Made by a program: the position numbers and the translations under genes | The notes under the pieces: generated by a model | What the model was told of the DNA's origin: nothing | Databases searched by the model: none | What the model saw: only the letters and a program-made list of their open reading frames with translations | Assembly (NCBI RefSeq): GCF_019890615.1 | Contig: NZ_JAINVZ010000019.1 | Span: 1-64,000 of the forward strand | Direction of reading: 5' to 3' | Length of the DNA stretch: 64,000 nt | DNA from: Streptantibioticus parmotrematis | GTDB lineage: Bacteria; Actinomycetota; Actinomycetes; Streptomycetales; Streptomycetaceae | Shown here: positions 1 through 64,000 of the stretch, one piece after another | How the letters are laid out: every line of letters begins with the position of its first letter | Numbering within the stretch: the stretch's first letter is position 1

Positions 1-83
1 CGCGGGTGACGTCAAATACCGCACAGGCGGCTGACGTTGCGACGGCGTTCCGACCGACGTAACGCCACTCAGGCCTTGCCCTG

Positions 84-99
84 ATTGGTCTGCTCCAAT
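84..99. promoter_or_regulatory. Dyad resembling a DasR (dre) operator upstream of the glucanase gene
   Basis: A 16-bp dyad has perfect arms ATTGG and CCAAT around TCTGCT. It agrees at 11 of 16 positions with the dre consensus I recall for the Streptomyces GntR regulator DasR (ACTGGTCTAGACCACT). It lies about 90 bp before the start of a secreted glycoside hydrolase gene, a plausible place for a carbon-source repressor. The match is partial and the assignment is inference. Confidence 0.35.
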
Positions 100-189
100 T
101 AACGTCGCGACCGCACAGAAGCCAGCAGAACCCATCCCCCCTGACTGTGTTCTGTCCTGATCCTCCCATCCCCCCTTCTGGAGGACTGC

Positions 190-1857
190 GTGGTTTCCCG
201 ACGTTCCTTCCTGACGGCGGCCGGCGCCACGGCGACCGCTGCCGCTCTCTCGCCCTTCTCCCCGCTGTCGCCCTTCACGCGCGGCGCCACCGCCGCGGGC
301 GTCTCGCTGCCGGTGTCGCTCGAGAACAACTCCGGCAGCGACACCGTCTACGCCTACATCAGCGGCTCGGACAGCAGCGGCTGGCCGGTGTTCGTCTCCG
401 CGGACGGCACGGTCAACCGGCTGCCGAATCCCTCCTCGACGGTGACGCCCATCGCCGACTACTCCATACCGCTCGGCGCCTCCGGCTCGGCCGCCACCAA
501 GGTGACGCTCACGGACTACGTCATCGGCGGCCGGGTCTGGTTCTCGGTCGGCCAGAAGATCCAGTTCTTCGTCAACCCCGGCTCCCCGCCCGGCCTGGTG
601 CAGCCCGGCTTCGTCAGCTCCGACCCCAACTGGCAGACGCACTGGACGTTCTGCGAGTTCACGTACAACAGCGCCAACCTTTACGCGAACATCTCCTACG
701 TCGACATGGTGACCCTGCCGGTCTCCATGGCCAGCACCGGCAGCGCGGGCAACCAGTCGGTCAGCCCGCTGCCGAACGGCGCGCTCGCCTCCATCGCCTC
801 CGGCCTGAAGTCCCAGCACGCCTCCGACGGCGCCCCCTGGGACCAGCTGGTCGCCACCGACTCCTCCGGCGCGGTGCTGCGCGTCCTGGCGCCCAGCCAC
901 TCGCCGGTGGACTTCGGCGGCTACTGGGACGACTACCTCGACCAGGTCTGGAGCCACTACGCGGGCACCACGCTGACCGTCAACGGCCAGGGCAGCATCG
1001 GCTCCTACTCCGGCACCGTCCAGGGCGACGCCATCGTCTTCTCCGGCCTGAACGACGACGGGGTGCCGTTCACCAAGCCCAGCGCCGCCGACATCTTCGG
1101 CTGCGCCAGCGGACCGCTGTACAACTCCGGCCCGGACGCCCGCGGCGCGGTCGCCGCCCGCCTCGCCGCCGCGCTCAACCGCAGCACCCTGCTGGTCTCC
1201 GGCGGCAACAACCAGCCCGACGGGGTCACGCCCGCGCAGTACTACCAGAACGCGACCACCAACCACTACGCGCGCCTGGTCCACCAGTACGCCAGCATCG
1301 GCTACGCGTTCCCCTACGACGACGTCGGCCCCACCGGTGCCGCGCCCGTCGACGGTCACCTCCAGGACCCGGCGCCCACCTCCTGGACGATCGCGCTCGG
1401 CTCGGGCGCCGGGGGCGGCACCACCGGTGGCGGGGGCGGCGAGACGACCAGCGCCTACAGCACCATCCAGGCCGAGTCGTACGCCGCGCAGAGCGGCACC
1501 GGCACCGAGACCTGCTCCGACTCCGGCGGCGGCAGCGACGTCGGCTGGATATCGGCCGGTGACTGGCTCAAGTACGCGTCGGTGGACTTCGGTTCGAGCT
1601 CGCCGAACCAGTTCACCGCCCGCCTCGCCTCCGGAGCGGGCTCGGGGGTCAGCGGCGCGATACAGGTCCGCCTCGACAGCACCACCGGCACGAAGATCGC
1701 GGAGATCGACTTCGCCAACAACGGCGGCTGGCAGTCCTGGCAGACCGTGCCCGCCAACATCGTGGCCCCGGCCACCGGAGTCCACGACGTCTACCTGGTG
1801 TTCGCGGGCAGCAGTTCGGACTTCGTGAACGTCAACTGGTTCGCGTTCACGCACTGA
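190..1857 (+). CDS. Secreted GH64 beta-1,3-glucanase with C-terminal CBM6
   Basis: This is an exported endo-type beta-1,3-glucan hydrolase, likely acting on fungal or plant callose-like glucan outside the cell. The GTG start follows GGAGGA at 180-185. Residues 1-37 form a twin-arginine signal (SRRSFL, hydrophobic stretch, Ala-rich cleavage region). The GH64 domain spans roughly residues 38-400. E156 and D172 are 16 residues apart, the same spacing as the catalytic pair Glu154/Asp170 of the laminaripentaose-producing enzyme of this family. A Gly/Thr-rich linker (about 400-425) leads to a CBM6 module with a QAES start and a DVGWISAGDWLKY core. It stands alone, with a strong terminator after it and a possible DasR-like site before it. 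Confidence 0.93.
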   Translation: MVSRRSFLTAAGATATAAALSPFSPLSPFTRGATAAGVSLPVSLENNSGSDTVYAYISGSDSSGWPVFVSADGTVNRLPNPSSTVTPIADYSIPLGASGSAATKVTLTDYVIGGRVWFSVGQKIQFFVNPGSPPGLVQPGFVSSDPNWQTHWTFCEFTYNSANLYANISYVDMVTLPVSMASTGSAGNQSVSPLPNGALASIASGLKSQHASDGAPWDQLVATDSSGAVLRVLAPSHSPVDFGGYWDDYLDQVWSHYAGTTLTVNGQGSIGSYSGTVQGDAIVFSGLNDDGVPFTKPSAADIFGCASGPLYNSGPDARGAVAARLAAALNRSTLLVSGGNNQPDGVTPAQYYQNATTNHYARLVHQYASIGYAFPYDDVGPTGAAPVDGHLQDPAPTSWTIALGSGAGGGTTGGGGGETTSAYSTIQAESYAAQSGTGTETCSDSGGGSDVGWISAGDWLKYASVDFGSSSPNQFTARLASGAGSGVSGAIQVRLDSTTGTKIAEIDFANNGGWQSWQTVPANIVAPATGVHDVYLVFAGSSSDFVNVNWFAFTH

Positions 1858-1916
1858 TTCGCTCACCCACGGGTTCGTTCCGCCTTCTGATTCGTTCCGC
1901 CTTCGGGGAACGGACC

Positions 1917-1948
1917 GGCGCCGGTGCCTCGTTCGGGGCACCGGCGCC
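1917..1948 (+). terminator. Intrinsic terminator after the glucanase gene
   Basis: A perfect 12-bp stem (1917-1928 with 1937-1948, GGCGCCGGTGCC) has an 8-nt loop. It follows the GH64 stop by 60 bp. The T-run is poor (TTGG), as is common in high-GC actinomycetes. Being symmetrical, it could also stop transcripts from the opposing TetR gene. Confidence 0.75.
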
Positions 1949-1991
1949 TTGGCGTGCGAACGCCTGCTGACGGTGGTGTGCCGAAGGCCCG

Positions 1992-2657
1992 CTAACGACC
2001 CTCGGTCAACGCCCGCGCCTCGGCCGCGTACAGGACCGCGGGGTCGAATCCCATTCCCGTGAAGTGGCCCGCGAGTTCGAGGGACAGCACGCCGTGCAGC
2101 CGGGTCCAGAAGACGAGCGCGCGACGCAGCGCCGACGGCGGCGCCTCGGGCGAGGGCGCCCAGGAGCGGTGCTCCGCCAGGTACGCGTCGAAGGACGGCA
2201 CGTCGGCGGAACCGGAATCGGCCGGCGTCTCGGCGCCCGCGCAGGCCTCCAGCAGCACCGACATCATCTCGGAGGTGATCCGCACGGTGTCCGCGGGCGC
2301 CTCGTAACCGGGCACGGGGGTGCCGTACACGAGCAGGTACCGGTGAGGCGACTCCAGCGCCCACGCGCGCAGGGTGTCCGCCAGACCGGCCGGATCGGTA
2401 CCGCCCTCGGCGCGTGCCGCGAAGGCGTCGGCGAGACCGCGGTAGGCGTCCCGGATGAGCGCGGTGATCAGCTCGTCGCGATTGGCGAAGTACCGGTAGA
2501 GGGCCGGGCCGCTCATGCCCATCTCCTTGGCGATCGCGTTGAGCGAGAGGGCCGACGCCCCGGCGGTGGCGATCTGCTCCCAGGCGTGCTCCTTGATCTC
2601 CTCCCGCACCCGCGCGCGGTAACGCGCCCGCGGTGTCGTCGCCTCAGCCTCGGCCAT
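1992..2657 (-). CDS. TetR/AcrR family regulator, WHG-type C-terminal domain
   Basis: This 221-aa protein has an N-terminal helix-turn-helix of TetR type, about residues 15-62 (core ALSLNAIAKEMGMSGPALYR, then YFANRDELI). The C-terminal half looks like the TetR_C WHG-type ligand-binding domain. The ATG at 2657 is preceded by GGAGG with 6-nt spacing. It is divergently transcribed from an exported SRPBCC protein across 164 bp that contain two dyads, so that gene and its own promoter are the likely targets. The ligand is unknown. Confidence 0.88.
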   Translation of the reverse strand: MAEAEATTPRARYRARVREEIKEHAWEQIATAGASALSLNAIAKEMGMSGPALYRYFANRDELITALIRDAYRGLADAFAARAEGGTDPAGLADTLRAWALESPHRYLLVYGTPVPGYEAPADTVRITSEMMSVLLEACAGAETPADSGSADVPSFDAYLAEHRSWAPSPEAPPSALRRALVFWTRLHGVLSLELAGHFTGMGFDPAVLYAAEARALTEGR

Positions 2658-2705
2658 GACCGCCTCCGTTGCTCGCTTCCCGGGTCATCCATGTCGTTAG
2701 ATCCT

Positions 2706-2771
2706 CTCACGTTCGCTGTTGACGGTCACGAATGTGAGTTATAGCTTCTAGCGTAAGCGATTAGCGATAAC
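2706..2771. promoter_or_regulatory. Two dyads between TetR and SRPBCC genes, candidate operators
   Basis: Two dyads lie in the divergent promoter region. CTCACGTTCG (2706-2715) and CGAATGTGAG (2729-2738) are inverted with one mismatch in ten. A 34-bp imperfect palindrome (2738-2771) starts GTTAT, ends ATAAC, and matches its reverse complement at 24 of 34 positions. Binding by the adjacent TetR protein is inferred from position only. Confidence 0.45.
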
Positions 2772-2821
2772 GCCGCTCCGCCGACCCACTCCCACCCCCC
2801 CCGCGAACGAGGAGAACCGCC

Positions 2822-3583
2822 ATGCCCGACGCCGTACGTGCCTCCCGCATCCGCCTCCGCCCCCGCTCCGGCCGCCGCACGGCGGCGCTCGCCCTCGCCC
2901 TCGTCGCCGGCGTCTCCGGTGGCCTCACCACCGTCCCGGCCCGAGCCGCCGCGGTCGCCGTCAGTGCCGCCTCCGGCTCGCTGACCTGCCAGGGCCAGGG
3001 CATCGACCCCACGGCCCGACTCCACTACGAGGCCGCGACCTTCATCAAGGCGCCGTTGGCCACCGTCTGGAAGCTGCACACCGACATCGGGAACTGGCCC
3101 TCGTGGCAGCGGCCCGTCACCGGCGCGAAGCGGCTTGACCCGGGGCCGCTGCGGGCGGGGTCGCGGTTCCGGTGGACCATCGCGGCGCCCGCCACGCCGT
3201 CGACACCCGCGACCACCCTGGTCATCACCTCCACCGTCCGGCAGATCCGCGACGAGCGGTGCACCCGCTGGACCGGGCCCGCGATCGGCCAGGGGCTGCG
3301 CATCGACCGGGGCGCCCACGTATGGAACTTCACCGCGGTCGACGGCGGCGTCCTCGTGCGTACGGAGGAGAGCTGGACCGGTCGGCAGATCGAGGCCGAT
3401 CCGGCCACCGCGAGCAGATACCTCTACCCGGGGCTCGACGCGTGGCTGGCCGACCTGAAGGCCGCCGCGGAGGCCCGTTACCGATCGCCGGTGAGTCAAC
3501 GCCCCGCAGCAGTAGGGGAGTTGACCACCGCCGGAACGCCACGAACCCGAGGGGCATGCCACGTCGTCAGGCCGACGCGATGA
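2822..3583 (+). CDS. Exported SRPBCC (polyketide cyclase/START-like) protein
   Basis: This 253-aa protein has an N-terminal secretion signal (basic start, hydrophobic stretch to about residue 45 ending ARA). An SRPBCC/polyketide-cyclase-type fold follows from about residue 60 to 220 (AATFIKAPLATVWKLHTDIG, then NWPSWQ). Such domains bind hydrophobic ligands; no catalytic activity can be assigned. The ATG has AGGAGA 6 nt upstream. The tail (from about 225) is basic, of no recognised family, and overlaps the end of the converging LysR gene by 17 bp. Divergence from a TetR gene suggests inducible expression. Confidence 0.8.
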   Translation: MPDAVRASRIRLRPRSGRRTAALALALVAGVSGGLTTVPARAAAVAVSAASGSLTCQGQGIDPTARLHYEAATFIKAPLATVWKLHTDIGNWPSWQRPVTGAKRLDPGPLRAGSRFRWTIAAPATPSTPATTLVITSTVRQIRDERCTRWTGPAIGQGLRIDRGAHVWNFTAVDGGVLVRTEESWTGRQIEADPATASRYLYPGLDAWLADLKAAAEARYRSPVSQRPAAVGELTTAGTPRTRGACHVVRPTR

Positions 3584-4460
3584 GCGCCCTGGTGACCGCC
3601 GCGACACCGGGCGCCGGGCGGCCCGGCAGCCGTGCCACGAGGATGCGGCGGACCTCGTCGGGCGCCCCTTCCACCCTCAGCAGGATCACGTCGTGCGGCA
3701 GCAGCGGTGCCATGCGCGACGGGACCGTGGTCACGCCGAAACCGCCCGCGACCAGCCGGAGTTTGGTCAGCCAGTCGCGAGCGGTGTGCGCGACACGGGG
3801 GCGTCCCGGCAGGCCGGGCCAGACGCCGAGCAGGGGCTCGGCGCTCGACGACGGAGCCGCGATCCAGGGCAGGCCGACGAGTTCGTCGACGTGCGCCGAC
3901 GTGCGCCCCGCGAAGACGCCGGTCGCCGACGCCGCCACGCGCAACTCGACCTCCCCGGCGGTCTCGACGCGCAGCGGGGGTGATTCGCCGTCCGAAGGCC
4001 GGTGCGGCGGGCGGGAGGTGAGGACGGCGACGTCGACCGAACCCGCGCGCAGCGCCCGGATCAGGCCGGGCGTGGTGCCCTCCCGCGTCGTGACGGTCAC
4101 CTGCGGACTGTCCTGCGCGAGCCGGGTGAGCGCGTCCGGCAGGAGCAGCGCTCCCGCGCTCACGAACAGCCCGACGCGCACCAGTTCCGCCCGCGCGGCC
4201 GAGCCGTTCAGGTCGCGCTCGGCCGCCGCGAGGGAGTCCAGGATCGTGCGGGCGTGCCGCAGCAGGCTCAGGCCCGCCGCGGTCAGCCGCACCCCGTCGG
4301 GCTTGCGCTCGAACAACGCGGTGCCCGCGCTGCGTTCGAGGGCCGCCGCCTGCCGTGAGATCGCCGACTGCGTGTAGCCGAGCCGGGCGGCGGCCGCCGT
4401 GAAGCTGCCCGACTCGGCGATCTGCCGCAGGACCCGCAGGCCCGTACTGGAGACGTCCAT
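3567..4460 (-). CDS. LysR family transcriptional regulator
   Basis: This 297-aa regulator has an N-terminal winged HTH (ESGSFTAAAARLGYTQSAIS) and a C-terminal substrate-binding-like domain that normally senses a small inducer. I start at the ATG at 4460, which has AGGA 5 nt upstream; a GTG at 4478 would add six residues. It is divergent from a zinc-independent MDR oxidoreductase gene with only 92 bp between starts. A perfect ATGCGT/ACGCAT dyad sits on its own start codon, so autorepression plus activation of the neighbour is likely. Its 3' end overlaps the converging SRPBCC gene. Confidence 0.9.
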   Translation of the reverse strand: MDVSSTGLRVLRQIAESGSFTAAAARLGYTQSAISRQAAALERSAGTALFERKPDGVRLTAAGLSLLRHARTILDSLAAAERDLNGSAARAELVRVGLFVSAGALLLPDALTRLAQDSPQVTVTTREGTTPGLIRALRAGSVDVAVLTSRPPHRPSDGESPPLRVETAGEVELRVAASATGVFAGRTSAHVDELVGLPWIAAPSSSAEPLLGVWPGLPGRPRVAHTARDWLTKLRLVAGGFGVTTVPSRMAPLLPHDVILLRVEGAPDEVRRILVARLPGRPAPGVAAVTRALIASA

Positions 4461-4473
4461 GCGTCCTACGCAT
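4459..4473. promoter_or_regulatory. LysR-type T-N11-A operator overlapping the LysR start codon
   Basis: ATGCGT and ACGCAT are perfect arms separated by CCT, giving the T-N11-A spacing (T4460, A4472) typical of LysR boxes. Related half sites, ATGCC at 4481 and GCGCAT at 4499-4504, lie nearer the MDR gene. Position makes autoregulation likely; binding is inferred. Confidence 0.5.
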
Positions 4474-4552
4474 AGCACACATGCCGAACCTTCGCTTGGC
4501 GCATGGCCTTCGCCTCCCTAGCCTCGACAGCGGACAGCGAAGGAGGCCGACG

Positions 4553-5641
4553 ATGCGAGCAGCAGTCCTCACCCGGTTCGGTGCGCCCCTCACGGTGCGG
4601 GAGGTGCCCGACCCCCAGGCGGGCGGTGGAGAGGTGGTGGTCGAGGTCCTGGCGGCCTGCGTGCCCCCGTACGCGGACGAGGTGTTCGGCGGCGCACGCA
4701 GATACCCGCTCGAACCCCCGGTGATCCCCGGCCCCGGTGGCGTGGGGCGGATCGTGCGGGTGGGCCCCGACGCCACCGGGCTGAAAGCCTGCGACCTGGT
4801 GTGGTGCGACCCGACCGTGCGCGCCCGCGACGACGCGCTGACCCCCGACATCGCGTTGCAGGGGTGGGCTTCACGCGGCGAGGGCGGCGCGAGGCTCGCC
4901 CGGCACCTGCACGACGGGTCGTTCGCCGAGCTGATGCGCGTCCCCACGGAGAACGTCCACCCGCTGCCCGCGTCGGCCGGACAGGACCCGGCGCGCTGGT
5001 CCGCGCTCGGGGTGTACGTCATCGCGTACGGCGGGCTGCTGGCGGGCGATCTCCGGGCGGGCGAGACGCTGCTCGTCAGCGGTGCCACCGGCAACCTGGG
5101 CAGCAGCGCGGTCGCCCTGGCGCTGGCGATGGGGGCGGGACGGGTGGTCGCGCCGGGGCGCGACCGTACGGTGCTCGACCTGCTCGCCGACCGGTTCGGG
5201 GCGCGCGTGCGACCGGTCCCGCTGACCGGCGACGAGGCGGCCGACCAGGAGGCGATGCGCGCGGCGGCCGAGGGCCAGGTCGACATGGTGATCGACCTGC
5301 TCCCGCCCGCGGCGCCCGCCTCGGTGACCCGCACCGCGGCCATGACCGTACGGGAGTACGGCCGGGTGATCCTGATGGGAGGCGTCGGCATGCTCGGCGG
5401 GGCGGACCTCGCGTTCCCCTACCCGTGGCTCATGCGCAACTCGGTGACCGTACGCGGCCAGTGGATGTATCCGCGGACGGCGAACCCCGGCATCGTCCGC
5501 CTGATCGGATCCGGCGCACTGGACCTGGCCGGCGAGCGGGTGCGCGCCTTCGGCCTGGATCAGGTCAACGAGGCCGTGGCCCACGCCGCCGCCGACACCG
5601 GCCCGTTCCGCCGGACCGTGCTCGTGCCGCGGCAGGGGTGA
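4553..5641 (+). CDS. Medium-chain dehydrogenase/reductase, quinone-oxidoreductase-like
   Basis: This 362-aa protein belongs to the zinc-independent branch of the MDR superfamily (NAD(P)H:quinone reductase/enoyl reductase-like). An N-terminal GroES-like barrel (MRAAVLTRFGAPLTVREVPD) is followed by a Rossmann nucleotide-binding core with LLVSGATGNLGSSAVALAL around residue 180. The structural zinc cysteines of true alcohol dehydrogenases are absent. The ATG at 4553 has AGGAGG at 4541-4546. It is divergent from the LysR gene and probably under its control. The substrate cannot be read from sequence. Confidence 0.85.
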   Translation: MRAAVLTRFGAPLTVREVPDPQAGGGEVVVEVLAACVPPYADEVFGGARRYPLEPPVIPGPGGVGRIVRVGPDATGLKACDLVWCDPTVRARDDALTPDIALQGWASRGEGGARLARHLHDGSFAELMRVPTENVHPLPASAGQDPARWSALGVYVIAYGGLLAGDLRAGETLLVSGATGNLGSSAVALALAMGAGRVVAPGRDRTVLDLLADRFGARVRPVPLTGDEAADQEAMRAAAEGQVDMVIDLLPPAAPASVTRTAAMTVREYGRVILMGGVGMLGGADLAFPYPWLMRNSVTVRGQWMYPRTANPGIVRLIGSGALDLAGERVRAFGLDQVNEAVAHAAADTGPFRRTVLVPRQG

Positions 5642-5726
5642 GCGGCAGGGGTGAACAGGGGTGAGGGGGCCCGGCGGGGCGCGGAAGCGGGCGCGGGCAG
5701 GCGCCGAAGCGGGCGGGCGGCGTGGG

Positions 5727-6038
5727 TCAGGCCTGGCCGGTCTCGAAGCGGGAGATCCTGTCGCCGCTGACCGTGAAGCGCCAGGCGGTGCGCATCGAAC
5801 CCCAGCGGCTGTTGGTGTAGTTGGCCACCAGTGAACGGCCGCCGTCCGACACCGATTCGACGTCCATCCGCCCGTCGCTGCCGAAGACCTCGCTCTCGGT
5901 CCACTGCCGCAGGTCGCGGTCGTTGCCGTCGTCGCTCATCGTCGCGTCGTCGGTGAGCAGGGCGTAGAACGCCTGCCGGTCACCGGAGTTGAGAGCGTCG
6001 ACGAACTTCGCCACGACCGGATCCAGCGAGTCGGTCAT
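5727..6038 (-). CDS. NTF2-like (SnoaL-type) small protein
   Basis: This 103-aa cytosolic protein has an NTF2/SnoaL-like pattern: an N-terminal helix (DPVVAKFVDALNSGDRQAFY), LLTDDATMSDDG, then strands including RTAWRFTVSGDRISRFETGQA. Members of this fold are small isomerases, hydrolases or ligand-binding proteins; the function here is unknown. The ATG has GGGAGA 6 nt upstream. It lies 95 bp downstream of the exported SH3-like gene on the same strand and may be cotranscribed. Confidence 0.75.
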   Translation of the reverse strand: MTDSLDPVVAKFVDALNSGDRQAFYALLTDDATMSDDGNDRDLRQWTESEVFGSDGRMDVESVSDGGRSLVANYTNSRWGSMRTAWRFTVSGDRISRFETGQA

Positions 6039-6133
6039 TCACGTCTCCCGAGGTGCCTGGTGTGTGTGGGGGAAAGCAGGCTGCCGGGTGGGCCCGGGTG
6101 CCGGGTGGGGCTCGTGCGCCCGGGCCCTCGCCG

Positions 6134-6535
6134 TCAGCCCAGCGGGCCCTGCTCGACCGAGGTCATCTCCCGCCAGGTCAGGCGGGGACGGGACGGGCAG
6201 AACGGCACCGTGCCGGTGTTGCGCACGTAACGCGCGGCGACCCAGGCGACGTGACCGCGGACCCGGTCGCGCAGCTGGTACCACAGGTCGTTGCCGTCGA
6301 CCCGCTGGCCGTGGACCTTGCAGCGCAGGCCGACCTCGGCACGGTAGGGCAGGGCGCCGAGGCGGGCCGCGCTCGTGCTGGGCAGCTCCCGCTCGACGAC
6401 CCCGCTGGGGCTGATCACCGTGCCGTACGGCTGCGGCGGGGCGGCGAGCGCCGGGGTCGCGGTCAGCAGGGAACCGGCCAGGGCCACCGTCGCCGCGGCG
6501 ACCGCCGCGAAGCGGCGGCTGGAAGTGAACGCCAT
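6134..6535 (-). CDS. Secreted SH3-domain protein
   Basis: This 133-aa protein has a Sec signal peptide (SSRR, hydrophobic stretch, ATPALA cleavage near residue 31). A bacterial SH3-like fold follows, with RLGALPYRAEVGLRCKVHG and a terminal GHVAWVAARYV strand. Two cysteines (in LRCKV and PFCPS) could form an extracellular disulfide. Such domains often bind cell-wall or protein ligands. The start is fixed by GAGGAGG 9 nt upstream. An inverted repeat lies about 40 bp upstream. Confidence 0.78.
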   Translation of the reverse strand: MAFTSSRRFAAVAAATVALAGSLLTATPALAAPPQPYGTVISPSGVVERELPSTSAARLGALPYRAEVGLRCKVHGQRVDGNDLWYQLRDRVRGHVAWVAARYVRNTGTVPFCPSRPRLTWREMTSVEQGPLG

Positions 6536-6573
6536 CGAGAAGACCTCCTCTGGTGAGGAACAGGACGAGAGGT

Positions 6574-6603
6574 GTTGTCCTCAAGACGGCGTCCTGGGAC
6601 AAC
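6574..6603. promoter_or_regulatory. Inverted repeat upstream of the SH3 protein gene
   Basis: GTTGTCC (6574-6580) and GGACAAC (6597-6603) are perfect inverted arms 16 bp apart, 39 bp before the start of the minus-strand SH3 gene. It may be an operator or a small RNA stem; no known binding protein can be named. Confidence 0.3.
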
Positions 6604-6710
6604 GCATCCTCAACGAGGTGCTTCGGCCGAGGTTGTGGTGGTTCGCCCGGATGGCCCAGCGCTCGTACGGGTCGCGCGCCGCACGTCCCGTCACCGCGTC
6701 GCCGCACGCC

Positions 6711-6740
6711 CCTTACGCGCTCAGTCCTTACGCGCTCAGC
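6711..6740. repeat. 15-bp tandem duplication just after the NuoF-like gene
   Basis: CCTTACGCGCTCAGT (6711-6725) is repeated as CCTTACGCGCTCAGC (6726-6740), followed by a partial GCGCTCAGTG reaching the stop codon of the NuoF-like gene. It is probably slippage-derived; no function is apparent. Confidence 0.6.
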
Positions 6741-6744
6741 GCGC

Positions 6745-8250
6745 TCAGTGCTCCTCCAGCCGCAGCGCCAGCGCCGGGCAGCGGCGGATCGCGCGCAGCG
6801 CCTGGGACTTCAGGTGGGACGGCAGCGCCATGTTGGCCAGCGCCGGGTAACCGTCCGGGTCGAGCCTGATCACCTCCGGGAGGATGTCCGCGCACAGGCC
6901 GTGCCCGTCGCAGAGCGTCCAGTCGACCATCAGCTGCTCGGTCGGCTCCTCGTGCGGCAGCGGCAGCACCCCGGTCACCGGGCGCCCGCAGCCGCCGCCC
7001 AGCACGTGCGCCGCCAGGTCGTCGGTGAAGACGGCGAGCGCCGAGCGCACGAAGCGGGAGGTGCCGTCCGGGTGCGAGCAGGCGCCGCGCCTGCGGACGG
7101 TCTGGGTGGCCCGGCGCAGCACCTCCAACGCGGCCTGGCCACCGCCCCCGAGCACCTCCGACAGCGCGGCGGCGACGCCCGGCAGGCCCAGGCGGCACGG
7201 TCCGCACTGCGCGGCCGACTCCGCCGCCAGCCACTGGGCCACCCGCAACGTCTCACCCAGCGGGCACAGTTCGGGGGAGAGCGGCGCCACGCCGCCCGCG
7301 CCGAGCGTCGCGCCGTGCGCGTTCATCCCCGCCCGGGAGACCGCGGCGACCGACGCCGAACTGGGGTCGAGCCAGCCGCCGTGGTAGCCGCCGACCAGCA
7401 CGCCCTGCCCGATCCCCGAGCCGCAGGCGTGCAGCACGTAGCTGAGCGGCACCCCGCTGGGCACCTCCACCAGCATCGGACGCGGCACGGAACCGGTCAC
7501 CGTCAGCAGCACCGTCCCCGGCTCCTCCGGCGTGCCCGCGTGGGCGTAGCGGTCGGCCCCCAGGCGTGCGGCGACGGCGAGTTGGGCGTACGTCTCGGTG
7601 TTGGACAGCAGCGTGGGCAGGCCGTCGACACCGGACTCGCTGGCATGCGTGCGGCGGCCCGCGGGCAGCGGCACCTCGTCGTTGGCGCCGCGGATGATGG
7701 AACTGGCCTCGCCGGAGACGAAGCGCTCCGGCATCCGCAGCACCTGCGCCCGCAGCTTGCGGCCGCGCCGGTCGTCCAGGCCGCGTTCCTCCAACGCGGC
7801 CCGTACGGACGCCTCCAGCGGATCGCGGGTGACCGCGACGATCAGGCGGTCCGCGCCGAGCGCCTCGGCGACGAGCAGCGCGCCGTCCAGCACCAGGTGC
7901 GGCGCCCGGGTCAGCAGCGCGGTGTCCTTGCGGCACGCGGGTTCGCCCTCGCAGCCGTTGATGACGACGGCCGTGCGGCACGAGCGCGCCCGGGCGGCGG
8001 TGGCCACCGCGCGCAGCTTGCGGGCGAACGGGAAGGCGGCGCCGCCGCGGCCGCGCAGGTCGACCGACTCGGCGAGCGCCTCGACCTCGGCCGCCGACAG
8101 CAGCGGCAACGTGCCGTGCACGCAGTGGTGGGTGGCCAGGTCGAGCCGCGACGCGATGTCGAACCCCGCGGTCAGCCGGGGCACCCCGAGGGCGTGGACG
8201 GCGAGCGGGGCGTCGGGCGGAGGGGTGGAGGTCCGTGCGGGCAGGTTCAC
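6745..8250 (-). CDS. NuoF-like flavoprotein fused to a 3Fe-4S ferredoxin domain
   Basis: This 501-aa protein resembles the NADH/FMN-binding subunit F of complex I. It has a GRGGAAFPFARKL flavin/NADH motif near residue 70, an INGCEGEP motif, an SLBB region (LLTVTGSVPRPMLVEVPSGV), and an iron-sulfur region with QCGPCRLG plus a distal GACSH cysteine. In the canonical ESCGxCxPCR motif the first cysteine is replaced (ESAAQCGPCR), leaving three ligands. The last 65 residues are a ferredoxin module with CDGHGLC and a terminal CP, a 3Fe-4S pattern as in P450-partner ferredoxins. The GTG start overlaps the upstream membrane-protein stop by 4 nt, implying a coupled electron-transfer pair. Donor and acceptor are not known. 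Confidence 0.85.
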   Translation of the reverse strand: MNLPARTSTPPPDAPLAVHALGVPRLTAGFDIASRLDLATHHCVHGTLPLLSAAEVEALAESVDLRGRGGAAFPFARKLRAVATAARARSCRTAVVINGCEGEPACRKDTALLTRAPHLVLDGALLVAEALGADRLIVAVTRDPLEASVRAALEERGLDDRRGRKLRAQVLRMPERFVSGEASSIIRGANDEVPLPAGRRTHASESGVDGLPTLLSNTETYAQLAVAARLGADRYAHAGTPEEPGTVLLTVTGSVPRPMLVEVPSGVPLSYVLHACGSGIGQGVLVGGYHGGWLDPSSASVAAVSRAGMNAHGATLGAGGVAPLSPELCPLGETLRVAQWLAAESAAQCGPCRLGLPGVAAALSEVLGGGGQAALEVLRRATQTVRRRGACSHPDGTSRFVRSALAVFTDDLAAHVLGGGCGRPVTGVLPLPHEEPTEQLMVDWTLCDGHGLCADILPEVIRLDPDGYPALANMALPSHLKSQALRAIRRCPALALRLEEH

Positions 8251-9734
8251 CGGTGGCCTTCGCTGTGGGGGAGGGGGTCGCTCGCCGGTGCGGCGGCGGA
8301 GGGGGCGTGCGTGGCGTCGCCCCAGGGCTCGCCGCTGCGGGGACCACCGCCCGTCGGGGCGCCCCAGGGCTCACCCGGCCGGGGCCCGGCGCTCCACGGG
8401 TCGCCGTGGGCGTGGGCCGCGCGCGCGTCGGGGGCCTCCTGCGGTTCCGCGGTGTGGCCGAACGCCTGTGGCTCGTCGAGGCCGTAGGCGTGCCGGGTCC
8501 CGTGCGGGGCCTGGTGGGAGGCGTACGGGTCCGGGACGTACGCGGAGGCGGGGACGTGGGGATCCCCGGCGTACGCGGAGGCGGCGGTGGGCGCCTGGTG
8601 CGGGATGGCGCCGATGCCGGGGGCGGGGACCTCCGTCAGTCCGGTGCCGGGAACGCTCTCCGGGCCGTGCGCGCCGTAGCCGGAGCCCGGAGCGGCCAGA
8701 TCGTCAACGGGCGTGCGGGCACCGGGTATCCCAGCGCTGCCGCCGAGCCCGCTGCCGCCGAGCCCGCTGCCGCCGAGCCCGCTGCCGCCGAGCCCGGCCC
8801 CGCCGGACAGCCCGCCGCCGCTTAGCCCCGCACCGCCGAGCCCTGCACCCGTGATCCCCGCCCCGCCGGACAGCCCCGCACCGCCCCCCGTCCGCCCGCC
8901 GTGCGCGCGCCCCCTGCGCCGCACCCCGCCCGCCGCGCGGCGTGCCCCTGCCCCCGCGCGATGGCGTACCGCCGCGAGCCCCCGTCCCGGTGCGCCGAGC
9001 CGGGACGGGACCGCCGAGCGTCCCGCGTCCGCGGTGCGGCAGACCGCCGGCCGGTCCATCGCCCCGCCGTCGCGCACGTGCATCCGCCAGCGGACCACCA
9101 GCGCCACGCACACGCCGATGACGCACAGGATGTAGGAGACGTTGACCCAACCCGCCGCGGAACGGCCCGCCTTGAGCCCGTGCAGCAGGCCGGTGAACCA
9201 CGCCGGGTAGGCGCACGCGTGCAGCATCCGCCAGCGCCCGGCGTGCCCGCGCCCCGCGAACGCGCCGCGCAGCACACCGGTGGCGACGGAGAGCACCAGC
9301 AGGTAGCCGGCCACCACTCCGAGGCCGATCAGGAACCGTTCGCGCCCGCCGCTGAACGGCACGAGCGCCGCCACCAGGGAGACGTGCGCCTCGCCGACCT
9401 TCACCGACACGTGCAGGATCAGGAAGCCGAACGCGGCCACGGCGGTGGCCCGGTGGAGTGCCTGGGTCGCGATGCGGTGGCGTGGGCCGAGCAGCGAGGT
9501 GCCGGTGCACATCAGCCCGTAGACGACCGTGGAGGTCAGCGAGACGAGGGTGAACACGCCCGCGCCGTAGTCGAGGAAGCGCCGCGGTCCCGGGCCCATC
9601 GTCGGCACGAGGGCGAGCACCACGACGACGGCCGTGGTGACGGTGAGCAGTACACCGGCGCGTGTCCGGGAGGCGGAGGCGGCGGCCGGACCGCTCGCGC
9701 CGGGCGTTCCTGGCGACCCGAGCAGCCGTGCCAT
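8247..9734 (-). CDS. Ferric-reductase-like haem-b membrane protein with low-complexity tail
   Basis: The first 230 of 495 residues contain about six membrane helices of the ferric-reductase/cytochrome b type. Two helices carry spaced histidine pairs (ALH...ILH, 14 apart; MLH...LLH, 13 apart), suited to two transmembrane haems. The remainder is a hydrophilic tail rich in Gly, Ser, Pro and Ala with GGSGLGGSGL repeats and proline-rich segments, likely disordered and cytosolic. No FAD/NAD reductase domain is fused; that role is probably supplied by the overlapping NuoF-like gene. The start is uncertain: ATG 9734 has no clear ribosome site, whereas ATG 9848 has GAGG 6 nt upstream and would add 38 residues including a TTA codon. 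Confidence 0.75.
   Translation of the reverse strand: MARLLGSPGTPGASGPAAASASRTRAGVLLTVTTAVVVVLALVPTMGPGPRRFLDYGAGVFTLVSLTSTVVYGLMCTGTSLLGPRHRIATQALHRATAVAAFGFLILHVSVKVGEAHVSLVAALVPFSGGRERFLIGLGVVAGYLLVLSVATGVLRGAFAGRGHAGRWRMLHACAYPAWFTGLLHGLKAGRSAAGWVNVSYILCVIGVCVALVVRWRMHVRDGGAMDRPAVCRTADAGRSAVPSRLGAPGRGLAAVRHRAGAGARRAAGGVRRRGRAHGGRTGGGAGLSGGAGITGAGLGGAGLSGGGLSGGAGLGGSGLGGSGLGGSGLGGSAGIPGARTPVDDLAAPGSGYGAHGPESVPGTGLTEVPAPGIGAIPHQAPTAASAYAGDPHVPASAYVPDPYASHQAPHGTRHAYGLDEPQAFGHTAEPQEAPDARAAHAHGDPWSAGPRPGEPWGAPTGGGPRSGEPWGDATHAPSAAAPASDPLPHSEGHR
8736..8795. repeat. Four perfect 15-bp tandem repeats inside the membrane-protein gene
   Basis: GCTGCCGCCGAGCCC occurs four times head to tail without error. 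On the coding (minus) strand it specifies a Gly-Leu-Gly-Gly-Ser repeat in the disordered tail. Copy number could vary by slippage without breaking the frame. Confidence 0.9.
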
Positions 9735-10426
9735 CGACGGCGCGTACCGGGCCGACGCTCTTAAGGGTGCGGTGGGGGAGTACCGCGAAGCGGGCGAGGA
9801 CGCCGTGGAATTCGGGGACTTCGGGTACTTCGGGGACTTCATGGGCATGGACGACCTCGCGAACCGCGTGGACTTCGCGAACGAGGAGAACAGCGAGGAG
9901 AACACCGCGAAAGCGGACCGCGGGGTGGATGTGGGGGAGGATGCGGACGAAGCGCGCCGCCGCCTGCCCCCGCCGCCGTGTTGAGGGTTGATGCGCATAG
10001 TGGTTTTCTCCGGCAGCCGTGTGGGGATACGGGGGAGTCGATGGCTGACGCTAAGCCGCTACCGCAGGTATGGCACCAGGCTTGCCGCAACTGCGTTCGT
10101 GTGGGCCGTCACACTGCTAACGTCATGTCAATTGCTGCTCTACGGAGTGGAGTTGACGTCCGTCGAGCCGGGTGATGGAACCTTTCCGCAGCGTCCTACC
10201 AGGGACCGTTGAGTACGGACAGGTCTGTGCCAACTTCTCAGGCATTACCTTCACTTGACCATTTCTTGAACGGATCATGTCCCTGACGTGGACAGATCAG
10301 CGACAGAGTTTCGCTTTGTGCGGAGGTACCTCACCGGTATCCGGTGAACCCGCTCCGCGGTTCGCGACGCATCTCGACCAGGCGACGCGACGCATTTACG
10401 CGACGATCCGTTTCGCTGGGGGTTTC
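9735..10426. other. 692-bp divergent intergenic region, no supported gene
   Basis: This separates the redox operon (minus) from the S53 peptidase (plus) and must hold both promoters. Open frames exist on both strands but none has Streptomyces-like third-position GC. Positions 9815-9840 carry an imperfect GACTTCGGG direct repeat. The stretch 10080-10430 is clearly lower in GC than its flanks. No convincing -35/-10 pair was found. Confidence 0.5.
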
Positions 10427-12439
10427 ATGAAGCTTGTCCGCTCTAGAACTCGCGCCGGACTGGCGGTGGCGGCGACCCTGCCGCTGGTCGCCGGCGCACT
10501 GGCGATGGGCATACCCAACGCCCAGGCCGACACGGCGCACGGGCGCCAGGTGATCGCCAACACCAAGCCGTCCTGGGCCACGTCCAACGCCGACCACGGC
10601 ACCGCCGCCGCCTCCACCAAGGTCGACCTGCGCGTCTACCTGGCCGGTGACGCCAAGGGCCTCGCCGCCTACGCGCAGGCGGTCTCCGACCCCAGCTCGG
10701 CGAGCTACCACAAGTACCTGTCCGCCAAGCAGGCCCAGACCCGCTTCGGCGCCACCAAGCAGCAGATCGCCGAGGTCACCGCCTGGCTGAAGTCGTCGGG
10801 CCTGAAGGTCACCGGCTCCAACCAGCACTACGTGTCGGTCTCCGGCGACCGGGCGTCCGTCGAGAAGGCGTTCAGCGTCCAGCTGCACAACTACTCGGTG
10901 GGCGGCCACGTCTACCACGCGCCGTCCGCCTCGGCCACGGTGCCCGCCTCGCTGGACGGCGCCGTGCTGACCGTCACCGGTCTGAACAACGCCCCGGCCA
11001 AGGCCCAGACCGACGCCACCGTCGGCACCGCCACCAACGGCTCGGCCCCGGGCGCGGCCGCTCCCGGCGACCAGCTGCCGCCGCCCTCCGCGGTGTTCAA
11101 GAACGCCGGTCCGTTCTCCACGTACTACGGCTCGAACACCGACAAGAAGCTGCCGTCCGCGTTCGGCTCCAAGGCGCCCTACGCGATCAAGGGCTACACC
11201 GGCAAGCAGCTGCGTGCCGCCTACGGCGCGGGCAAGTACACCGGCAAGGGCGTGACGGTGGCGATCACCGACGCGTACGCGTCGCCGTACATCGCCCAGG
11301 ACGCCGCCGAGTACGCCAAGCGCAACGGCGACGCCGCGTACAAGCCGGGCCAGCTGACCCAGGTCCTGCCCAGCAGCTACAACAGCACCGCGCCCAACCA
11401 GTGCGGCGCGTCCGGCTGGTACGGCGAGGAGACCCTCGACGTCGAGGCGGTGCACGCGGTGGCCCCGGCCGCCGACATCACCTACGTCGGCGCGGCCTCC
11501 TGCAACGACCCGGACCTGCTCGACGCCCTGTCCAAGGTCGTCGACAACCACCTGGCCGACGTCGTCTCCAACTCCTGGAGCGACGTCGAGTCCAACGCCA
11601 CCCCCGACTCGACGGCCGCGTACGACCAGGTCTTCGAGCAGGGCGCGGTCGAGGGCATCGGCTACTACTTCTCCTCCGGTGACGACGGCGACTACGTCGC
11701 GGCCAGCGGCAAGAAGGACATCGGCTCCCCCTCCGACTCCCCGTGGGCCACCGCGGTCGGCGGCACCTCGCTCGCCGTCGGCAAGGGGAACAAGTACGAG
11801 TGGGAGACCGGCTGGGGCACCGACAAGTCGGTGCTGTCGGCCGACGGCAAGACCTGGACCGGCTTCCCCGGCACCTTCAGCTCCGGCGCGGGCGGCGGCA
11901 CCAGCACCCTCTACAGCCAGCCGTTCTACCAGCGCGGCGTCGTGCCGACCTCGCTCAGCGAGGCCAACGGCACCAAGTCGCCGATGCGCGTCATCCCGGA
12001 CATCTCCGCGGTCGCCGACCCGACCACCGGCTTCCTGGTCGGCCAGTCGCAGAGCTTCCCGGACAAGTCGATCCAGTACAGCGAGTACCGCATCGGCGGC
12101 ACCTCGCTGGCCTGCCCGGTGACCGCCGCCATCCAGGCGCTGGCCCAGCAGGCCCAGGGCGGCGTGCCGATCGGCTTCGCCAACCCGTCGATCTACGAGC
12201 GCTACGGCACCCCCGCGTTCCACGACGTGACCGACCACCCGCTGGGCCAGGGCAAGGGCATCGCCGACGTCCGCGTCGACTTCGCCAACAGCATCGACGC
12301 CAGCGGCGGCCTGATCACCTCGCTGCGTACCCTCGGCACCGACAGCTCGCTGCACGCGACCGTCGGCTACGACAACGTCACCGGCGTCGGCACCCCGGGT
12401 GCGGGCTACCTGAAGTCGTACGTCCCGGGCAAGCACTGA
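10427..12439 (+). CDS. Secreted S53 (sedolisin/kumamolisin) serine-carboxyl peptidase
   Basis: This 670-aa acid-type endopeptidase has a Sec signal (KLVRSRTRAG, hydrophobic core, ending ANAQA-like near residue 35). A pro-kumamolisin activation domain spans about 45-200. The mature catalytic domain has the S53 Glu-xxx-Asp pair at E334/D338 (YGEETLDVEAVHA) and the nucleophile S560 in GGTSLACP. A calcium-site-like segment ends the protein (YDNVTGVGTPGAGYL). The ATG at 10427 is chosen because it opens the signal peptide; the upstream in-frame ATG at 10277 would add 50 residues with no signal character. It is monocistronic with a terminator after it. Confidence 0.94.
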   Translation: MKLVRSRTRAGLAVAATLPLVAGALAMGIPNAQADTAHGRQVIANTKPSWATSNADHGTAAASTKVDLRVYLAGDAKGLAAYAQAVSDPSSASYHKYLSAKQAQTRFGATKQQIAEVTAWLKSSGLKVTGSNQHYVSVSGDRASVEKAFSVQLHNYSVGGHVYHAPSASATVPASLDGAVLTVTGLNNAPAKAQTDATVGTATNGSAPGAAAPGDQLPPPSAVFKNAGPFSTYYGSNTDKKLPSAFGSKAPYAIKGYTGKQLRAAYGAGKYTGKGVTVAITDAYASPYIAQDAAEYAKRNGDAAYKPGQLTQVLPSSYNSTAPNQCGASGWYGEETLDVEAVHAVAPAADITYVGAASCNDPDLLDALSKVVDNHLADVVSNSWSDVESNATPDSTAAYDQVFEQGAVEGIGYYFSSGDDGDYVAASGKKDIGSPSDSPWATAVGGTSLAVGKGNKYEWETGWGTDKSVLSADGKTWTGFPGTFSSGAGGGTSTLYSQPFYQRGVVPTSLSEANGTKSPMRVIPDISAVADPTTGFLVGQSQSFPDKSIQYSEYRIGGTSLACPVTAAIQALAQQAQGGVPIGFANPSIYERYGTPAFHDVTDHPLGQGKGIADVRVDFANSIDASGGLITSLRTLGTDSSLHATVGYDNVTGVGTPGAGYLKSYVPGKH

Positions 12440-12519
12440 GCACCACCCGCGAAGCGGTGACCCGCACGTCGTGACGGCTCTCGTCGAGCGCCCGGGCGGC
12501 ACGCGGTGAACGTCGCACG

Positions 12520-12550
12520 GGGCCCGTACCGGATACTCCGGTGCGGGCCC
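12520..12550 (+). terminator. Terminator after the S53 peptidase gene
   Basis: A 13-bp stem (12520-12532 with 12538-12550, GGGCCCGTACCGG against CCGGTGCGGGCCC) has one G-U pair and a 5-nt loop, followed by TTGC. It separates the peptidase from the leuS leader, whose promoter must overlap its 3' side. Confidence 0.75.
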
Positions 12551-12564
12551 TTGCGCGGCTGGGG

Positions 12565-12570
12565 TACCCT
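12565..12570 (+). promoter_or_regulatory. -10 element for the leuS leader transcript
   Basis: TACCCT ends 7 nt before the leader-peptide ATG at 12578, so transcription would start at or beside that ATG and the leader peptide would be leaderless. No good -35 hexamer is visible at 17-18 bp upstream. Confidence 0.4.
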
Positions 12571-12577
12571 GTGCTCC

Positions 12578-12616
12578 ATGCGTGCCGTACGCCTTCTGCT
12601 TACCGGGCCGCGCTGA
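12578..12616 (+). CDS. leuS leader peptide with three consecutive Leu codons
   Basis: This 12-codon frame encodes MRAVRLLLTGPR and stops with TGA at 12614. The leucines are CTT-CTG-CTT at 12593-12601; CTT is a rare codon in this GC-rich genome, as expected for a sensor of charged leucyl-tRNA. The stop codon lies inside the 5' arm of a strong RNA stem, and an intrinsic terminator follows before leuS. The position fits a ribosome-mediated attenuator controlling leucyl-tRNA synthetase. The peptide is not of a named family; the reading rests on codon content and RNA context. Confidence 0.75.
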   Translation: MRAVRLLLTGPR

Positions 12617-12674
12617 CCCAAGGTATCCAGCACCAGGTCAGTCGCGGCGTCCCCTCCTGCGTGAGGGGATTTTT
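12608..12674 (+). terminator. leuS attenuator: leader stem plus intrinsic terminator
   Basis: The first stem pairs CCGCGCTGACC (12608-12618, spanning the leader stop codon) with GGTCAGTCGCGG (12636-12647), 11 bp with one bulged T. The second stem pairs TCCCCTC (12650-12656) with GAGGGGA (12663-12669), followed by five Ts (12670-12674). This is a rho-independent terminator 75 bp before leuS. An extended first stem using GGG 12605-12607 and CCC 12651-12653 could compete with the terminator, but the antiterminator is not certain. Confidence 0.75.
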
Positions 12675-12749
12675 CGTTTCCGGACGTTTCCGTAGGACCA
12701 GACGCGACCGGCCTGCGCCTGTCATGACATCGATGGAGCTTCGAGGGAC

Positions 12750-15629
<2,880 letters not shown>

Positions 15630-15662
15630 GGATCGCTCCGTGATCCCTTAGGGGGTCGCTGG

Positions 15663-15704
15663 GGGCCGGCTGCGGGTCCGTACGGAACCCGCGGCCGGCC
15701 CTTT
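15663..15704 (+). terminator. Terminator after leuS
   Basis: GGGCCGGC (15663-15670) pairs with GCCGGCCC (15694-15701), and inner GCGGGT pairs with ACCCGC, followed by TTT. It lies 34 bp after the leuS stop. Confidence 0.85.
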
Positions 15705-15812
15705 GCGTTTACGGTGAAGGGACGGGTCCCGGCCGTCAGACCGCCGTGGCCGCCGCACGCGGTCCTCCGGGGCCGCGCAGACCGAACGCCGTCAGCCGCC
15801 AGGGGAGCGCCC

Positions 15813-16463
15813 ATGGAAGCCGTCCTCACCGTGATCGTGCTGTTCCTCCTGACGCTCTTCACGCTCGGGGTGATCGCCACGGTCAAGACCGTGCGGGCGG
15901 TGCGACGCGGCGTGGAACGCACCGGTGTCCAGGCCCGCCGCGTGGTCACCGAGACGACCCTGCGGGCCAAGCGCGCCCAGCCGGGAGCCTTCGGCGAGCT
16001 GGCCTCGATGCGGCTGAGCCTGCGGCAGTCGGTCATCGGCACCCGGGAGGCGCTGGAGGCCTCCGTCGCGGGCGACCCGTCGCTGAAGGAGGCGCTGGGC
16101 CTGCTGGAGCGGCTGCGGGAGCACGCCCACGCGCTCGACGACGAGCTGCGGGTGCTGGAACGTGAGCCGGACCGCGCCCGGGTCTCCGCCCGCCTGCCGG
16201 AGCTGCGTGAGCGCACCGAACGCGTCACGCACTCCGCGGACTCGCTGCGCTGGGCGGCACAGGACCGCGCCCGGCAGTTCGCGGACGACGAACTCGCGGC
16301 GCTGGGCCGCCAGATCGAGCTGGAGGCGGGTGCCCTGCGGCACTGGGTCCCGGCGGAGGGAACGCGGGCGCTGGACGGGGAGGGGCTGGACGCGGGAGGG
16401 CTGAACGCGGGAGGGCTGAACGCGCGGAAGCCGGACGCGAAGGAGCGGCGGGGGCGGGCGTGA
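15813..16463 (+). CDS. Membrane-anchored coiled-coil protein of unknown function
   Basis: This 216-aa protein has one N-terminal membrane helix (MEAVLTVIVLFLLTLFTLGV), a basic stop-transfer segment, then a long charged alpha-helical region with heptad-like leucines (about residues 65-170) likely to form a coiled coil in the cytosol. The C-terminus holds a short repeat (GLDAGGLNAGGLNA) made by 15-bp tandem DNA repeats near 16382-16426. ATG 15813 has AGGGGAG at 15801-15807. No domain family is recognised. It sits between leuS and the DegV-like gene, a place held by hypothetical proteins in related genomes. Confidence 0.75.
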   Translation: MEAVLTVIVLFLLTLFTLGVIATVKTVRAVRRGVERTGVQARRVVTETTLRAKRAQPGAFGELASMRLSLRQSVIGTREALEASVAGDPSLKEALGLLERLREHAHALDDELRVLEREPDRARVSARLPELRERTERVTHSADSLRWAAQDRARQFADDELAALGRQIELEAGALRHWVPAEGTRALDGEGLDAGGLNAGGLNARKPDAKERRGRA

Positions 16464-16605
16464 AGGGCGGGGGCTTTCGTGGGCGGCGCCGCGGCCCCGC
16501 GCCGCGATCGGGGTGACCGCCGAAGCCGTCCGGGCGGAGCGGACCGGTCCGTTCGGGGGCGGGCACTACTGTCGGCCCCGGCCGTAGGCCGGTAATCTCG
16601 CGCCC

Positions 16606-17469
16606 ATGTCCGCCCATGTCGCGATCGTGACCGATTCCACGGCCTATCTGCCGCAGGAGGCGCTGACCCACCACCGCATCGTGGTCGTCCCGCTCACCGT
16701 GATCATCGGCGACGAGGCGCTGGAGGAGGGCACCGAGGTCTCGGCGCGTTCGGTCGCCACCGCGTTGCAGCGCAGGAAGCCGGTCAGCACCTCCCGCCCG
16801 AACCCGGAGGAGTTCGCCGCCGCCTACCGCACGGCCGCCGCGACCGGCGCCGGGGCGATCGTGTCGCTGCACCTGTCCGCCGAGTTCTCCGGCACGTACG
16901 ACGCGGCGTGCGCGGCGGCGGCCGGGGCCGAGGTCCCGGTCCGTGTGGTGGACACCGGGATGGTGGCGATGGCGCTGGGCTTCCCCGTGCTGGCCGCGGC
17001 CGAGGCTGCGGAGGCGGGCGCGACGGTGGACGAGGTGGTGGGCGCGGCCGAGCGGCGGGCGGCGGACACCTCCGCCTACTTCTACGTCGACACCCTCGAC
17101 TACCTGCGCCGCGGCGGCCGGATCGGGGCGGCGCAGGCGCTGCTGGGTTCGGCGCTCGCGGTCAAACCGCTGCTCCAACTCGCCGACGGGCGGATCCAGT
17201 TGCTGGAGAAGGTGCGCACCGCGTCGCGGGCCGTCGCGCGGCTGGAGGAGATCGTCGCCGAACGGGCGGGGGAGAGCGGTCCGGGCGACGCGGCCAAGGT
17301 GGACATCGCCGTCCACCACCTCGCCGCACCGGAACGCGCCGGGACCCTGGCGGACCGGCTGCGCGACCGCGTCCAGGGGCTGGGGGAGCTGCACGTCAGC
17401 GAGGTCGGCGCGGTGATCGGCGCGCACACGGGGCCGGGGTTGCTGGGGGCGGTCGTCTCGCGGCGGTGA
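16606..17469 (+). CDS. DegV family fatty-acid-binding protein
   Basis: This 287-aa protein has the DegV/FakB-type fold: N-terminal VAIVTDSTAYLP, STSRPNPEEF, a SLHLSAEFSGTY motif and a VDTLDYLRRGGRIG segment. Family members bind a fatty acid; some act as FakB subunits presenting it to a fatty-acid kinase. No partner kinase is nearby, so the exact role is uncertain. There is no ribosome site, but TAATCT (16593-16598) ends 7 nt before the ATG, which suggests a leaderless mRNA. Confidence 0.9.
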   Translation: MSAHVAIVTDSTAYLPQEALTHHRIVVVPLTVIIGDEALEEGTEVSARSVATALQRRKPVSTSRPNPEEFAAAYRTAAATGAGAIVSLHLSAEFSGTYDAACAAAAGAEVPVRVVDTGMVAMALGFPVLAAAEAAEAGATVDEVVGAAERRAADTSAYFYVDTLDYLRRGGRIGAAQALLGSALAVKPLLQLADGRIQLLEKVRTASRAVARLEEIVAERAGESGPGDAAKVDIAVHHLAAPERAGTLADRLRDRVQGLGELHVSEVGAVIGAHTGPGLLGAVVSRR

Positions 17470-17498
17470 GGGGGCTCGGCCTCTCGGCTTTCTTTTTT
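17468..17498 (+). terminator. Weak T-rich terminator after the DegV gene
   Basis: GAGG and CCTC form a short stem directly at the DegV stop codon, followed by the pyrimidine run CTTTCTTTTTT. The stem is weak but the long T-run is unusual for this GC content. Confidence 0.4.
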
Positions 17499-17573
17499 GG
17501 GCGGGGGCCGGGGCTTCTTTGGGGGGCGGGGGCGCCGTAGAAGGGCGGCTGCCCCCTCGTAAGGGTGACGAAG

Positions 17574-17582
17574 TTGTCCACA
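17574..17582 (+). promoter_or_regulatory. Exact DnaA-box match upstream of comEA
   Basis: TTGTCCACA matches the Streptomyces DnaA box consensus exactly and is part of a dyad AGTTGT-CC-ACAACT (17572-17585). It lies about 75 bp before comEA. A single box is not an origin; it could be a regulatory or titration site, or chance. Confidence 0.35.
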
Positions 17583-17652
17583 ACTCCCGCGTCGTCCACG
17601 GAAATCCACCGCCCGGCCTGGGAAGGCGCGAACGTGCCTACGGTCAGTTGCC

Positions 17653-18681
17653 ATGGGAACGCAATGGGCTACCGGTCTGGGGCTGGGACAGGCCGGGGAT
17701 CACACGGGACATTTCGTCGGCACGGGACGAAGGGAGGACGCGGGACGGGTCGAGCACGCGGGGCGAGGTGAGAGCGGCGCGCGGCGGGCGGAGGCGTTGT
17801 TCGGTTCGCCGGTAGGGGTACGGGAACGGCCTCCGGAGCGGGCTGAGGGCGTGGCGTGGACGGAACCGGGCCGTGGTGCCGTTGGCGTGGGCATCGGTTC
17901 CGGCGTGGGCGTCGGTGGCGGCAGCGGTTCGGGCGGGCCGGCGGACGCGCGGGCGCGAGCGAGGTGGCGGGAGGCCGTGTTCGAACGGCTGCCGGTGTGG
18001 CTCCAGTTGAGATGCGGCATGGAACTGTGCACGGTCGCCGCGCTGGCCGGGGTGCTGGTGATCGCGGTCGCCCTCGCGGTGCACCACTTCTGGACCGGCC
18101 GCCCCCGGGCGATCGCGGTCCCGCCCGTCACCCGGGCGGCCATGTCCACCGGTGACGCCAGGTCCAGGCCGTCCGGTGCGCCGCCCGACGTCGCGCGTGC
18201 CGCGACGCCGAGCGCTTCGGCGAGCGTTGCCGTGCTGGTCGTGGACGTCAGCGGCAAGGTCCGCAGGCCCGGCGTCCTGCGACTGCCGCCCGGCTCCCGG
18301 GTGCTGGACGCGCTCACGGCGGCGGGCGGAGCCCTGCCCGGCGTCGACACCGGCACCGTCAACCTGGCCCGCCCGCTGGTGGACGGCGAGCAGATCGTGG
18401 TCGGCGCACCGCAGGCGGCGGCGCCCGCAGGCGGTCCGCCCGGTACGGCAGCCGGTGCCGCAGCGGCGGGAGCGCCGGGCGCCCCCGGCGCCCCGGTCAG
18501 CCTGGGCAGCGCGACGGAGGCGCAGTTGGACGCGTTGCCCGGCGTCGGCCCGGTGCTCGCGCAACGCATCATCGACTACCGCAACCAGCACGGCGGATTC
18601 ACCTCCGTCAACCAGTTGCGCCAGGTGACCGGGGTCGGCGAACGCCGCTTCCAGGAACTCCAGCCATTGGTACGGCCATGA
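17653..18681 (+). CDS. comEA: ComEA-like DNA-binding competence protein
   Basis: This 342-aa protein is the envelope DNA receptor homologue of competence systems. After a long low-complexity basic/Gly-rich N-terminus, a single membrane helix (about 125-145) is followed by an SLBB domain (VVDVSGKVRRPGVLRLPPGS), a Pro/Ala/Gly linker, and a C-terminal helix-hairpin-helix pair (LDALPGVGPVLAQRIIDYR; LRQVTGVGERRFQEL) that would bind duplex DNA. The start is uncertain: ATG 17653 has TACGGT 8 nt upstream and may be leaderless, but a later start would remove part of the unusual N-terminus. The gene overlaps comEC by four bases. Confidence 0.9.
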   Translation: MGTQWATGLGLGQAGDHTGHFVGTGRREDAGRVEHAGRGESGARRAEALFGSPVGVRERPPERAEGVAWTEPGRGAVGVGIGSGVGVGGGSGSGGPADARARARWREAVFERLPVWLQLRCGMELCTVAALAGVLVIAVALAVHHFWTGRPRAIAVPPVTRAAMSTGDARSRPSGAPPDVARAATPSASASVAVLVVDVSGKVRRPGVLRLPPGSRVLDALTAAGGALPGVDTGTVNLARPLVDGEQIVVGAPQAAAPAGGPPGTAAGAAAAGAPGAPGAPVSLGSATEAQLDALPGVGPVLAQRIIDYRNQHGGFTSVNQLRQVTGVGERRFQELQPLVRP

Positions 18682-21329
18682 GTGCCGCGACGCGACCCCG
18701 CCCGCCCCGGCCCGGTCACCGGCAGCGGGAAGGTGCGCGGCGCGGTCGTCGGTGGCCGGAAGGTGCGCGGCGCGGTCGCTGGTCGCCGGAAGGACCGCGC
18801 CGCAGCGGGCCCCCAGACCCGAAGAACGAACGTGAGGAGCCGCACCCGAGGACCGATCCGCACGGCACTCCTCCCGAGCCCCCGGCCGACCTGCGCCTGG
18901 TCGCGCCCGCGCTGGCCACCTGGCTCGCGGCGGCCGTGGCACTGACCGCCCCCGCCGGTGCGGTGGCACTGGCGACGGCGGGCTGCGTCGCGGCGGGTCT
19001 GGTGCTGTGCTTCCTGCGGGTGCGCGGCGGGCGTGCCGGCCCTTCGGCCGCCGTGGTTCCGGGCCGGTTCGCGGCGGGGGCGCGCGGAGGAGTGTGCGGG
19101 GTCGTGGCGGCCACGTTGCTGTGCGCGGGCGCGGCGGCGGGAGTGGCCGGGCTGGACGCGGCCGGGTTGCGGCGCGGTCCGCTACCGGCGCTGGCCGCCC
19201 GACACGGCCATGCCACCGTGGAGTTGACGCTCACCGGTGACCCGCGCCGGGGCCGCCCGCGGGTGCTGGGCACGAGCCAGGCGCCGCCCTCGGTCGTCAT
19301 CGAGGCGGAGGCGGGCCGGGTCACCGAGGCGGGCCGGACCACCGCCGTACGCACCCCGGTCCTGCTCGTGGTGGACTCCGGTCCGAGCACGGGCCGGTGG
19401 CTGCGCCTGCTGCCCTCCACCGGCCTCACGCTGGCCGTGCGCGTCGTCCCGGTGACCGAGCCGGGTGACCGCCTGGCTGTCGTCCTGCGCGCGACCGGAC
19501 CGCCGAAGGTGACCCGGCCCCCGACGGCCGTCCAGCGCGTCGCGGGGGTGCTGCGCGCCGACTTGCGGACCGCCACCGATCAACTGCCGCAAGACGCAAG
19601 GGGGTTGCTGCCGGGCCTGGTGGTCGGCGACACCTCGCGCGTGACACCCGACCTCCAGGAGGCGTTCGAGGCGACCGACCTGGCGCACATCCTCGCGGTG
19701 AGCGGATCGAACCTGACGATCCTGCTGGCCCTGCTGGTCGGCCCGCCCGCACTCGCCACCCGGGCCGAGCGCAAGGGCGTCGCGGCCAGGCTCGGGCTGC
19801 CGCTGCGGGCGACGGCGGTGCTGGGCGGCCTGCTGACCGTGGGGTTCGTGGTGCTGTGCCGTCCCGAGCCGAGTGTGCTGAGGGCCGCCGCCTGCGGCCT
19901 GATCACCCTGCTGGCGATCGGCACGGGACGCCGCAGGGCGCTGCTGCCCGCGCTGGCGGCGGCGGTGACCGGCCTCGTCCTGTACGACCCGTGGCTGGCC
20001 CGCTCCTACGGTTTCGGGCTGTCGGCGCTGGCCACCGCCGCCCTGCTGGTCGTGGCACCGGGATGGCGCGAGGCGCTGATCCGGCGCCGGGTGCCGCACC
20101 ATCTGGCGGAGGCGCTGGCGGCGGCAGCGGCGGCGCAGGTGTGCTGCGCTCCGCTGGTCGTGGTGATCGCCGCGCACGTCAGCCTGGTCGCGATCCCGTG
20201 CAACCTGCTGGCGGAGCTGGCCGTGGCACCGGCCACCGTGCTGGGTTTCGCGGCGCTGGCCGCCGCGCCGCTGTCGATGGCGGCGGCCAGGTCGCTGGCG
20301 TGGCTGGCCGGCTGGCCCGCGGGGTGGGTGGCCGCGGTGGCACGTCAGGGCGCCGAACTGCCCGGTGCCGGTGTGGACTGGCCCGGCGGCTGGGCGGGCG
20401 GGTTGCTGCTGGCGGCCGCCACCTGCGCGGCGCTGCCACTGGCCCGCCGGGCGCTGCGGCGTCCGTGGGCGTGCGGGGCGCTCGTGGTACTGCTGGTGGT
20501 CGCCGTGGCGCGTCCGGCGCCGCTCACCCGGCTGACCACCGGCTGGCCGCCACGGGACTGGAGGCTCGCCGCCTGCGACGTCGGGCAGGGCGACGCGCTG
20601 GTGCTCAACGCGGGCGCGGGTTCCGCCGTCGTGGTGGACAGCGGCCCCGACCCGGCGGCGGTCGGCGGATGCCTGCGGGACCTGGGCGTCGGCACGATCC
20701 CGTTGCTCGTGCTGACGCACTATCACGCCGACCACGTCGCCGGGCTGCCCGGCGTGCTGAGTGGCCGCCGGGTCGGCGCGATCGAGACGACCGGCCTCGA
20801 ACGTCCCGCCGCGGAGGCGGCGTTCGTACGACGACTGGCGGGCGCCGCGCACGTGCCGTTGCTGCGCGCGGTCGCGGGAGAGCGGCGACGGATCGGTGAT
20901 GTGTCGTGGCAGGTGCTGTGGCCGCCGGCGTCGGTGGACGAGCTGCCGGGGGACGATCCCAACGACGCCAGCGTCGCGATGCTGGTCAGGACCGGCGGGC
21001 TCAGCGTCATGCTGTTGGGCGACCTGGAACCGGACGCCCAGCGGGAGTTGCTGGCCCGCGACCCTAACCTGCCCCAGGTGGACGTCCTGAAAGTCGCCCA
21101 TCACGGCTCGGCGTACCAGGATCCCGGTCTGCTGCGCAGGCTCCACCCCCGTCTGGCGCTGATCTCGGTGGGCGCAGGCAATACCTACGGCCACCCGGCT
21201 CCCCGCACGGTCACCGCCCTGCGCTCCGAAGGCGCCGTCGTCCTGCGCACCGACACCGAAGGCCCGATCGCAGTAACCGGCGACCGCCCCGAGGACCTGC
21301 GGGTGGTCACGGAGGGGAGGGGCGCGTGA
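18678..21329 (+). CDS. comEC: ComEC/Rec2 DNA-uptake channel with metallo-beta-lactamase domain
   Basis: This 883-aa integral membrane protein would translocate single-stranded DNA. The N-terminal region has several membrane helices and a soluble domain; the competence domain follows (ILAVSGSNLTILLALLVG near 345). The C-terminal third is a metallo-beta-lactamase domain beginning CDVGQGDALVLNAG with HYHADH at residues 681-686 and VAHHGS further on, a probable nuclease. The ATG overlaps the comEA stop (ATGA), indicating translational coupling. Natural competence is not established in Streptomyces, so the role in the host is an open question. Confidence 0.95.
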   Translation: MSAATRPRPPRPGHRQREGARRGRRWPEGARRGRWSPEGPRRSGPPDPKNEREEPHPRTDPHGTPPEPPADLRLVAPALATWLAAAVALTAPAGAVALATAGCVAAGLVLCFLRVRGGRAGPSAAVVPGRFAAGARGGVCGVVAATLLCAGAAAGVAGLDAAGLRRGPLPALAARHGHATVELTLTGDPRRGRPRVLGTSQAPPSVVIEAEAGRVTEAGRTTAVRTPVLLVVDSGPSTGRWLRLLPSTGLTLAVRVVPVTEPGDRLAVVLRATGPPKVTRPPTAVQRVAGVLRADLRTATDQLPQDARGLLPGLVVGDTSRVTPDLQEAFEATDLAHILAVSGSNLTILLALLVGPPALATRAERKGVAARLGLPLRATAVLGGLLTVGFVVLCRPEPSVLRAAACGLITLLAIGTGRRRALLPALAAAVTGLVLYDPWLARSYGFGLSALATAALLVVAPGWREALIRRRVPHHLAEALAAAAAAQVCCAPLVVVIAAHVSLVAIPCNLLAELAVAPATVLGFAALAAAPLSMAAARSLAWLAGWPAGWVAAVARQGAELPGAGVDWPGGWAGGLLLAAATCAALPLARRALRRPWACGALVVLLVVAVARPAPLTRLTTGWPPRDWRLAACDVGQGDALVLNAGAGSAVVVDSGPDPAAVGGCLRDLGVGTIPLLVLTHYHADHVAGLPGVLSGRRVGAIETTGLERPAAEAAFVRRLAGAAHVPLLRAVAGERRRIGDVSWQVLWPPASVDELPGDDPNDASVAMLVRTGGLSVMLLGDLEPDAQRELLARDPNLPQVDVLKVAHHGSAYQDPGLLRRLHPRLALISVGAGNTYGHPAPRTVTALRSEGAVVLRTDTEGPIAVTGDRPEDLRVVTEGRGA

Positions 21330-21332
21330 CGT

Positions 21333-21842
21333 TCACAGCAGCCAGACGCCGTCGCGCATCAAGGTGCGGGTGGGGAGTTCGGCGACGGTGCCCCACGCCT
21401 GGAGGACGCGCGGGGTCACTCGGAAGAAGACGTACGACGGGTGGTCCTCGCGGGGGTCCCAGCCCACCCGGGCCGCGAAGGCGTCGCCGACCGCCTGCGG
21501 AAGGCGCTCGCGGTGTACCGCCCGCGCGTCGCCCACGACGAGAACGACGTCCCGGGGATGCCCGAAGGCGAGGCGCGCCCGGCCCGAGGCGATCAGGTTG
21601 CGGCCGGTCGGATTTGTTTCGCGGGTGCACAGCCACACCGAGGCGCCGTCCCACCAGTACGACAGCGGCACCATGCACGGCGTTCCCGAGCGGTCGGCCG
21701 TGGCGACCCAGGTGTCCACGTCCCGGCGAAGCCGCGCCAACGCCTCCCGCTTGCGCTGCTCCGGGCGGCGCGACCCCGCCCGACCCGAGTCCGGCGCCCT
21801 GTCGTCACCGCCGTCTCCAGTCCCGTTCTCGATTCGCGTCAT
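21333..21842 (-). CDS. Pyridoxamine 5'-phosphate oxidase-fold protein
   Basis: This 169-aa protein has the split-barrel flavin/F420-binding fold: WVATADRSGTPCMVPLSYWW, then VWLCTRETNPTGRNLIASGRARLAFG and DVVLVVGDARAV. Actinobacterial members often use F420 or FMN for small-molecule reductions; the substrate is unknown. The first 30 residues are polar and disordered. TAACGT lies 8 nt before the ATG on the coding strand, consistent with a leaderless transcript. It converges on comEC with a 3-bp gap and no room for a separate terminator. Confidence 0.85.
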   Translation of the reverse strand: MTRIENGTGDGGDDRAPDSGRAGSRRPEQRKREALARLRRDVDTWVATADRSGTPCMVPLSYWWDGASVWLCTRETNPTGRNLIASGRARLAFGHPRDVVLVVGDARAVHRERLPQAVGDAFAARVGWDPREDHPSYVFFRVTPRVLQAWGTVAELPTRTLMRDGVWLL

Positions 21843-21948
21843 GCGTCACGACGTTAGCGACGTGACCGGCCTCGCGCCTCGGGCGCCGGACGCAGGGCCT
21901 GCGGCGTAGGACGGCTGGGACAGGGGCCGGACAGGTGGTGCGGGGCGG

Positions 21949-22185
21949 TCATTCCTCCTCGTGCCAGCCGTCGTACTCGGAGGCCAGCGCGTCCAGGTCG
22001 GTGCGGGTCAGCGCGCCGCCCGGGTCCTCGATGACGACCAGCCACTGGGCGTCCTCGGCGTCGTCCTCGCCCGCCAGGGCCTCACGGACGACCTGCGGGT
22101 CGTCCTCCAGGTCGAACCGTTCCGCGGCGGCCTCGGCCGCGTCTCTCGCGGCGTCCCGGTCCGGCAGTACCAACAGATGTCTCAC
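21949..22185 (-). CDS. Small acidic protein of unknown function
   Basis: This 78-aa acidic protein (start VRHLLVLPDRDAARDAAEAA, end WHEEE) has no recognised domain; it looks like a compact alpha/beta protein with a QWLVVIEDPGG strand. I start at GTG 22185 because AGGTGA lies 5 nt upstream; in-frame GTG codons at 22194 and 22200 are alternatives. It is divergent from holA. Codon use is typical of real genes here. Confidence 0.6.
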   Translation of the reverse strand: MRHLLVLPDRDAARDAAEAAAERFDLEDDPQVVREALAGEDDAEDAQWLVVIEDPGGALTRTDLDALASEYDGWHEEE

Positions 22186-22278
22186 AGCGTTCACCTGCAC
22201 ATTCTGCGATATGCCCTTCAGCGTCCGGCAGCCGGTCCCGGCACCGGTTGTCGGTGCCCCGTGGGATGCTGGTGCGCG

Positions 22279-23265
22279 ATGGCGAAGAAGACTGCGACCG
22301 ACGACCTGCTGGCCCCCGTCACCCTGGCGGTGGGCCAGGAAGACCTGCTGCTCGACCGCGCCGTGGCCGAGGTGGTGGCCGCCGCACGCGCGGCCGACGC
22401 GGACACCGACGTGCGCGACCTCGCGCCCGAGGCCCTCCAGCCCGGCACGCTGGCCGAGTTGGTGAGCCCCTCGCTCTTCGCCGAGCGCAAGGTCATCGTC
22501 GTGCGCAACTCACAGGATCTGTCGGCGGACACCATCAAGGACGTCAAGGCGTACCTGGGCGCCCCCGCCGAGGAGATCACCCTCGTCCTGCTGCACGCGG
22601 GCGGCGCCAAGGGCAAGGGCCTGCTGGACGCGGCCCGCAAGGCCGGGGCGCGCGAGGTGGCCTGCCCGAAGATGACCAAGCCCGCGGACCGACTCGCCTT
22701 CGTACGGGAGGAGTTCCGTACCGCGGGGCGCTCCGCGACCCCGGAGGCGTGCCAGTCGCTGGTCGACGCGATCGGCAGCGACCTGCGCGAACTCGCCTCC
22801 GCCTGCTCCCAGCTCGCCGCCGACGTAGATGGCACGATCGACGACGCGGTGGTCGCCCGCTACTACACCGGTCGCGCCGAGGCCACCGGCTTCGAGGTGG
22901 CCGACCTCGCGGTCACCGGGCGGGCCGTCGAGGCGCTGGAGCGGTTGCGCTGGGCGCTCGCCGTGGGCCAGCCGCTGCCGGGGATCACGTTCGCGCTGGC
23001 GTCCGGGGTCCGTTCCATCGGCAAGCTCGCCACCGCCCCGCGCGGTGCCCGTCCCGCCGACCTGGCCCGGGAGCTGGGCATGCCGCCGTGGAAGATCGAC
23101 CGTGTGCGGCAGCAGATGCGCGGGTGGTCGGGCGACGGGGTGGCCGCCGCGTTGCGCGCGGTCGCCGAGGCCGACGCCGCGGTCAAGGGCGCCGCCGCCG
23201 ATCCCGCGTACGCGCTGGAAAAGGCGGTCGTCACGATCGCCCGCGCGGCCCGCTCCCGTGGTTGA
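22279..23265 (+). CDS. holA: DNA polymerase III subunit delta
   Basis: This 328-aa clamp-loader subunit opens the beta sliding clamp. Features match the family: N-terminal AAA+-like domain with LAVGQEDLLLDRAVAEVV, SPSLFAERKVIVVRNSQDL, a helical lid with SDLRELASACSQLA, and a C-terminal collar domain (GMPPWKIDRVRQQM). The ATG at 22279 gives the normal family length; no clear ribosome site is present. It stands alone and ends within the TTGATCAA repeat cluster, its TGA being part of the first copy. Confidence 0.94.
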   Translation: MAKKTATDDLLAPVTLAVGQEDLLLDRAVAEVVAAARAADADTDVRDLAPEALQPGTLAELVSPSLFAERKVIVVRNSQDLSADTIKDVKAYLGAPAEEITLVLLHAGGAKGKGLLDAARKAGAREVACPKMTKPADRLAFVREEFRTAGRSATPEACQSLVDAIGSDLRELASACSQLAADVDGTIDDAVVARYYTGRAEATGFEVADLAVTGRAVEALERLRWALAVGQPLPGITFALASGVRSIGKLATAPRGARPADLARELGMPPWKIDRVRQQMRGWSGDGVAAALRAVAEADAAVKGAAADPAYALEKAVVTIARAARSRG

Positions 23266-23306
23266 TCAACCATTGATCAACGGTTGATGGCTGATCAACA
23301 GTTGAT
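23261..23306. repeat. Cluster of TTGATCAA palindromes at the holA stop
   Basis: The sequence contains GTTGATCAAC (23261-23270), TTGATCAAC (23273-23281), GTTGAT (23283-23288), TGATCAAC (23292-23299) and GTTGAT (23301-23306). Many alternative hairpins are possible. The low GC and close spacing stand out against the surroundings. A role as operator cluster or RNA processing site is possible but unproven. Confidence 0.7.
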
Positions 23307-23366
23307 TGGCGAGGGCCGAGGCTGGCCGAAATCCACCGTCGCCCACCCACCACCGACGCCGTTCGC

Positions 23367-23457
23367 CCCGCTGCCCGCTGCCCGCTGCCCGCTGCCCGCT
23401 GCCCGCTGCCCGCTGCCCGCTGCCCGCTGCCCGCTGCCCGCTGCCCGCTGCCCGCTG
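23367..23457. repeat. Thirteen perfect tandem CCCGCTG heptamers
   Basis: CCCGCTG is repeated 13 times without error (91 bp), followed by a degenerate CCCCAGC. It lies in the non-coding gap between convergent holA and rpsT. Because the unit is 7 bp it cannot keep a reading frame, so it is not coding. It is a simple-sequence tract expected to vary in length between strains. Confidence 0.97.
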
Positions 23458-23486
23458 CCCCAGCGGATACCCGCCATCCAGCATCC

Positions 23487-23566
23487 GTCCCCTAGAAACC
23501 TCGTCCCCCAGAAACCCTGTCCCCCAAAAGCCCCGCCCCCCAGAAACCCCGTCCCCGGAAAACGCC
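23487..23566. repeat. Five degenerate 16-bp tandem units
   Basis: Five consecutive 16-bp units follow a GTCCCCCAGAAACCCC pattern (23487, 23503, 23519, 23535, 23551 starts) with a few substitutions each. They directly precede the terminator shared by holA and rpsT. The bases are strongly strand-biased (C and A rich on the plus strand). Confidence 0.85.
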
Positions 23567-23608
23567 GAAGGCCCCCTCCCGTCGGGGAATGACGGGAGAA
23601 GGGCCTTC
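23567..23608. terminator. Bidirectional terminator between holA and rpsT
   Basis: GAAGGCCC (23567-23574) pairs with GGGCCTTC (23601-23608), and inner TCCCGTC pairs with GACGGGA, leaving a short loop. It lies between two converging genes and can serve both. Confidence 0.8.
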
Positions 23609-23876
23609 GTCGTACATCCAATGCGCCGCACCCGCGTGGCGAACGCAGGCCGCGTGCGGCGCGGGACCGGGCGGCGGGGCCGCCCGACGTGGTGCCGGGC
23701 CGGAGCGGTTGAGAGGGTCCGCTGAATCCGTACCGGCGGGATCGTCCCGGGCGTCGCTTCACGCGGAAGTTCGCGGAGGAAGCCGTCGCGGGACGGGAGT
23801 TCAGGAGCCGGAGCGAGTCCTCAGTGGGTCGGCGGGACCGTTCCGTACCTGGGTCGAACAGGGTCAAGCGGAAGGA

Positions 23877-24143
23877 TCAAGCCTGGACGGAGGCGACCGA
23901 CTTGGCCAGGGCCGACTTCTTGTTGGCGGCCTGGTTGCTGTGGATGACGCCCTTGCTGACAGCCTTGTCCAGCTTGCGCGAAGCGGTGCGCGCGGCCTCG
24001 GCGGCCTTGGTGGCGTCGCCGGACTCGACGGCCTCGCGGGTGCGACGGATGGCGGTCTTCAGCTCGGACTTGACGGCCTTGTTGCGCTGCCGGGCCTTCT
24101 CGTTGGTCTTGATCCGCTTGATCTGGGACTTGATGTTCGCCAC
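23877..24143 (-). CDS. rpsT: 30S ribosomal protein S20
   Basis: This 88-aa basic all-helical protein is the primary 16S rRNA-binding protein S20. The family start ([20 protein letters not shown]) and the [12 protein letters not shown] tail are intact. The GTG start has AGAGG about 6 nt upstream. It is divergent from lepA and convergent with holA, the standard actinobacterial arrangement. Confidence 0.98.
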
Positions 24144-24370
24144 GTAGAGCCTCTGGTAGATCGATGGTTTCGTGAGGAGCGCCCCGCGCTGAAGACGGCA
24201 CGAGGCACAGTGGCCCAGGTTACCAGCAGGCCCTCAGCACGCCCAAACCGGTCTCCCGCCCGCCCGGCGCCCCGCGCGCCCCCGTGGTCATGGGACTATG
24301 GAGGCTACGTATCGATCCGACCACAGGCGACAGGCGCCCCACCAAGGTGCCTAGAGAAACAGGACCCTGC

Positions 24371-26242
24371 GTGCCCGCGACCCCTTCCCACGTGCCGGAG
24401 CCGAGCCGTACCGACCCGGCGCTGATCCGCAACTTCTGCATCATCGCGCACATCGACCACGGCAAGTCCACGCTCGCCGACCGGATGCTCCAGCTGACCG
24501 GTGTGGTCGACCAGCGGCAGATGCGCGCTCAGTACCTGGACCGCATGGACATCGAGCGTGAGCGCGGCATCACGATCAAGTCGCAGGCGGTCCGGCTGCC
24601 GTGGGCGCCGACCACCGGCGACGGCCAGGCCACCACGCACGTCCTCAACATGATCGACACCCCCGGCCACGTCGACTTCACCTACGAGGTCTCGCGTTCG
24701 CTGGCCGCCTGCGAGGGCACGATCCTGCTGGTGGACGCCGCCCAGGGCATTGAGGCGCAGACCCTCGCCAACCTGTACCTGGCGCTGGAGAACGATCTGA
24801 CGATCATCCCGGTGCTCAACAAGATCGACCTGCCGGCCGCCCAGCCCGAGAAGTACGCCGCCGAGCTGGCGCACATCATCGGCTGCGACACCTCCGACGT
24901 GCTCAAGGTGAGCGCCAAGACCGGCGACGGCGTCGCCGAGCTGCTGGACGAGGTCGTCCGGCAGGTCCCGGCCCCGGTCGGCGACGCGAACGCGCCCGCC
25001 CGCGCGATGATCTTCGACTCGGTCTACGACTCGTACCGCGGTGTCGTCACCTACGTGAAGGTCGTCGACGGGAAGCTGTCCCGGCGCGAGCGCATCCAGA
25101 TGATGTCCACCGGCGCCGCCCACGAGCTGCTGGAGATCGGCGTCTCCGCGCCGGAGATGGCCGCCTCCGACGGCCTCGGCGTCGGCGAGGTGGGCTACCT
25201 GATCACCGGCGTCAAGGACGTGCGCCAGTCGAAGGTCGGTGACACCGTCACGCAGCTGCACAAGGGCGCCACCGTGCCGCTGGGCGGCTACAAGGACCCC
25301 AAGCCGATGGTGTTCTCCGGCCTGTACCCGCTGGACGGCTCGGACTATCCGGAGCTGCGCGAAGCGCTCGACAAGCTCCAGCTCAACGACGCCGCCCTGG
25401 TCTACGAGCCGGAGACCTCCGCCGCGCTCGGCTTCGGCTTCCGCGTCGGCTTCCTCGGGCTGCTGCACCTCGACGTGATCCGCGAGCGGCTGGAGCGCGA
25501 GTTCGGCCTCGACCTGATCGCGACCGCGCCCAACGTGGTCTACCGCGTGATCATGGAGGACGGCTCCGAGCACACCGTCACCAACCCGAGCGAGTTCCCG
25601 GTCGGCAAGATCAACGAGGTCTTCGAGCCCATGGTGCGCGCCACCGTGCTGGCGCCCAGCGAGTTCATCGGCGCGATCATGGAGCTGTGCCAGACCCGCC
25701 GCGGCGCGCTGCTGGGCATGGACTACCTGTCCGAGGACCGCGTCGAGCTGCGCTACACGCTGCCGCTCGCCGAGATCGTCTTCGACTTCTTCGACCAGCT
25801 GAAGTCCAAGACCCGCGGCTACGCCTCGCTGGACTACGAGCCCACCGGCGAGCAGACCTCCGAGCTGGTCAAGGTCGACATCCTGCTGCACGGCGACAAG
25901 GTCGACGCGTTCTCCGCGATCCTGCACAAGGACAAGGCGTACGCGTACGGCGTGCGCATGGCGGGGAAGCTGCGCGAACTGATCCCGCGCCAGCAGTTCG
26001 AGGTGCCCATCCAGGCCGCCATCGGCAGCCGCGTCATCGCCCGTGAGACGGTCCGCGCGATCCGCAAGGACGTGCTGGCCAAGTGCTACGGCGGCGACAT
26101 CTCCCGTAAGCGCAAGCTGCTGGAGAAGCAGAAGGAGGGCAAGAAGCGGATGAAGATGGTCGGCAACGTCGAGGTCCCGCAGGAGGCGTTCATCGCCGCG
26201 CTCTCCACGGACGACGGCGACACGGCCAAGGCCAAGAAGTAG
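24371..26242 (+). CDS. lepA: Elongation factor 4 (back-translocating GTPase LepA)
   Basis: This 623-aa translational GTPase binds stalled or stressed ribosomes. The G1 motif is AHIDHGKST at residues 26-34, G3 is DTPGH, G4 is NKID; domain II, EF-G-like domains and the LepA-specific C-terminal domain ([20 protein letters not shown]) follow. I use GTG 24371, which has AGGA at 24361-24364 and gives the family length; an in-frame ATG at 24284 would add 29 residues of no family character. Downstream lies a large inverted-repeat element that may terminate the transcript. Confidence 0.97.
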
Positions 26243-26283
26243 CCCGTCACCATGTGAAGACGGTCACCACGTGACGGTCACCA

Positions 26284-26460
26284 TTTAGGGGCGCGGGGAA
26301 ATTTAGGGGCGCGGGGAACTGCGCGATCAGCCACAGCGGACCGGCGGTTGGGCAACGGCATTCACCCGTCGTCTGTCGGCCGCAGGCCGGTGGTCGGCCG
26401 GTCGCGCAGTTCCCCGCGCCCCTGCGTGGGCACCGGGGTCGGACAGTTCCCCGCGCCCTT
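26284..26460. repeat. GGGGCGCGGGGAACTGCGCG inverted-repeat element, four partial copies
   Basis: A short copy TTTAGGGGCGCGGGGAA (26284-26300) is followed by a full copy (26302-26334, continuing GATCAGCCAC). Inverted copies occur at 26402-26422 and 26444-26460. The full and first inverted copies can form a 20-bp stem with a loop of about 75 nt. The same element recurs at 60797-60928. It is a known kind of Streptomyces intergenic repeat; here it fills the lepA downstream region and may act as a terminator. Confidence 0.85.
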
Positions 26461-26568
26461 GCGTGATCACTGGGGTCGGACCGCCTCCGGCCGTAACGGG
26501 TGCGAGCCCGAACCGTTACGCACGGTGGCAGCGGCGCGACCGGCGCGGCGCCAGAAGGGATCCGCGGT

Positions 26569-26976
26569 ATGACTGACTCCTCGATCGCCAGGCGGGCGCT
26601 GTTCGTCGCGACGGGCTCGGCGCTGGCGCTGGGCGCGGCGGTGTCGGCGGCCTCGCCGGCGCTCGCCGACGACTTCGACGGCGGCCACCTCAGCGTCAAC
26701 CAGGGTACGGAGTGCGCGCTGCGCGACGTCGGCGACGTGGGCCGCAACGTGGTGGCCACCGGGGCGCTGCCGAAGGTCTTCAACAACGTCGGCAACGGCA
26801 CCGGGCGCGTGGACGGCGTCAAGGAGCTGTGCCACGCGGTCCAGCAGACCCCGCGCCCCACCCACATCGCCCCCGCGCACGCCGCCGCCCACCACGGCGC
26901 GGTGCCGCGGGGCGGACAGGTCCAGTCCCACCAGGGCACCGGTCTCCTCGGCGGTCTGCCGATCGGCCGCCACTGA
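26569..26976 (+). CDS. Small secreted protein of unknown function
   Basis: This 135-aa protein has a Sec signal (SSIARRALFVATGSALALGA, cleavage after SPALA near residue 34). The mature part is rich in Gly, His, Asn and Ala, with cysteines in TECALRD and KELCHAV that could pair. The C-terminal third is histidine-rich (THIAPAHAAAHHGAV). No domain is recognised; the His cluster might bind metal, which is inference only. AAGGGA at 26555-26560 precedes the ATG. Confidence 0.7.
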   Translation: MTDSSIARRALFVATGSALALGAAVSAASPALADDFDGGHLSVNQGTECALRDVGDVGRNVVATGALPKVFNNVGNGTGRVDGVKELCHAVQQTPRPTHIAPAHAAAHHGAVPRGGQVQSHQGTGLLGGLPIGRH

Positions 26977-27063
26977 GGCCACCGACGCCACGGACGCCAC
27001 CGACGCCGTCGAGCCCCGCGTCCGTCACCGTCGCCGGGCGCCGCTGGGCGCCGCCGGGCCTCC

Positions 27064-27112
27064 CCGTGGACGCCCGGCGGCCCGCGGAAACGCTTCCGTG
27101 GACGCCCGGCGG
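27064..27112. repeat. 17-bp direct repeat flanking a small hairpin, within a 305-bp gap
   Basis: CCGTGGACGCCCGGCGG occurs at 27064-27080 and 27096-27112. Between them CGGAA and TTCCG can pair around ACGC. This and the imperfect GACGCCACC repeats near 26978-27008 are the only other structure in the gap 26977-27193 after the small secreted protein gene; no gene is supported there. Confidence 0.6.
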
Positions 27113-27193
27113 CGGATGTGGAGGAAGTATGTATACGGCACGCACCTCGCTCGTCACGGTTTGAACAACCGCCGCCCAACGGGCGTTCAGGCC

Positions 27194-27252
27194 TTACATG
27201 CCGCGAGATCGGCGTCTACCCTGATGGCTGCCTAAAGGTTACTGGCGAGTCA
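27194..27252 (+). promoter_or_regulatory. Promoter and dyad operator of the acyl-CoA ligase gene
   Basis: TTACAT (27194-27199) and TACCCT (27217-27222) form a -35/-10 pair with 17-bp spacing. TTACTGGCGAGTCA (27239-27252) lies just downstream of the predicted start and is a dyad (TTACT/AGTCA, four of five paired). Fatty-acid-responsive TetR repressors of actinobacteria bind similar short dyads, so fatty-acid control is plausible but inferred. Confidence 0.45.
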
Positions 27253-27281
27253 CTAGCAATGAGCGGGCCCCGGAGGTTTTC

Positions 27282-29165
<1,884 letters not shown>

Positions 29166-29258
29166 TCCCGGGGCGCGCGGGGCCGGGGACGGGGGCCGGG
29201 TACGCCGTCCCGGTCCCGGGCCGGTCCGAGGGGCGCACCGATGCCGGACAATGGACGC

Positions 29259-30491
29259 ATGCCCTCCGCTCTCCCCGACGGCGAAGCCGTTCCCGCCGAC
29301 GGCTCGCTGCCGCCGTCCGCGCTGGACGGTTCCGCCTCCCGCCCGCTCGGCTTCTACCTGCACGTTCCGTACTGCGCAACGCGTTGCGGATACTGCGACT
29401 TCAACACCTACACCGCCACCGAGCTGCGCGGCTCCGGAGGAGTCCTGGCCTCGCGGGAGAACTACGCCGACACCCTGATCGAGGAGATCCGGCTCGCCCG
29501 CAAGGTCCTCGGCGACGACCCGCGCGCGGTCGAGACGGTCTTCGTCGGCGGCGGCACGCCCACCCTGCTGCCCGCGCAGGACCTCGGCCGGATGCTGGCC
29601 GCGATCCGGGAGGAGTTCGGGCTCGCGGAGGGCGCCGAGGTCACCACGGAGGCCAACCCGGAGTCCGTCGACCCCGGCTACCTGGAGCGGTTGCGGGAGG
29701 GCGGCTTCAACCGGGTCTCGTTCGGCATGCAGAGCGCCCGGCAGCACGTGCTGAAGGTGCTGGACCGCACCCACACCCCGGGCCGTCCCGAGGCCTGTGT
29801 CGGCGAGGCGCGGGCCGCCGGGTTCGCGCACGTCAACCTGGACCTGATCTACGGCACCCCCGGGGAGTCCGACGACGACTGGCGGGCGTCGCTGGAGGCC
29901 GCGATCGCCGCCGGGCCCGACCACGTCTCCGCGTACGCGCTGATCGTCGAGGAGGGCACCCAGCTGGCCCGCCGCATCCGCCGCGGCGAGATCCCGCCGA
30001 CCGACGACGACGTGCACGCCGACCGCTACCTGATGGCGGAGGAGGCGCTGTCGGGGGCGGGCTTCGGCTGGTACGAGGTGTCGAACTGGGCGACGACTCA
30101 GGCCGGACGCTGCCGCCACAACGAGCTGTACTGGCGCGGCGCGGACTGGTGGGGCGCGGGCCCGGGGGCGCACAGCCACGTCGGCGGCGTGCGCTGGTGG
30201 AACGTGAAGCACCCCGGCGCGTACGCGGCGGCGCTCGCGGAGGGCCGGACCCCCGGGGCGGGCCGCGAACTGCTGTCGGACGAGGACCGCAGGGTCGAGC
30301 GCATCCTGCTGGAGCTGCGCCTGTCGGACGGCTGCCCGCTCACCCTCCTCCACGAGCGCGGCGCCCGGGCCGCGGCCCGAGCGCTGACCGACGGCCTGCT
30401 GGCCCCGGCCCCCTACGCCCAGGGCCGAGCCGTCCTCACCCTGAAGGGCCGCCTCCTCGCGGACGCGGTGGTCAGGGACCTGGTGGACTGA
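29259..30491 (+). CDS. hemW: HemW-like radical SAM haem chaperone
   Basis: This 410-aa protein has the radical-SAM cluster motif C39-ATR-C43-GY-C46 and continues DFNTYT. Key sequence marks of HemW rather than coproporphyrinogen dehydrogenase HemN are that CDFNTY follows the cluster and the N-terminal HemN-specific cysteine is missing; HemW binds and delivers haem. I start at ATG 29259: GACAAT (29247-29252) lies 6 nt upstream, suggesting leaderless transcription; ATG 29241 is the alternative. It is convergent with the DUF3097 gene, 5 bp apart. Confidence 0.92.
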   Translation: MPSALPDGEAVPADGSLPPSALDGSASRPLGFYLHVPYCATRCGYCDFNTYTATELRGSGGVLASRENYADTLIEEIRLARKVLGDDPRAVETVFVGGGTPTLLPAQDLGRMLAAIREEFGLAEGAEVTTEANPESVDPGYLERLREGGFNRVSFGMQSARQHVLKVLDRTHTPGRPEACVGEARAAGFAHVNLDLIYGTPGESDDDWRASLEAAIAAGPDHVSAYALIVEEGTQLARRIRRGEIPPTDDDVHADRYLMAEEALSGAGFGWYEVSNWATTQAGRCRHNELYWRGADWWGAGPGAHSHVGGVRWWNVKHPGAYAAALAEGRTPGAGRELLSDEDRRVERILLELRLSDGCPLTLLHERGARAAARALTDGLLAPAPYAQGRAVLTLKGRLLADAVVRDLVD

Positions 30492-30496
30492 GCCGC

Positions 30497-31306
30497 CTAT
30501 CCCGTGACGAAATCGATCAACTCCTCCACCCGCCCCAGGAGTTCGGGCTGGAGGTCCTTGTAGGAGTTGACGTTCGACAGGATGCGGCGCCAGGCGGCGG
30601 GGGTGTCCTGGGGCCAGCCCAGAGCCGCGCAGACGCCGGTCTTCCAGTCCTGGCCGCGCGGGACCCTCGGCCACGCGGGGATGCCGACGGAGGACGGCTT
30701 CACCGCCTCCCAGATGTCGATGTACGGGTGGCCGACGACCAGCACGTCGTCGCCGGTCACCTGGGCGGCGATACGGGACTCCTTGCTGCCGGGCACCAAG
30801 TGGTCGACCAGGACGCCGAGGCGCGCGTCCGGCGCGGGGGAGAAGTCGGCGACGATCGCGGGCAGGTCGTCCACCCCCTCCAGGTATTCCACGACCACGC
30901 CCTCGATCCGCAGGTCGTCGCCCCAGACGCGTTCGACCAGCTCGGCGTCGTGCCGCCCCTCGACGTAGACGCGCCCGGCGCGGGCCACCCGGGCCCTGGC
31001 GCCCTGGACGGCGATCGAACCGGACGCGGTCAGCCTCGGGCCGCGCGACGCGGACGCGGCCACCGGGCGCACCAGCGTGACGGTCTTGCCGTCCAGCAGG
31101 AAGCCGCGCGGCTCCAGCGGGAAGACCCGCAGCTTGCCGAAGCGGTCCTCCAGCGTCACGGTGCCCGCCTCGCACGCGGTCACCGCCCCGCAGAAGCCCG
31201 TGGTGACCTCCTCCACGACCAGGTCGCGTTCGGCCGCCACCTCGGGTGCGGGCGCGGTCCGCTTCCACGGCGGGGTCAGGTCCGGTCCGTAACTCCTGCT
31301 GCGCAT
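30497..31306 (-). CDS. DUF3097 family protein
   Basis: This 269-aa protein belongs to an actinobacterial family of unknown function, DUF3097. It starts [16 protein letters not shown] and has conserved [19 protein letters not shown] and [12 protein letters not shown] segments. The EGRHDAEL...DHLV...YIDIW pattern resembles a Toprim-like acidic fold, but I cannot confirm that. TAGCAT (31314-31319, minus strand) ends 7 nt before the ATG, so the mRNA is probably leaderless. It sits 14 bp after the metallo-hydrolase gene on the same strand. Confidence 0.82.
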
Positions 31307-31320
31307 GGGCCAGATGCTAC

Positions 31321-32085
31321 CTACGCCACGCCGAACCGCCGGGCCAGCGCGTCGCGTTGCTCGCGGACGAACCGGGCGTCCACGCAGGCGCCGTGCCCCG
31401 GCACGTAGACCGCCGTCTCGCCGCCCAGCTCCAGCAGCCGGTCCAGCGCCGCGGGCCAGGCCCCCGGAACGGCGTCGGGACCCGCCTGCGGGGCGCCGGA
31501 CTCCTCCACCAGGTCGCCGCAGAAGACCACCGCCGGGGTGCCGGGGACGAGCACGGCCAGGTCGTGCCCGGTGTGGCCGGGGCCCGCCACGACCAGCCGC
31601 GCCCGGCGCCCGCCCAGGTCGAGGTCGGCGGCCGTGTCGACCGGTACGCCGGGCAGGGGCAGGGCCTGCGCCGCCTCGGCCGCCTCGTCGGGGTCCACCC
31701 CGTACTTCACGGCGTCCGCCCGCAGCGCGCCGCGTTCCCGCTCCAGCAGCGCGACGAGGCCCCGGGCGGCGTGCACCCGTACGCCAGGGCCGAAGCCCGC
31801 CGTGCCCAGCACGTGGTCGAAGTGGGCGTGGGTGAGGACGACGTCGGTGACCTCGCGGCCGGTCAGCTCCCGCACCTGGCGGCTCAGCAGCCCGCCCTCG
31901 CGCACCGTGGAGCCGGTGTCCACCACCAGCACGCCGTCCGTGCCGACCACCACCCCGATCGTCACGTCGAGGAACGGCAGCCGCCGCCGGGCGACGCCCG
32001 GCGCCAGCCGTTCCCAGCCGTCGGGGCCGCCGCCCGGGCCCTCCGGGACCCCGGACCCTCCCTGGTCTTCCCAACTGTTGTCCAC
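31321..32085 (-). CDS. Metallo-beta-lactamase-fold hydrolase
   Basis: This 254-aa protein has the metallo-beta-lactamase signature THAHFDH (about residue 85), a GHTGHD motif with the next metal histidine, and CGDLVEE with the bridging aspartate. The substrate is unknown; many homologues are thioesterases or glyoxalase-like hydrolases. GTG 32085 is chosen because TAGCGT (32093-32098) ends 7 nt upstream, the leaderless pattern. The start codon overlaps an exact DnaA-box match. It is divergent from hrcA. Confidence 0.87.
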
Positions 32086-32086
32086 A
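32078..32086 (+). promoter_or_regulatory. Exact DnaA-box match over the start of the metallo-hydrolase gene
   Basis: TTGTCCACA matches the Streptomyces DnaA-box consensus and covers the GTG start codon of the minus-strand gene. A DnaA-type regulatory effect is conceivable, yet it may be chance. Confidence 0.25.
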
Positions 32087-32202
32087 GGCACGACGCTATC
32101 CGCAGGCACCCCGCCACGCGCGCGGTACCGTGGCTGCGCGGACGGGGGAGGGCCGCCCTTGCCGGGGTCTTGCCACCGCGCCGTACACTGGCTCAGGGGA
32201 AT

Positions 32203-32229
32203 CTGGCACTCGGTACCGATGAGTGCCAG
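32203..32229 (+). promoter_or_regulatory. CIRCE operator of hrcA-dnaJ
   Basis: CTGGCACTC (32203-32211) and GAGTGCCAG (32221-32229) form perfect 9-bp arms 9 bp apart, the canonical CIRCE layout bound by HrcA. It lies 51 bp before the hrcA ATG, so the heat-shock repressor controls its own operon. TACACT at 32184-32189 is a possible -10. Confidence 0.93.
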
Positions 32230-32280
32230 CAGCCGGGCCCCACGGCTCGCCAGACGCTTACGGCTTGGAGGTGCGCGCGA

Positions 32281-33297
32281 ATGCTCAGCGAACGCAGGCT
32301 CGAAGTGCTGCGCGCCATCGTCCAGGACTACGTGGGCACCGAGGAGCCGGTCGGCTCCAAGGCGCTCACCGAACGGCACCGGCTCGGTGTCTCCCCCGCG
32401 ACGGTCCGCAACGACATGGCGGTGCTGGAGGAGGAGGGCTTCATCCACCAGCCGCACACCAGCGCGGGCCGCATCCCGACCGACAAGGGCTACCGGCTCT
32501 TCGTGGACCGGCTCGCGGGCGTCAAGCCGCTGACCTCCGCCGAGCGCCGGGCGATCCAGAACTTCCTGGACGGCGCCGTCGACCTGGACGACGTGGTCGC
32601 GCGCACCGTGCGGCTGCTGGCGCAGCTCACCCGCCAGGTGGCGGTCGTGCAGTACCCGTCGCTGACCCGCTCGACCGTGCGTCACGTCGAACTGCTCTCG
32701 CTCGCCCCCGCACGGGTGATGCTGGTGCTGATCACCGACACCGGCCGGGTGGAGCAGCGGCTCGTGGACTGCCCCGGGCCGTTCGGCGAGACGTCGCTCG
32801 CGGACCTGCGGGCGCGGCTCAACAGCAGGGTCGTGGGACGCCGGTTCGCCGATGTGCCCTCGCTGGTGCAGGACCTGCCGGACTCCTTCGAGCCCGACGA
32901 CCGAGCCTCGGTCTCGACCGTCCTGGCCACGCTGCTGGAGACGCTGGTCGAGGAGACCGAGGAGCGCATCATGCTCGGTGGCACGGCCAACCTGACCCGG
33001 TTCAACCACGACTTCCCCCTCACCATCCGCCCGGTCCTGGAAGCGCTGGAGGAGCAGGTCGTGCTGCTCAAGCTCCTCGGCGAGGTCAAGGACGCGGGTG
33101 TGACGGTACGCATCGGGCACGAGAACGCCCACGAGGGACTGAACTCCACGTCGGTCGTCGCCGTCGGCTACGGTTCGGGCGACGAAGCGGTCGCCAGGCT
33201 CGGCGTGGTCGGCCCGACCCGTATGGACTACCCCGGAACGATGGGAGCGGTACGCGCAGTGGCGAGGTACGTCGGACAGATCCTGGCGGAGTCGTAA
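32281..33297 (+). CDS. hrcA: Heat-inducible transcription repressor HrcA
   Basis: This 338-aa repressor binds CIRCE and releases it when GroE is occupied by misfolded protein. It has the N-terminal winged HTH ([20 protein letters not shown] followed by [16 protein letters not shown]), a GAF-like domain and the C-terminal inserted region. ATG 32281 starts the standard protein. The dnaJ gene follows without any gap, forming an autoregulated hrcA-dnaJ operon. Confidence 0.97.
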
Positions 33298-34434
33298 GTG
33301 GCGACGGACTATTACGCGGTCCTCGGCGTACGACGCGACGCGGGCCAGGACGAGATCAAGAAGGCGTTCCGCCGTCTCGCACGCGAGCTGCACCCGGACG
33401 TCAACCCCGACCCGAAGACCCAGGAGCGGTTCAAGGAGATCAACGCCGCCTACGAGGTCCTCTCCGACCCGCAGAAGAAGCAGGTCTACGACCTCGGCGG
33501 CGACCCGCTGTCGGCGGCCGGGGGCGGCGCGGGCGCGGGCGGCTTCGGCGCCGGGTTCGGCAACTTCAGCGACATCATGGACGCGTTCTTCGGCCAGGCG
33601 TCGCAGCGCGGACCGCGGTCGCGCACCCGGCGCGGCCAGGACGCGATGATCCGGCTGGAGATCGAACTGGACGAGGCGGCCTTCGGGACGACCAAGGAGA
33701 TCCAGGTCGACACCGCCGTGACCTGCGGCACCTGCAACGGCGAGGGCGCGGCCCCCGGCACCTCGGCGCAGACCTGCGACATGTGCCGCGGCCGTGGCGA
33801 GGTCTCCCAGGTCACCCGGTCCTTCCTGGGCCAGGTCATGACCTCCCGCCCCTGCCCGCAGTGCCAGGGCTTCGGCACGGTCGTGCCCACCCCCTGCCCG
33901 GAGTGCGCCGGTGACGGCCGGGTCCGCTCGCGCCGCACGCTGACCGTCAAGATCCCGGCGGGTGTGGACAACGGCACCCGCATCCAGCTCGCCGGCGAGG
34001 GCGAGGTCGGCCCGGGCGGCGGCCCGGCGGGCGACCTGTACGTGGAGATCCGGGAGCTGCCGCACACGGTCTTCCAGCGTCGCGGCGACGACCTGCACTG
34101 CACGGTGACCATCCCGATGACGGCCGCCGCGCTCGGCACCAAGGTGCCGCTGGAGACGCTGGACGGGCTCGACGAGGTGGACATCCGCCCCGGCACCCAG
34201 TCCGGCCAGTCGATCCCGCTGCACCAGCGCGGCATCACCCACCTGCGCGGCGGCGGACGCGGCGACCTGGTGGTCCACGTCGAGGTGCAGACGCCCTCCA
34301 AGCTCGACCCCGAGCAGGAGGAACTGCTGCGCAGGCTGGCCGTGTTGCGCGGCGAGGAGCGGCCGTCCGGCCACTTCCAGCCGGGCCAGCAGGGCTTGTT
34401 CTCGCGGCTGAAGGACGCGTTCAACGGGCGGTAG
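33298..34434 (+). CDS. dnaJ: Chaperone DnaJ, the hrcA-linked paralogue
   Basis: This 378-aa co-chaperone stimulates DnaK ATPase. It has a J domain with H32-P-D34, a Gly-rich segment, four CxxCxGxG zinc repeats (CGTCNGEG, CDMCRGRG, CPQCQGFG, CPECAGDG) and the C-terminal substrate domain. The GTG start follows the hrcA TAA directly (zero gap), so translation is probably coupled. In Streptomyces this copy (DnaJ2) is separate from the dnaK-grpE-dnaJ operon. Confidence 0.96.
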   Translation: MATDYYAVLGVRRDAGQDEIKKAFRRLARELHPDVNPDPKTQERFKEINAAYEVLSDPQKKQVYDLGGDPLSAAGGGAGAGGFGAGFGNFSDIMDAFFGQASQRGPRSRTRRGQDAMIRLEIELDEAAFGTTKEIQVDTAVTCGTCNGEGAAPGTSAQTCDMCRGRGEVSQVTRSFLGQVMTSRPCPQCQGFGTVVPTPCPECAGDGRVRSRRTLTVKIPAGVDNGTRIQLAGEGEVGPGGGPAGDLYVEIRELPHTVFQRRGDDLHCTVTIPMTAAALGTKVPLETLDGLDEVDIRPGTQSGQSIPLHQRGITHLRGGGRGDLVVHVEVQTPSKLDPEQEELLRRLAVLRGEERPSGHFQPGQQGLFSRLKDAFNGR

Positions 34435-34511
34435 CCGCCCGGCGTCCGGTCCCGGGGCGGGAGGTGCGCCCCCGTCCCGGGACCGGGGTGCGGCCATGGC
34501 ACGATGTCCCC

Positions 34512-35594
34512 ATGGCCGCGTTGAACGACCTTGTGAGCACGCCCGTCATCCAGGCGCCCATGGCCGGCGGGGCCTCCTGCCCCGCGCTGGCCGCCGCGGT
34601 GAGCGAGGCCGGAGGCCTGGGGTTCCTGGCCGCCGGCTACAAGACGCCCGAGGCGGTCCGGGACGAGGCGCGCAGAACGCGGGAGCTGACCGCACGCCCG
34701 TTCGGCGTCAACCTCTTCATGCCGCAGCCCGACACCGCCGACCCGGCCGCCGTCGAGGTCTACCGCGGGCAGCTCGCCGGTGAGGCCGTCCGGTACGAGA
34801 CCGCGCTCGGCGCCACCGACGGCGGCACCGACGACGCGTTCGACGCCAAGGTCGCGCTGCTGACCGCGGAACCGGTGCCGGTCGTCAGCTTCACGTTCGG
34901 CTGTCCCACCCGCGAGGTGGTCGACGCCTTCCGCCGGGTCGGCACGTACACCGTGGTCACCGTCACCTCGCCCGCCGAGGCGCTGGCCGCGCGGGACGCC
35001 GGGGCGGACGCGGTGTGCGCGCAGGGCGTGGAGGCGGGCGGCCACCAGGGCACCCACCGCGACGACCCGGAGCTGGACGGCGCGGGCAGCGGGCTGCTGG
35101 CGCTGGTCACCGAGGTCCGCGAGGCGGCGGGCCTGCCGGTCGTCGCGGCCGGCGGGATCATGCGCGGCGCCCAGATCGCGGCGGTGCTCGCGGCGGGCGC
35201 GTGCGCCGCGCAGTTGGGCACCGCGTTCCTGGTCTGCCCCGAGTCCGGAGCCAACGCGCTGCACAAGCGGGCGATGACCGACCCGCGCTTCACCCGCACC
35301 GAGCTGACCCGGGCGTTCTCCGGACGCCCCGCGCGCGGCCTGGTCAACCGGTTCATGCGCGAGCACGGCCGGTACGCGCCCGCCGCCTACCCGCGGGTGC
35401 ACTACCTGACCGCGGGCCTGCGCAAGGCCGCCGCCGCCGCGGGCGACCCGCAGGCGATGGCGCTGTGGGCGGGCCAGGGCCACCGGCTCGCCCGCGACCT
35501 GCCCGCCGCCCGCCTCGTCGCCGAACTCGACGCCGAACTGGCCGCCGTTCGCGCCGGGTTGACGCACGCGCCCACCGGGGTGGCCCGCCCGTGA
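34512..35594 (+). CDS. Nitronate monooxygenase family flavoprotein
   Basis: This 360-aa TIM-barrel FMN enzyme resembles class I nitronate monooxygenase / 2-nitropropane dioxygenase. It starts STPVIQAPMAGGASCPALAA, with GVNLFMP, FTFGCP, QGVEAGGHQGTH (catalytic His), PVVAAGGIM and GACAAQLGTAFL phosphate-binding strands. It probably detoxifies alkyl nitronates. ATG 34512 has no ribosome site but an AT-rich segment ACGATG lies just upstream, possibly leaderless. Its TGA overlaps the rsmE GTG. Confidence 0.9.
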   Translation: MAALNDLVSTPVIQAPMAGGASCPALAAAVSEAGGLGFLAAGYKTPEAVRDEARRTRELTARPFGVNLFMPQPDTADPAAVEVYRGQLAGEAVRYETALGATDGGTDDAFDAKVALLTAEPVPVVSFTFGCPTREVVDAFRRVGTYTVVTVTSPAEALAARDAGADAVCAQGVEAGGHQGTHRDDPELDGAGSGLLALVTEVREAAGLPVVAAGGIMRGAQIAAVLAAGACAAQLGTAFLVCPESGANALHKRAMTDPRFTRTELTRAFSGRPARGLVNRFMREHGRYAPAAYPRVHYLTAGLRKAAAAAGDPQAMALWAGQGHRLARDLPAARLVAELDAELAAVRAGLTHAPTGVARP

Positions 35595-36337
35595 CCGCCC
35601 CCGTCTTCGTCACCGACCCCGGACACCTGACCGCCGCCCCCGGCGAGCGGGTCACCCTGTCCGGACCGGAGGGCCGCCACGCCGTCTCGGTGCGCCGCCT
35701 GCACGCGGGTGAGGAGGTCGTCCTCACGGACGGCGAGGGGACGGCCGTCGTCGGCACGGTCACCGCGGTCGAGGGCAAGGACCGCCTGGAGGTGACCGTG
35801 GCGCGCCGCGTCGAGGAGCCGCCGCCCGCACCCCGGATCACCGTCGTCCAGGCGCTGCCCAAGGGCGACCGCGGCGAACTGGCGGTGGAGACGATGACCG
35901 AGGCGGGCGTGGACGCGATCGTGCCGTGGGCCGCCTCGCGCTGCGTGACCCAGTGGAAGGCGGAACGCGGCGCCAAGGCGCTGGCCAAGTGGCGTGCCAC
36001 CGCCCGCGAGGCCGGCAAGCAGGCCAGACGGCTGCGATTCCCCGACGTGGCCGACCTCATGACGACCCGTCAGGTGGCGGACCTCCTGTCCGGTGCGGCG
36101 TTCGCCGGCGTGCTGCACGAGGAGGGCAGCGCGCCGCTGGCCTCCGCGCCGCTGCCGGAACGCGGCGAGATCGTGCTCGTCGTCGGCCCCGAGGGCGGCG
36201 TGGCCCCCGAGGAGCTGGCGGCGTTCGAGGCGGCCGGGGCGGGCGCGTACCGGCTGGGGCCGACCGTGCTGCGCACCTCCACCGCGGGCGTCGCGGCGAC
36301 CGCCCTGCTGCTCGGCCGCACCGGCCGCTGGAGCTGA
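35591..36337 (+). CDS. rsmE: 16S rRNA (uracil1498-N3)-methyltransferase
   Basis: This 248-aa SPOUT-class SAM methyltransferase modifies U1498 of 16S rRNA. It has an N-terminal PUA-like domain (EGRHAVSVRRLHAGEEVVL) and the knotted core with VVGPEGGVAPEELAAFEAAG and LRTSTAGVAA. The GTG start overlaps the preceding stop codon (GTGA), so it is translationally coupled to the nitronate monooxygenase gene, a functionally unrelated neighbour. Confidence 0.95.
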   Translation: MTAPVFVTDPGHLTAAPGERVTLSGPEGRHAVSVRRLHAGEEVVLTDGEGTAVVGTVTAVEGKDRLEVTVARRVEEPPPAPRITVVQALPKGDRGELAVETMTEAGVDAIVPWAASRCVTQWKAERGAKALAKWRATAREAGKQARRLRFPDVADLMTTRQVADLLSGAAFAGVLHEEGSAPLASAPLPERGEIVLVVGPEGGVAPEELAAFEAAGAGAYRLGPTVLRTSTAGVAATALLLGRTGRWS

Positions 36338-36460
36338 ACCCCGCACCGGCCACCTGCACCGCGACCGGGGCCCGAACCCGGCCCGTCACGTGCACACTTG
36401 CGGGTTCGTGATCCGCAAAGGGGTCGTCGCGAGGGGAAGCACGACACTAGGGTTGCGTGC

Positions 36461-39400
36461 GTGACGCAGCCTTCCTACCTCCGCAATCCCCATCCGCACG
36501 GCGACCTGATCGCCTTCACCGCAGAGGACGACGTCTGGCTGGCGCCGATCGACGGCGGTGGCAGGGCCTGGCGAGTCAGCGCGGACAACGTGCCGGTGTC
36601 CCGCCCGCGCATCTCGCCGGACGGCGCGCACGTCGCCTACGCCTCGACCCGTGACGGCGCCCCCGAGGTCCACCTCGCCCCGGTCGACGGCGGACCGGTG
36701 CGGCGCCTGACGTACTGGGGGACGCTCAAGACGCAGGTCAGCGGCTGGACTGCGGACGGCGAGGTCGTCGCGATCAGCCCGGCCGGGCAGGCCACCCCGC
36801 GCCGCACCTGGGCCCGCGCGCTGCCGCTGGACGGCGGCCCGGCGCGGCTGCTGCCCTACGGGCCCGTCGGCGACCTGGCGTACGGGCCGGGCGACGCGGT
36901 GCTGCTGGTGGGCGCGCTGATGGGCCGGGAGGCCGCGTACTGGAAGCGCTACCGGGGCGGTACCGCGGGCAAGCTGTGGCTGGACCGCGACGGCGACGGC
37001 ACGTTCGACCGGGTGCACGCCGGGCTCGACGGCAACATCGAGTGCCCGATGTGGGTCGGCGACCGCATCGCCTTCCTCTCCGACCACGAGGGCACCGGCG
37101 CGCTCTACTCCAGCCTGCCGGACGGCTCCGACCTGCGACGGCACTCCCCGCTCGGCGGCTTCTACGCCCGCCAGGCGGCCACCGACGGCACCCGCGTCGC
37201 GTACACCGCCGCGGGCGTGCTGCACCTGCTGGACGACCTCGACGGCGCCGAGCCGCGCCCGCTGGACATCCGGCTCGGCGGCCAGCGCACCGACGTCCAG
37301 CCCTACCCGGTCCGCGCCGCCCACCACCTCGGCGAGGCCAGCCCCGACCACAGCGGCCGGGGCAGCGCCGTCGAGGTGCGCGGCACCGTCCACTGGCTGA
37401 CCCACCGCGAGGGCCCGGCCCGCGCGCTGTCCGCCGAGCCCGGGGTGCGCGCCAGGCTGCCGCGCGCCTACCGCAAGGGCGGCGACGGCGAACCGCAGGT
37501 CGTGTGGGTCACCGACGCCGAGGGCGAGGACGCGCTGGAGTTCGCGCCCGCCACCGGGGTACGCGAGGGCACCGAGCCGCTGCGGCTGGCCGCCGGACGG
37601 CTCGGCCGGGTGCTGGAGCTCGAAGTCTCCCCGGACGGACGGCACATCGCGATCGCCTCGCACGACGGCCGCGTGCTGCTGGTCGCCCCGGAGACCGGTG
37701 AGGTGCGCACGGTCTCCACCTGCGACGACGGCGACGCGAGCGGGCTGACGTTCTCGCCCGACTCCGGCTGGCTGGCCTGGTCGCAGCCCGGCCCCGAGCC
37801 GCTGCGGCAGCTGCGCGTCGCCAGCACCGCCACGCTCGCCGTCGCCGACGCGACACCGCTGCGGTTCAACGACTTCTCGCCCGCGTTCACCGCCGACGGC
37901 AAGCACCTGGCGTTCCTGTCCGAGCGGGCCTTCGACCCGGTCTACGACGCCCACGTCTTCGACCTGTCGTTCCCCAACGCCTGCCGCCCGCACCTGATCA
38001 CGCTGGCCGCCGACACCCCCTCGCCGTTCGGCCCGCAGCGGCACGGCAGGGCGTTCGGCGGCGGGGACGACGACCACAAGGCGGACGGCGGCGACAAGCC
38101 GGGCGAGGGCGAGACCGCCTCGGGCCAGTCGGCGGGCGGCGACGAGCCGCGCCGCGCCCCGGTCACCCGGGTCGACCTCGACGGACTCGCCGACCGCATC
38201 GTGCCGTTCCCGGTCGAGGCGGCCCGCTACAGCGACCTGAAGGTGGCCAAGGGCGGCGTGCTGTGGCTGCGGCACCCGCTCGCCGGTGTGCTGGGCTCGG
38301 CGCTCGCCACCCCGCAGGCCGAGCCGCCGGTCAGCGCGCTCCAGCGCTACGACCTCGACCGGCTGCGGTCCGACGAGATCGCCGACGACGTCGACGACTT
38401 CGCGGTCACCGGCGACGGCGAGCGGCTGCTGCTGTCGTCCGGCGGCAAACTGCGAGTGGTCCCGGCCGACTCCAAGACGTCCGATGACGACGACGACCAC
38501 AGCGTCACCGTCGACCTGTCGCGGGTGCGCGTCACCGTCCAACCGGCCGCCGAATGGCGCCAGATGTTCGCCGAGACCGGCCGCCTGATGCGGGACAACT
38601 TCTGGCGGGCCGACATGGGCGGCGTCGACTGGGACGGCGTGCTGGAGCGCTACCGCCCGGTCGTCGACCGGCTGGCCACCCACGACGACCTGATCGACCT
38701 GCTGTGGGAGCTCCAGGGCGAACTGGGCACCTCGCACGCCTACGTCTCGCCGCGCGGCGGACACGGCGACGCGCTGCACCGCCAGGGTCTGCTGGGCGCC
38801 GACATCGCCCGGGACGCGGACGGCGTGTGGCGGGTGGAGCGCGTGCTGCCGTCCGAGACCTCCGACCCGCAGGCCCGCTCGCCGCTCGCCGCGCCGGGCG
38901 TCGCGGTGCGCGCGGGCGACGCCGTCGTGGCGGTCGACGGCCGCCGGGTCGACCCGCTGACCGGCCCCGGCCCGCTGCTGATCGGCACCGCGGGCAAGCC
39001 GGTGGAGCTGACGGTGCGCCCGGCGACCGGCGGCGAGCCGCGGGCCGTGGTCGTGGTGCCGCTCGCCGACGAGGACGCGCTGCGCTACCACGACTGGGTC
39101 GCGGGCCGCCGCGCCCACGTGCACCGCCAGTCCGGCGGCCGCCTGGGCTACCTGCACGTGCCCGACATGGTGGGCTCCGGCTGGGCCCAGCTCCACCGCG
39201 ACCTGCGGGTCGAGGTCGTCCGTGAGGGCCTGGTGGTGGACCTGCGGGAGAACCGCGGCGGCCACACCTCGCAGCTCGTGGTGGAGAAGCTGGCCCGCAA
39301 GATCATCGGCTGGGACGTGCCGCGCGGCATGCGCCCGACCAGCTACCCGGCGGACGCCCCGCGCGGCCCGATCGTCGCGGTCGCCAACGAGTTCGCCGGT

Positions 39401-39739
39401 TCCGACGGCGACATCGTCAACGCGGCCATCAAGGCGCTCGGCCTCGGCCCGGTCGTCGGCACCCGCACCTGGGGCGGCGTCATCGGCATCGACTCGCGCT
39501 ACGGGCTGGTCGACGGCACCGGCGTCACCCAGCCCAAGTACGCGACCTGGATGGAGGGTTACGGCTGGGGTGTGGAGAACCACGGCGTCGACCCGGACGT
39601 CGAGGTGCCGCACACCCCGCAGGACTGGGCGGCCGGCCGCGATCCGCAGCTGGACACCGCGATCCGCCTCGCCCTGGAGTCGCTGGCCGCCACCCCGGCC
39701 AAGTCGGCGCCCGAGCTGCCCGAGCTGCCCGAGCTGTAG
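36461..39739 (+). CDS. Tricorn-type protease
   Basis: This 1092-aa cytosolic peptidase is thought to degrade oligopeptides released by the proteasome. Two N-terminal beta-propellers (about 1-670) are followed by a helical domain, a PDZ domain and the catalytic core. The archaeal tricorn catalytic residues are all matched: S758-H759 (LGTSHAYVSP), nucleophile S981 (EFAGSDGDI) and E1039 (ENHGVDPD). A polar spacer near 540-570 is Gly/Asp-rich. The C-terminus ends in three PEL repeats. GTG 36461 is preceded by TAGGGT (36448-36453) at 7 nt, a clear leaderless promoter. Confidence 0.94.
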   Translation: MTQPSYLRNPHPHGDLIAFTAEDDVWLAPIDGGGRAWRVSADNVPVSRPRISPDGAHVAYASTRDGAPEVHLAPVDGGPVRRLTYWGTLKTQVSGWTADGEVVAISPAGQATPRRTWARALPLDGGPARLLPYGPVGDLAYGPGDAVLLVGALMGREAAYWKRYRGGTAGKLWLDRDGDGTFDRVHAGLDGNIECPMWVGDRIAFLSDHEGTGALYSSLPDGSDLRRHSPLGGFYARQAATDGTRVAYTAAGVLHLLDDLDGAEPRPLDIRLGGQRTDVQPYPVRAAHHLGEASPDHSGRGSAVEVRGTVHWLTHREGPARALSAEPGVRARLPRAYRKGGDGEPQVVWVTDAEGEDALEFAPATGVREGTEPLRLAAGRLGRVLELEVSPDGRHIAIASHDGRVLLVAPETGEVRTVSTCDDGDASGLTFSPDSGWLAWSQPGPEPLRQLRVASTATLAVADATPLRFNDFSPAFTADGKHLAFLSERAFDPVYDAHVFDLSFPNACRPHLITLAADTPSPFGPQRHGRAFGGGDDDHKADGGDKPGEGETASGQSAGGDEPRRAPVTRVDLDGLADRIVPFPVEAARYSDLKVAKGGVLWLRHPLAGVLGSALATPQAEPPVSALQRYDLDRLRSDEIADDVDDFAVTGDGERLLLSSGGKLRVVPADSKTSDDDDDHSVTVDLSRVRVTVQPAAEWRQMFAETGRLMRDNFWRADMGGVDWDGVLERYRPVVDRLATHDDLIDLLWELQGELGTSHAYVSPRGGHGDALHRQGLLGADIARDADGVWRVERVLPSETSDPQARSPLAAPGVAVRAGDAVVAVDGRRVDPLTGPGPLLIGTAGKPVELTVRPATGGEPRAVVVVPLADEDALRYHDWVAGRRAHVHRQSGGRLGYLHVPDMVGSGWAQLHRDLRVEVVREGLVVDLRENRGGHTSQLVVEKLARKIIGWDVPRGMRPTSYPADAPRGPIVAVANEFAGSDGDIVNAAIKALGLGPVVGTRTWGGVIGIDSRYGLVDGTGVTQPKYATWMEGYGWGVENHGVDPDVEVPHTPQDWAAGRDPQLDTAIRLALESLAATPAKSAPELPELPEL

Positions 39740-39780
39740 GCACCAGGACCGGGCCCGGGCCCGCCCGCGGAGCGCCGGGG

Positions 39781-39812
39781 CGGGCCCACCGTGCCGCGCC
39801 GGTGCGGGCCCG
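39781..39812 (+). terminator. Terminator-like hairpin after the tricorn gene
   Basis: CGGGCCCACCG (39781-39791) pairs with CGGTGCGGGCCCG (39800-39812) with a 2-nt bulge. It lies about 40 bp after the tricorn stop. TAGCAT at 39828-39833 just beyond may be the -10 for the HIT gene. Confidence 0.55.
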
Positions 39813-39945
39813 GTCCGATCATGGCGATAGCATGCGCCGGGACGGCGGCCGGGCCCCGCGGCGGGACGCTTGGGGCCCGTCCCGGACCGGACACCACGAC
39901 CGCGGGCCCGCACCGGGCCCGCGACCTCGAAAGGGAGGCGTTGCC

Positions 39946-40305
39946 GTGGCGGGAGAGCCGCAGGCGGACTGCTTGTTCTGCAAGATCGTCGCGGGGGACG
40001 TCCCGGCGACCATCGTCCGCGAGACCGAGACCACGGTCGCCTTCCGGGACATCAACCCCCAGGCGCCGACCCATGTGCTGGTGATCCCCAAGGAGCACCA
40101 CCGCGACGCCGCCACGCTGGCCGCCGAGGCCCCGCAGGCCGCCGCGGACGTGCTGCGCGAGGCGCGCGAGGTCGCCGTCCACGACGGGGTGGAGGCCACC
40201 GGCTACCGCGTGGTGTTCAACACCGGCTCCGGCGCCGGCCAGACGGTCTTCCACGCGCACGCCCACGTCCTGGGCGGTCGCGGCCTCAACTGGCCGCCCG
40301 GATAA
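39946..40305 (+). CDS. HIT family (HINT-type) nucleotide hydrolase
   Basis: This 119-aa protein has the HIT core: CLFCKIVAGDVPATIV at the start, a central HVLVIPKEHH strand, and the histidine triad HAHAHVLGG near the end. HINT-type members cleave AMP-lysine and other phosphoramidates. GTG 39946 has AAGGGAGG at 39931-39938. rnz follows after 18 bp, likely in the same transcript. Confidence 0.94.
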   Translation: MAGEPQADCLFCKIVAGDVPATIVRETETTVAFRDINPQAPTHVLVIPKEHHRDAATLAAEAPQAAADVLREAREVAVHDGVEATGYRVVFNTGSGAGQTVFHAHAHVLGGRGLNWPPG

Positions 40306-40323
40306 GGAAACTGACAGGTCGTC

Positions 40324-41229
40324 ATGTCCGTGCGCGAACTCGTGGTGCTCGGCACCGCCAGTCAGGTGCCCACCCGGCACCGCAACCACAACGGCTACGT
40401 GCTGCGGTGGGACGGCGAGGGCATCATGTTCGACCCCGGCGAGGGCACGCAGCGTCAGATGCTGCACGCCGGGGTCGCCGCGCACGACCTGACCCGGATC
40501 TGCGTCACCCACTTCCACGGCGACCACAGCCTGGGCCTGGCCGGGGTGATCCAGCGCATCAACCTCGACCGGGTGCCGCACGAGATCACCGCGCACTACC
40601 CGGCGAGCGGCGAGCGGTTCTTCGAGCGGCTGCGGTACGCCACCGCCTACCGCGAGACGGTCGCGCTCACCCGGTCGCCGGTCGCGGCGGACGGCGTCAT
40701 CGCCACCACCGAGGCGTTCACCCTCGAAGCCCGCCGCCTGTCGCACCCGGTGGAGTCCTTCGGCTACCGCCTCGTCGAGCCGGACGGCCGCCGGATGCTG
40801 CCGGAACGGCTGGCCGAGCACGGCATCTCGGGCCCGGCGGTGGGGGAGTTGCAGCGCGGCGGGGTGGTCGGCGGCGTCACCCTCGCCGACGTCAGCGCGC
40901 CCCGGCCCGGCCAGCGCTTCGCGTTCGTCATGGACACCCGGCTGTGCGACGGGGTCCACGCGCTGGCCGACGGGTGCGACATGCTCGTCGTCGAGTCCAC
41001 CTTCCTCGCCGCCGACACGGCACTGGCCCGCGAGCACGGCCACCTCACCGCCGAGCAGGCGGCGAAGGTCGCGGCCGGGGCGGGCGTGCGGCACCTGGTG
41101 CTCACCCACTTCTCGCAGCGCTACCCCGACGCGACCGCCTTCGAGCGCGAGGCCAGGGACGCGGGCTTCACCGGACGGCTGACCATCGCCAGGGACCTGG
41201 ACCGCGTGCCGGTCCCCAAGCGCCGCTGA
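40324..41229 (+). CDS. rnz: Ribonuclease Z
   Basis: This 301-aa zinc endonuclease trims tRNA 3' ends. It has the metallo-beta-lactamase motif THFHGDH (about residue 60), the [20 protein letters not shown] start typical of RNase Z, and the late [10 protein letters not shown] motif. ATG 40324 gives the standard start; GACAGG precedes it weakly. It sits between HIT and adenine deaminase genes in the same direction. Confidence 0.92.
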
Positions 41230-41325
41230 GCGTCGTCCTTCCCGGGTGCCGCCGAGCGCCGCCGAGCCCCGCGACCGCGTTCGTGGCGGACGGTGACCCG
41301 ACGAATCCGGGCGTACGATGATCAG

Positions 41326-42321
41326 ATGGCTAGTGCACCGATCCCCAAGGCCGAGCTCCACCTGCACATCGAAGGGACGCTCGAACCCGAACTCGCCTTC
41401 CGGCTCGCCGGACGCAACGGGGTCGAGCTGCGGTACGCCTCGGCCGAGGAACTGCGCGACGCCTACTCGTTCTGCGACCTCCAGTCCTTCCTGGACCTGT
41501 ACTACGAACTGATGGCCGTGCTGCGCACGGAGGACGACTTCGCCGACCTCGCCCGCGCCTACCTGGAACGCGCCGCCGCGCAGGGCGTCCGGCACGCCGA
41601 GATCTTCTTCGACCCGCAGGCGCACACCTCGCGCGGCGTGCCGATCGGCACCGTCATCGGCGGCCTGGCCCGGGCGCTGGACGACAGCGAGGAGCGGTAC
41701 GGCGTCAGCACCGCCCTGATCATGTGCTTCCTGCGCGACGAGTCCGCCGCCTCCGCCCTGGAGACCCTCGAAGCCGCCACCCCGTACCTCGACCGCATCA
41801 TCGGTGTCGGCCTGGACTCCGCCGAGGTCGGCAACCCGCCGGAGAAGTTCCGCGAGGTCTACGACCGCGCCGCCGCCCTCGGCCTGCGCCGGGTCGCGCA
41901 CGCGGGCGAGGAGGGCCCGCCGCAGTACGTGACGCAGGCGCTCGACCTGCTCGGCGTCGAGCGCGTCGACCACGGCCTGCGCTCCCTGGAGGACCCGGAG
42001 CTGGTGGCGCGGCTGGTGCGCGACCGGATTCCGCTGACCGTGTGCCCGCTGTCCAACGTCCGGCTGCGCGCCGTCGACCGGCTGGAGGACCACCCGCTGC
42101 CGCGCATGCTCGCCGCCGGGCTGCTGGTCACCGTCAACTCCGACGACCCGGCCTACTTCGGCGGCTACGCGGACGACAACTTCACCGCCGTGCGCGACGC
42201 GTTGGGGCTGGACGACGAGACGCTGCGGGACCTGGCCGCCAACTCCTTCCGCGCCGCGTTCCTGGACGACGCGCGGCGCCGGTCCTACCTGGAGCAGGTG
42301 GCCGCCCACGAGTTCGGCTGA
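41326..42321 (+). CDS. Adenine deaminase (adenosine-deaminase-like family)
   Basis: This 331-aa zinc hydrolase converts adenine to hypoxanthine. The ELHLHIEGTLEPELAF motif with GTLEP (rather than the classical adenosine deaminase sequence), FFDPQAHT, VAHAGEEGPP, RVDHG and NSDDPAYFGGY match the bacterial adenine deaminase branch, as in the Pseudomonas enzyme I recall, more closely than adenosine deaminase. ATG 41326 has TACGAT (41314-41319) 6 nt upstream, so the mRNA is likely leaderless. Substrate choice is inferred from family signature. Confidence 0.9.
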   Translation: MASAPIPKAELHLHIEGTLEPELAFRLAGRNGVELRYASAEELRDAYSFCDLQSFLDLYYELMAVLRTEDDFADLARAYLERAAAQGVRHAEIFFDPQAHTSRGVPIGTVIGGLARALDDSEERYGVSTALIMCFLRDESAASALETLEAATPYLDRIIGVGLDSAEVGNPPEKFREVYDRAAALGLRRVAHAGEEGPPQYVTQALDLLGVERVDHGLRSLEDPELVARLVRDRIPLTVCPLSNVRLRAVDRLEDHPLPRMLAAGLLVTVNSDDPAYFGGYADDNFTAVRDALGLDDETLRDLAANSFRAAFLDDARRRSYLEQVAAHEFG

Positions 42322-42331
42322 GCCGCCGGAC

Positions 42332-42363
42332 CCCGCGCCGGGCGCCCAGGGGCCCGGCGCGGG
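42332..42363. terminator. Bidirectional terminator between adenine deaminase and GH4 genes
   Basis: CCCGCGCCGGGC (42332-42343) pairs perfectly with GCCCGGCGCGGG (42352-42363), an 8-nt loop between. It serves converging genes on both strands. Confidence 0.85.
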
Positions 42364-42370
42364 CCACCGG

Positions 42371-43684
42371 CTACGCCCACGCGCCCGCCCGGTCCAGGAT
42401 GCGCGCCGCCACCGCCGCCGAGTCGACCAGCGGGTGCAGCGCCAGCGCGCGCAGCGCGTCACGGCGCGAACCGGTCCGCGCCGCCGCGATGGTGGCCCGC
42501 TCGACCGCCTTGACCGCGAGCATCATCCCCGCCTGGTGCTCGTCCGGCGCCGCCACCGGCAGCGGCCGGGCGCCGTCCGCGCCGACCTCGCAGACCACCT
42601 CCACGACCGCGTCGTCGTCCAGCGCGCCGACCGCGCCGCCGTTGCGGACGTCGAGGATCAATCGGGTGCGCTCGTCCCGGCTGATCGCCCGCATCAGCGC
42701 CAGCGCCACCTGGTCGTAGCCGCCGCCCTCCAGATCCAGCGCGTCACGCTGCCAGCCGCCGGACGCCTCACGGCTCTCGGCCATGTAGGTCTCCTCGCGC
42801 TCCAGCCGGGTGCCCTCCCACAGCCCGTACGCCCGCGCCGGGGCCGCCGCCGCACCGGAGAAGAACCGCGCCTGCTGCCCGGCCAGGAACTCCCCGCGCG
42901 TCGTCTCCCCCGACCGCGCCGCCGCCAGCGCCTCCCGGGTGAAGTAGTAGTAGTGCAGGTACTCGTTGGGGATCGCGCCCAGCGTCCGCAGCCACTCGGC
43001 GCCGAAGAGCCTGCCCTCCTCGAAGCCGCCCAGCGCCGCGTCGTCCGCCAGCAGCCCGGGCAGCAGGTCCCGCCCCGATCCGTCCTCCAGGCGCCGCAGC
43101 CAGCCGAGGTGGTTGAGCCCCACGTAGTCGTACGACACCGCGTCCGGGTCCGCGCCCGCCGCCCGGGTCGCCCGCCGCACCAGGCCCACCGGCGAGTCGC
43201 AGATCCCGATCACCCGCTCGCCCAGCACCGCCCGCATCGCCTCGGTCACCATGCCCGCCGGATTGGTGAAGTTGATCACCCAGGCGTCCGGCGCCACCGC
43301 CGCCACCCGCTCGGCGATCCGGTGCGCCACCGGGAGCGTGCGCAGCCCGTACAGCACGCCGCCCGCGCCCACCGTCTCCTGCCCCAACACCCCTTCGGAC
43401 AACGGGATCCGCTCGTCGCACGCCCGGCCCGCCATGCCGCCCACCCGGATCGCCGAGAAGACGAAGTCCGCGCCGCGCAGCGCGTCGTCGAGGCCGGTCG
43501 CGATCCGCACCGCCGGTGCCCGCGACGCGCCCGCCGCCTGCGCGGCCAGCACCGAGGCGATCACCGACAGCCGCGTGCGGTCCTCGTCGTACAGCGTCAC
43601 CTCCGAGACGGATCCGCCGCCGAGCAGAGCGCGGTACACCAGAGGTACCCGGAAACCTCCGCCGCCCAGGATCGTCAACCTCAC
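42371..43684 (-). CDS. GH4 family NAD-dependent glycosidase (6-phospho-beta-glucosidase-like)
   Basis: This 437-aa protein uses the unusual NAD+ and metal-dependent redox elimination of GH4. The N-terminal Rossmann motif is RLTILGGGGFRVPLVYRALL; the metal-binding cysteine is in GICDSPVGLV and the histidine in GLNHLGW. The family was first described as 6-phospho-beta-glucosidase; free beta-glucosides are possible in actinomycetes lacking a matching PTS nearby. It starts at GTG 43684. It is divergent from a PfkB sugar kinase, suggesting joint sugar metabolism. Confidence 0.92.
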   Translation of the reverse strand: MRLTILGGGGFRVPLVYRALLGGGSVSEVTLYDEDRTRLSVIASVLAAQAAGASRAPAVRIATGLDDALRGADFVFSAIRVGGMAGRACDERIPLSEGVLGQETVGAGGVLYGLRTLPVAHRIAERVAAVAPDAWVINFTNPAGMVTEAMRAVLGERVIGICDSPVGLVRRATRAAGADPDAVSYDYVGLNHLGWLRRLEDGSGRDLLPGLLADDAALGGFEEGRLFGAEWLRTLGAIPNEYLHYYYFTREALAAARSGETTRGEFLAGQQARFFSGAAAAPARAYGLWEGTRLEREETYMAESREASGGWQRDALDLEGGGYDQVALALMRAISRDERTRLILDVRNGGAVGALDDDAVVEVVCEVGADGARPLPVAAPDEHQAGMMLAVKAVERATIAAARTGSRRDALRALALHPLVDSAAVAARILDRAGAWA

Positions 43685-43851
43685 TCCGACACCGCCTTCC
43701 CCACGATGCGCACGCCGGGCACCGGTACCGCCGGGCCCGCTGTCATCGTGCCGTCACCTACGTACCGTCGTCATCAGGCACAGTGTCCAGCACCAGGCCA
43801 TCCGCCCCGGGCGCCGACCGGCGTCCGGACCGCGCCGGAAGGAGCACCGCC

Positions 43852-44937
43852 GTGGCCGTCCCGTCCACCCTCGACCCGCTCGCCGCGCTGCGCGCCCCCG
43901 GCGACCCCGCGACGGACGTCTACCTGACCGGGACCGTGTTCCTGGACATCATCTTCACCGGCCTGGACAGCGCGCCGGTGCGCGGCACCGAGTCGTGGGC
44001 GCGCGGCATGGGCTCCGGCCCCGGCGGCATCGCCAACATGGCCACCGCGCTGGCCCGGCTCGGCCTGCGCACCTCGCTGGCGGCCGCCTTCGGCGACGAC
44101 ATGTACGGCGACCACTGCTGGGAGTGCCTGGAGCGCGACGAGGGCATCGACCTCGCGCTCTCGCGCCGGGTGCCCGGCTGGCACTCCCCGGTGACCGTCT
44201 CGATGGCGTACGAGGGCGAACGCACCATGGTCAGCCACGGCCACGAGGCGCCGCCGCCCGAGGAGCCCGCGCCGCAGGTCCCGCCGTCCGCCCGGGCCTG
44301 CGTCGCCTCGCTCACCCCCGGCACCCGCCAGGAGTGGATCGCCACCGCCGCCCGGCGCGGCAGCCGGGTCTTCGCCGACGTCGGCTGGGACGAGTCCGGC
44401 CGCTGGGACCCCGACGACCTCGCCGACCTCGCGCACTGCGACGCCTTCCTGCCCAACGCGGCCGAGGCGATGCGCTACACCCGCACCGACTGCCCCCGGC
44501 GTGCCGCCGCCAAGCTCGCCGAACGGGTGCCGCTGGCCGTGGTGACGCTCGGCGCGGAGGGCGCTTACGCGGTGGACTCCGCGCGCGGCGAGACCGCGAC
44601 GGTGCCCGCGCTGACGGTGGACGCCCTCGACCCGACCGGCGCCGGGGACGTCTTCGTGGCGGGCTTCCTCACCGGCACGCTCGCGGGCTGGCCGCTCGCC
44701 GACCGGCTGGCCTTCGCGAGCCTGACCGCCGCGCTGTCGGTGCAGGAGTTCGGCGGCTCGCTGTCCGCCCCCGGGTGGGTCGAGGTCGCCGCCTGGTGGC
44801 AGCACGCCAAGGCCTACGACGACCAGGACCGCGAGGCGCTGCGGCGCTACGCGTTCCTCGACCGCCTGCTGCCGGCCGGGGCGAGGCCGTGGCCGCTGCG
44901 GCGTGCGGTGCCGACGATCGGCTTCCGGCGGGCGTGA
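43852..44937 (+). CDS. PfkB family carbohydrate kinase
   Basis: This 361-aa ribokinase-fold protein phosphorylates a sugar or nucleoside. It has the first-half SGPGGIANMATALARLGLRT glycine motif and the second signature DPTGAGDVFVAGFLTGTLAG with the catalytic aspartate. GTG 43852 has GGAAGGAG 7 nt upstream. It is divergent from the GH4 gene; the substrate is not fixed by sequence. Confidence 0.9.
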   Translation: MAVPSTLDPLAALRAPGDPATDVYLTGTVFLDIIFTGLDSAPVRGTESWARGMGSGPGGIANMATALARLGLRTSLAAAFGDDMYGDHCWECLERDEGIDLALSRRVPGWHSPVTVSMAYEGERTMVSHGHEAPPPEEPAPQVPPSARACVASLTPGTRQEWIATAARRGSRVFADVGWDESGRWDPDDLADLAHCDAFLPNAAEAMRYTRTDCPRRAAAKLAERVPLAVVTLGAEGAYAVDSARGETATVPALTVDALDPTGAGDVFVAGFLTGTLAGWPLADRLAFASLTAALSVQEFGGSLSAPGWVEVAAWWQHAKAYDDQDREALRRYAFLDRLLPAGARPWPLRRAVPTIGFRRA

Positions 44938-45072
44938 GCGGCCGACGGCGCGCGGCCTCGCGGGGCTAAACCCCTCGGCCACCACCCCCGTACCGTCGTA
45001 CCCTTGGTACCCAAGGCCCACGCGACGCGACGAAGAGACGAAGGCGGGACGAGAAGGCCATAGAGCCGGCCC

Positions 45073-46131
<1,059 letters not shown>

Positions 46132-46143
46132 ACAACGGCCACC

Positions 46144-46641
46144 ATGGCGATCGACGTCAACAACGAGTCCGGCTGGGACATCGACGAGGAGTCGGTGCTC
46201 GACGCCGCCCGTTACGCCCTGGCGCGCATGCGCATCCACCCGCTCTCCGAGCTCTCGGTGATCGTGGTGGACGCCGCCGCCATGGAACAACTGCACCTCC
46301 AGTGGATGGACCTGCCGGGCCCCACCGACGTGATGTCCTTCCCGATGGACGAGCTTCGTCCGCCGGGCAAGGACGAGGAGGAGCCCCCGCAGGGCCTGCT
46401 CGGCGACATCGTGCTGTGCCCCGAGGTGGCCAAGGCGCAGGGCGAGGCCGCGCCGACGAAGCACTCGATGGACGAGGAGCTGCAACTGCTCACCGTCCAC
46501 GGCGTCTTGCACCTGCTCGGCTACGACCACGAGGAGCCGGGCGAGAAGGCCGAGATGTTCGGGCTGCAGAAGACGATCCTGGACGACTGGCGCGCCGAGC
46601 GCGGTGTCGAGGGGGCCTCCCCGGCCCCGACGACCCACTGA
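46144..46641 (+). CDS. ybeY: Endoribonuclease YbeY
   Basis: This 165-aa metal-dependent RNase is needed for 16S rRNA 3' maturation and ribosome quality control. The zinc motif [11 protein letters not shown] is present near residue 120, with DVMSFPMDE and [11 protein letters not shown] ahead of it. It lies 12 bp after phoH; the corC-like gene starts within 6 bp of its stop, so phoH, ybeY and corC-like form one operon. Confidence 0.96.
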
Positions 46642-46646
46642 CCGCC

Positions 46647-47993
46647 GTGGTCGTCGCAAGCGTCCTGCTGATCGTCGTCGCCTGGCTCGCCGCCTGCGCG
46701 GAGGCCGGTCTCGCCCGCGTCTCCCGGTTCCGCGCCGAGGAGGCCGCCCGCACCGGGCGGCGCGGCGGCGACCGGCTGCTGGCCGTCGCCTCCGACCCGG
46801 TGCGCTACCTCAACGTGGCGCTGCTGGTGCGGGTGGCGTGCGAGACGTCGGCCGCGGTGCTCATCACGGTGGTCGCGGACCGCTCCTTCACCCACACCTG
46901 GGAAGTCCTGGTCGTCGCCATCGGCGTGATGGTGCTGGTCAGTTACGTCGCCGTGGGCGTCTCGCCGCGCACCATCGGCCGTCAGCACCCGCTGAACACG
47001 GCCACCGCCGCCGCGTACGTGCTGCTGCCGCTGGCCGGGATCATGGGCCCGGTGCCCAAGCTGCTGATCCTCGTCGGCAACGCGCTCACCCCCGGCAAGG
47101 GCTTCCGGCAGGGCCCGTTCGCCTCCGAGGCGGAGCTGCGGGCCCTGGTGGACCTCGCCGAGAAGGACTCGCTGATCGAGGACGAGGAGCGCCGCATGGT
47201 GCACTCGGTCTTCGAACTCGGCGACACCATCGTGCGCGAGGTGATGGTGCCGCGCACCGACCTGGTGATGATCGAACGCGTCAAGACCATCCGCCAGGCC
47301 CTCACCCTCGCCCTGCGCAGCGGCTTCTCCCGCATCCCGGTGACCGGTGAGAACGAGGACGACGTCGTCGGCATGGTCTACCTCAAGGACCTCGCCCGCC
47401 GGGTGCACGTCAACCGCGAGACGGAGAACGACCCGGTCTCCACGGTGATCCGCCCGGCGAGCTTCGTGCCGGACACCAAGAACGCCGGTGACCTGCTGCG
47501 CGAGATGCAGCGCGACCGCAACCACGTCGCCGTGGTCGTCGACGAGTACGGCGGCACGGCCGGGCTGGTGACCATCGAGGACATCCTGGAGGAGATCGTC
47601 GGCGAGATCACCGACGAGTACGACCGCGAGCTGCCCGGCGTCGAGGAACTGGACGGCGGCGGCTACCGGGTCACCTCCCGCCTCGACATCGGCGACCTCG
47701 GCGAGCTGTACGGCGTGGAGCTGGACGACGAGGACGTCGAGACCGTCGGCGGACTGCTGGCCAAGGCGCTGGGCCGGGTGCCGATCCCCGGCGCCAGCGC
47801 GGTCGTCCCGCTGCCCGAGCCGTCCGGCCCCGGGCCCGCCCCCGCCGCGCTGCGGCTGACCGCGGAGACCCCGGCGGGCCGCCGCAACCGCATCGGCACG
47901 GTGCTGGTCGCCCCGGTGGACGCGGGCGAGGCCCAGGAGGCGCTGGAGGAGGCGGAGCACGCCCGGCACGAGGGCGTACGGCACGAGGGCTGA
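46647..47993 (+). CDS. CNNM/CorC-type membrane protein with CBS domains (hemolysin family)
   Basis: This 448-aa protein has a DUF21/CNNM membrane domain (three to four helices, about 1-135), a pair of CBS domains (about 180-310; [20 protein letters not shown] and [20 protein letters not shown]) and a CorC/HlyC C-terminal domain ([20 protein letters not shown]). Such proteins are linked to magnesium efflux. I use GTG 46647; an in-frame CTG at 46638 overlapping the ybeY stop is possible. The tail ends in HEG repeats. Confidence 0.9.
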
Positions 47994-48039
47994 TCGGGCG
48001 CGGGGCGGGCGGCGCGGGGCCGCGGATATGCTCGCCCGC

Positions 48040-48396
48040 ATGAGCGACAGCGCAGCCGTGGACCTGGACCCGGAAGACCGCAAGATCCTCACCCTGGCGC
48101 GTTCCGCGCGGGCCAGGAACGGCGTGCCCGAGGGCGCGGCCGTGCGGGACGAGACCGGCCGCACCTACGTCGCCGGTTCGGTCCGGCTGCCGTCGCTGCC
48201 GCTGAGCGCGCTGCGCACCGCCGTCGCGATGGCGTTCGCCAGCGGCGCGAAGGCGCTGGAGGCCGCCGCCGTCGTCACCGAGGCCGCGTCGCTGCCCGCC
48301 GAGGACCTGGCCGCCGTACGGGACCTGGGCGGGCCGGGCACCAAGGTCTTCCGGGCGGGCCCGGACGGCGCCGTGGCCGCCGTCGAGACCGTCTGA
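48040..48396 (+). CDS. Cytidine-deaminase-like protein lacking catalytic residues
   Basis: This 118-aa protein shows the cytidine deaminase fold pattern (LDPEDRKILTLARSARARNG, then EGAAVRDETGRTYVAGSV). The zinc and proton-shuttle motif (C/H-A-E) is replaced by LRTAVAMAFASG and no PCxxC motif exists, so deaminase activity is unlikely. Homologues sit before era in related genomes. ATG 48040 has TATGCT (48027-48032) 7 nt upstream, indicating a leaderless start; ATG 48028 is an alternative. Role unknown, possibly binding a nucleoside or partner. Confidence 0.75.
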   Translation: MSDSAAVDLDPEDRKILTLARSARARNGVPEGAAVRDETGRTYVAGSVRLPSLPLSALRTAVAMAFASGAKALEAAAVVTEAASLPAEDLAAVRDLGGPGTKVFRAGPDGAVAAVETV

Positions 48397-48457
48397 GCGG
48401 GCCGCCGCAGCGGGCACGCGGCGACCGCATGCCCGCCCATCGGGGAGAATGGTGCGC

Positions 48458-49399
48458 ATGAGCGCTCGTACACACTCCGTCGATGCCCCGCACCGGTCCG
48501 GTTTCGTCTGCTTCGTCGGACGGCCCAACGCGGGCAAGTCCACCCTCACGAACGCTCTGGTCGGCCAGAAGGTGGCGATCACCTCCAACCGGCCGCAGAC
48601 CACCCGGCACACCGTGCGCGGCATCGTCCACCGCCCCGAAGCCCAGCTGGTGCTGGTCGACACCCCCGGCCTGCACAAGCCGCGCACCCTGCTGGGCGAG
48701 CGGCTCAACGACGTGGTGCGCACCACGTGGGCCGAGGTGGACGTCATCGGCTTCTGCCTTCCCGCCGACCAGAAGATCGGCCCCGGCGACAAGTACATCG
48801 CCAAGGAGCTGGCGGGGATCAGGAAGACGCCGAAGATCGCCATCGTCACCAAGACCGACCTGGTGGACTCCGAGCGGCTGGCCGAGCAGCTGATCGCGGT
48901 GGACCAGCTGGGCCGCGAACTGGGCATCGAGTGGGCCGAGATCGTGCCGGTGTCGGCCGTAGGCGCCAAGCAGACGTCGCTGCTGACCGATCTCATCGTG
49001 CCCCTGCTGCCCGAGGGCCCCGCGCTCTACCCGGAGGGCGACCTCACCGACGAGCCCGAGCAGGTCATGGTCGCCGAGCTGATCCGCGAGGCCGCGCTCG
49101 AAGGCGTACGGGACGAACTGCCGCACTCCATCGCGGTGGTGGTCGAGGAGATGCTGCCGCGCGAGGACCGGCCCGCGGACCGGCCGCTGCTGGACGTGCA
49201 CGCCATCATCTACATCGAGCGCCCCAGCCAGAAGGGCATCGTCATCGGCCCCAAGGGTGCCCGCCTGAAGGACGTCGGCAGCAAGTCCCGCAAGCACATC
49301 GAGGCGCTGCTCGGCACGCCGGTCTTCCTCGACCTGCACGTCAAGGTCGCCAAGGACTGGCAGCGCGACCCGAAGCAGCTGCGCAGGCTCGGCTTCTGA
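48458..49399 (+). CDS. era: GTPase Era
   Basis: This 313-aa GTPase binds the 3' end of 16S rRNA and couples 30S maturation to the cell cycle. The G1 motif is GRPNAGKST, G3 is DTPG, G4 is TKTD; the C-terminal KH domain carries ERPSQKGIVIGPKG. ATG 48458 is chosen, with GAGAAT 7 nt upstream and GGGGAG nearby; ATG 48449 would add three residues. It follows the cytidine-deaminase-like gene by 61 bp. Confidence 0.97.
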   Translation: MSARTHSVDAPHRSGFVCFVGRPNAGKSTLTNALVGQKVAITSNRPQTTRHTVRGIVHRPEAQLVLVDTPGLHKPRTLLGERLNDVVRTTWAEVDVIGFCLPADQKIGPGDKYIAKELAGIRKTPKIAIVTKTDLVDSERLAEQLIAVDQLGRELGIEWAEIVPVSAVGAKQTSLLTDLIVPLLPEGPALYPEGDLTDEPEQVMVAELIREAALEGVRDELPHSIAVVVEEMLPREDRPADRPLLDVHAIIYIERPSQKGIVIGPKGARLKDVGSKSRKHIEALLGTPVFLDLHVKVAKDWQRDPKQLRRLGF

Positions 49400-49442
49400 C
49401 GGCGGCACGGCGGCACGGCGGCACGGGGACACGGGGACACGC
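49400..49442. repeat. Short GGCGGCAC / GGGGACAC tandem repeats after era
   Basis: Directly after the era stop, GGCGGCAC is repeated three times, then GGGGACAC twice. This looks like replication slippage in non-coding DNA. Confidence 0.7.
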
Positions 49443-49457
49443 CAACGGGCGGAAGGA

Positions 49458-49475
49458 CGGCCCCTGTTGGGGCCG
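49458..49475. terminator. Hairpin between era and the emfourin-like gene
   Basis: CGGCCCC (49458-49464) pairs with GGGGCCG (49469-49475) around TGTT, embedded in a larger imperfect stem. It lies between converging genes. Confidence 0.6.
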
Positions 49476-49494
49476 CCCCCGAAGCCGCCCCGGG

Positions 49495-49749
49495 TCAGGA
49501 TTCCAGGACCGCCCGGATCAGCGCCCGTTGGGCTTCGGTCAGGTGCGGGTCGTCCACCCGCACCGTGCGGTCGCCCACCGTGATCTCGTAGCGGAACCCG
49601 TCCGGTGCCCCGCTCGTCGTCGTACGGTCCGAAAGGGCGTCCCTGGCCAGCGAGTTCAGCCGGGGCGCGTCCGCCCGGCCGGTGGTCTCCAGCTCGCCGC
49701 GCCGGGTCAGCCCCGCGAAGCCGCCCGTCCTGGTCACCGCTATCCGCAT
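49495..49749 (-). CDS. Emfourin-like inhibitor of the adjacent M4 protease
   Basis: This 84-aa protein starts MRIAVTRTGGFAGLTRRGEL, with a GDRTVRVDDPHLT segment and RALIRAVLES end, matching the emfourin family described as cognate inhibitors of protealysin-like metalloproteases. The start at 49749 is 7 bp beyond the M4 protease stop, so both are on one transcript. I infer it limits the intracellular activity of that protease. It has no signal peptide. Confidence 0.78.
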   Translation of the reverse strand: MRIAVTRTGGFAGLTRRGELETTGRADAPRLNSLARDALSDRTTTSGAPDGFRYEITVGDRTVRVDDPHLTEAQRALIRAVLES

Positions 49750-49756
49750 CGCGTCC

Positions 49757-50905
49757 TCACTCCGTGGTGGGGGCGGGCACGCCCGCCTGACGCGGCACCG
49801 CACCGCCGGTCGCCGCGGGCGTGACGCCGACGCCCTGCCACGCGGCCAGCACGGCACGGTGCTCCTCACCGTCACCGTACCGGTGCAGCGCCGAGGCGGC
49901 GGTGGCCGCGGCGAAGGCGGCGAAGTCCGCGTCGTGCGCCAGCCGGCCGCCGGTCAGCGTGTCGTACCAGATCCGGCCGGCGCGTTCCCACGCGAAACCG
50001 CCCAGCGAGGCCGCCAGCAGGTAGAACGCGTGGTTGGGGATGCCGGAGTTGATGTGCACGCCGCCGTCGTCGTCGTAGGTGTCGACGTAGTGCGCCATGT
50101 CGCCGGGCTGCGGGTCCTTGCCGAGGCGCGGGTCGTCGTAGGCGGTGCCGGGCGCCTTCATCGAGCGCAGCGCGACCCCGTGCACGCCCGTGGCGAGCAG
50201 GCCCTCGCCGATCAGCCAGTCGGCCCGGTCGGCGGTCTGGCCGAGGTGGCGCTGCTTGATCAGCGAGCCGAAGACGTCGGAGACCGACTCGTTGAGCGCC
50301 CCGGACTGGCCCTGGTAGTCGAGATTGGCGGTGTACTGCGTGACGCCGTGGGTGAGTTCGTGGCCGATGACGTCCACCGCGATGGTGAAGTCGTTGAAGA
50401 TCCGGCCGTCGCCGTCGCCGAACACCATCTGCTTGCCGTCCCAGAAGGCGTTGTCGTACTTCCTGCCGTAGTGCACCGAGGCATTTAGCGGCAGGCCCGC
50501 GCCGTCGACGGAGTGGCGTCCGTAGGCGGCGAGGTAGAAGTCGTAGGTGGCGCCGAGGCCGTCGTAGGCGCGGTTGACCGGGGGGTCCGAGGTGGCGGCG
50601 GCGCCCTCCGCGCGGACCTCGGAGCCGGGAAGCGTCTGGGTGTGGTGGGCGTCGTAGATGGTGCGCTTCGGCGTGTCGTCGGCGCGCGCGGCGATCGCCT
50701 CCGGGGCCACCGTCGCGTGACCGGTGACCCGGCGGCGGCTGCGGTGCGCGGCGTCCAGCTCCAGCGACAGGCGGGCGGGCAGGTGGAGTTCGGGGTCGGC
50801 GGACTGGGCGAGCCGGTGCAGCAGGTGCGGGGGGACGATCGAGCAGAACGAGCGGGAGCGGACGTCGTGGCCGGTCGCGTGCGGGGGATCCGTGAGTGAG
50901 TCCAT
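49757..50905 (-). CDS. M4 family metalloprotease, protealysin type
   Basis: This 382-aa zinc protease has H182-E-L-T-H186 and the third ligand in NESVSD (E206), the thermolysin signature. There is no signal peptide; instead a short N-terminal propeptide carries the protealysin-type PPL-like motif (VPPHLLHRLA near 24-33), suggesting an intracellular or non-classically released enzyme. The catalytic residues and the C-terminal helical domain are complete. The inhibitor gene lies directly downstream. Confidence 0.93.
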   Translation of the reverse strand: MDSLTDPPHATGHDVRSRSFCSIVPPHLLHRLAQSADPELHLPARLSLELDAAHRSRRRVTGHATVAPEAIAARADDTPKRTIYDAHHTQTLPGSEVRAEGAAATSDPPVNRAYDGLGATYDFYLAAYGRHSVDGAGLPLNASVHYGRKYDNAFWDGKQMVFGDGDGRIFNDFTIAVDVIGHELTHGVTQYTANLDYQGQSGALNESVSDVFGSLIKQRHLGQTADRADWLIGEGLLATGVHGVALRSMKAPGTAYDDPRLGKDPQPGDMAHYVDTYDDDGGVHINSGIPNHAFYLLAASLGGFAWERAGRIWYDTLTGGRLAHDADFAAFAAATAASALHRYGDGEEHRAVLAAWQGVGVTPAATGGAVPRQAGVPAPTTE

Positions 50906-51054
50906 AAGGGAAATGTCGCACCCTGTAGTCGAGTTGTCACTAGCCGTGGTCAGGATTGACGGAATGGAGTGGATTCCGGGCGGTTGGGGTTGCTTTCGTG
51001 TCTTGCATACTGAGAGGGACCGGGCTTCCGCTGTGCGTGGCCGGACCTCTCGGC

Positions 51055-51060
51055 TAGGCT
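51055..51060 (+). promoter_or_regulatory. -10 element for the leuA leader transcript
   Basis: TAGGCT ends 9 nt before the leader-peptide ATG at 51070, so the transcript would begin within a few nucleotides of that codon. A matching -35 is not clear. Confidence 0.4.
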
Positions 51061-51069
51061 TCCCCCATC

Positions 51070-51098
51070 ATGCGATGCGGGCTGCTTCTCCTTAGCCG

Positions 51099-51117
<19 letters not shown>
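51070..51117 (+). CDS. leuA leader peptide with four consecutive Leu codons
   Basis: This 15-codon frame encodes MRCGLLLLSRRGEGL and ends in two tandem TAG stops (51115-51120). The leucines are CTG-CTT-CTC-CTT at 51082-51093, and a fifth Leu is the last sense codon. It lies 94 bp before leuA and inside a large RNA stem. This is the layout of a leucine-responsive attenuator; leucine leader peptides before leuA are known in actinobacteria. Confidence 0.8.
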
Positions 51118-52977
<1,860 letters not shown>

Positions 52978-53000
52978 CCCGGGACTTCCCCCTCGCACCG

Positions 53001-53044
53001 ACGGCCCCGGCCCCCGTACCGCAGCGGGGCGCCGGGGCCGTTTT
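53001..53044 (+). terminator. Strong terminator after leuA
   Basis: CGGCCCCGGC (53002-53011) pairs with GCCGGGGCCG (53031-53040), and inner CCCC pairs with GGGG, followed by TTTT (53041-53044). It lies 24 bp after the leuA stop. Confidence 0.93.
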
Positions 53045-53233
53045 CCGACCGGAACCCGTACGCGGTACTGACGGCGCCCCACGGTGTGGCTAACATCACT
53101 CCAACACGGCAGCGTTGCCGGAGCGTTACGTCACGTCGCGTCATGTTTCGCCATGAACGCGTAAGCGTCACGTCGCCCTTCCGCCGGCACGCCGTCCGTG
53201 ATCGTGCCGGGACGAGCCGCCGGAGGTCGCGCC

Positions 53234-53953
53234 GTGAGCCTGTCATCGCTTGAACTGTGCTGCCGGGGTCTGTACGTCTGGGGCGTCCGGACGACGTGGC
53301 ACACCGAGGGTGACGGCGAGTTCTTCTGCCCGGGCTGCGGCGGTGACCGCAACTACCGCCGTCGCACCGGGACCCGCCGCCTGACGCTCCTCAACATCCC
53401 ACTGCTGCGCCGCGGCTCCGCCGGAACGGTCGCCGAGTGCGGGGTGTGCGGCGAGCGCTTCGGCCTGGAGGCGCTCCAGGCGCCCACCACCGGCCGGTTC
53501 TCCGCCATGCTGCGCGACGCCGTGCACACCGTCGCCCTCGCCGTGCTCACCGCGGGCGGCGCCGGGTCGCGGGCGGCCCGCGAGACGGCGCTGGAGGCGG
53601 TGCGCGACGCCGGGTTCAGCGACTGCACCGAGGACCAGCTGATCGGGCTGCTGGCCGCACTCGCCGCCGACGAGGGCCGGATGCCGGGCGCCTACGACTC
53701 GCTCGCCGACGCGGTGGACGGCTGCGGCACCTGGCTGTCGATCGAGCTGCACGAGGCGCTGGCCCCGCTGGCCGAGCACATGGAACCGCAGGGCCGCGAA
53801 CGCGTCCTGCTCCAGGCGGCCCGCATCGCCCTGGCGGACGGCCCGTACCAGGCGGCGGAACGCGAGGTGCTGACCGCGGTCGGGAACTCGCTGGCCTTCC
53901 CCCAGGAGGACACCGACCGCCTGCTGGAGGCGGCGGCCGGCACGCTGTCCTGA
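53234..53953 (+). CDS. TerB-like protein with N-terminal zinc ribbon
   Basis: This 239-aa protein starts with a short region having FFCPGCGGDRNY and ECGVCGERFG, two CxxC pairs that likely bind zinc. The rest is a TerB/DjlA-like helical domain (VALAVLTAGGAG, AALAADEGRMP, ARIALADGPYQAAEREVL) known from tellurite-resistance proteins, where an acidic pocket may bind metal. No other ter genes are nearby, so a metal-stress role is only inferred. GGAGG (53221-53225) supports GTG 53234. Confidence 0.83.
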   Translation: MSLSSLELCCRGLYVWGVRTTWHTEGDGEFFCPGCGGDRNYRRRTGTRRLTLLNIPLLRRGSAGTVAECGVCGERFGLEALQAPTTGRFSAMLRDAVHTVALAVLTAGGAGSRAARETALEAVRDAGFSDCTEDQLIGLLAALAADEGRMPGAYDSLADAVDGCGTWLSIELHEALAPLAEHMEPQGRERVLLQAARIALADGPYQAAEREVLTAVGNSLAFPQEDTDRLLEAAAGTLS

Positions 53954-54042
53954 TCCGGGGAGGCCCGCCGCCCCGATCCGCGGGCCCGCCGTCCTCGGCC
54001 CTCGCCGCCCGGCCGCGGGCCGCCGTGCGCGACAATGACCCC

Positions 54043-54801
54043 ATGACCCTCTTCCGTGACGACGGCCTGGTGCTGCGGACGCAGAAGCTCGGCGAGGCCG
54101 ACCGGATCGTCACGGTGCTCACCCGGCGGCACGGCAGGGTGCGGGCGGTCGCGCGGGGGGTGCGGCGGACCAAGTCGAAGTTCGGGGCCAGGCTGGAGCC
54201 GTTCTCCCACGTCGACGTGCAGTTCTTCGCGCGCGGCGGCGAACTCGTGGGCCGCGGGCTGCCGTTGTGCACGCAGGTCGAGTCGATCGCCGCGTACGGC
54301 AGCGGCATCGTCGACGACTACGCCCGCTACACCGCCGGGACCGCGATGCTGGAGACCGCCGAGCGGTTCACCGACCACGAGGGGGAGCCGGCCGTCCAGC
54401 AGTACCTCCTGCTGGTGGGCGCGCTGCGCACGCTCGCCTCCGCCGAACACGACGCCCGGCTGGTGCTGGACGCCTTCCTGCTGCGGTCGCTGGCCGTCAA
54501 CGGCTACGCGCCGAGCTTCGAGGCGTGCGCCCAGTGCGGCATGCCCGGGCCGAACCGGTTCTTCTCGGTCGCCTCGGGAGGAGTGGTGTGCGGGGAGTGC
54601 CGGGTCCCCGGCAGCGTCGTACCCTCTCCGGAGTCGATGGAACTGCTGGGGGCGCTGCTGACGGGCGACTGGCGGATCGTGGACTCCTGCGAGGAGCGGC
54701 ACGCCCGGGAGGGCAGCGGGCTGGTCGCCGCCTACCTGCAATGGCACCTGGAGCGGGGCCTGCGGTCGCTGCGGTTCGTCGAGAAGTCCGCCGGGCTGTA
54801 G
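54043..54801 (+). CDS. recO: DNA repair protein RecO
   Basis: This 252-aa protein acts with RecR and RecF to load RecA on gapped DNA. It has an N-terminal OB-fold ([35 protein letters not shown]) and a C-terminal zinc-binding helical domain with CAQCG and CGECR. ATG 54043 is preceded by GACAAT (54031-54036) at 6 nt, consistent with a leaderless transcript. It is followed by uppS after 52 bp, probably the same operon. Confidence 0.95.
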
Positions 54802-54853
54802 GCCCCGCGCGGGGCACGGATACACGGGTACACGGGAGAAGGTAAAAGAGCAC

Positions 54854-55681
54854 ATGGCACGTCGTGGGATTCTCAGCCGCAACCGCCGCGAGTACCGGGT
54901 GCCCGACCCGCACCCGTCCGGCGCCCGGCCGCCGAAGATCCCCGCCGAACTGGTGCCGAACCACGTCGCCGTGGTCATGGACGGCAACGGCCGCTGGGCC
55001 AAGCAGCGGGGGCTGCCGCGCACCGAGGGGCACAGGGTCGGCGAGGGCGTCGTGATGGACGTGCTCAAGGGCTGCATCGAGATGGGCGTCAAGAACCTCT
55101 CGCTGTACGCCTTCTCCACCGAGAACTGGAAGCGCTCGCCGGAGGAGGTGCGCTTCCTGATGAACTTCAACCGCGACGTCATCCGCCGCCGCCGCGACGA
55201 GATGGACGAACTCGGCATCCGCATCCGCTGGACCGGGCGGATGCCCAAGCTGTGGAAGTCGGTCGTCCAGGAGCTCCAGGTCGCCCAGGAGCAGACCGTC
55301 GACAACGACGCGATGACGCTGTACTTCTGCGTCAACTACGGCGGCCGGGCGGAGATCGCCGACGCGGCGGCGGCGATGGCGGCCGACGTGAAGGCCGGAC
55401 GGCTCGACCCGTCGAAGGTCACCGAGCGCACCTTCGCCAAGTACCTGTACTACCCGGACATGCCCGACGTGGACCTGTTCGTGCGGCCCTCCGGCGAGCA
55501 GCGCACCTCCAACTACCTGATCTGGCAGTCCGCCTACGCCGAGATGGTCTTCCAGGACGTGCTGTGGCCGGACTTCGACCGCCGCGACCTGTGGCGGGCC
55601 TGCCTGGAGTACGCCTCCCGCGACCGCCGCTTCGGCGGCGCGATCCCCAACGAGATGGTGGAGAGCCTGCGCAAGGGCTAG
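54854..55681 (+). CDS. uppS: Isoprenyl transferase (undecaprenyl diphosphate synthase family)
   Basis: This 275-aa cis-prenyltransferase makes polyprenyl diphosphate for cell-wall lipid carriers. The catalytic [20 protein letters not shown] and [26 protein letters not shown] and [19 protein letters not shown] motifs are intact. A 37-residue basic N-terminus precedes the core. GAGAAGG at 54835-54841 is a possible but distant ribosome site. A bidirectional-looking terminator follows the gene. Confidence 0.95.
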
Positions 55682-55704
55682 CCCGCCCGCACGGCCTCCC
55701 GTAC

Positions 55705-55744
55705 GAAGGCCCCCGGTCGTCCCCTTCGGACACCGGGGGCCTTC
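55705..55744 (+). terminator. Terminator after uppS
   Basis: GAAGGCCCCCGGT (55705-55717) pairs perfectly with ACCGGGGGCCTTC (55732-55744) around a 14-nt loop. It lies 23 bp after the uppS stop and separates the core operon from the TetR/MMPL pair. Confidence 0.9.
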
Positions 55745-55783
55745 GGCGTGTCCGGACGCGCTGCGGCCCCTTCGCCGAACGTT

Positions 55784-55809
55784 CTGACATTACGTGCAAT
55801 AATTGTCAG
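55784..55809. promoter_or_regulatory. 26-bp dyad just before the TetR gene
   Basis: CTGACA (55784-55789) and TGTCAG (55804-55809) are perfect arms, with TGCA near the dyad centre. It ends one base before the TetR ATG, an ideal autorepression site also controlling the downstream MMPL gene. Binding is inferred. Confidence 0.55.
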
Positions 55810-55810
55810 C

Positions 55811-56374
55811 ATGTCCGACGACGAGAAGCTGGAAGCGATCCTGGGCGCCGCCTACGAGTGCTTCCGGCTGCACGGCGTGCGGCGGACGACCATGGACGAC
55901 ATCGCCCGCCACGCGGGCATGTCACGACCGGCCGTCTACCAGCACGTACGCAACAAGGAAGACGCCTTCCGGCGGCTGGCGACCCGGCTGTTCTCGCAGG
56001 CGATGGCCGACTTCCGGGCCGGCCTCGACGCCGACGCGCCGTTCCCCGAGCGGCTGGCGCTGGCGCTCGCGGCCAAGCTCCGCCTGGTGATCAAGGTCTG
56101 GTCGGAGAGCCCGCACGCCGAGGAACTGCTCGGCGAGGGCGTCAAGCTCACCGCCGACCTGGTCTTCGAGGCACACGCCACCACCCTCGACGCGCTGACC
56201 GCCGCCGTGCACGCCGAGCGGCCGGACGCCGACGCCGAGGAGTTCGCCGAGCTGCTGATGGCGCTCGGCCGCGGCCTGGAAGTGCGCTCCGCCGACCCCG
56301 ACGTCCCGCTGCGACGGCTGCGGCACGGCGTCGCGCTGCTCGTCGCGGGTCTCGACCACCCCGCAACCGCCTGA
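55811..56374 (+). CDS. TetR/AcrR regulator of the MMPL transporter
   Basis: This 187-aa repressor has an N-terminal TetR HTH (GVRRTTMDDIARHAGMSRPA, then VYQHVRNKEDAF). The C-terminal domain is all-helical, with no recognisable ligand signature. A strong dyad ends one base before its ATG, and the MMPL gene starts 17 bp after its stop, so it most likely represses its own operon and releases on binding a transported or related lipophilic compound. Confidence 0.92.
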   Translation: MSDDEKLEAILGAAYECFRLHGVRRTTMDDIARHAGMSRPAVYQHVRNKEDAFRRLATRLFSQAMADFRAGLDADAPFPERLALALAAKLRLVIKVWSESPHAEELLGEGVKLTADLVFEAHATTLDALTAAVHAERPDADAEEFAELLMALGRGLEVRSADPDVPLRRLRHGVALLVAGLDHPATA

Positions 56375-56391
56375 CGCCGTAAGGGGACACC

Positions 56392-58614
56392 ATGTCCGTT
56401 CTGCTGCACCGAATAGGCCGCACCGCGTACCACCGCCGCAAGACGGTGGTCGCGGTGTGGCTGGTGATCCTCGCCGCGCTGGTGGCCTGCGTGGCCGCTT
56501 TCGGCGGCAGGCTCGACGACACCTTCAGCGTGCCCGGCGCCCAGTCCCAGCAGGCGCTGAACACCCTGAAGAAGACCCTCCCGGCCTCCTCCGGGACCAA
56601 CGCCCAGATCGTCTACACCGTCCCGCGCGGCAAGGACGTCACCAAGCCGCCCTACGCCACCGCCATCGCGGACAGCCTGGCGAAGGTCGCGAGGACCCCG
56701 CAGCAGGACGCGGTCGTCACCCCGCAGCAGGCCCACACGGTCTCCCCGGACCACTCGGCCGCCGTGGCCCAGGTGCAGTACCCGCTGCAACGCGCCGAGG
56801 TCAAGCAGTCCTCGCTGGACGCGGTCGAGGCCGCCGCGAAGACGGCGAAGGCCGACGGGCTGAGCGTCTCGGTCGGCGGCACCGCCTACGGCAGCCGGGG
56901 CGTGCAGGTCGGGCCCGGCGAGATGATCGGCGTGGTGGTCGCGCTCGCGGTGCTGGTGATCACCTTCGGCTCGCTGCTCGCCGCCGGGATGCCGCTGGTC
57001 TCGGCGCTGCTCGGGGTGGGCGTGGCGCTGGTCGGGCTGATGGCGCTCACCCCGCTGGTGTCGGTCTCCTCGACGGCGGTCACCCTCGCGCTGATGCTGG
57101 GGCTCGCGGTCGGCATCGACTACGCGCTGTTCATCCTCTCCCGGCACCGCTCCCAGCTCGCCCGCGGCATGGCCCCGCGCGAGTCGGCGGCGCTCGCCAA
57201 CAGCACCGCGGGCAGCGCCGTGGTCTTCGCGGGCAGCACGGTGATCATCGCGCTGGCCGCGCTCAGCGTGATCGGCATCCCGTTCCTGACCGTGATGGGC
57301 CTCGGCGCGGCCGGCGCGGTGCTGATCGCGGTGCTGGTGGCGCTCACCCTGCTGCCCGCGCTCGCCGGATTCGCGGGGGAGCGGCTGGTGCCCGAGGCGG
57401 GCTCGCGGGCCGCGCTGCGCGCCCGGGCGGCGGCGGGCGACGGAGACAACGAGGACAAGCAGGGCGGCGGGCGCGACACCATGGGCGCGCGCTGGATCCG
57501 GTTCGCCACCGCCAAGCCTCTGCTGACCGTGATCGCGGTCGTCGGCGCCCTGGTGGTCGCGGCGCTGCCCGCCGGGGACCTGCGGCTGGGGCTGCCGGAC
57601 AACGGTTCCGCGGCCAAGGGCTCCGGCGAACGCGTCGCCTACGACACCATCAGCGACCGCTTCGGGCCCGGCTTCAACGGCCCCCTGCTGGTGCTGGCCG
57701 ACGGCCCGGCGACCGGCCCCGCGGCCCAGCGGGCCGCGCTCGGCGTCGCCAAGGAGCTGCACGGCCTGCCGGGCGTGGCCGCTGTCGCGCCGCCGCAGCC
57801 GACCAAGGCGGCCGGACAGTCGGTCATCGAGGTCGTCCCGGCCGGCGGTCCCGAGGACCAGCGCACCACGGACCTGGTCAACGCCATCCGCGACAAGGCC
57901 GGTGCCCTCCACACCGCCACCGGCGAGACGGTCTCGGTCACCGGCACCACGGCCGTCAACATCGACGTCTCCAACCGGCTGCGCGACTCGCTCCTGCCGT
58001 ACCTGGGCATCGTCGTCGGGCTCAGCCTGATCCTGCTGATGATCGTCTTCCGGTCGCTGGTGGTCCCGGTCAAGGCGACCGGCGGGTTCCTGCTGTCGGT
58101 GGCGGCCTCGCTCGGCCTGGTGGTCGCGCTCTTCCAGTGGGGTTGGCTCGCGGACGCGCTCGGGGTGGCCAGGACCGGTCCGGTCGTCAGCTTCCTGCCC
58201 ATCATCCTGATCGGCGTGCTGTTCGGGCTCGCCATGGACTACGAGGTCTTCCTCGTCTCCGGCATCCGCGAGGAATGGGTGCGCACCGGCCGGGCCGAGG
58301 AGGCCGTGGTGGACGGTGCCCGGCACAACACCCGGGTCGTCACCGCCGCCGCGCTCATCATGTTCACCGTCTTCGCGGGCTTCTTCCCGACGGACGACGC
58401 GTTCATCAAGCCGATCGCGTTCTCGCTCGGCGTGGGCGTGCTGCTGGACGCCTTCGCGGTGCGCATGACCCTCGTCCCGGCGGTCCTGGCGCTGGTCGGC
58501 CGGGCCGCGTGGTGGCTGCCGCGACCGCTGGAGCGCGTGCTGCCGAACCTGGACGTGGAGGGCTCGGCGGTCACCGCGGACGGCGAGCGGGCCACGGGGG
58601 TGCCGACGCGGTAG
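56392..58614 (+). CDS. MMPL/RND family membrane transporter
   Basis: This 740-aa protein has the twelve-helix two-repeat RND architecture of MMPL exporters: helix 1 (VVAVWLVILAALVACVAAF), an extracytoplasmic loop to about 180, helices 2-6, a second loop (about 400-535) and helices 7-12. The GIDYALFILSRHRSQLARGM segment near residue 242 and the AMDYEVFLVSGIREEWVRTG segment near 613 are the family Asp-Tyr motifs. The cargo is probably a lipid or lipophilic drug. AAGGGGA precedes the ATG; the adjacent TetR gene is its likely regulator. Confidence 0.93.
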   Translation: MSVLLHRIGRTAYHRRKTVVAVWLVILAALVACVAAFGGRLDDTFSVPGAQSQQALNTLKKTLPASSGTNAQIVYTVPRGKDVTKPPYATAIADSLAKVARTPQQDAVVTPQQAHTVSPDHSAAVAQVQYPLQRAEVKQSSLDAVEAAAKTAKADGLSVSVGGTAYGSRGVQVGPGEMIGVVVALAVLVITFGSLLAAGMPLVSALLGVGVALVGLMALTPLVSVSSTAVTLALMLGLAVGIDYALFILSRHRSQLARGMAPRESAALANSTAGSAVVFAGSTVIIALAALSVIGIPFLTVMGLGAAGAVLIAVLVALTLLPALAGFAGERLVPEAGSRAALRARAAAGDGDNEDKQGGGRDTMGARWIRFATAKPLLTVIAVVGALVVAALPAGDLRLGLPDNGSAAKGSGERVAYDTISDRFGPGFNGPLLVLADGPATGPAAQRAALGVAKELHGLPGVAAVAPPQPTKAAGQSVIEVVPAGGPEDQRTTDLVNAIRDKAGALHTATGETVSVTGTTAVNIDVSNRLRDSLLPYLGIVVGLSLILLMIVFRSLVVPVKATGGFLLSVAASLGLVVALFQWGWLADALGVARTGPVVSFLPIILIGVLFGLAMDYEVFLVSGIREEWVRTGRAEEAVVDGARHNTRVVTAAALIMFTVFAGFFPTDDAFIKPIAFSLGVGVLLDAFAVRMTLVPAVLALVGRAAWWLPRPLERVLPNLDVEGSAVTADGERATGVPTR

Positions 58615-58637
58615 TGCGGTGGTGCGCGGGGACGTGA

Positions 58638-58671
58638 GAGAGGGGCGGTGGCGCGGGCCACCGCCCCTCTC
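58638..58671. terminator. Bidirectional terminator between MMPL and zur genes
   Basis: GAGAGGGGCGGTGGC (58638-58652) pairs perfectly with GCCACCGCCCCTCTC (58657-58671) around GCGG. This 15-bp stem stops transcription from both converging genes. Confidence 0.93.
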
Positions 58672-58691
58672 GCGCGTTCAGTCCCGGGCCG

Positions 58692-59111
58692 TCAATCCTT
58701 CGCCTTCGCCCGGGCGCAGCTCTCGCAGGTGCCGAAGATCTCGATCGTGTGGTCCACGTTCACGTAGCCGTGCTCGGCGGCCAGGGCCTCCGCCCACTTC
58801 TCCACCGCCGGGCCCTCCACCTCGACCGCCTTGCCGCAGTCGCGGCAGACCAGATGGTGGTGGTGGCCGCTGCTGCACCGCCGGTAGACCGCCTCGCCCT
58901 CGCTGGTGCGCAGCACGTCCACCTCGCCCGCGTCGGCCAGCGACTGGAGGGTGCGGTAGACCGTGGTCAGCCCGACCGAGTCGCCGCGGTGCCGCAGCAG
59001 GTCGTGCAGCTCCTGCGCGCTGCGGAACTCGTCGACCTCGGACAGGGCGGCCGAGACCGCGGCCCGCTGCCGGGTCGAGCGGCCCTGCACGGGCGGGTTT
59101 GCGGTGGCCAC
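58692..59111 (-). CDS. zur: Fur family regulator, probably the zinc repressor Zur
   Basis: This 139-aa metalloregulator has a winged HTH (VGLTTVYRTLQSLADAGEVD), the HHHHLVCRDCGK metal site and the CESCARAKAKD structural zinc motif. In Streptomyces the Fur-family gene in this position beside glyS is zur, which represses zinc uptake and alternative ribosomal proteins; that naming rests on synteny. GTG 59111 has GAGGAGGA 6 nt upstream. I saw no clear Zur box in its own promoter. Confidence 0.88.
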   Translation of the reverse strand: MATANPPVQGRSTRQRAAVSAALSEVDEFRSAQELHDLLRHRGDSVGLTTVYRTLQSLADAGEVDVLRTSEGEAVYRRCSSGHHHHLVCRDCGKAVEVEGPAVEKWAEALAAEHGYVNVDHTIEIFGTCESCARAKAKD

Positions 59112-59244
59112 GATCGTCCTCCTCGGTGCCGCGCGGGCTCGTGTCGCCGGTACTGCCCCCATTGTGCCAGCGCCCGCCGGGCACCGGGCGGCGTCCACCG
59201 GGGCACCGGCGAGGCGGCGGGTGCGCGGAAATGTGGGAACCGAT

Positions 59245-59275
59245 TTGATCCGGGGGGTGCGGACGCCGGTAATCT
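59245..59275 (+). promoter_or_regulatory. Promoter of glyS
   Basis: TTGATC (59245-59250) and TAATCT (59270-59275) form a -35/-10 pair with 19-bp spacing, about 90 bp before the glyS start. The spacing is a little long, so confidence is moderate. No T-box or leader peptide with Gly runs was found in the 260-bp zur-glyS gap. Confidence 0.4.
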
Positions 59276-59371
59276 GAGGTATTCGCTGGGCCGCAGCGGG
59301 CCGCCTGAACACGACGCGCGGGTACCGAGCGGATCCCACACTGACCGCTTCGTCGTACTGAAGAGAGCACC

Positions 59372-60754
<1,383 letters not shown>

Positions 60755-60796
60755 CCCGTTTTTCAAGGGTACGGGGTGGCTGCGGTCAGCCTGTGC

Positions 60797-60928
60797 TTTT
60801 AGGGGCGCGGGGAACTGCGCGATCAGCCACGGCGGTGGGTGGGTGGCCACTCGCCTTCGTGGCTGGGGCAGTTGACCGGCCACCGGCCGGTGGGACTCGA
60901 GCGCGCAGTTCCCCGCGCCCCCAAAAAA
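60797..60928. repeat. Second GGGGCGCGGGGAACTGCGCG inverted-repeat element
   Basis: A copy running TTTTAGGGGCGCGGGGAACT and continuing GCGCGATCAGCCAC (60797-60830) faces an inverted copy (60901-60928) that ends in CCCCCAAAAAA. The arms can form a 20-bp stem with an 80-nt loop. It matches the element at 26284-26460 nearly base for base. Poly-T before one arm and poly-A after the other give a good terminator in both directions between glyS and the MarR gene. Confidence 0.9.
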
Positions 60929-60943
60929 CACAGGGCGCGAGCC

Positions 60944-61390
60944 CTACCCCAGCAGCTTGCCCACGATGCGGTCCAGTGCTGCCAGATCCTCCGCGGGCAA
61001 GGACAGCAACGCCTGCGGGGGCGTGCCCAGGATGGCGTCGGCTCGGGAGGCCTCCGTCTCGCCCTCCTCCGTCAGGCGGACCAGCTTGGAGCGGCGGTCC
61101 GCCGGGTTCGCCGTGCGTTCGACCAGCCCGCGCCGCGCGAGGTCGTCGACGATGAGCGTCGCGTACGGCGCGTCGATGACCATCCAGTCCGCGAGCGCCC
61201 GCAAGGTGATCGGCCCGCGGGCGATCCGCCGCAGCGCCTTGACCCGGTTGAAGCTCATCCCGAGCGCGGTCCCGACCTCCTTGCGGCGGTCGTGGGTCTC
61301 GTGCAGCAGCGTGTGCAGGTTCCGCCAGACCCGTTCCGCGGTCGGCGCGGCCGGCGCGGTCGGTTCGGAGGTCACTTGGCTCGCGTCCAT
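60944..61390 (-). CDS. MarR family regulator
   Basis: This 148-aa winged-helix protein has a MarR core: GTALGMSFNRVKALRRIARG, LRALADWMVIDAPYATLIVD, then a wing with RTANPADRRSKLVRLTEEG. Family members usually sense phenolic or lipophilic compounds and control efflux pumps. Its ATG overlaps the MFS stop codon by one base, so it is translationally coupled to the MFS gene it probably regulates. Confidence 0.92.
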   Translation of the reverse strand: MDASQVTSEPTAPAAPTAERVWRNLHTLLHETHDRRKEVGTALGMSFNRVKALRRIARGPITLRALADWMVIDAPYATLIVDDLARRGLVERTANPADRRSKLVRLTEEGETEASRADAILGTPPQALLSLPAEDLAALDRIVGKLLG

Positions 61391-62835
61391 CAGGCGTTCA
61401 CCGGCATCTTGATCTCTTCGGTCTGGAGGCGGTCCGCGGTGCGCTCCGCGGTGCCCCGCGCCCAGCGGCCGGAGGTGATCGTACCGACCAGCAGGACGAC
61501 CGCGCCGCACCCGGCGATGATCCACCACGCGGTCCGGCTGCTGTCGGTGAACTGCTGCCCGTAGCCGCCGGTGACCCCGGCGGCCATGACCGCGCCGATC
61601 ACGGCGACGCCGAGCGAGCTGCCGATCTGGCGGCTGGTGGAGGCGACCGCGGCCGCGACGCCCGCCTGGGAGCGCGGCATGCCGGACACCGCCGTGTTGG
61701 TGATCGGCGCGTTGACCAGGCCGAACCCGATGCCGAAGATCACGTAGCCGAGCATCAGCAGCAGCGTCGGCATGTTCGTGGCGTAGCCCAGCGCCAGCGT
61801 CACGCCGCTCAGCAGCATGCAGGAGCCGGCCAGCACCAGCGGGACGCGCGGGCCCCGGCTGCCGACGACGCGGCCGGACAGCGGGGCGAAGACCAGGGCC
61901 ATCGCGGCCATCGGCAGCATGTACAGGCCGGCGTGGAGCGCGTCGAGGTGGCGGACGTCCTGAAGGTAGAGGGTGTTGAGGAAGAGGAAGCCGCCGAGCG
62001 CGGCGAAGCCGCTGATGGCGATCACGGTGGCGCCGGAGAACGGCGCGCTGCGGAAGAACCGCAGGTCGATCAGGGGTTCCTCACGCCGGGGCTCGTACAG
62101 TCCGAGGCCGACGAGGGAGAGTACGGCGAGCGCGCCGCAGCCGAGGATCAGCGGCGAGGTCCAGCCGCGGCCGGGGGACTCGATGATGCCGTAGGTGACC
62201 GAGGCGAGCAGCACGATCATCAGCACCTGGCCGACCGGGTCGGGCCTGCGGGCCTTGGGCGCCCGGGACTCCGGGACGAACAGCCGGGTCAGCACCAGCG
62301 CGGCCAGGCCGATGGGCACGTTGATCCAGAAGATCGACCGCCAGCCCACCGTCTCCACCAGCGCGCCCCCGACGATCGGGCCCGCCGACATGCTGATGCC
62401 GACCACGCCGCCCCACACGCCGATGGCGCGGGCGCGTTCCCTGGGGTCGGTGAAGGTGTTGGTGATGATCGACATCGCCACCGGGTTGAGCATGGAGCCG
62501 CCGATCGCCTGGAGCATCCGGAACGCGATCAGCCAGCTCAGGCTGGGCGCCAGACTGCACAGCAGGGACGCGGCGGTGAAGATCGCCAGGCCCGCCTGGA
62601 AGACCCGGCGGCGGCCTATTCGGTCGGCGGTCGAACCGGACAGCATCAGCAGGCTGGCCAGCACCAGCGTGTACGCGTCGATCGTCCACTGGAGACCGGA
62701 GACGCCCGCGTGCAGTTCCCTCTGCATCGAGGGCAGCGCGACGTTGAGAACGGTGTTGTCCAGGCTGACGATGAGCAGGCTCATGCAGCAGATCGCCAGG
62801 ACGAGCAGGCGTCGCCTGCGGGTCAGCTCGGGCAC
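61390..62835 (-). CDS. MFS transporter, DHA2 (EmrB/QacA-like) family
   Basis: This 481-aa drug:proton antiporter has about 14 membrane helices. Typical marks are VSLDNTVLNVALPSMQREL in helix 1, GSTADRIGRRRVF (motif A), an RMLQAIGGSML segment and VGISMSAGPIVGGALVETVG (motif C-like). GTG 62835 has GGGGAG 8 nt upstream; an in-frame ATG at 62886 inside the operator is unlikely. The MarR gene follows by one-base overlap and a perfect dyad lies before the start, so an inducible efflux pump is likely. The substrate is unknown. Confidence 0.92.
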   Translation of the reverse strand: MPELTRRRRLLVLAICCMSLLIVSLDNTVLNVALPSMQRELHAGVSGLQWTIDAYTLVLASLLMLSGSTADRIGRRRVFQAGLAIFTAASLLCSLAPSLSWLIAFRMLQAIGGSMLNPVAMSIITNTFTDPRERARAIGVWGGVVGISMSAGPIVGGALVETVGWRSIFWINVPIGLAALVLTRLFVPESRAPKARRPDPVGQVLMIVLLASVTYGIIESPGRGWTSPLILGCGALAVLSLVGLGLYEPRREEPLIDLRFFRSAPFSGATVIAISGFAALGGFLFLNTLYLQDVRHLDALHAGLYMLPMAAMALVFAPLSGRVVGSRGPRVPLVLAGSCMLLSGVTLALGYATNMPTLLLMLGYVIFGIGFGLVNAPITNTAVSGMPRSQAGVAAAVASTSRQIGSSLGVAVIGAVMAAGVTGGYGQQFTDSSRTAWWIIAGCGAVVLLVGTITSGRWARGTAERTADRLQTEEIKMPVNA

Positions 62836-62855
62836 GTACGACTCCCCGTGAGTGC

Positions 62856-62886
62856 TTGTACGGATAGAACTATTAATACCGTACAA
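62856..62886. promoter_or_regulatory. Perfect inverted repeat before the MFS-MarR operon
   Basis: TTGTACGG (62856-62863) and CCGTACAA (62879-62886) are perfect 8-bp arms 15 bp apart, with the palindrome TATTAATA between. The AT-rich core, rare here, suggests a promoter overlapped by a MarR operator 21 bp before the MFS start. Confidence 0.55.
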
Positions 62887-62939
62887 CTAAAACGCGGGCG
62901 TGCTTCATTCCCGGGGAAGCCCGGTGAACGGACCCGCGG

Positions 62940-63539
62940 TCAGGCGGAGGCGCCCAGGCCGGTCAGGACCAGGGCGCGGATCGCCTCGAAGGCCGGGCGG
63001 ATCCCGTCCGACGCCCAGTCCGCCGCGTACGCGGGGTCGTGGAAGCGGTTGGTGGCGTCCCACGCCGCGCGGGCGGCGCGCGCGGGCTCGGCGGCCGGGC
63101 CGCCCGCGGCGAACTCGCCGCGGGCGACACCGTCCTCGATCACCTCGGTCAACTGGCCGACCAGCGTGGTGACATGACGCTCCACCACCTGGCTGTGCTC
63201 GCCGACCAGCACCATGTACGTGGCGAACAGCTCGGGGTCGTCGCCCGCCTTGTGGCGCTTGGCCTCGAACAGCGACTCCAGCCACGCCGCCAGCCGCTCC
63301 GGCGCCGGGCCCGCGCCGGCCGCGACCTGGGCCAGCGCGACCTCCGAGCGCTCCAGCCAGCGCGCGGTCACCGCCTCGCGCAGGGCCGCCTTGCTGGGGA
63401 AGTGCCGGTAGACGCTGCCGTGGCTGACCCCGAGCGCCCGCGCCACGTCCACCACGGTGGCCTTCGCCGGGCCGTAGCGGCGCAGCACCTCCTCGGTGGC
63501 TTCGAGGATGCGGTCGGGGGTCAGCGCGTCCGGCGGCAT
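62940..63539 (-). CDS. TetR family regulator
   Basis: This 199-aa repressor has a TetR HTH (AKATVVDVARALGVSHGSVY followed by RHFPSKAAL) and a C-terminal domain with FATYMVLVGEHSQVVERHVT and a C-terminal helix. It is upstream of the MFS-MarR operon and just downstream of an aldo/keto reductase gene on the same strand, so it may act on the reductase or its own unit. The ATG at 63539 gives the normal length. Confidence 0.9.
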   Translation of the reverse strand: MPPDALTPDRILEATEEVLRRYGPAKATVVDVARALGVSHGSVYRHFPSKAALREAVTARWLERSEVALAQVAAGAGPAPERLAAWLESLFEAKRHKAGDDPELFATYMVLVGEHSQVVERHVTTLVGQLTEVIEDGVARGEFAAGGPAAEPARAARAAWDATNRFHDPAYAADWASDGIRPAFEAIRALVLTGLGASA

Positions 63540-63615
63540 GCGGTCCGGCCTTTCTGGGTCGCGGGCGGGGTCACGGACCGGCCGGGCGGCGGGCCGCTGC
63601 CCGCTGTCGAGCGGG

Positions 63616-64000
63616 TCACTTCTCGCTGTCGAGGTGCGCCATCTGGGAGTCGGGGTACCGGGCGCCCGCGGCGGCCCCGGCCGGTACGGCCTTCTCGATG
63701 GCCGCCAGGTCGGCGTCGTCCAGCGTGACGTCCAGCGCGCCCAGCGCCTCGGTCAGGCGGTCCCGGCGCCGGGCACCCACGAGCGGGACGATGTCCTCAC
63801 CCCGGGAGAGCACCCAGGCGATGGCGATCTGGGCGACCGTAGCACCCTTGGTCTCGGCGATCCGGCGCAAGGCGTCGACCAGGTCGAGGTTGCGCTCCAC
63901 GTTCCCGGCCGCGAAGCGCGGGCTGAAGGCGCGGAAGTCGCCCTCGCCGGGCTTGCGGTCACGCGTCCAGTGGCCGCTGAGCAGACCGCGGGAGAGCACG
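63616..64000 (-). CDS. Aldo/keto reductase, C-terminal part, cut by the window edge
   Basis: About 128 codons of the C-terminal end are visible; the gene starts beyond position 64000. The sequence SRGLLSGHW, FSPRFAAGNVERNLDLVDAL, TVAQIAIAWVLSRGEDIVPL and the closing VPAGAAAGARYP segment match the late barrel strands of the aldo/keto reductase family, which reduces carbonyls with NADPH. The catalytic Asp-Tyr-Lys-His residues lie outside the window. It is followed after 76 bp by a TetR gene. Confidence 0.87.
   Translation of the reverse strand, partial: VLSRGLLSGHWTRDRKPGEGDFRAFSPRFAAGNVERNLDLVDALRRIAETKGATVAQIAIAWVLSRGEDIVPLVGARRRDRLTEALGALDVTLDDADLAAIEKAVPAGAAAGARYPDSQMAHLDSEK

Follow-up and report, generated by a model that had tools for sequence, protein, structure and literature searches.

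What does a NuoF-like flavoprotein do when its gene lies beside that of a membrane protein and away from the genes of complex I? The question is raised by two overlapping genes, here called F and M, in a stretch of 64,000 nucleotides from Streptantibioticus parmotrematis (the window). An earlier note on this DNA had read them as a membrane redox module, in which a fusion of NuoF and ferredoxin is coupled to a membrane protein with two His-His haem pairs. Features of the two genes are listed in Table 1.

Table 1. Positions of the M and F genes and of their parts in the window
Feature	Position	Strand	Remarks
F gene: NuoF-like flavoprotein fused to a single-cluster ferredoxin	6745..8250	-	501 aa, GTG start
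Fer4_15 ferredoxin domain, C-terminus of F, residues 442-497	6760..6927	-	46.1 bits, cut-off 22.4; C447-x5-C453 ... C491-P
NADH_4Fe-4S (N3-type cluster) domain of F, residues 335-415	7006..7248	-	Pfam 54.1 bits, above cut-off
SLBB-like stretch of F, residues 250-277	7420..7503	-	weak: 23 bits, cut-off 27
Complex1_51K (FMN-binding) domain of F, residues 63-224	7579..8064	-	Pfam 94.4 bits, above cut-off
Stop/start overlap of M and F	8247..8250	-	4 bases, gtga
M gene, open frame	8247..9998	-	583 aa from ATG 9998; 495 aa from ATG 9734
M C-terminal tail, Gly/Pro/Ala-rich, low-complexity, weakly constrained	8250..9029	-	codon-position differences from L004
M membrane core, putative bis-histidine di-haem bundle	9069..9596	-	residues 47-222 from ATG 9734
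Putative haem ligand pair H172-x12-H185 of M	9180..9221	-	numbered from ATG 9734
Putative haem ligand pair H94-x13-H108 of M	9411..9455	-	numbered from ATG 9734

F is a NuoF-like protein with its own ferredoxin

The fusion described in the earlier note is borne out, as Complex1_51K, NADH_4Fe-4S and Fer4_15 all score above their Pfam cut-offs in F. Among the matches listed for the AlphaFold2 model of F (pLDDT 91.5, pTM 0.87), complex I NuoF is the closest solved fold, with a best Z of 43.8 over 391 residues. In this list the matched part of the model is residues 11-428, and the structures, of NuoF and HydB/NfnB type, share 20-26% identity with F over 391-411 aligned residues. On TIGR01959, the NuoF equivalog model, F scores 139 bits and does not reach the cut-off of 558.65. 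A search of PHROGs with F gave zero matches.

The genome has PF01512 matches in the window (one), in the NuoF on contig C19 and in a paralogous pair on contig C5. NuoE (PF01257) is matched on C19 only, and the 49-kDa family (PF00346) on C19, C21 and C56. On the contig of the window, C11, no complex I genes were found near F with the NuoE and 49-kDa profiles or by eye among the called genes of the window, in agreement with the earlier note. With the NuoE and 49-kDa matches elsewhere and F below the NuoF cut-offs, F was ruled out as the NuoF of a second complex I.

Relatives of the pair are of two types: in the fused branch the ferredoxin is part of F, and in a separate-type family the same parts occur with the ferredoxin as a gene of its own, usually together with ApbE. 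In the alignment of F proteins the FMN motifs GRGGAxFP, NGxE, EP and KD are nearly invariant, and the fused rows retain the FMN site. Three of the four cysteines of cluster N3 (C349, C352 and C391) are kept in all 127 rows, and the canonical first cysteine is replaced in 127/127. H393 is invariant in the fused branch and might serve as a replacement N3 ligand. This is kept as a possibility only, because E. coli NuoF has a His there along with all four cysteines, because the C5 paralogue has Leu at that position, and because the three D-type rows lack His393 and the first cysteine alike. In the ferredoxin domain C447, C453 and C491 are all present in 106/106 fused rows; these three cysteines suggest a 3Fe-4S cluster.

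The adenine side of the nucleotide site is altered. The site equivalent to Glu183 of E. coli NuoF is Gly, Ala or Ser in 106/106 fused proteins, and the KPPFPA loop is likewise replaced in the fused branch. The NADH specificity of F is uncertain because of these two replacements, and nucleotide oxidation is itself not certain because the adenine side has changed. It was not concluded from the missing Glu that NADPH is the sole donor; some HydB-type enzymes listed in the PDB also lack this residue. Thus, of the independent route from NADH into the membrane proposed in the earlier note, a redox module apart from complex I stands, but NADH as its donor does not stand with the same certainty. Loss of NADH- and FMN-binding residues in homologues, named there as evidence against the proposal, is seen at the Glu183 equivalent but not at the FMN site.

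M is a predicted six-helix membrane protein with two invariant histidine pairs

The frame of M ending at 8247 is as read before, but its start at 9734 is in doubt. ATG 9734 is ACG in the nearest relative, locus L004, and the start codon is not conserved. A ggag lies 9 bases upstream of ATG 9998, and in the upstream stretch to 9998 the gaps between M and L004 have lengths that are multiples of three. Codon-position bias, however, is absent among the substitutions between 9734 and 9998. Of the two starts, 9998 is the more likely. Differences between M and L004 at codon positions 1/2/3 are 37/41/50 in the tail and 7/9/28 in the membrane part.

Both histidine pairs reported for M are found in every row of the alignment (100/100 fused-type and 17/17 separate-type, 117/117 together). 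The only Pfam match of M, Ferric_reduct (PF01794), stays below the cut-off of 28, with 12.7 bits for the full length from 9734 and 17.1 bits for the membrane part. At E 0.01, PF01794 is matched by 14/46 members of the M family and DUF4405 by 4/46, and the separate-type relative L165 passes the PF01794 gathering score with 33.4 bits. The membrane core was modelled as six helices (pLDDT 83.0, pTM 0.73). Among the matches listed its top fold neighbours are SpNOX (Z 13.0) and STEAP4 (12.6), then STEAP1, cytochrome b561, NOX5 and NOX2; the same list holds cytochrome b6 chains (11.7) and a designed helical protein (10.4), and unrelated helical bundles can reach Z 13. Foldseek with the M model returned zero matches at E <= 0.001. 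No FAD/NADPH reductase domain was found by Pfam on the M chain, which consists of the membrane core and the low-complexity tail. M is predicted to be a six-helix protein with the His pairs of di-haem proteins of the NOX/MsrQ/STEAP type, and a putative haem b protein.

F and M are nearly always found together

In 150 Streptomycetaceae genomes a same-strand M lies within 1.9 kb upstream of F at 69/71 F loci, which rules out a chance pairing; such near-constant pairing agrees with the module proposed in the earlier note. The overlap of 4 bases was also as described there, and overlaps of this kind occur at 87/103 fused-type and 14/17 separate-type loci. M is present in 103 of the 110 loci L004-L113, a partly redundant set. 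At six of the other seven no more than 433 bases lie upstream, and at L096, the last of them, a partial second F stands between F and an M located further upstream. Frequent occurrence of the genes apart, which would have spoken against the module, is not seen from the side of F, which is almost never without M; from the side of M, however, a full F is missing at 8/77 loci. Two of these reach or cross a contig end, and at five, which lie at the leuS locus, F has decayed or is absent. When the contig-end cases are excluded, 6/77 loci still have M but no full F, and M may therefore have other partners. At L123, in one genome, M is joined directly to a ferredoxin domain and the NuoF part is absent. 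The F and M genes are confirmed as real, conserved and nearly always together.

Neighbours of the pair

The separate ferredoxin gene stands at the end of F in 18/18 separate-type loci of Streptomycetaceae (the L114 ferredoxin looks truncated) and in 18/20 loci from other families, and on Rhodococcus and Cnuibacter plasmids it is annotated as ferredoxin. Among the distant separate-type loci (n=20), M was not found in two and lies downstream in one. ApbE adjoins the separate-type pair at 34/40 loci. Near fused-type pairs phmmer found it in 0/81 sources (the window and 80 loci). The ApbE matches of the genome are on C5 and C4 only and its single FMN_bind (PF04205) match is on C4, none being on C11. 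The window itself was ruled out as a flavinylation cluster, with neither ApbE nor FMN_bind nearby.

In many relatives of the fused branch, other than the window, the pair adjoins genes for DUF1996, DUF4142 and, in Streptomyces, PF03640 proteins, which are apparently secreted. Genes of these three families were not found in the window. PF03640 is matched once in the genome, on C5, where about 5 kb separate it from the paralogous pair. The C5 paralogue is also followed, after about 1.4 kb, by an open frame that looks P450-like by eye alone. No candidate acceptor gene adjoins the pair in the window or at the 17 loci of the leuS/nadD type. In the window, the surroundings of the pair, with leuS and a kumamolisin-like peptidase, appear to be a case of conserved position. 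A literature search for PF03640 and DUF1996 gave fungal DUF1996 work and passing mentions only.

A proposed route for electron export

From the domains, the conserved ligands, the pairing, the conserved ferredoxin and the model folds, we infer that M and F form a transmembrane enzyme exporting electrons from the cytoplasm to the outside, with a probability of about 0.6. This reading goes beyond those observations in the haems and clusters that it assigns to the two proteins, in its donor and acceptor, and in the order and direction of electron flow. Cytoplasmic F would oxidise NADH or NADPH at FMN, and single electrons would pass from FMN through the N3-type cluster with three cysteines and the ferredoxin domain of F to M. 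M would hold two stacked haems b, both with bis-histidine ligation, and by way of these the electrons would cross the membrane and reach an outside acceptor. For related operons, the probable partner outside is a protein with covalently bound flavin, where ApbE is present, or one of the apparently secreted DUF1996, DUF4142 or PF03640 proteins. From this proposed path it follows that F would replace the FAD/NADPH part of NOX/STEAP enzymes. The ferredoxin of F could also serve soluble partners rather than M.

Three other readings were weighed. Electrons might go from F through haem b of M to menaquinone, the pair being a small menaquinone reductase and a non-pumping side entry into respiration. 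The presence of cytochromes b561 and b6 among the fold neighbours of M is consistent with this, as is the term quinone-binding subunit used for MsrQ, namesake of the class of M, in the available part of PMC8238504. Such a reductase would have no need for a haem pair spanning the membrane, however, and both ApbE at 34/40 separate-type relatives and the apparently secreted neighbours of many fused members point outward, which makes it unlikely. We consider it improbable that the flow is inward, from a reductant in the membrane or outside through M to the ferredoxin domain, for P450s or other cytoplasmic enzymes. Single-cluster ferredoxins serve actinobacterial P450s and that of F is of this type; the L123 fusion without a NuoF part and the P450-like frame near the C5 paralogue fit as well. 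But inward flow has no need for the FMN site, which the fused rows retain, and the family is associated with ApbE and with apparently secreted proteins.

An oxidase of the NOX kind, reducing O2 to superoxide at the outer haem, would suit the fold of the M model and its His spacing, yet M lacks the NOX reductase domain and related operons indicate protein acceptors; there is little likelihood of this either.

If electron export by M and F is true, the NADH-oxidising module of complex I has found a second use in powering a NOX-like transmembrane wire, redox chemistry outside the cytoplasm of streptomycetes gains a testable cytoplasmic donor, and PF03640, DUF1996 and DUF4142, families of unknown function, are tied to electron transfer. 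A wider reading is tentative and rather doubtful: the pair may represent an undescribed actinobacterial class of NAD(P)H-driven exporter, in which a NOX-type haem core receives its electrons from a complex I-type module (three-Cys N3, built-in ferredoxin). In sister clades the electrons would go on to secreted proteins of the PF03640, DUF1996 and DUF4142 families, or else to flavin that ApbE attaches to a short stalk anchored in the membrane, at its C-terminal serine.

Comparison with known systems

Literature searches found no experimentally characterised example of a pair of the M-F type, and the earlier note knew of none, yet the pairing of MsrQ-like and NuoF-like proteins is in print, in 31 flavinylation gene clusters (Meheust et al. 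2021, PMC8238504, from the available part of the paper). There, as is predicted here, a six-helix di-haem protein of the PF01794 type stands beside a PF10589 NuoF-like protein, and NAD(P)H is the proposed cytosolic donor. Unlike those clusters, as far as the available part describes them, the branch of the window has neither ApbE nor FMN_bind nearby, its ferredoxin is fused to F and its M falls below the PF01794 cut-off; ferredoxin is mentioned 8 times in the main text of that paper and 0 times in its MsrQ-like section. The ferredoxin-fused branch thus appears to be an undescribed variant whose flavin-linked relatives have already been described. MsrQ of the methionine sulfoxide reductase MsrPQ is likewise a haem-b membrane subunit of the Pfam class of M and serves the outside (PMC8238504, same part), but M has a dedicated FMN/FeS partner.

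With complex I NuoF and the HydB/NfnB-type subunits F has its fold and FMN motifs in common. It differs from NuoF in that the pair has no NuoE, N3 has three of four cysteines, the Glu183 equivalent and the adenine loop are changed, and a ferredoxin is added at the C-terminus. M resembles NOX, SpNOX and STEAP in its transmembrane four-His core and in the H-x13-H and H-x12-H spacing, which is that of NOX itself, and these proteins are among the fold neighbours of its model. Unlike in NOX and STEAP, the reductase part of M would be a separate NuoF-like FMN/FeS protein with a ferredoxin.

Composition and altered sites of F

Modelled by AlphaFold2 (pLDDT 91.5, pTM 0.87), the NuoF-like protein F matches NuoF of complex I with Z 43.8 and rmsd 2.4 over 391 residues. 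Its TIGR01959 score, 139 bits against an equivalog cut-off of 558.65, lies far under the NuoF equivalog cut-offs.

Coordinates of the two coupled genes in the window
Feature	Coordinates	Strand	Description
F	8250 to 6745	-	FMN and iron-sulfur domains of NuoF, then C-terminal ferredoxin
M	open frame 9998 to 8247	-	overlaps F by gtga

Conservation was assessed on 131 loci with F (126 distinct; L122-L128 left out), which with the window gave 127 rows: 106 of the fused type (score >430), 18 of the separate type, in which ferredoxin is a gene of its own, and three of a more distant type D. The earlier note named loss of the NADH- or FMN-binding residues in homologues as a refutation. The FMN motifs are almost invariant in the 127 rows. 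The site aligned with Glu183 of E. coli NuoF, the second Glu of GEET, is Gly, Ala or Ser in 106/106 fused rows; 13 of 18 separate-type rows keep Glu. Replacement of Glu183 is said, in 2011 work by Morina, to make E. coli complex I able to use NADPH. The change does not by itself signify NADPH, because some HydB-type enzymes also lack that Glu.

In the N3 cluster C349, C352 and C391 are kept, and the canonical first cysteine is replaced by Ala, Ser or Thr in 127/127 rows. H393 is present in 106/106 fused, 17/18 separate and 0/3 type D rows; it may not be an N3 ligand, since E. coli NuoF carries His at the same place too. The ferredoxin ligands C447, C453 and C491 are found in 106/106 fused rows. 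The type D proteins (L115, L118, L121) are more distant and also miss the first N3 cysteine; their loci lie near, by eye, Rieske-oxygenase-like and acyl-CoA-dehydrogenase-like genes, and no M match was found in the stretches fetched around them.

Putative haem core and start of M

All four histidines of M, spaced H-x13-H and H-x12-H, are kept in 100/100 fused-type and 17/17 separate-type rows. The model (pLDDT 83.0) has six long helices. Its top VIA-align matches were SpNOX (Z 13.0), STEAP4 (12.6), STEAP1 (12.5) and cytochrome b561 (12.3), followed by STEAP2 and Dcytb, then cytochrome b6 (11.7) and NOX5 (11.3), with NOX2 lower; a designed helical protein scored Z 10.4 in the same comparison. 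With Foldseek the best match was NOX5 (E 0.014), and none was as good as E 0.001. Taken alone the modelled fold is a suggestive pointer, and the invariant histidines weigh more.

In L004, a close relative whose F is 96% identical, ATG 9734, used as start in the earlier note, reads ACG; ATG 9998, with ggag 9 bases upstream, is conserved. Between the two ATGs all gaps against L004 are multiples of three, but differences by codon position number 6/9/9, against 7/9/28 in the membrane part. The first 88 residues from ATG 9998 may be either a weakly constrained extension or untranslated.

Pairing of M and F

Among 150 Streptomycetaceae genomes, F was found at 71 loci in 70 genomes (threshold at least 340 bits, which excludes split or partial copies such as those in G055, G033, contig C15 of G026 and a second piece in G091). 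At 69 of the 71, M is encoded on the same strand no more than 1.9 kb upstream. The module claimed earlier is real and conserved. Of the other two loci, one is at a contig end (G135) and one has a truncated F (G143). F rarely stands apart from M, but 8 of 77 M loci (at least 90 bits) are without a full F. Five sit at the leuS locus (gene recognised by eye), where F has an internal deletion (L126), is a remnant (L125), is absent (L122, L124) or is reduced to its ferredoxin domain and fused onto M (L123). In the others M is on another contig (G135), sits at the end of its contig, where a weak F match is cut off (G010, L128), or itself contains stops (L127). The fusion at L123:5315-6397 (-), without NuoF part, occurs in a genome that also has a complete M-F pair, and a cupredoxin gene (PF00127) follows some 0.9 kb beyond the fusion.

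M was also detected in 103 of 110 loci of the partly redundant set L004-L113. Across 394 genomes of the class, matches of at least 416 bits were confined to three families (f1, f17, f37), and weaker ones (as low as E 1e-60) turned up in many.

Gene neighbourhoods of fused-type loci

The best 80 of 108 fused-type loci were surveyed, some ending early at contig ends. A leuS/nadD-type neighbourhood like that of the window occurs in 17, with relatives of DUF1996, DUF4142 and PF03640 in 0/17 within the available flanking DNA. Of the other 63 loci, 48, 49 and 48 have them, and of 13 Nonomuraea, Actinomadura and Streptosporangiaceae loci 13, 13 and 0, respectively. These neighbours are apparently secreted, judging by the Pfam description of PF03640 and the look of the N-termini. 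Full-flank loci of the non-leuS group carry a PucR-like regulator (39/51) or an ECF-type sigma factor (13/51). Gene order is different, with the association kept, in Actinomadura craniellae (L062) and on a plasmid of Streptomyces (L166).

Between M and leuS in the window, divergent from M, lies a kumamolisin-type peptidase gene (Pro-kuma_activ; 10277-12439, +). Relatives occur in 9 of the best 80 loci, all leuS type, and, judged by eye, next to M at loci with a decayed or missing F as well.

Separate-type operons

The usual separate-type order is [stalk]-apbE-M-F-ferredoxin. A ferredoxin frame follows F in 18/18 Streptomycetaceae loci (that of L114 appears truncated) and 18/20 from other families; in the latter M directly precedes F in 17 and lies downstream in one, and no M was found in two. 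ApbE is present in 16 of these 20 and in 34/40 of all tested separate-type loci. As annotated, the gene order on plasmids from Rhodococcus qingshengii and Cnuibacter physcomitrellae is FAD:protein FMN transferase, ferric reductase-like protein, NuoF-like protein and ferredoxin, with a two-component system adjoining. A VIT-family gene (L167:382-1104) near the Cnuibacter operon fits the iron link of MsrQ-like clusters described in PMC8238504. Contig C5 of the window's genome also carries a separate-type operon with ApbE. In the separate-type F of this genome (L114:9359-10900) the conserved His that follows the last N3 cysteine is missing; with its ferredoxin frame apparently truncated, this copy may be decaying.

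In a quick tree (SH-aLRT support only, one long outgroup, ferredoxin columns retained) 53 fused rows joined with support 100. The separate-type rows formed two groups outside them; one was sister to the fused rows (support 83), a join flagged by the program as a possible long-branch effect. The simplest reading is that ferredoxin was fused to F a single time.

Just 5' of apbE (L116, L120, L136, L144, L150, L158 and others) is a small frame with one apparent membrane helix and a Pro/Ala/Ser/Thr-rich stalk. It ends in [ST]G[AGS][ST], like the ApbE target motif [S/T]GA[S/T], in 16 of 34 apbE-containing loci by a uniform test (the L137 frame is doubtful), against 4 of 1669 called genes over all loci, a rough comparison as frames were chosen differently. 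L114 and L148 share the ending with a different anchor, and at nine more loci a candidate frame ends in GS. A Pfam search of one stalk protein (L120) gave no match. The frame may encode a minimal flavin carrier.

Proposed mechanism and relation to known systems

Composition, conservation and pairing of the two proteins and the fold of their models are observed; bound cofactors, donor, carrier order, direction and acceptor are inferred in the favoured reading, an electron route given a probability of 0.6. Cytoplasmic NAD(P)H would reduce the FMN of F; electrons would go via N3 and then the ferredoxin domain to the two putative haems of M, which would hand them to an acceptor outside.

In Meheust et al. 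2021 (PMC8238504), 31 of 1797 MsrQ-like flavinylation clusters have a NuoF-like (PF10589) gene, and NAD(P)H is the proposed donor for at least a subset. Because that set is defined by flavinylation clusters, ApbE-less M-F pairs fall outside it. Huang et al. 2024 (PMC10979944) describe a His-lined haem core common to MsrQ-like, PepSY and DUF4405 proteins, and haem B bound by DUF4405. No publication about the fused branch turned up in a literature search limited to open-licence papers. The general kind of M-F pair is already published; unlike the published MsrQ-like/NuoF-like clusters, the window's branch is ferredoxin-fused, is without ApbE nearby and has altered cluster and nucleotide sites, and this ferredoxin-fused, ApbE-less form appears to be new.
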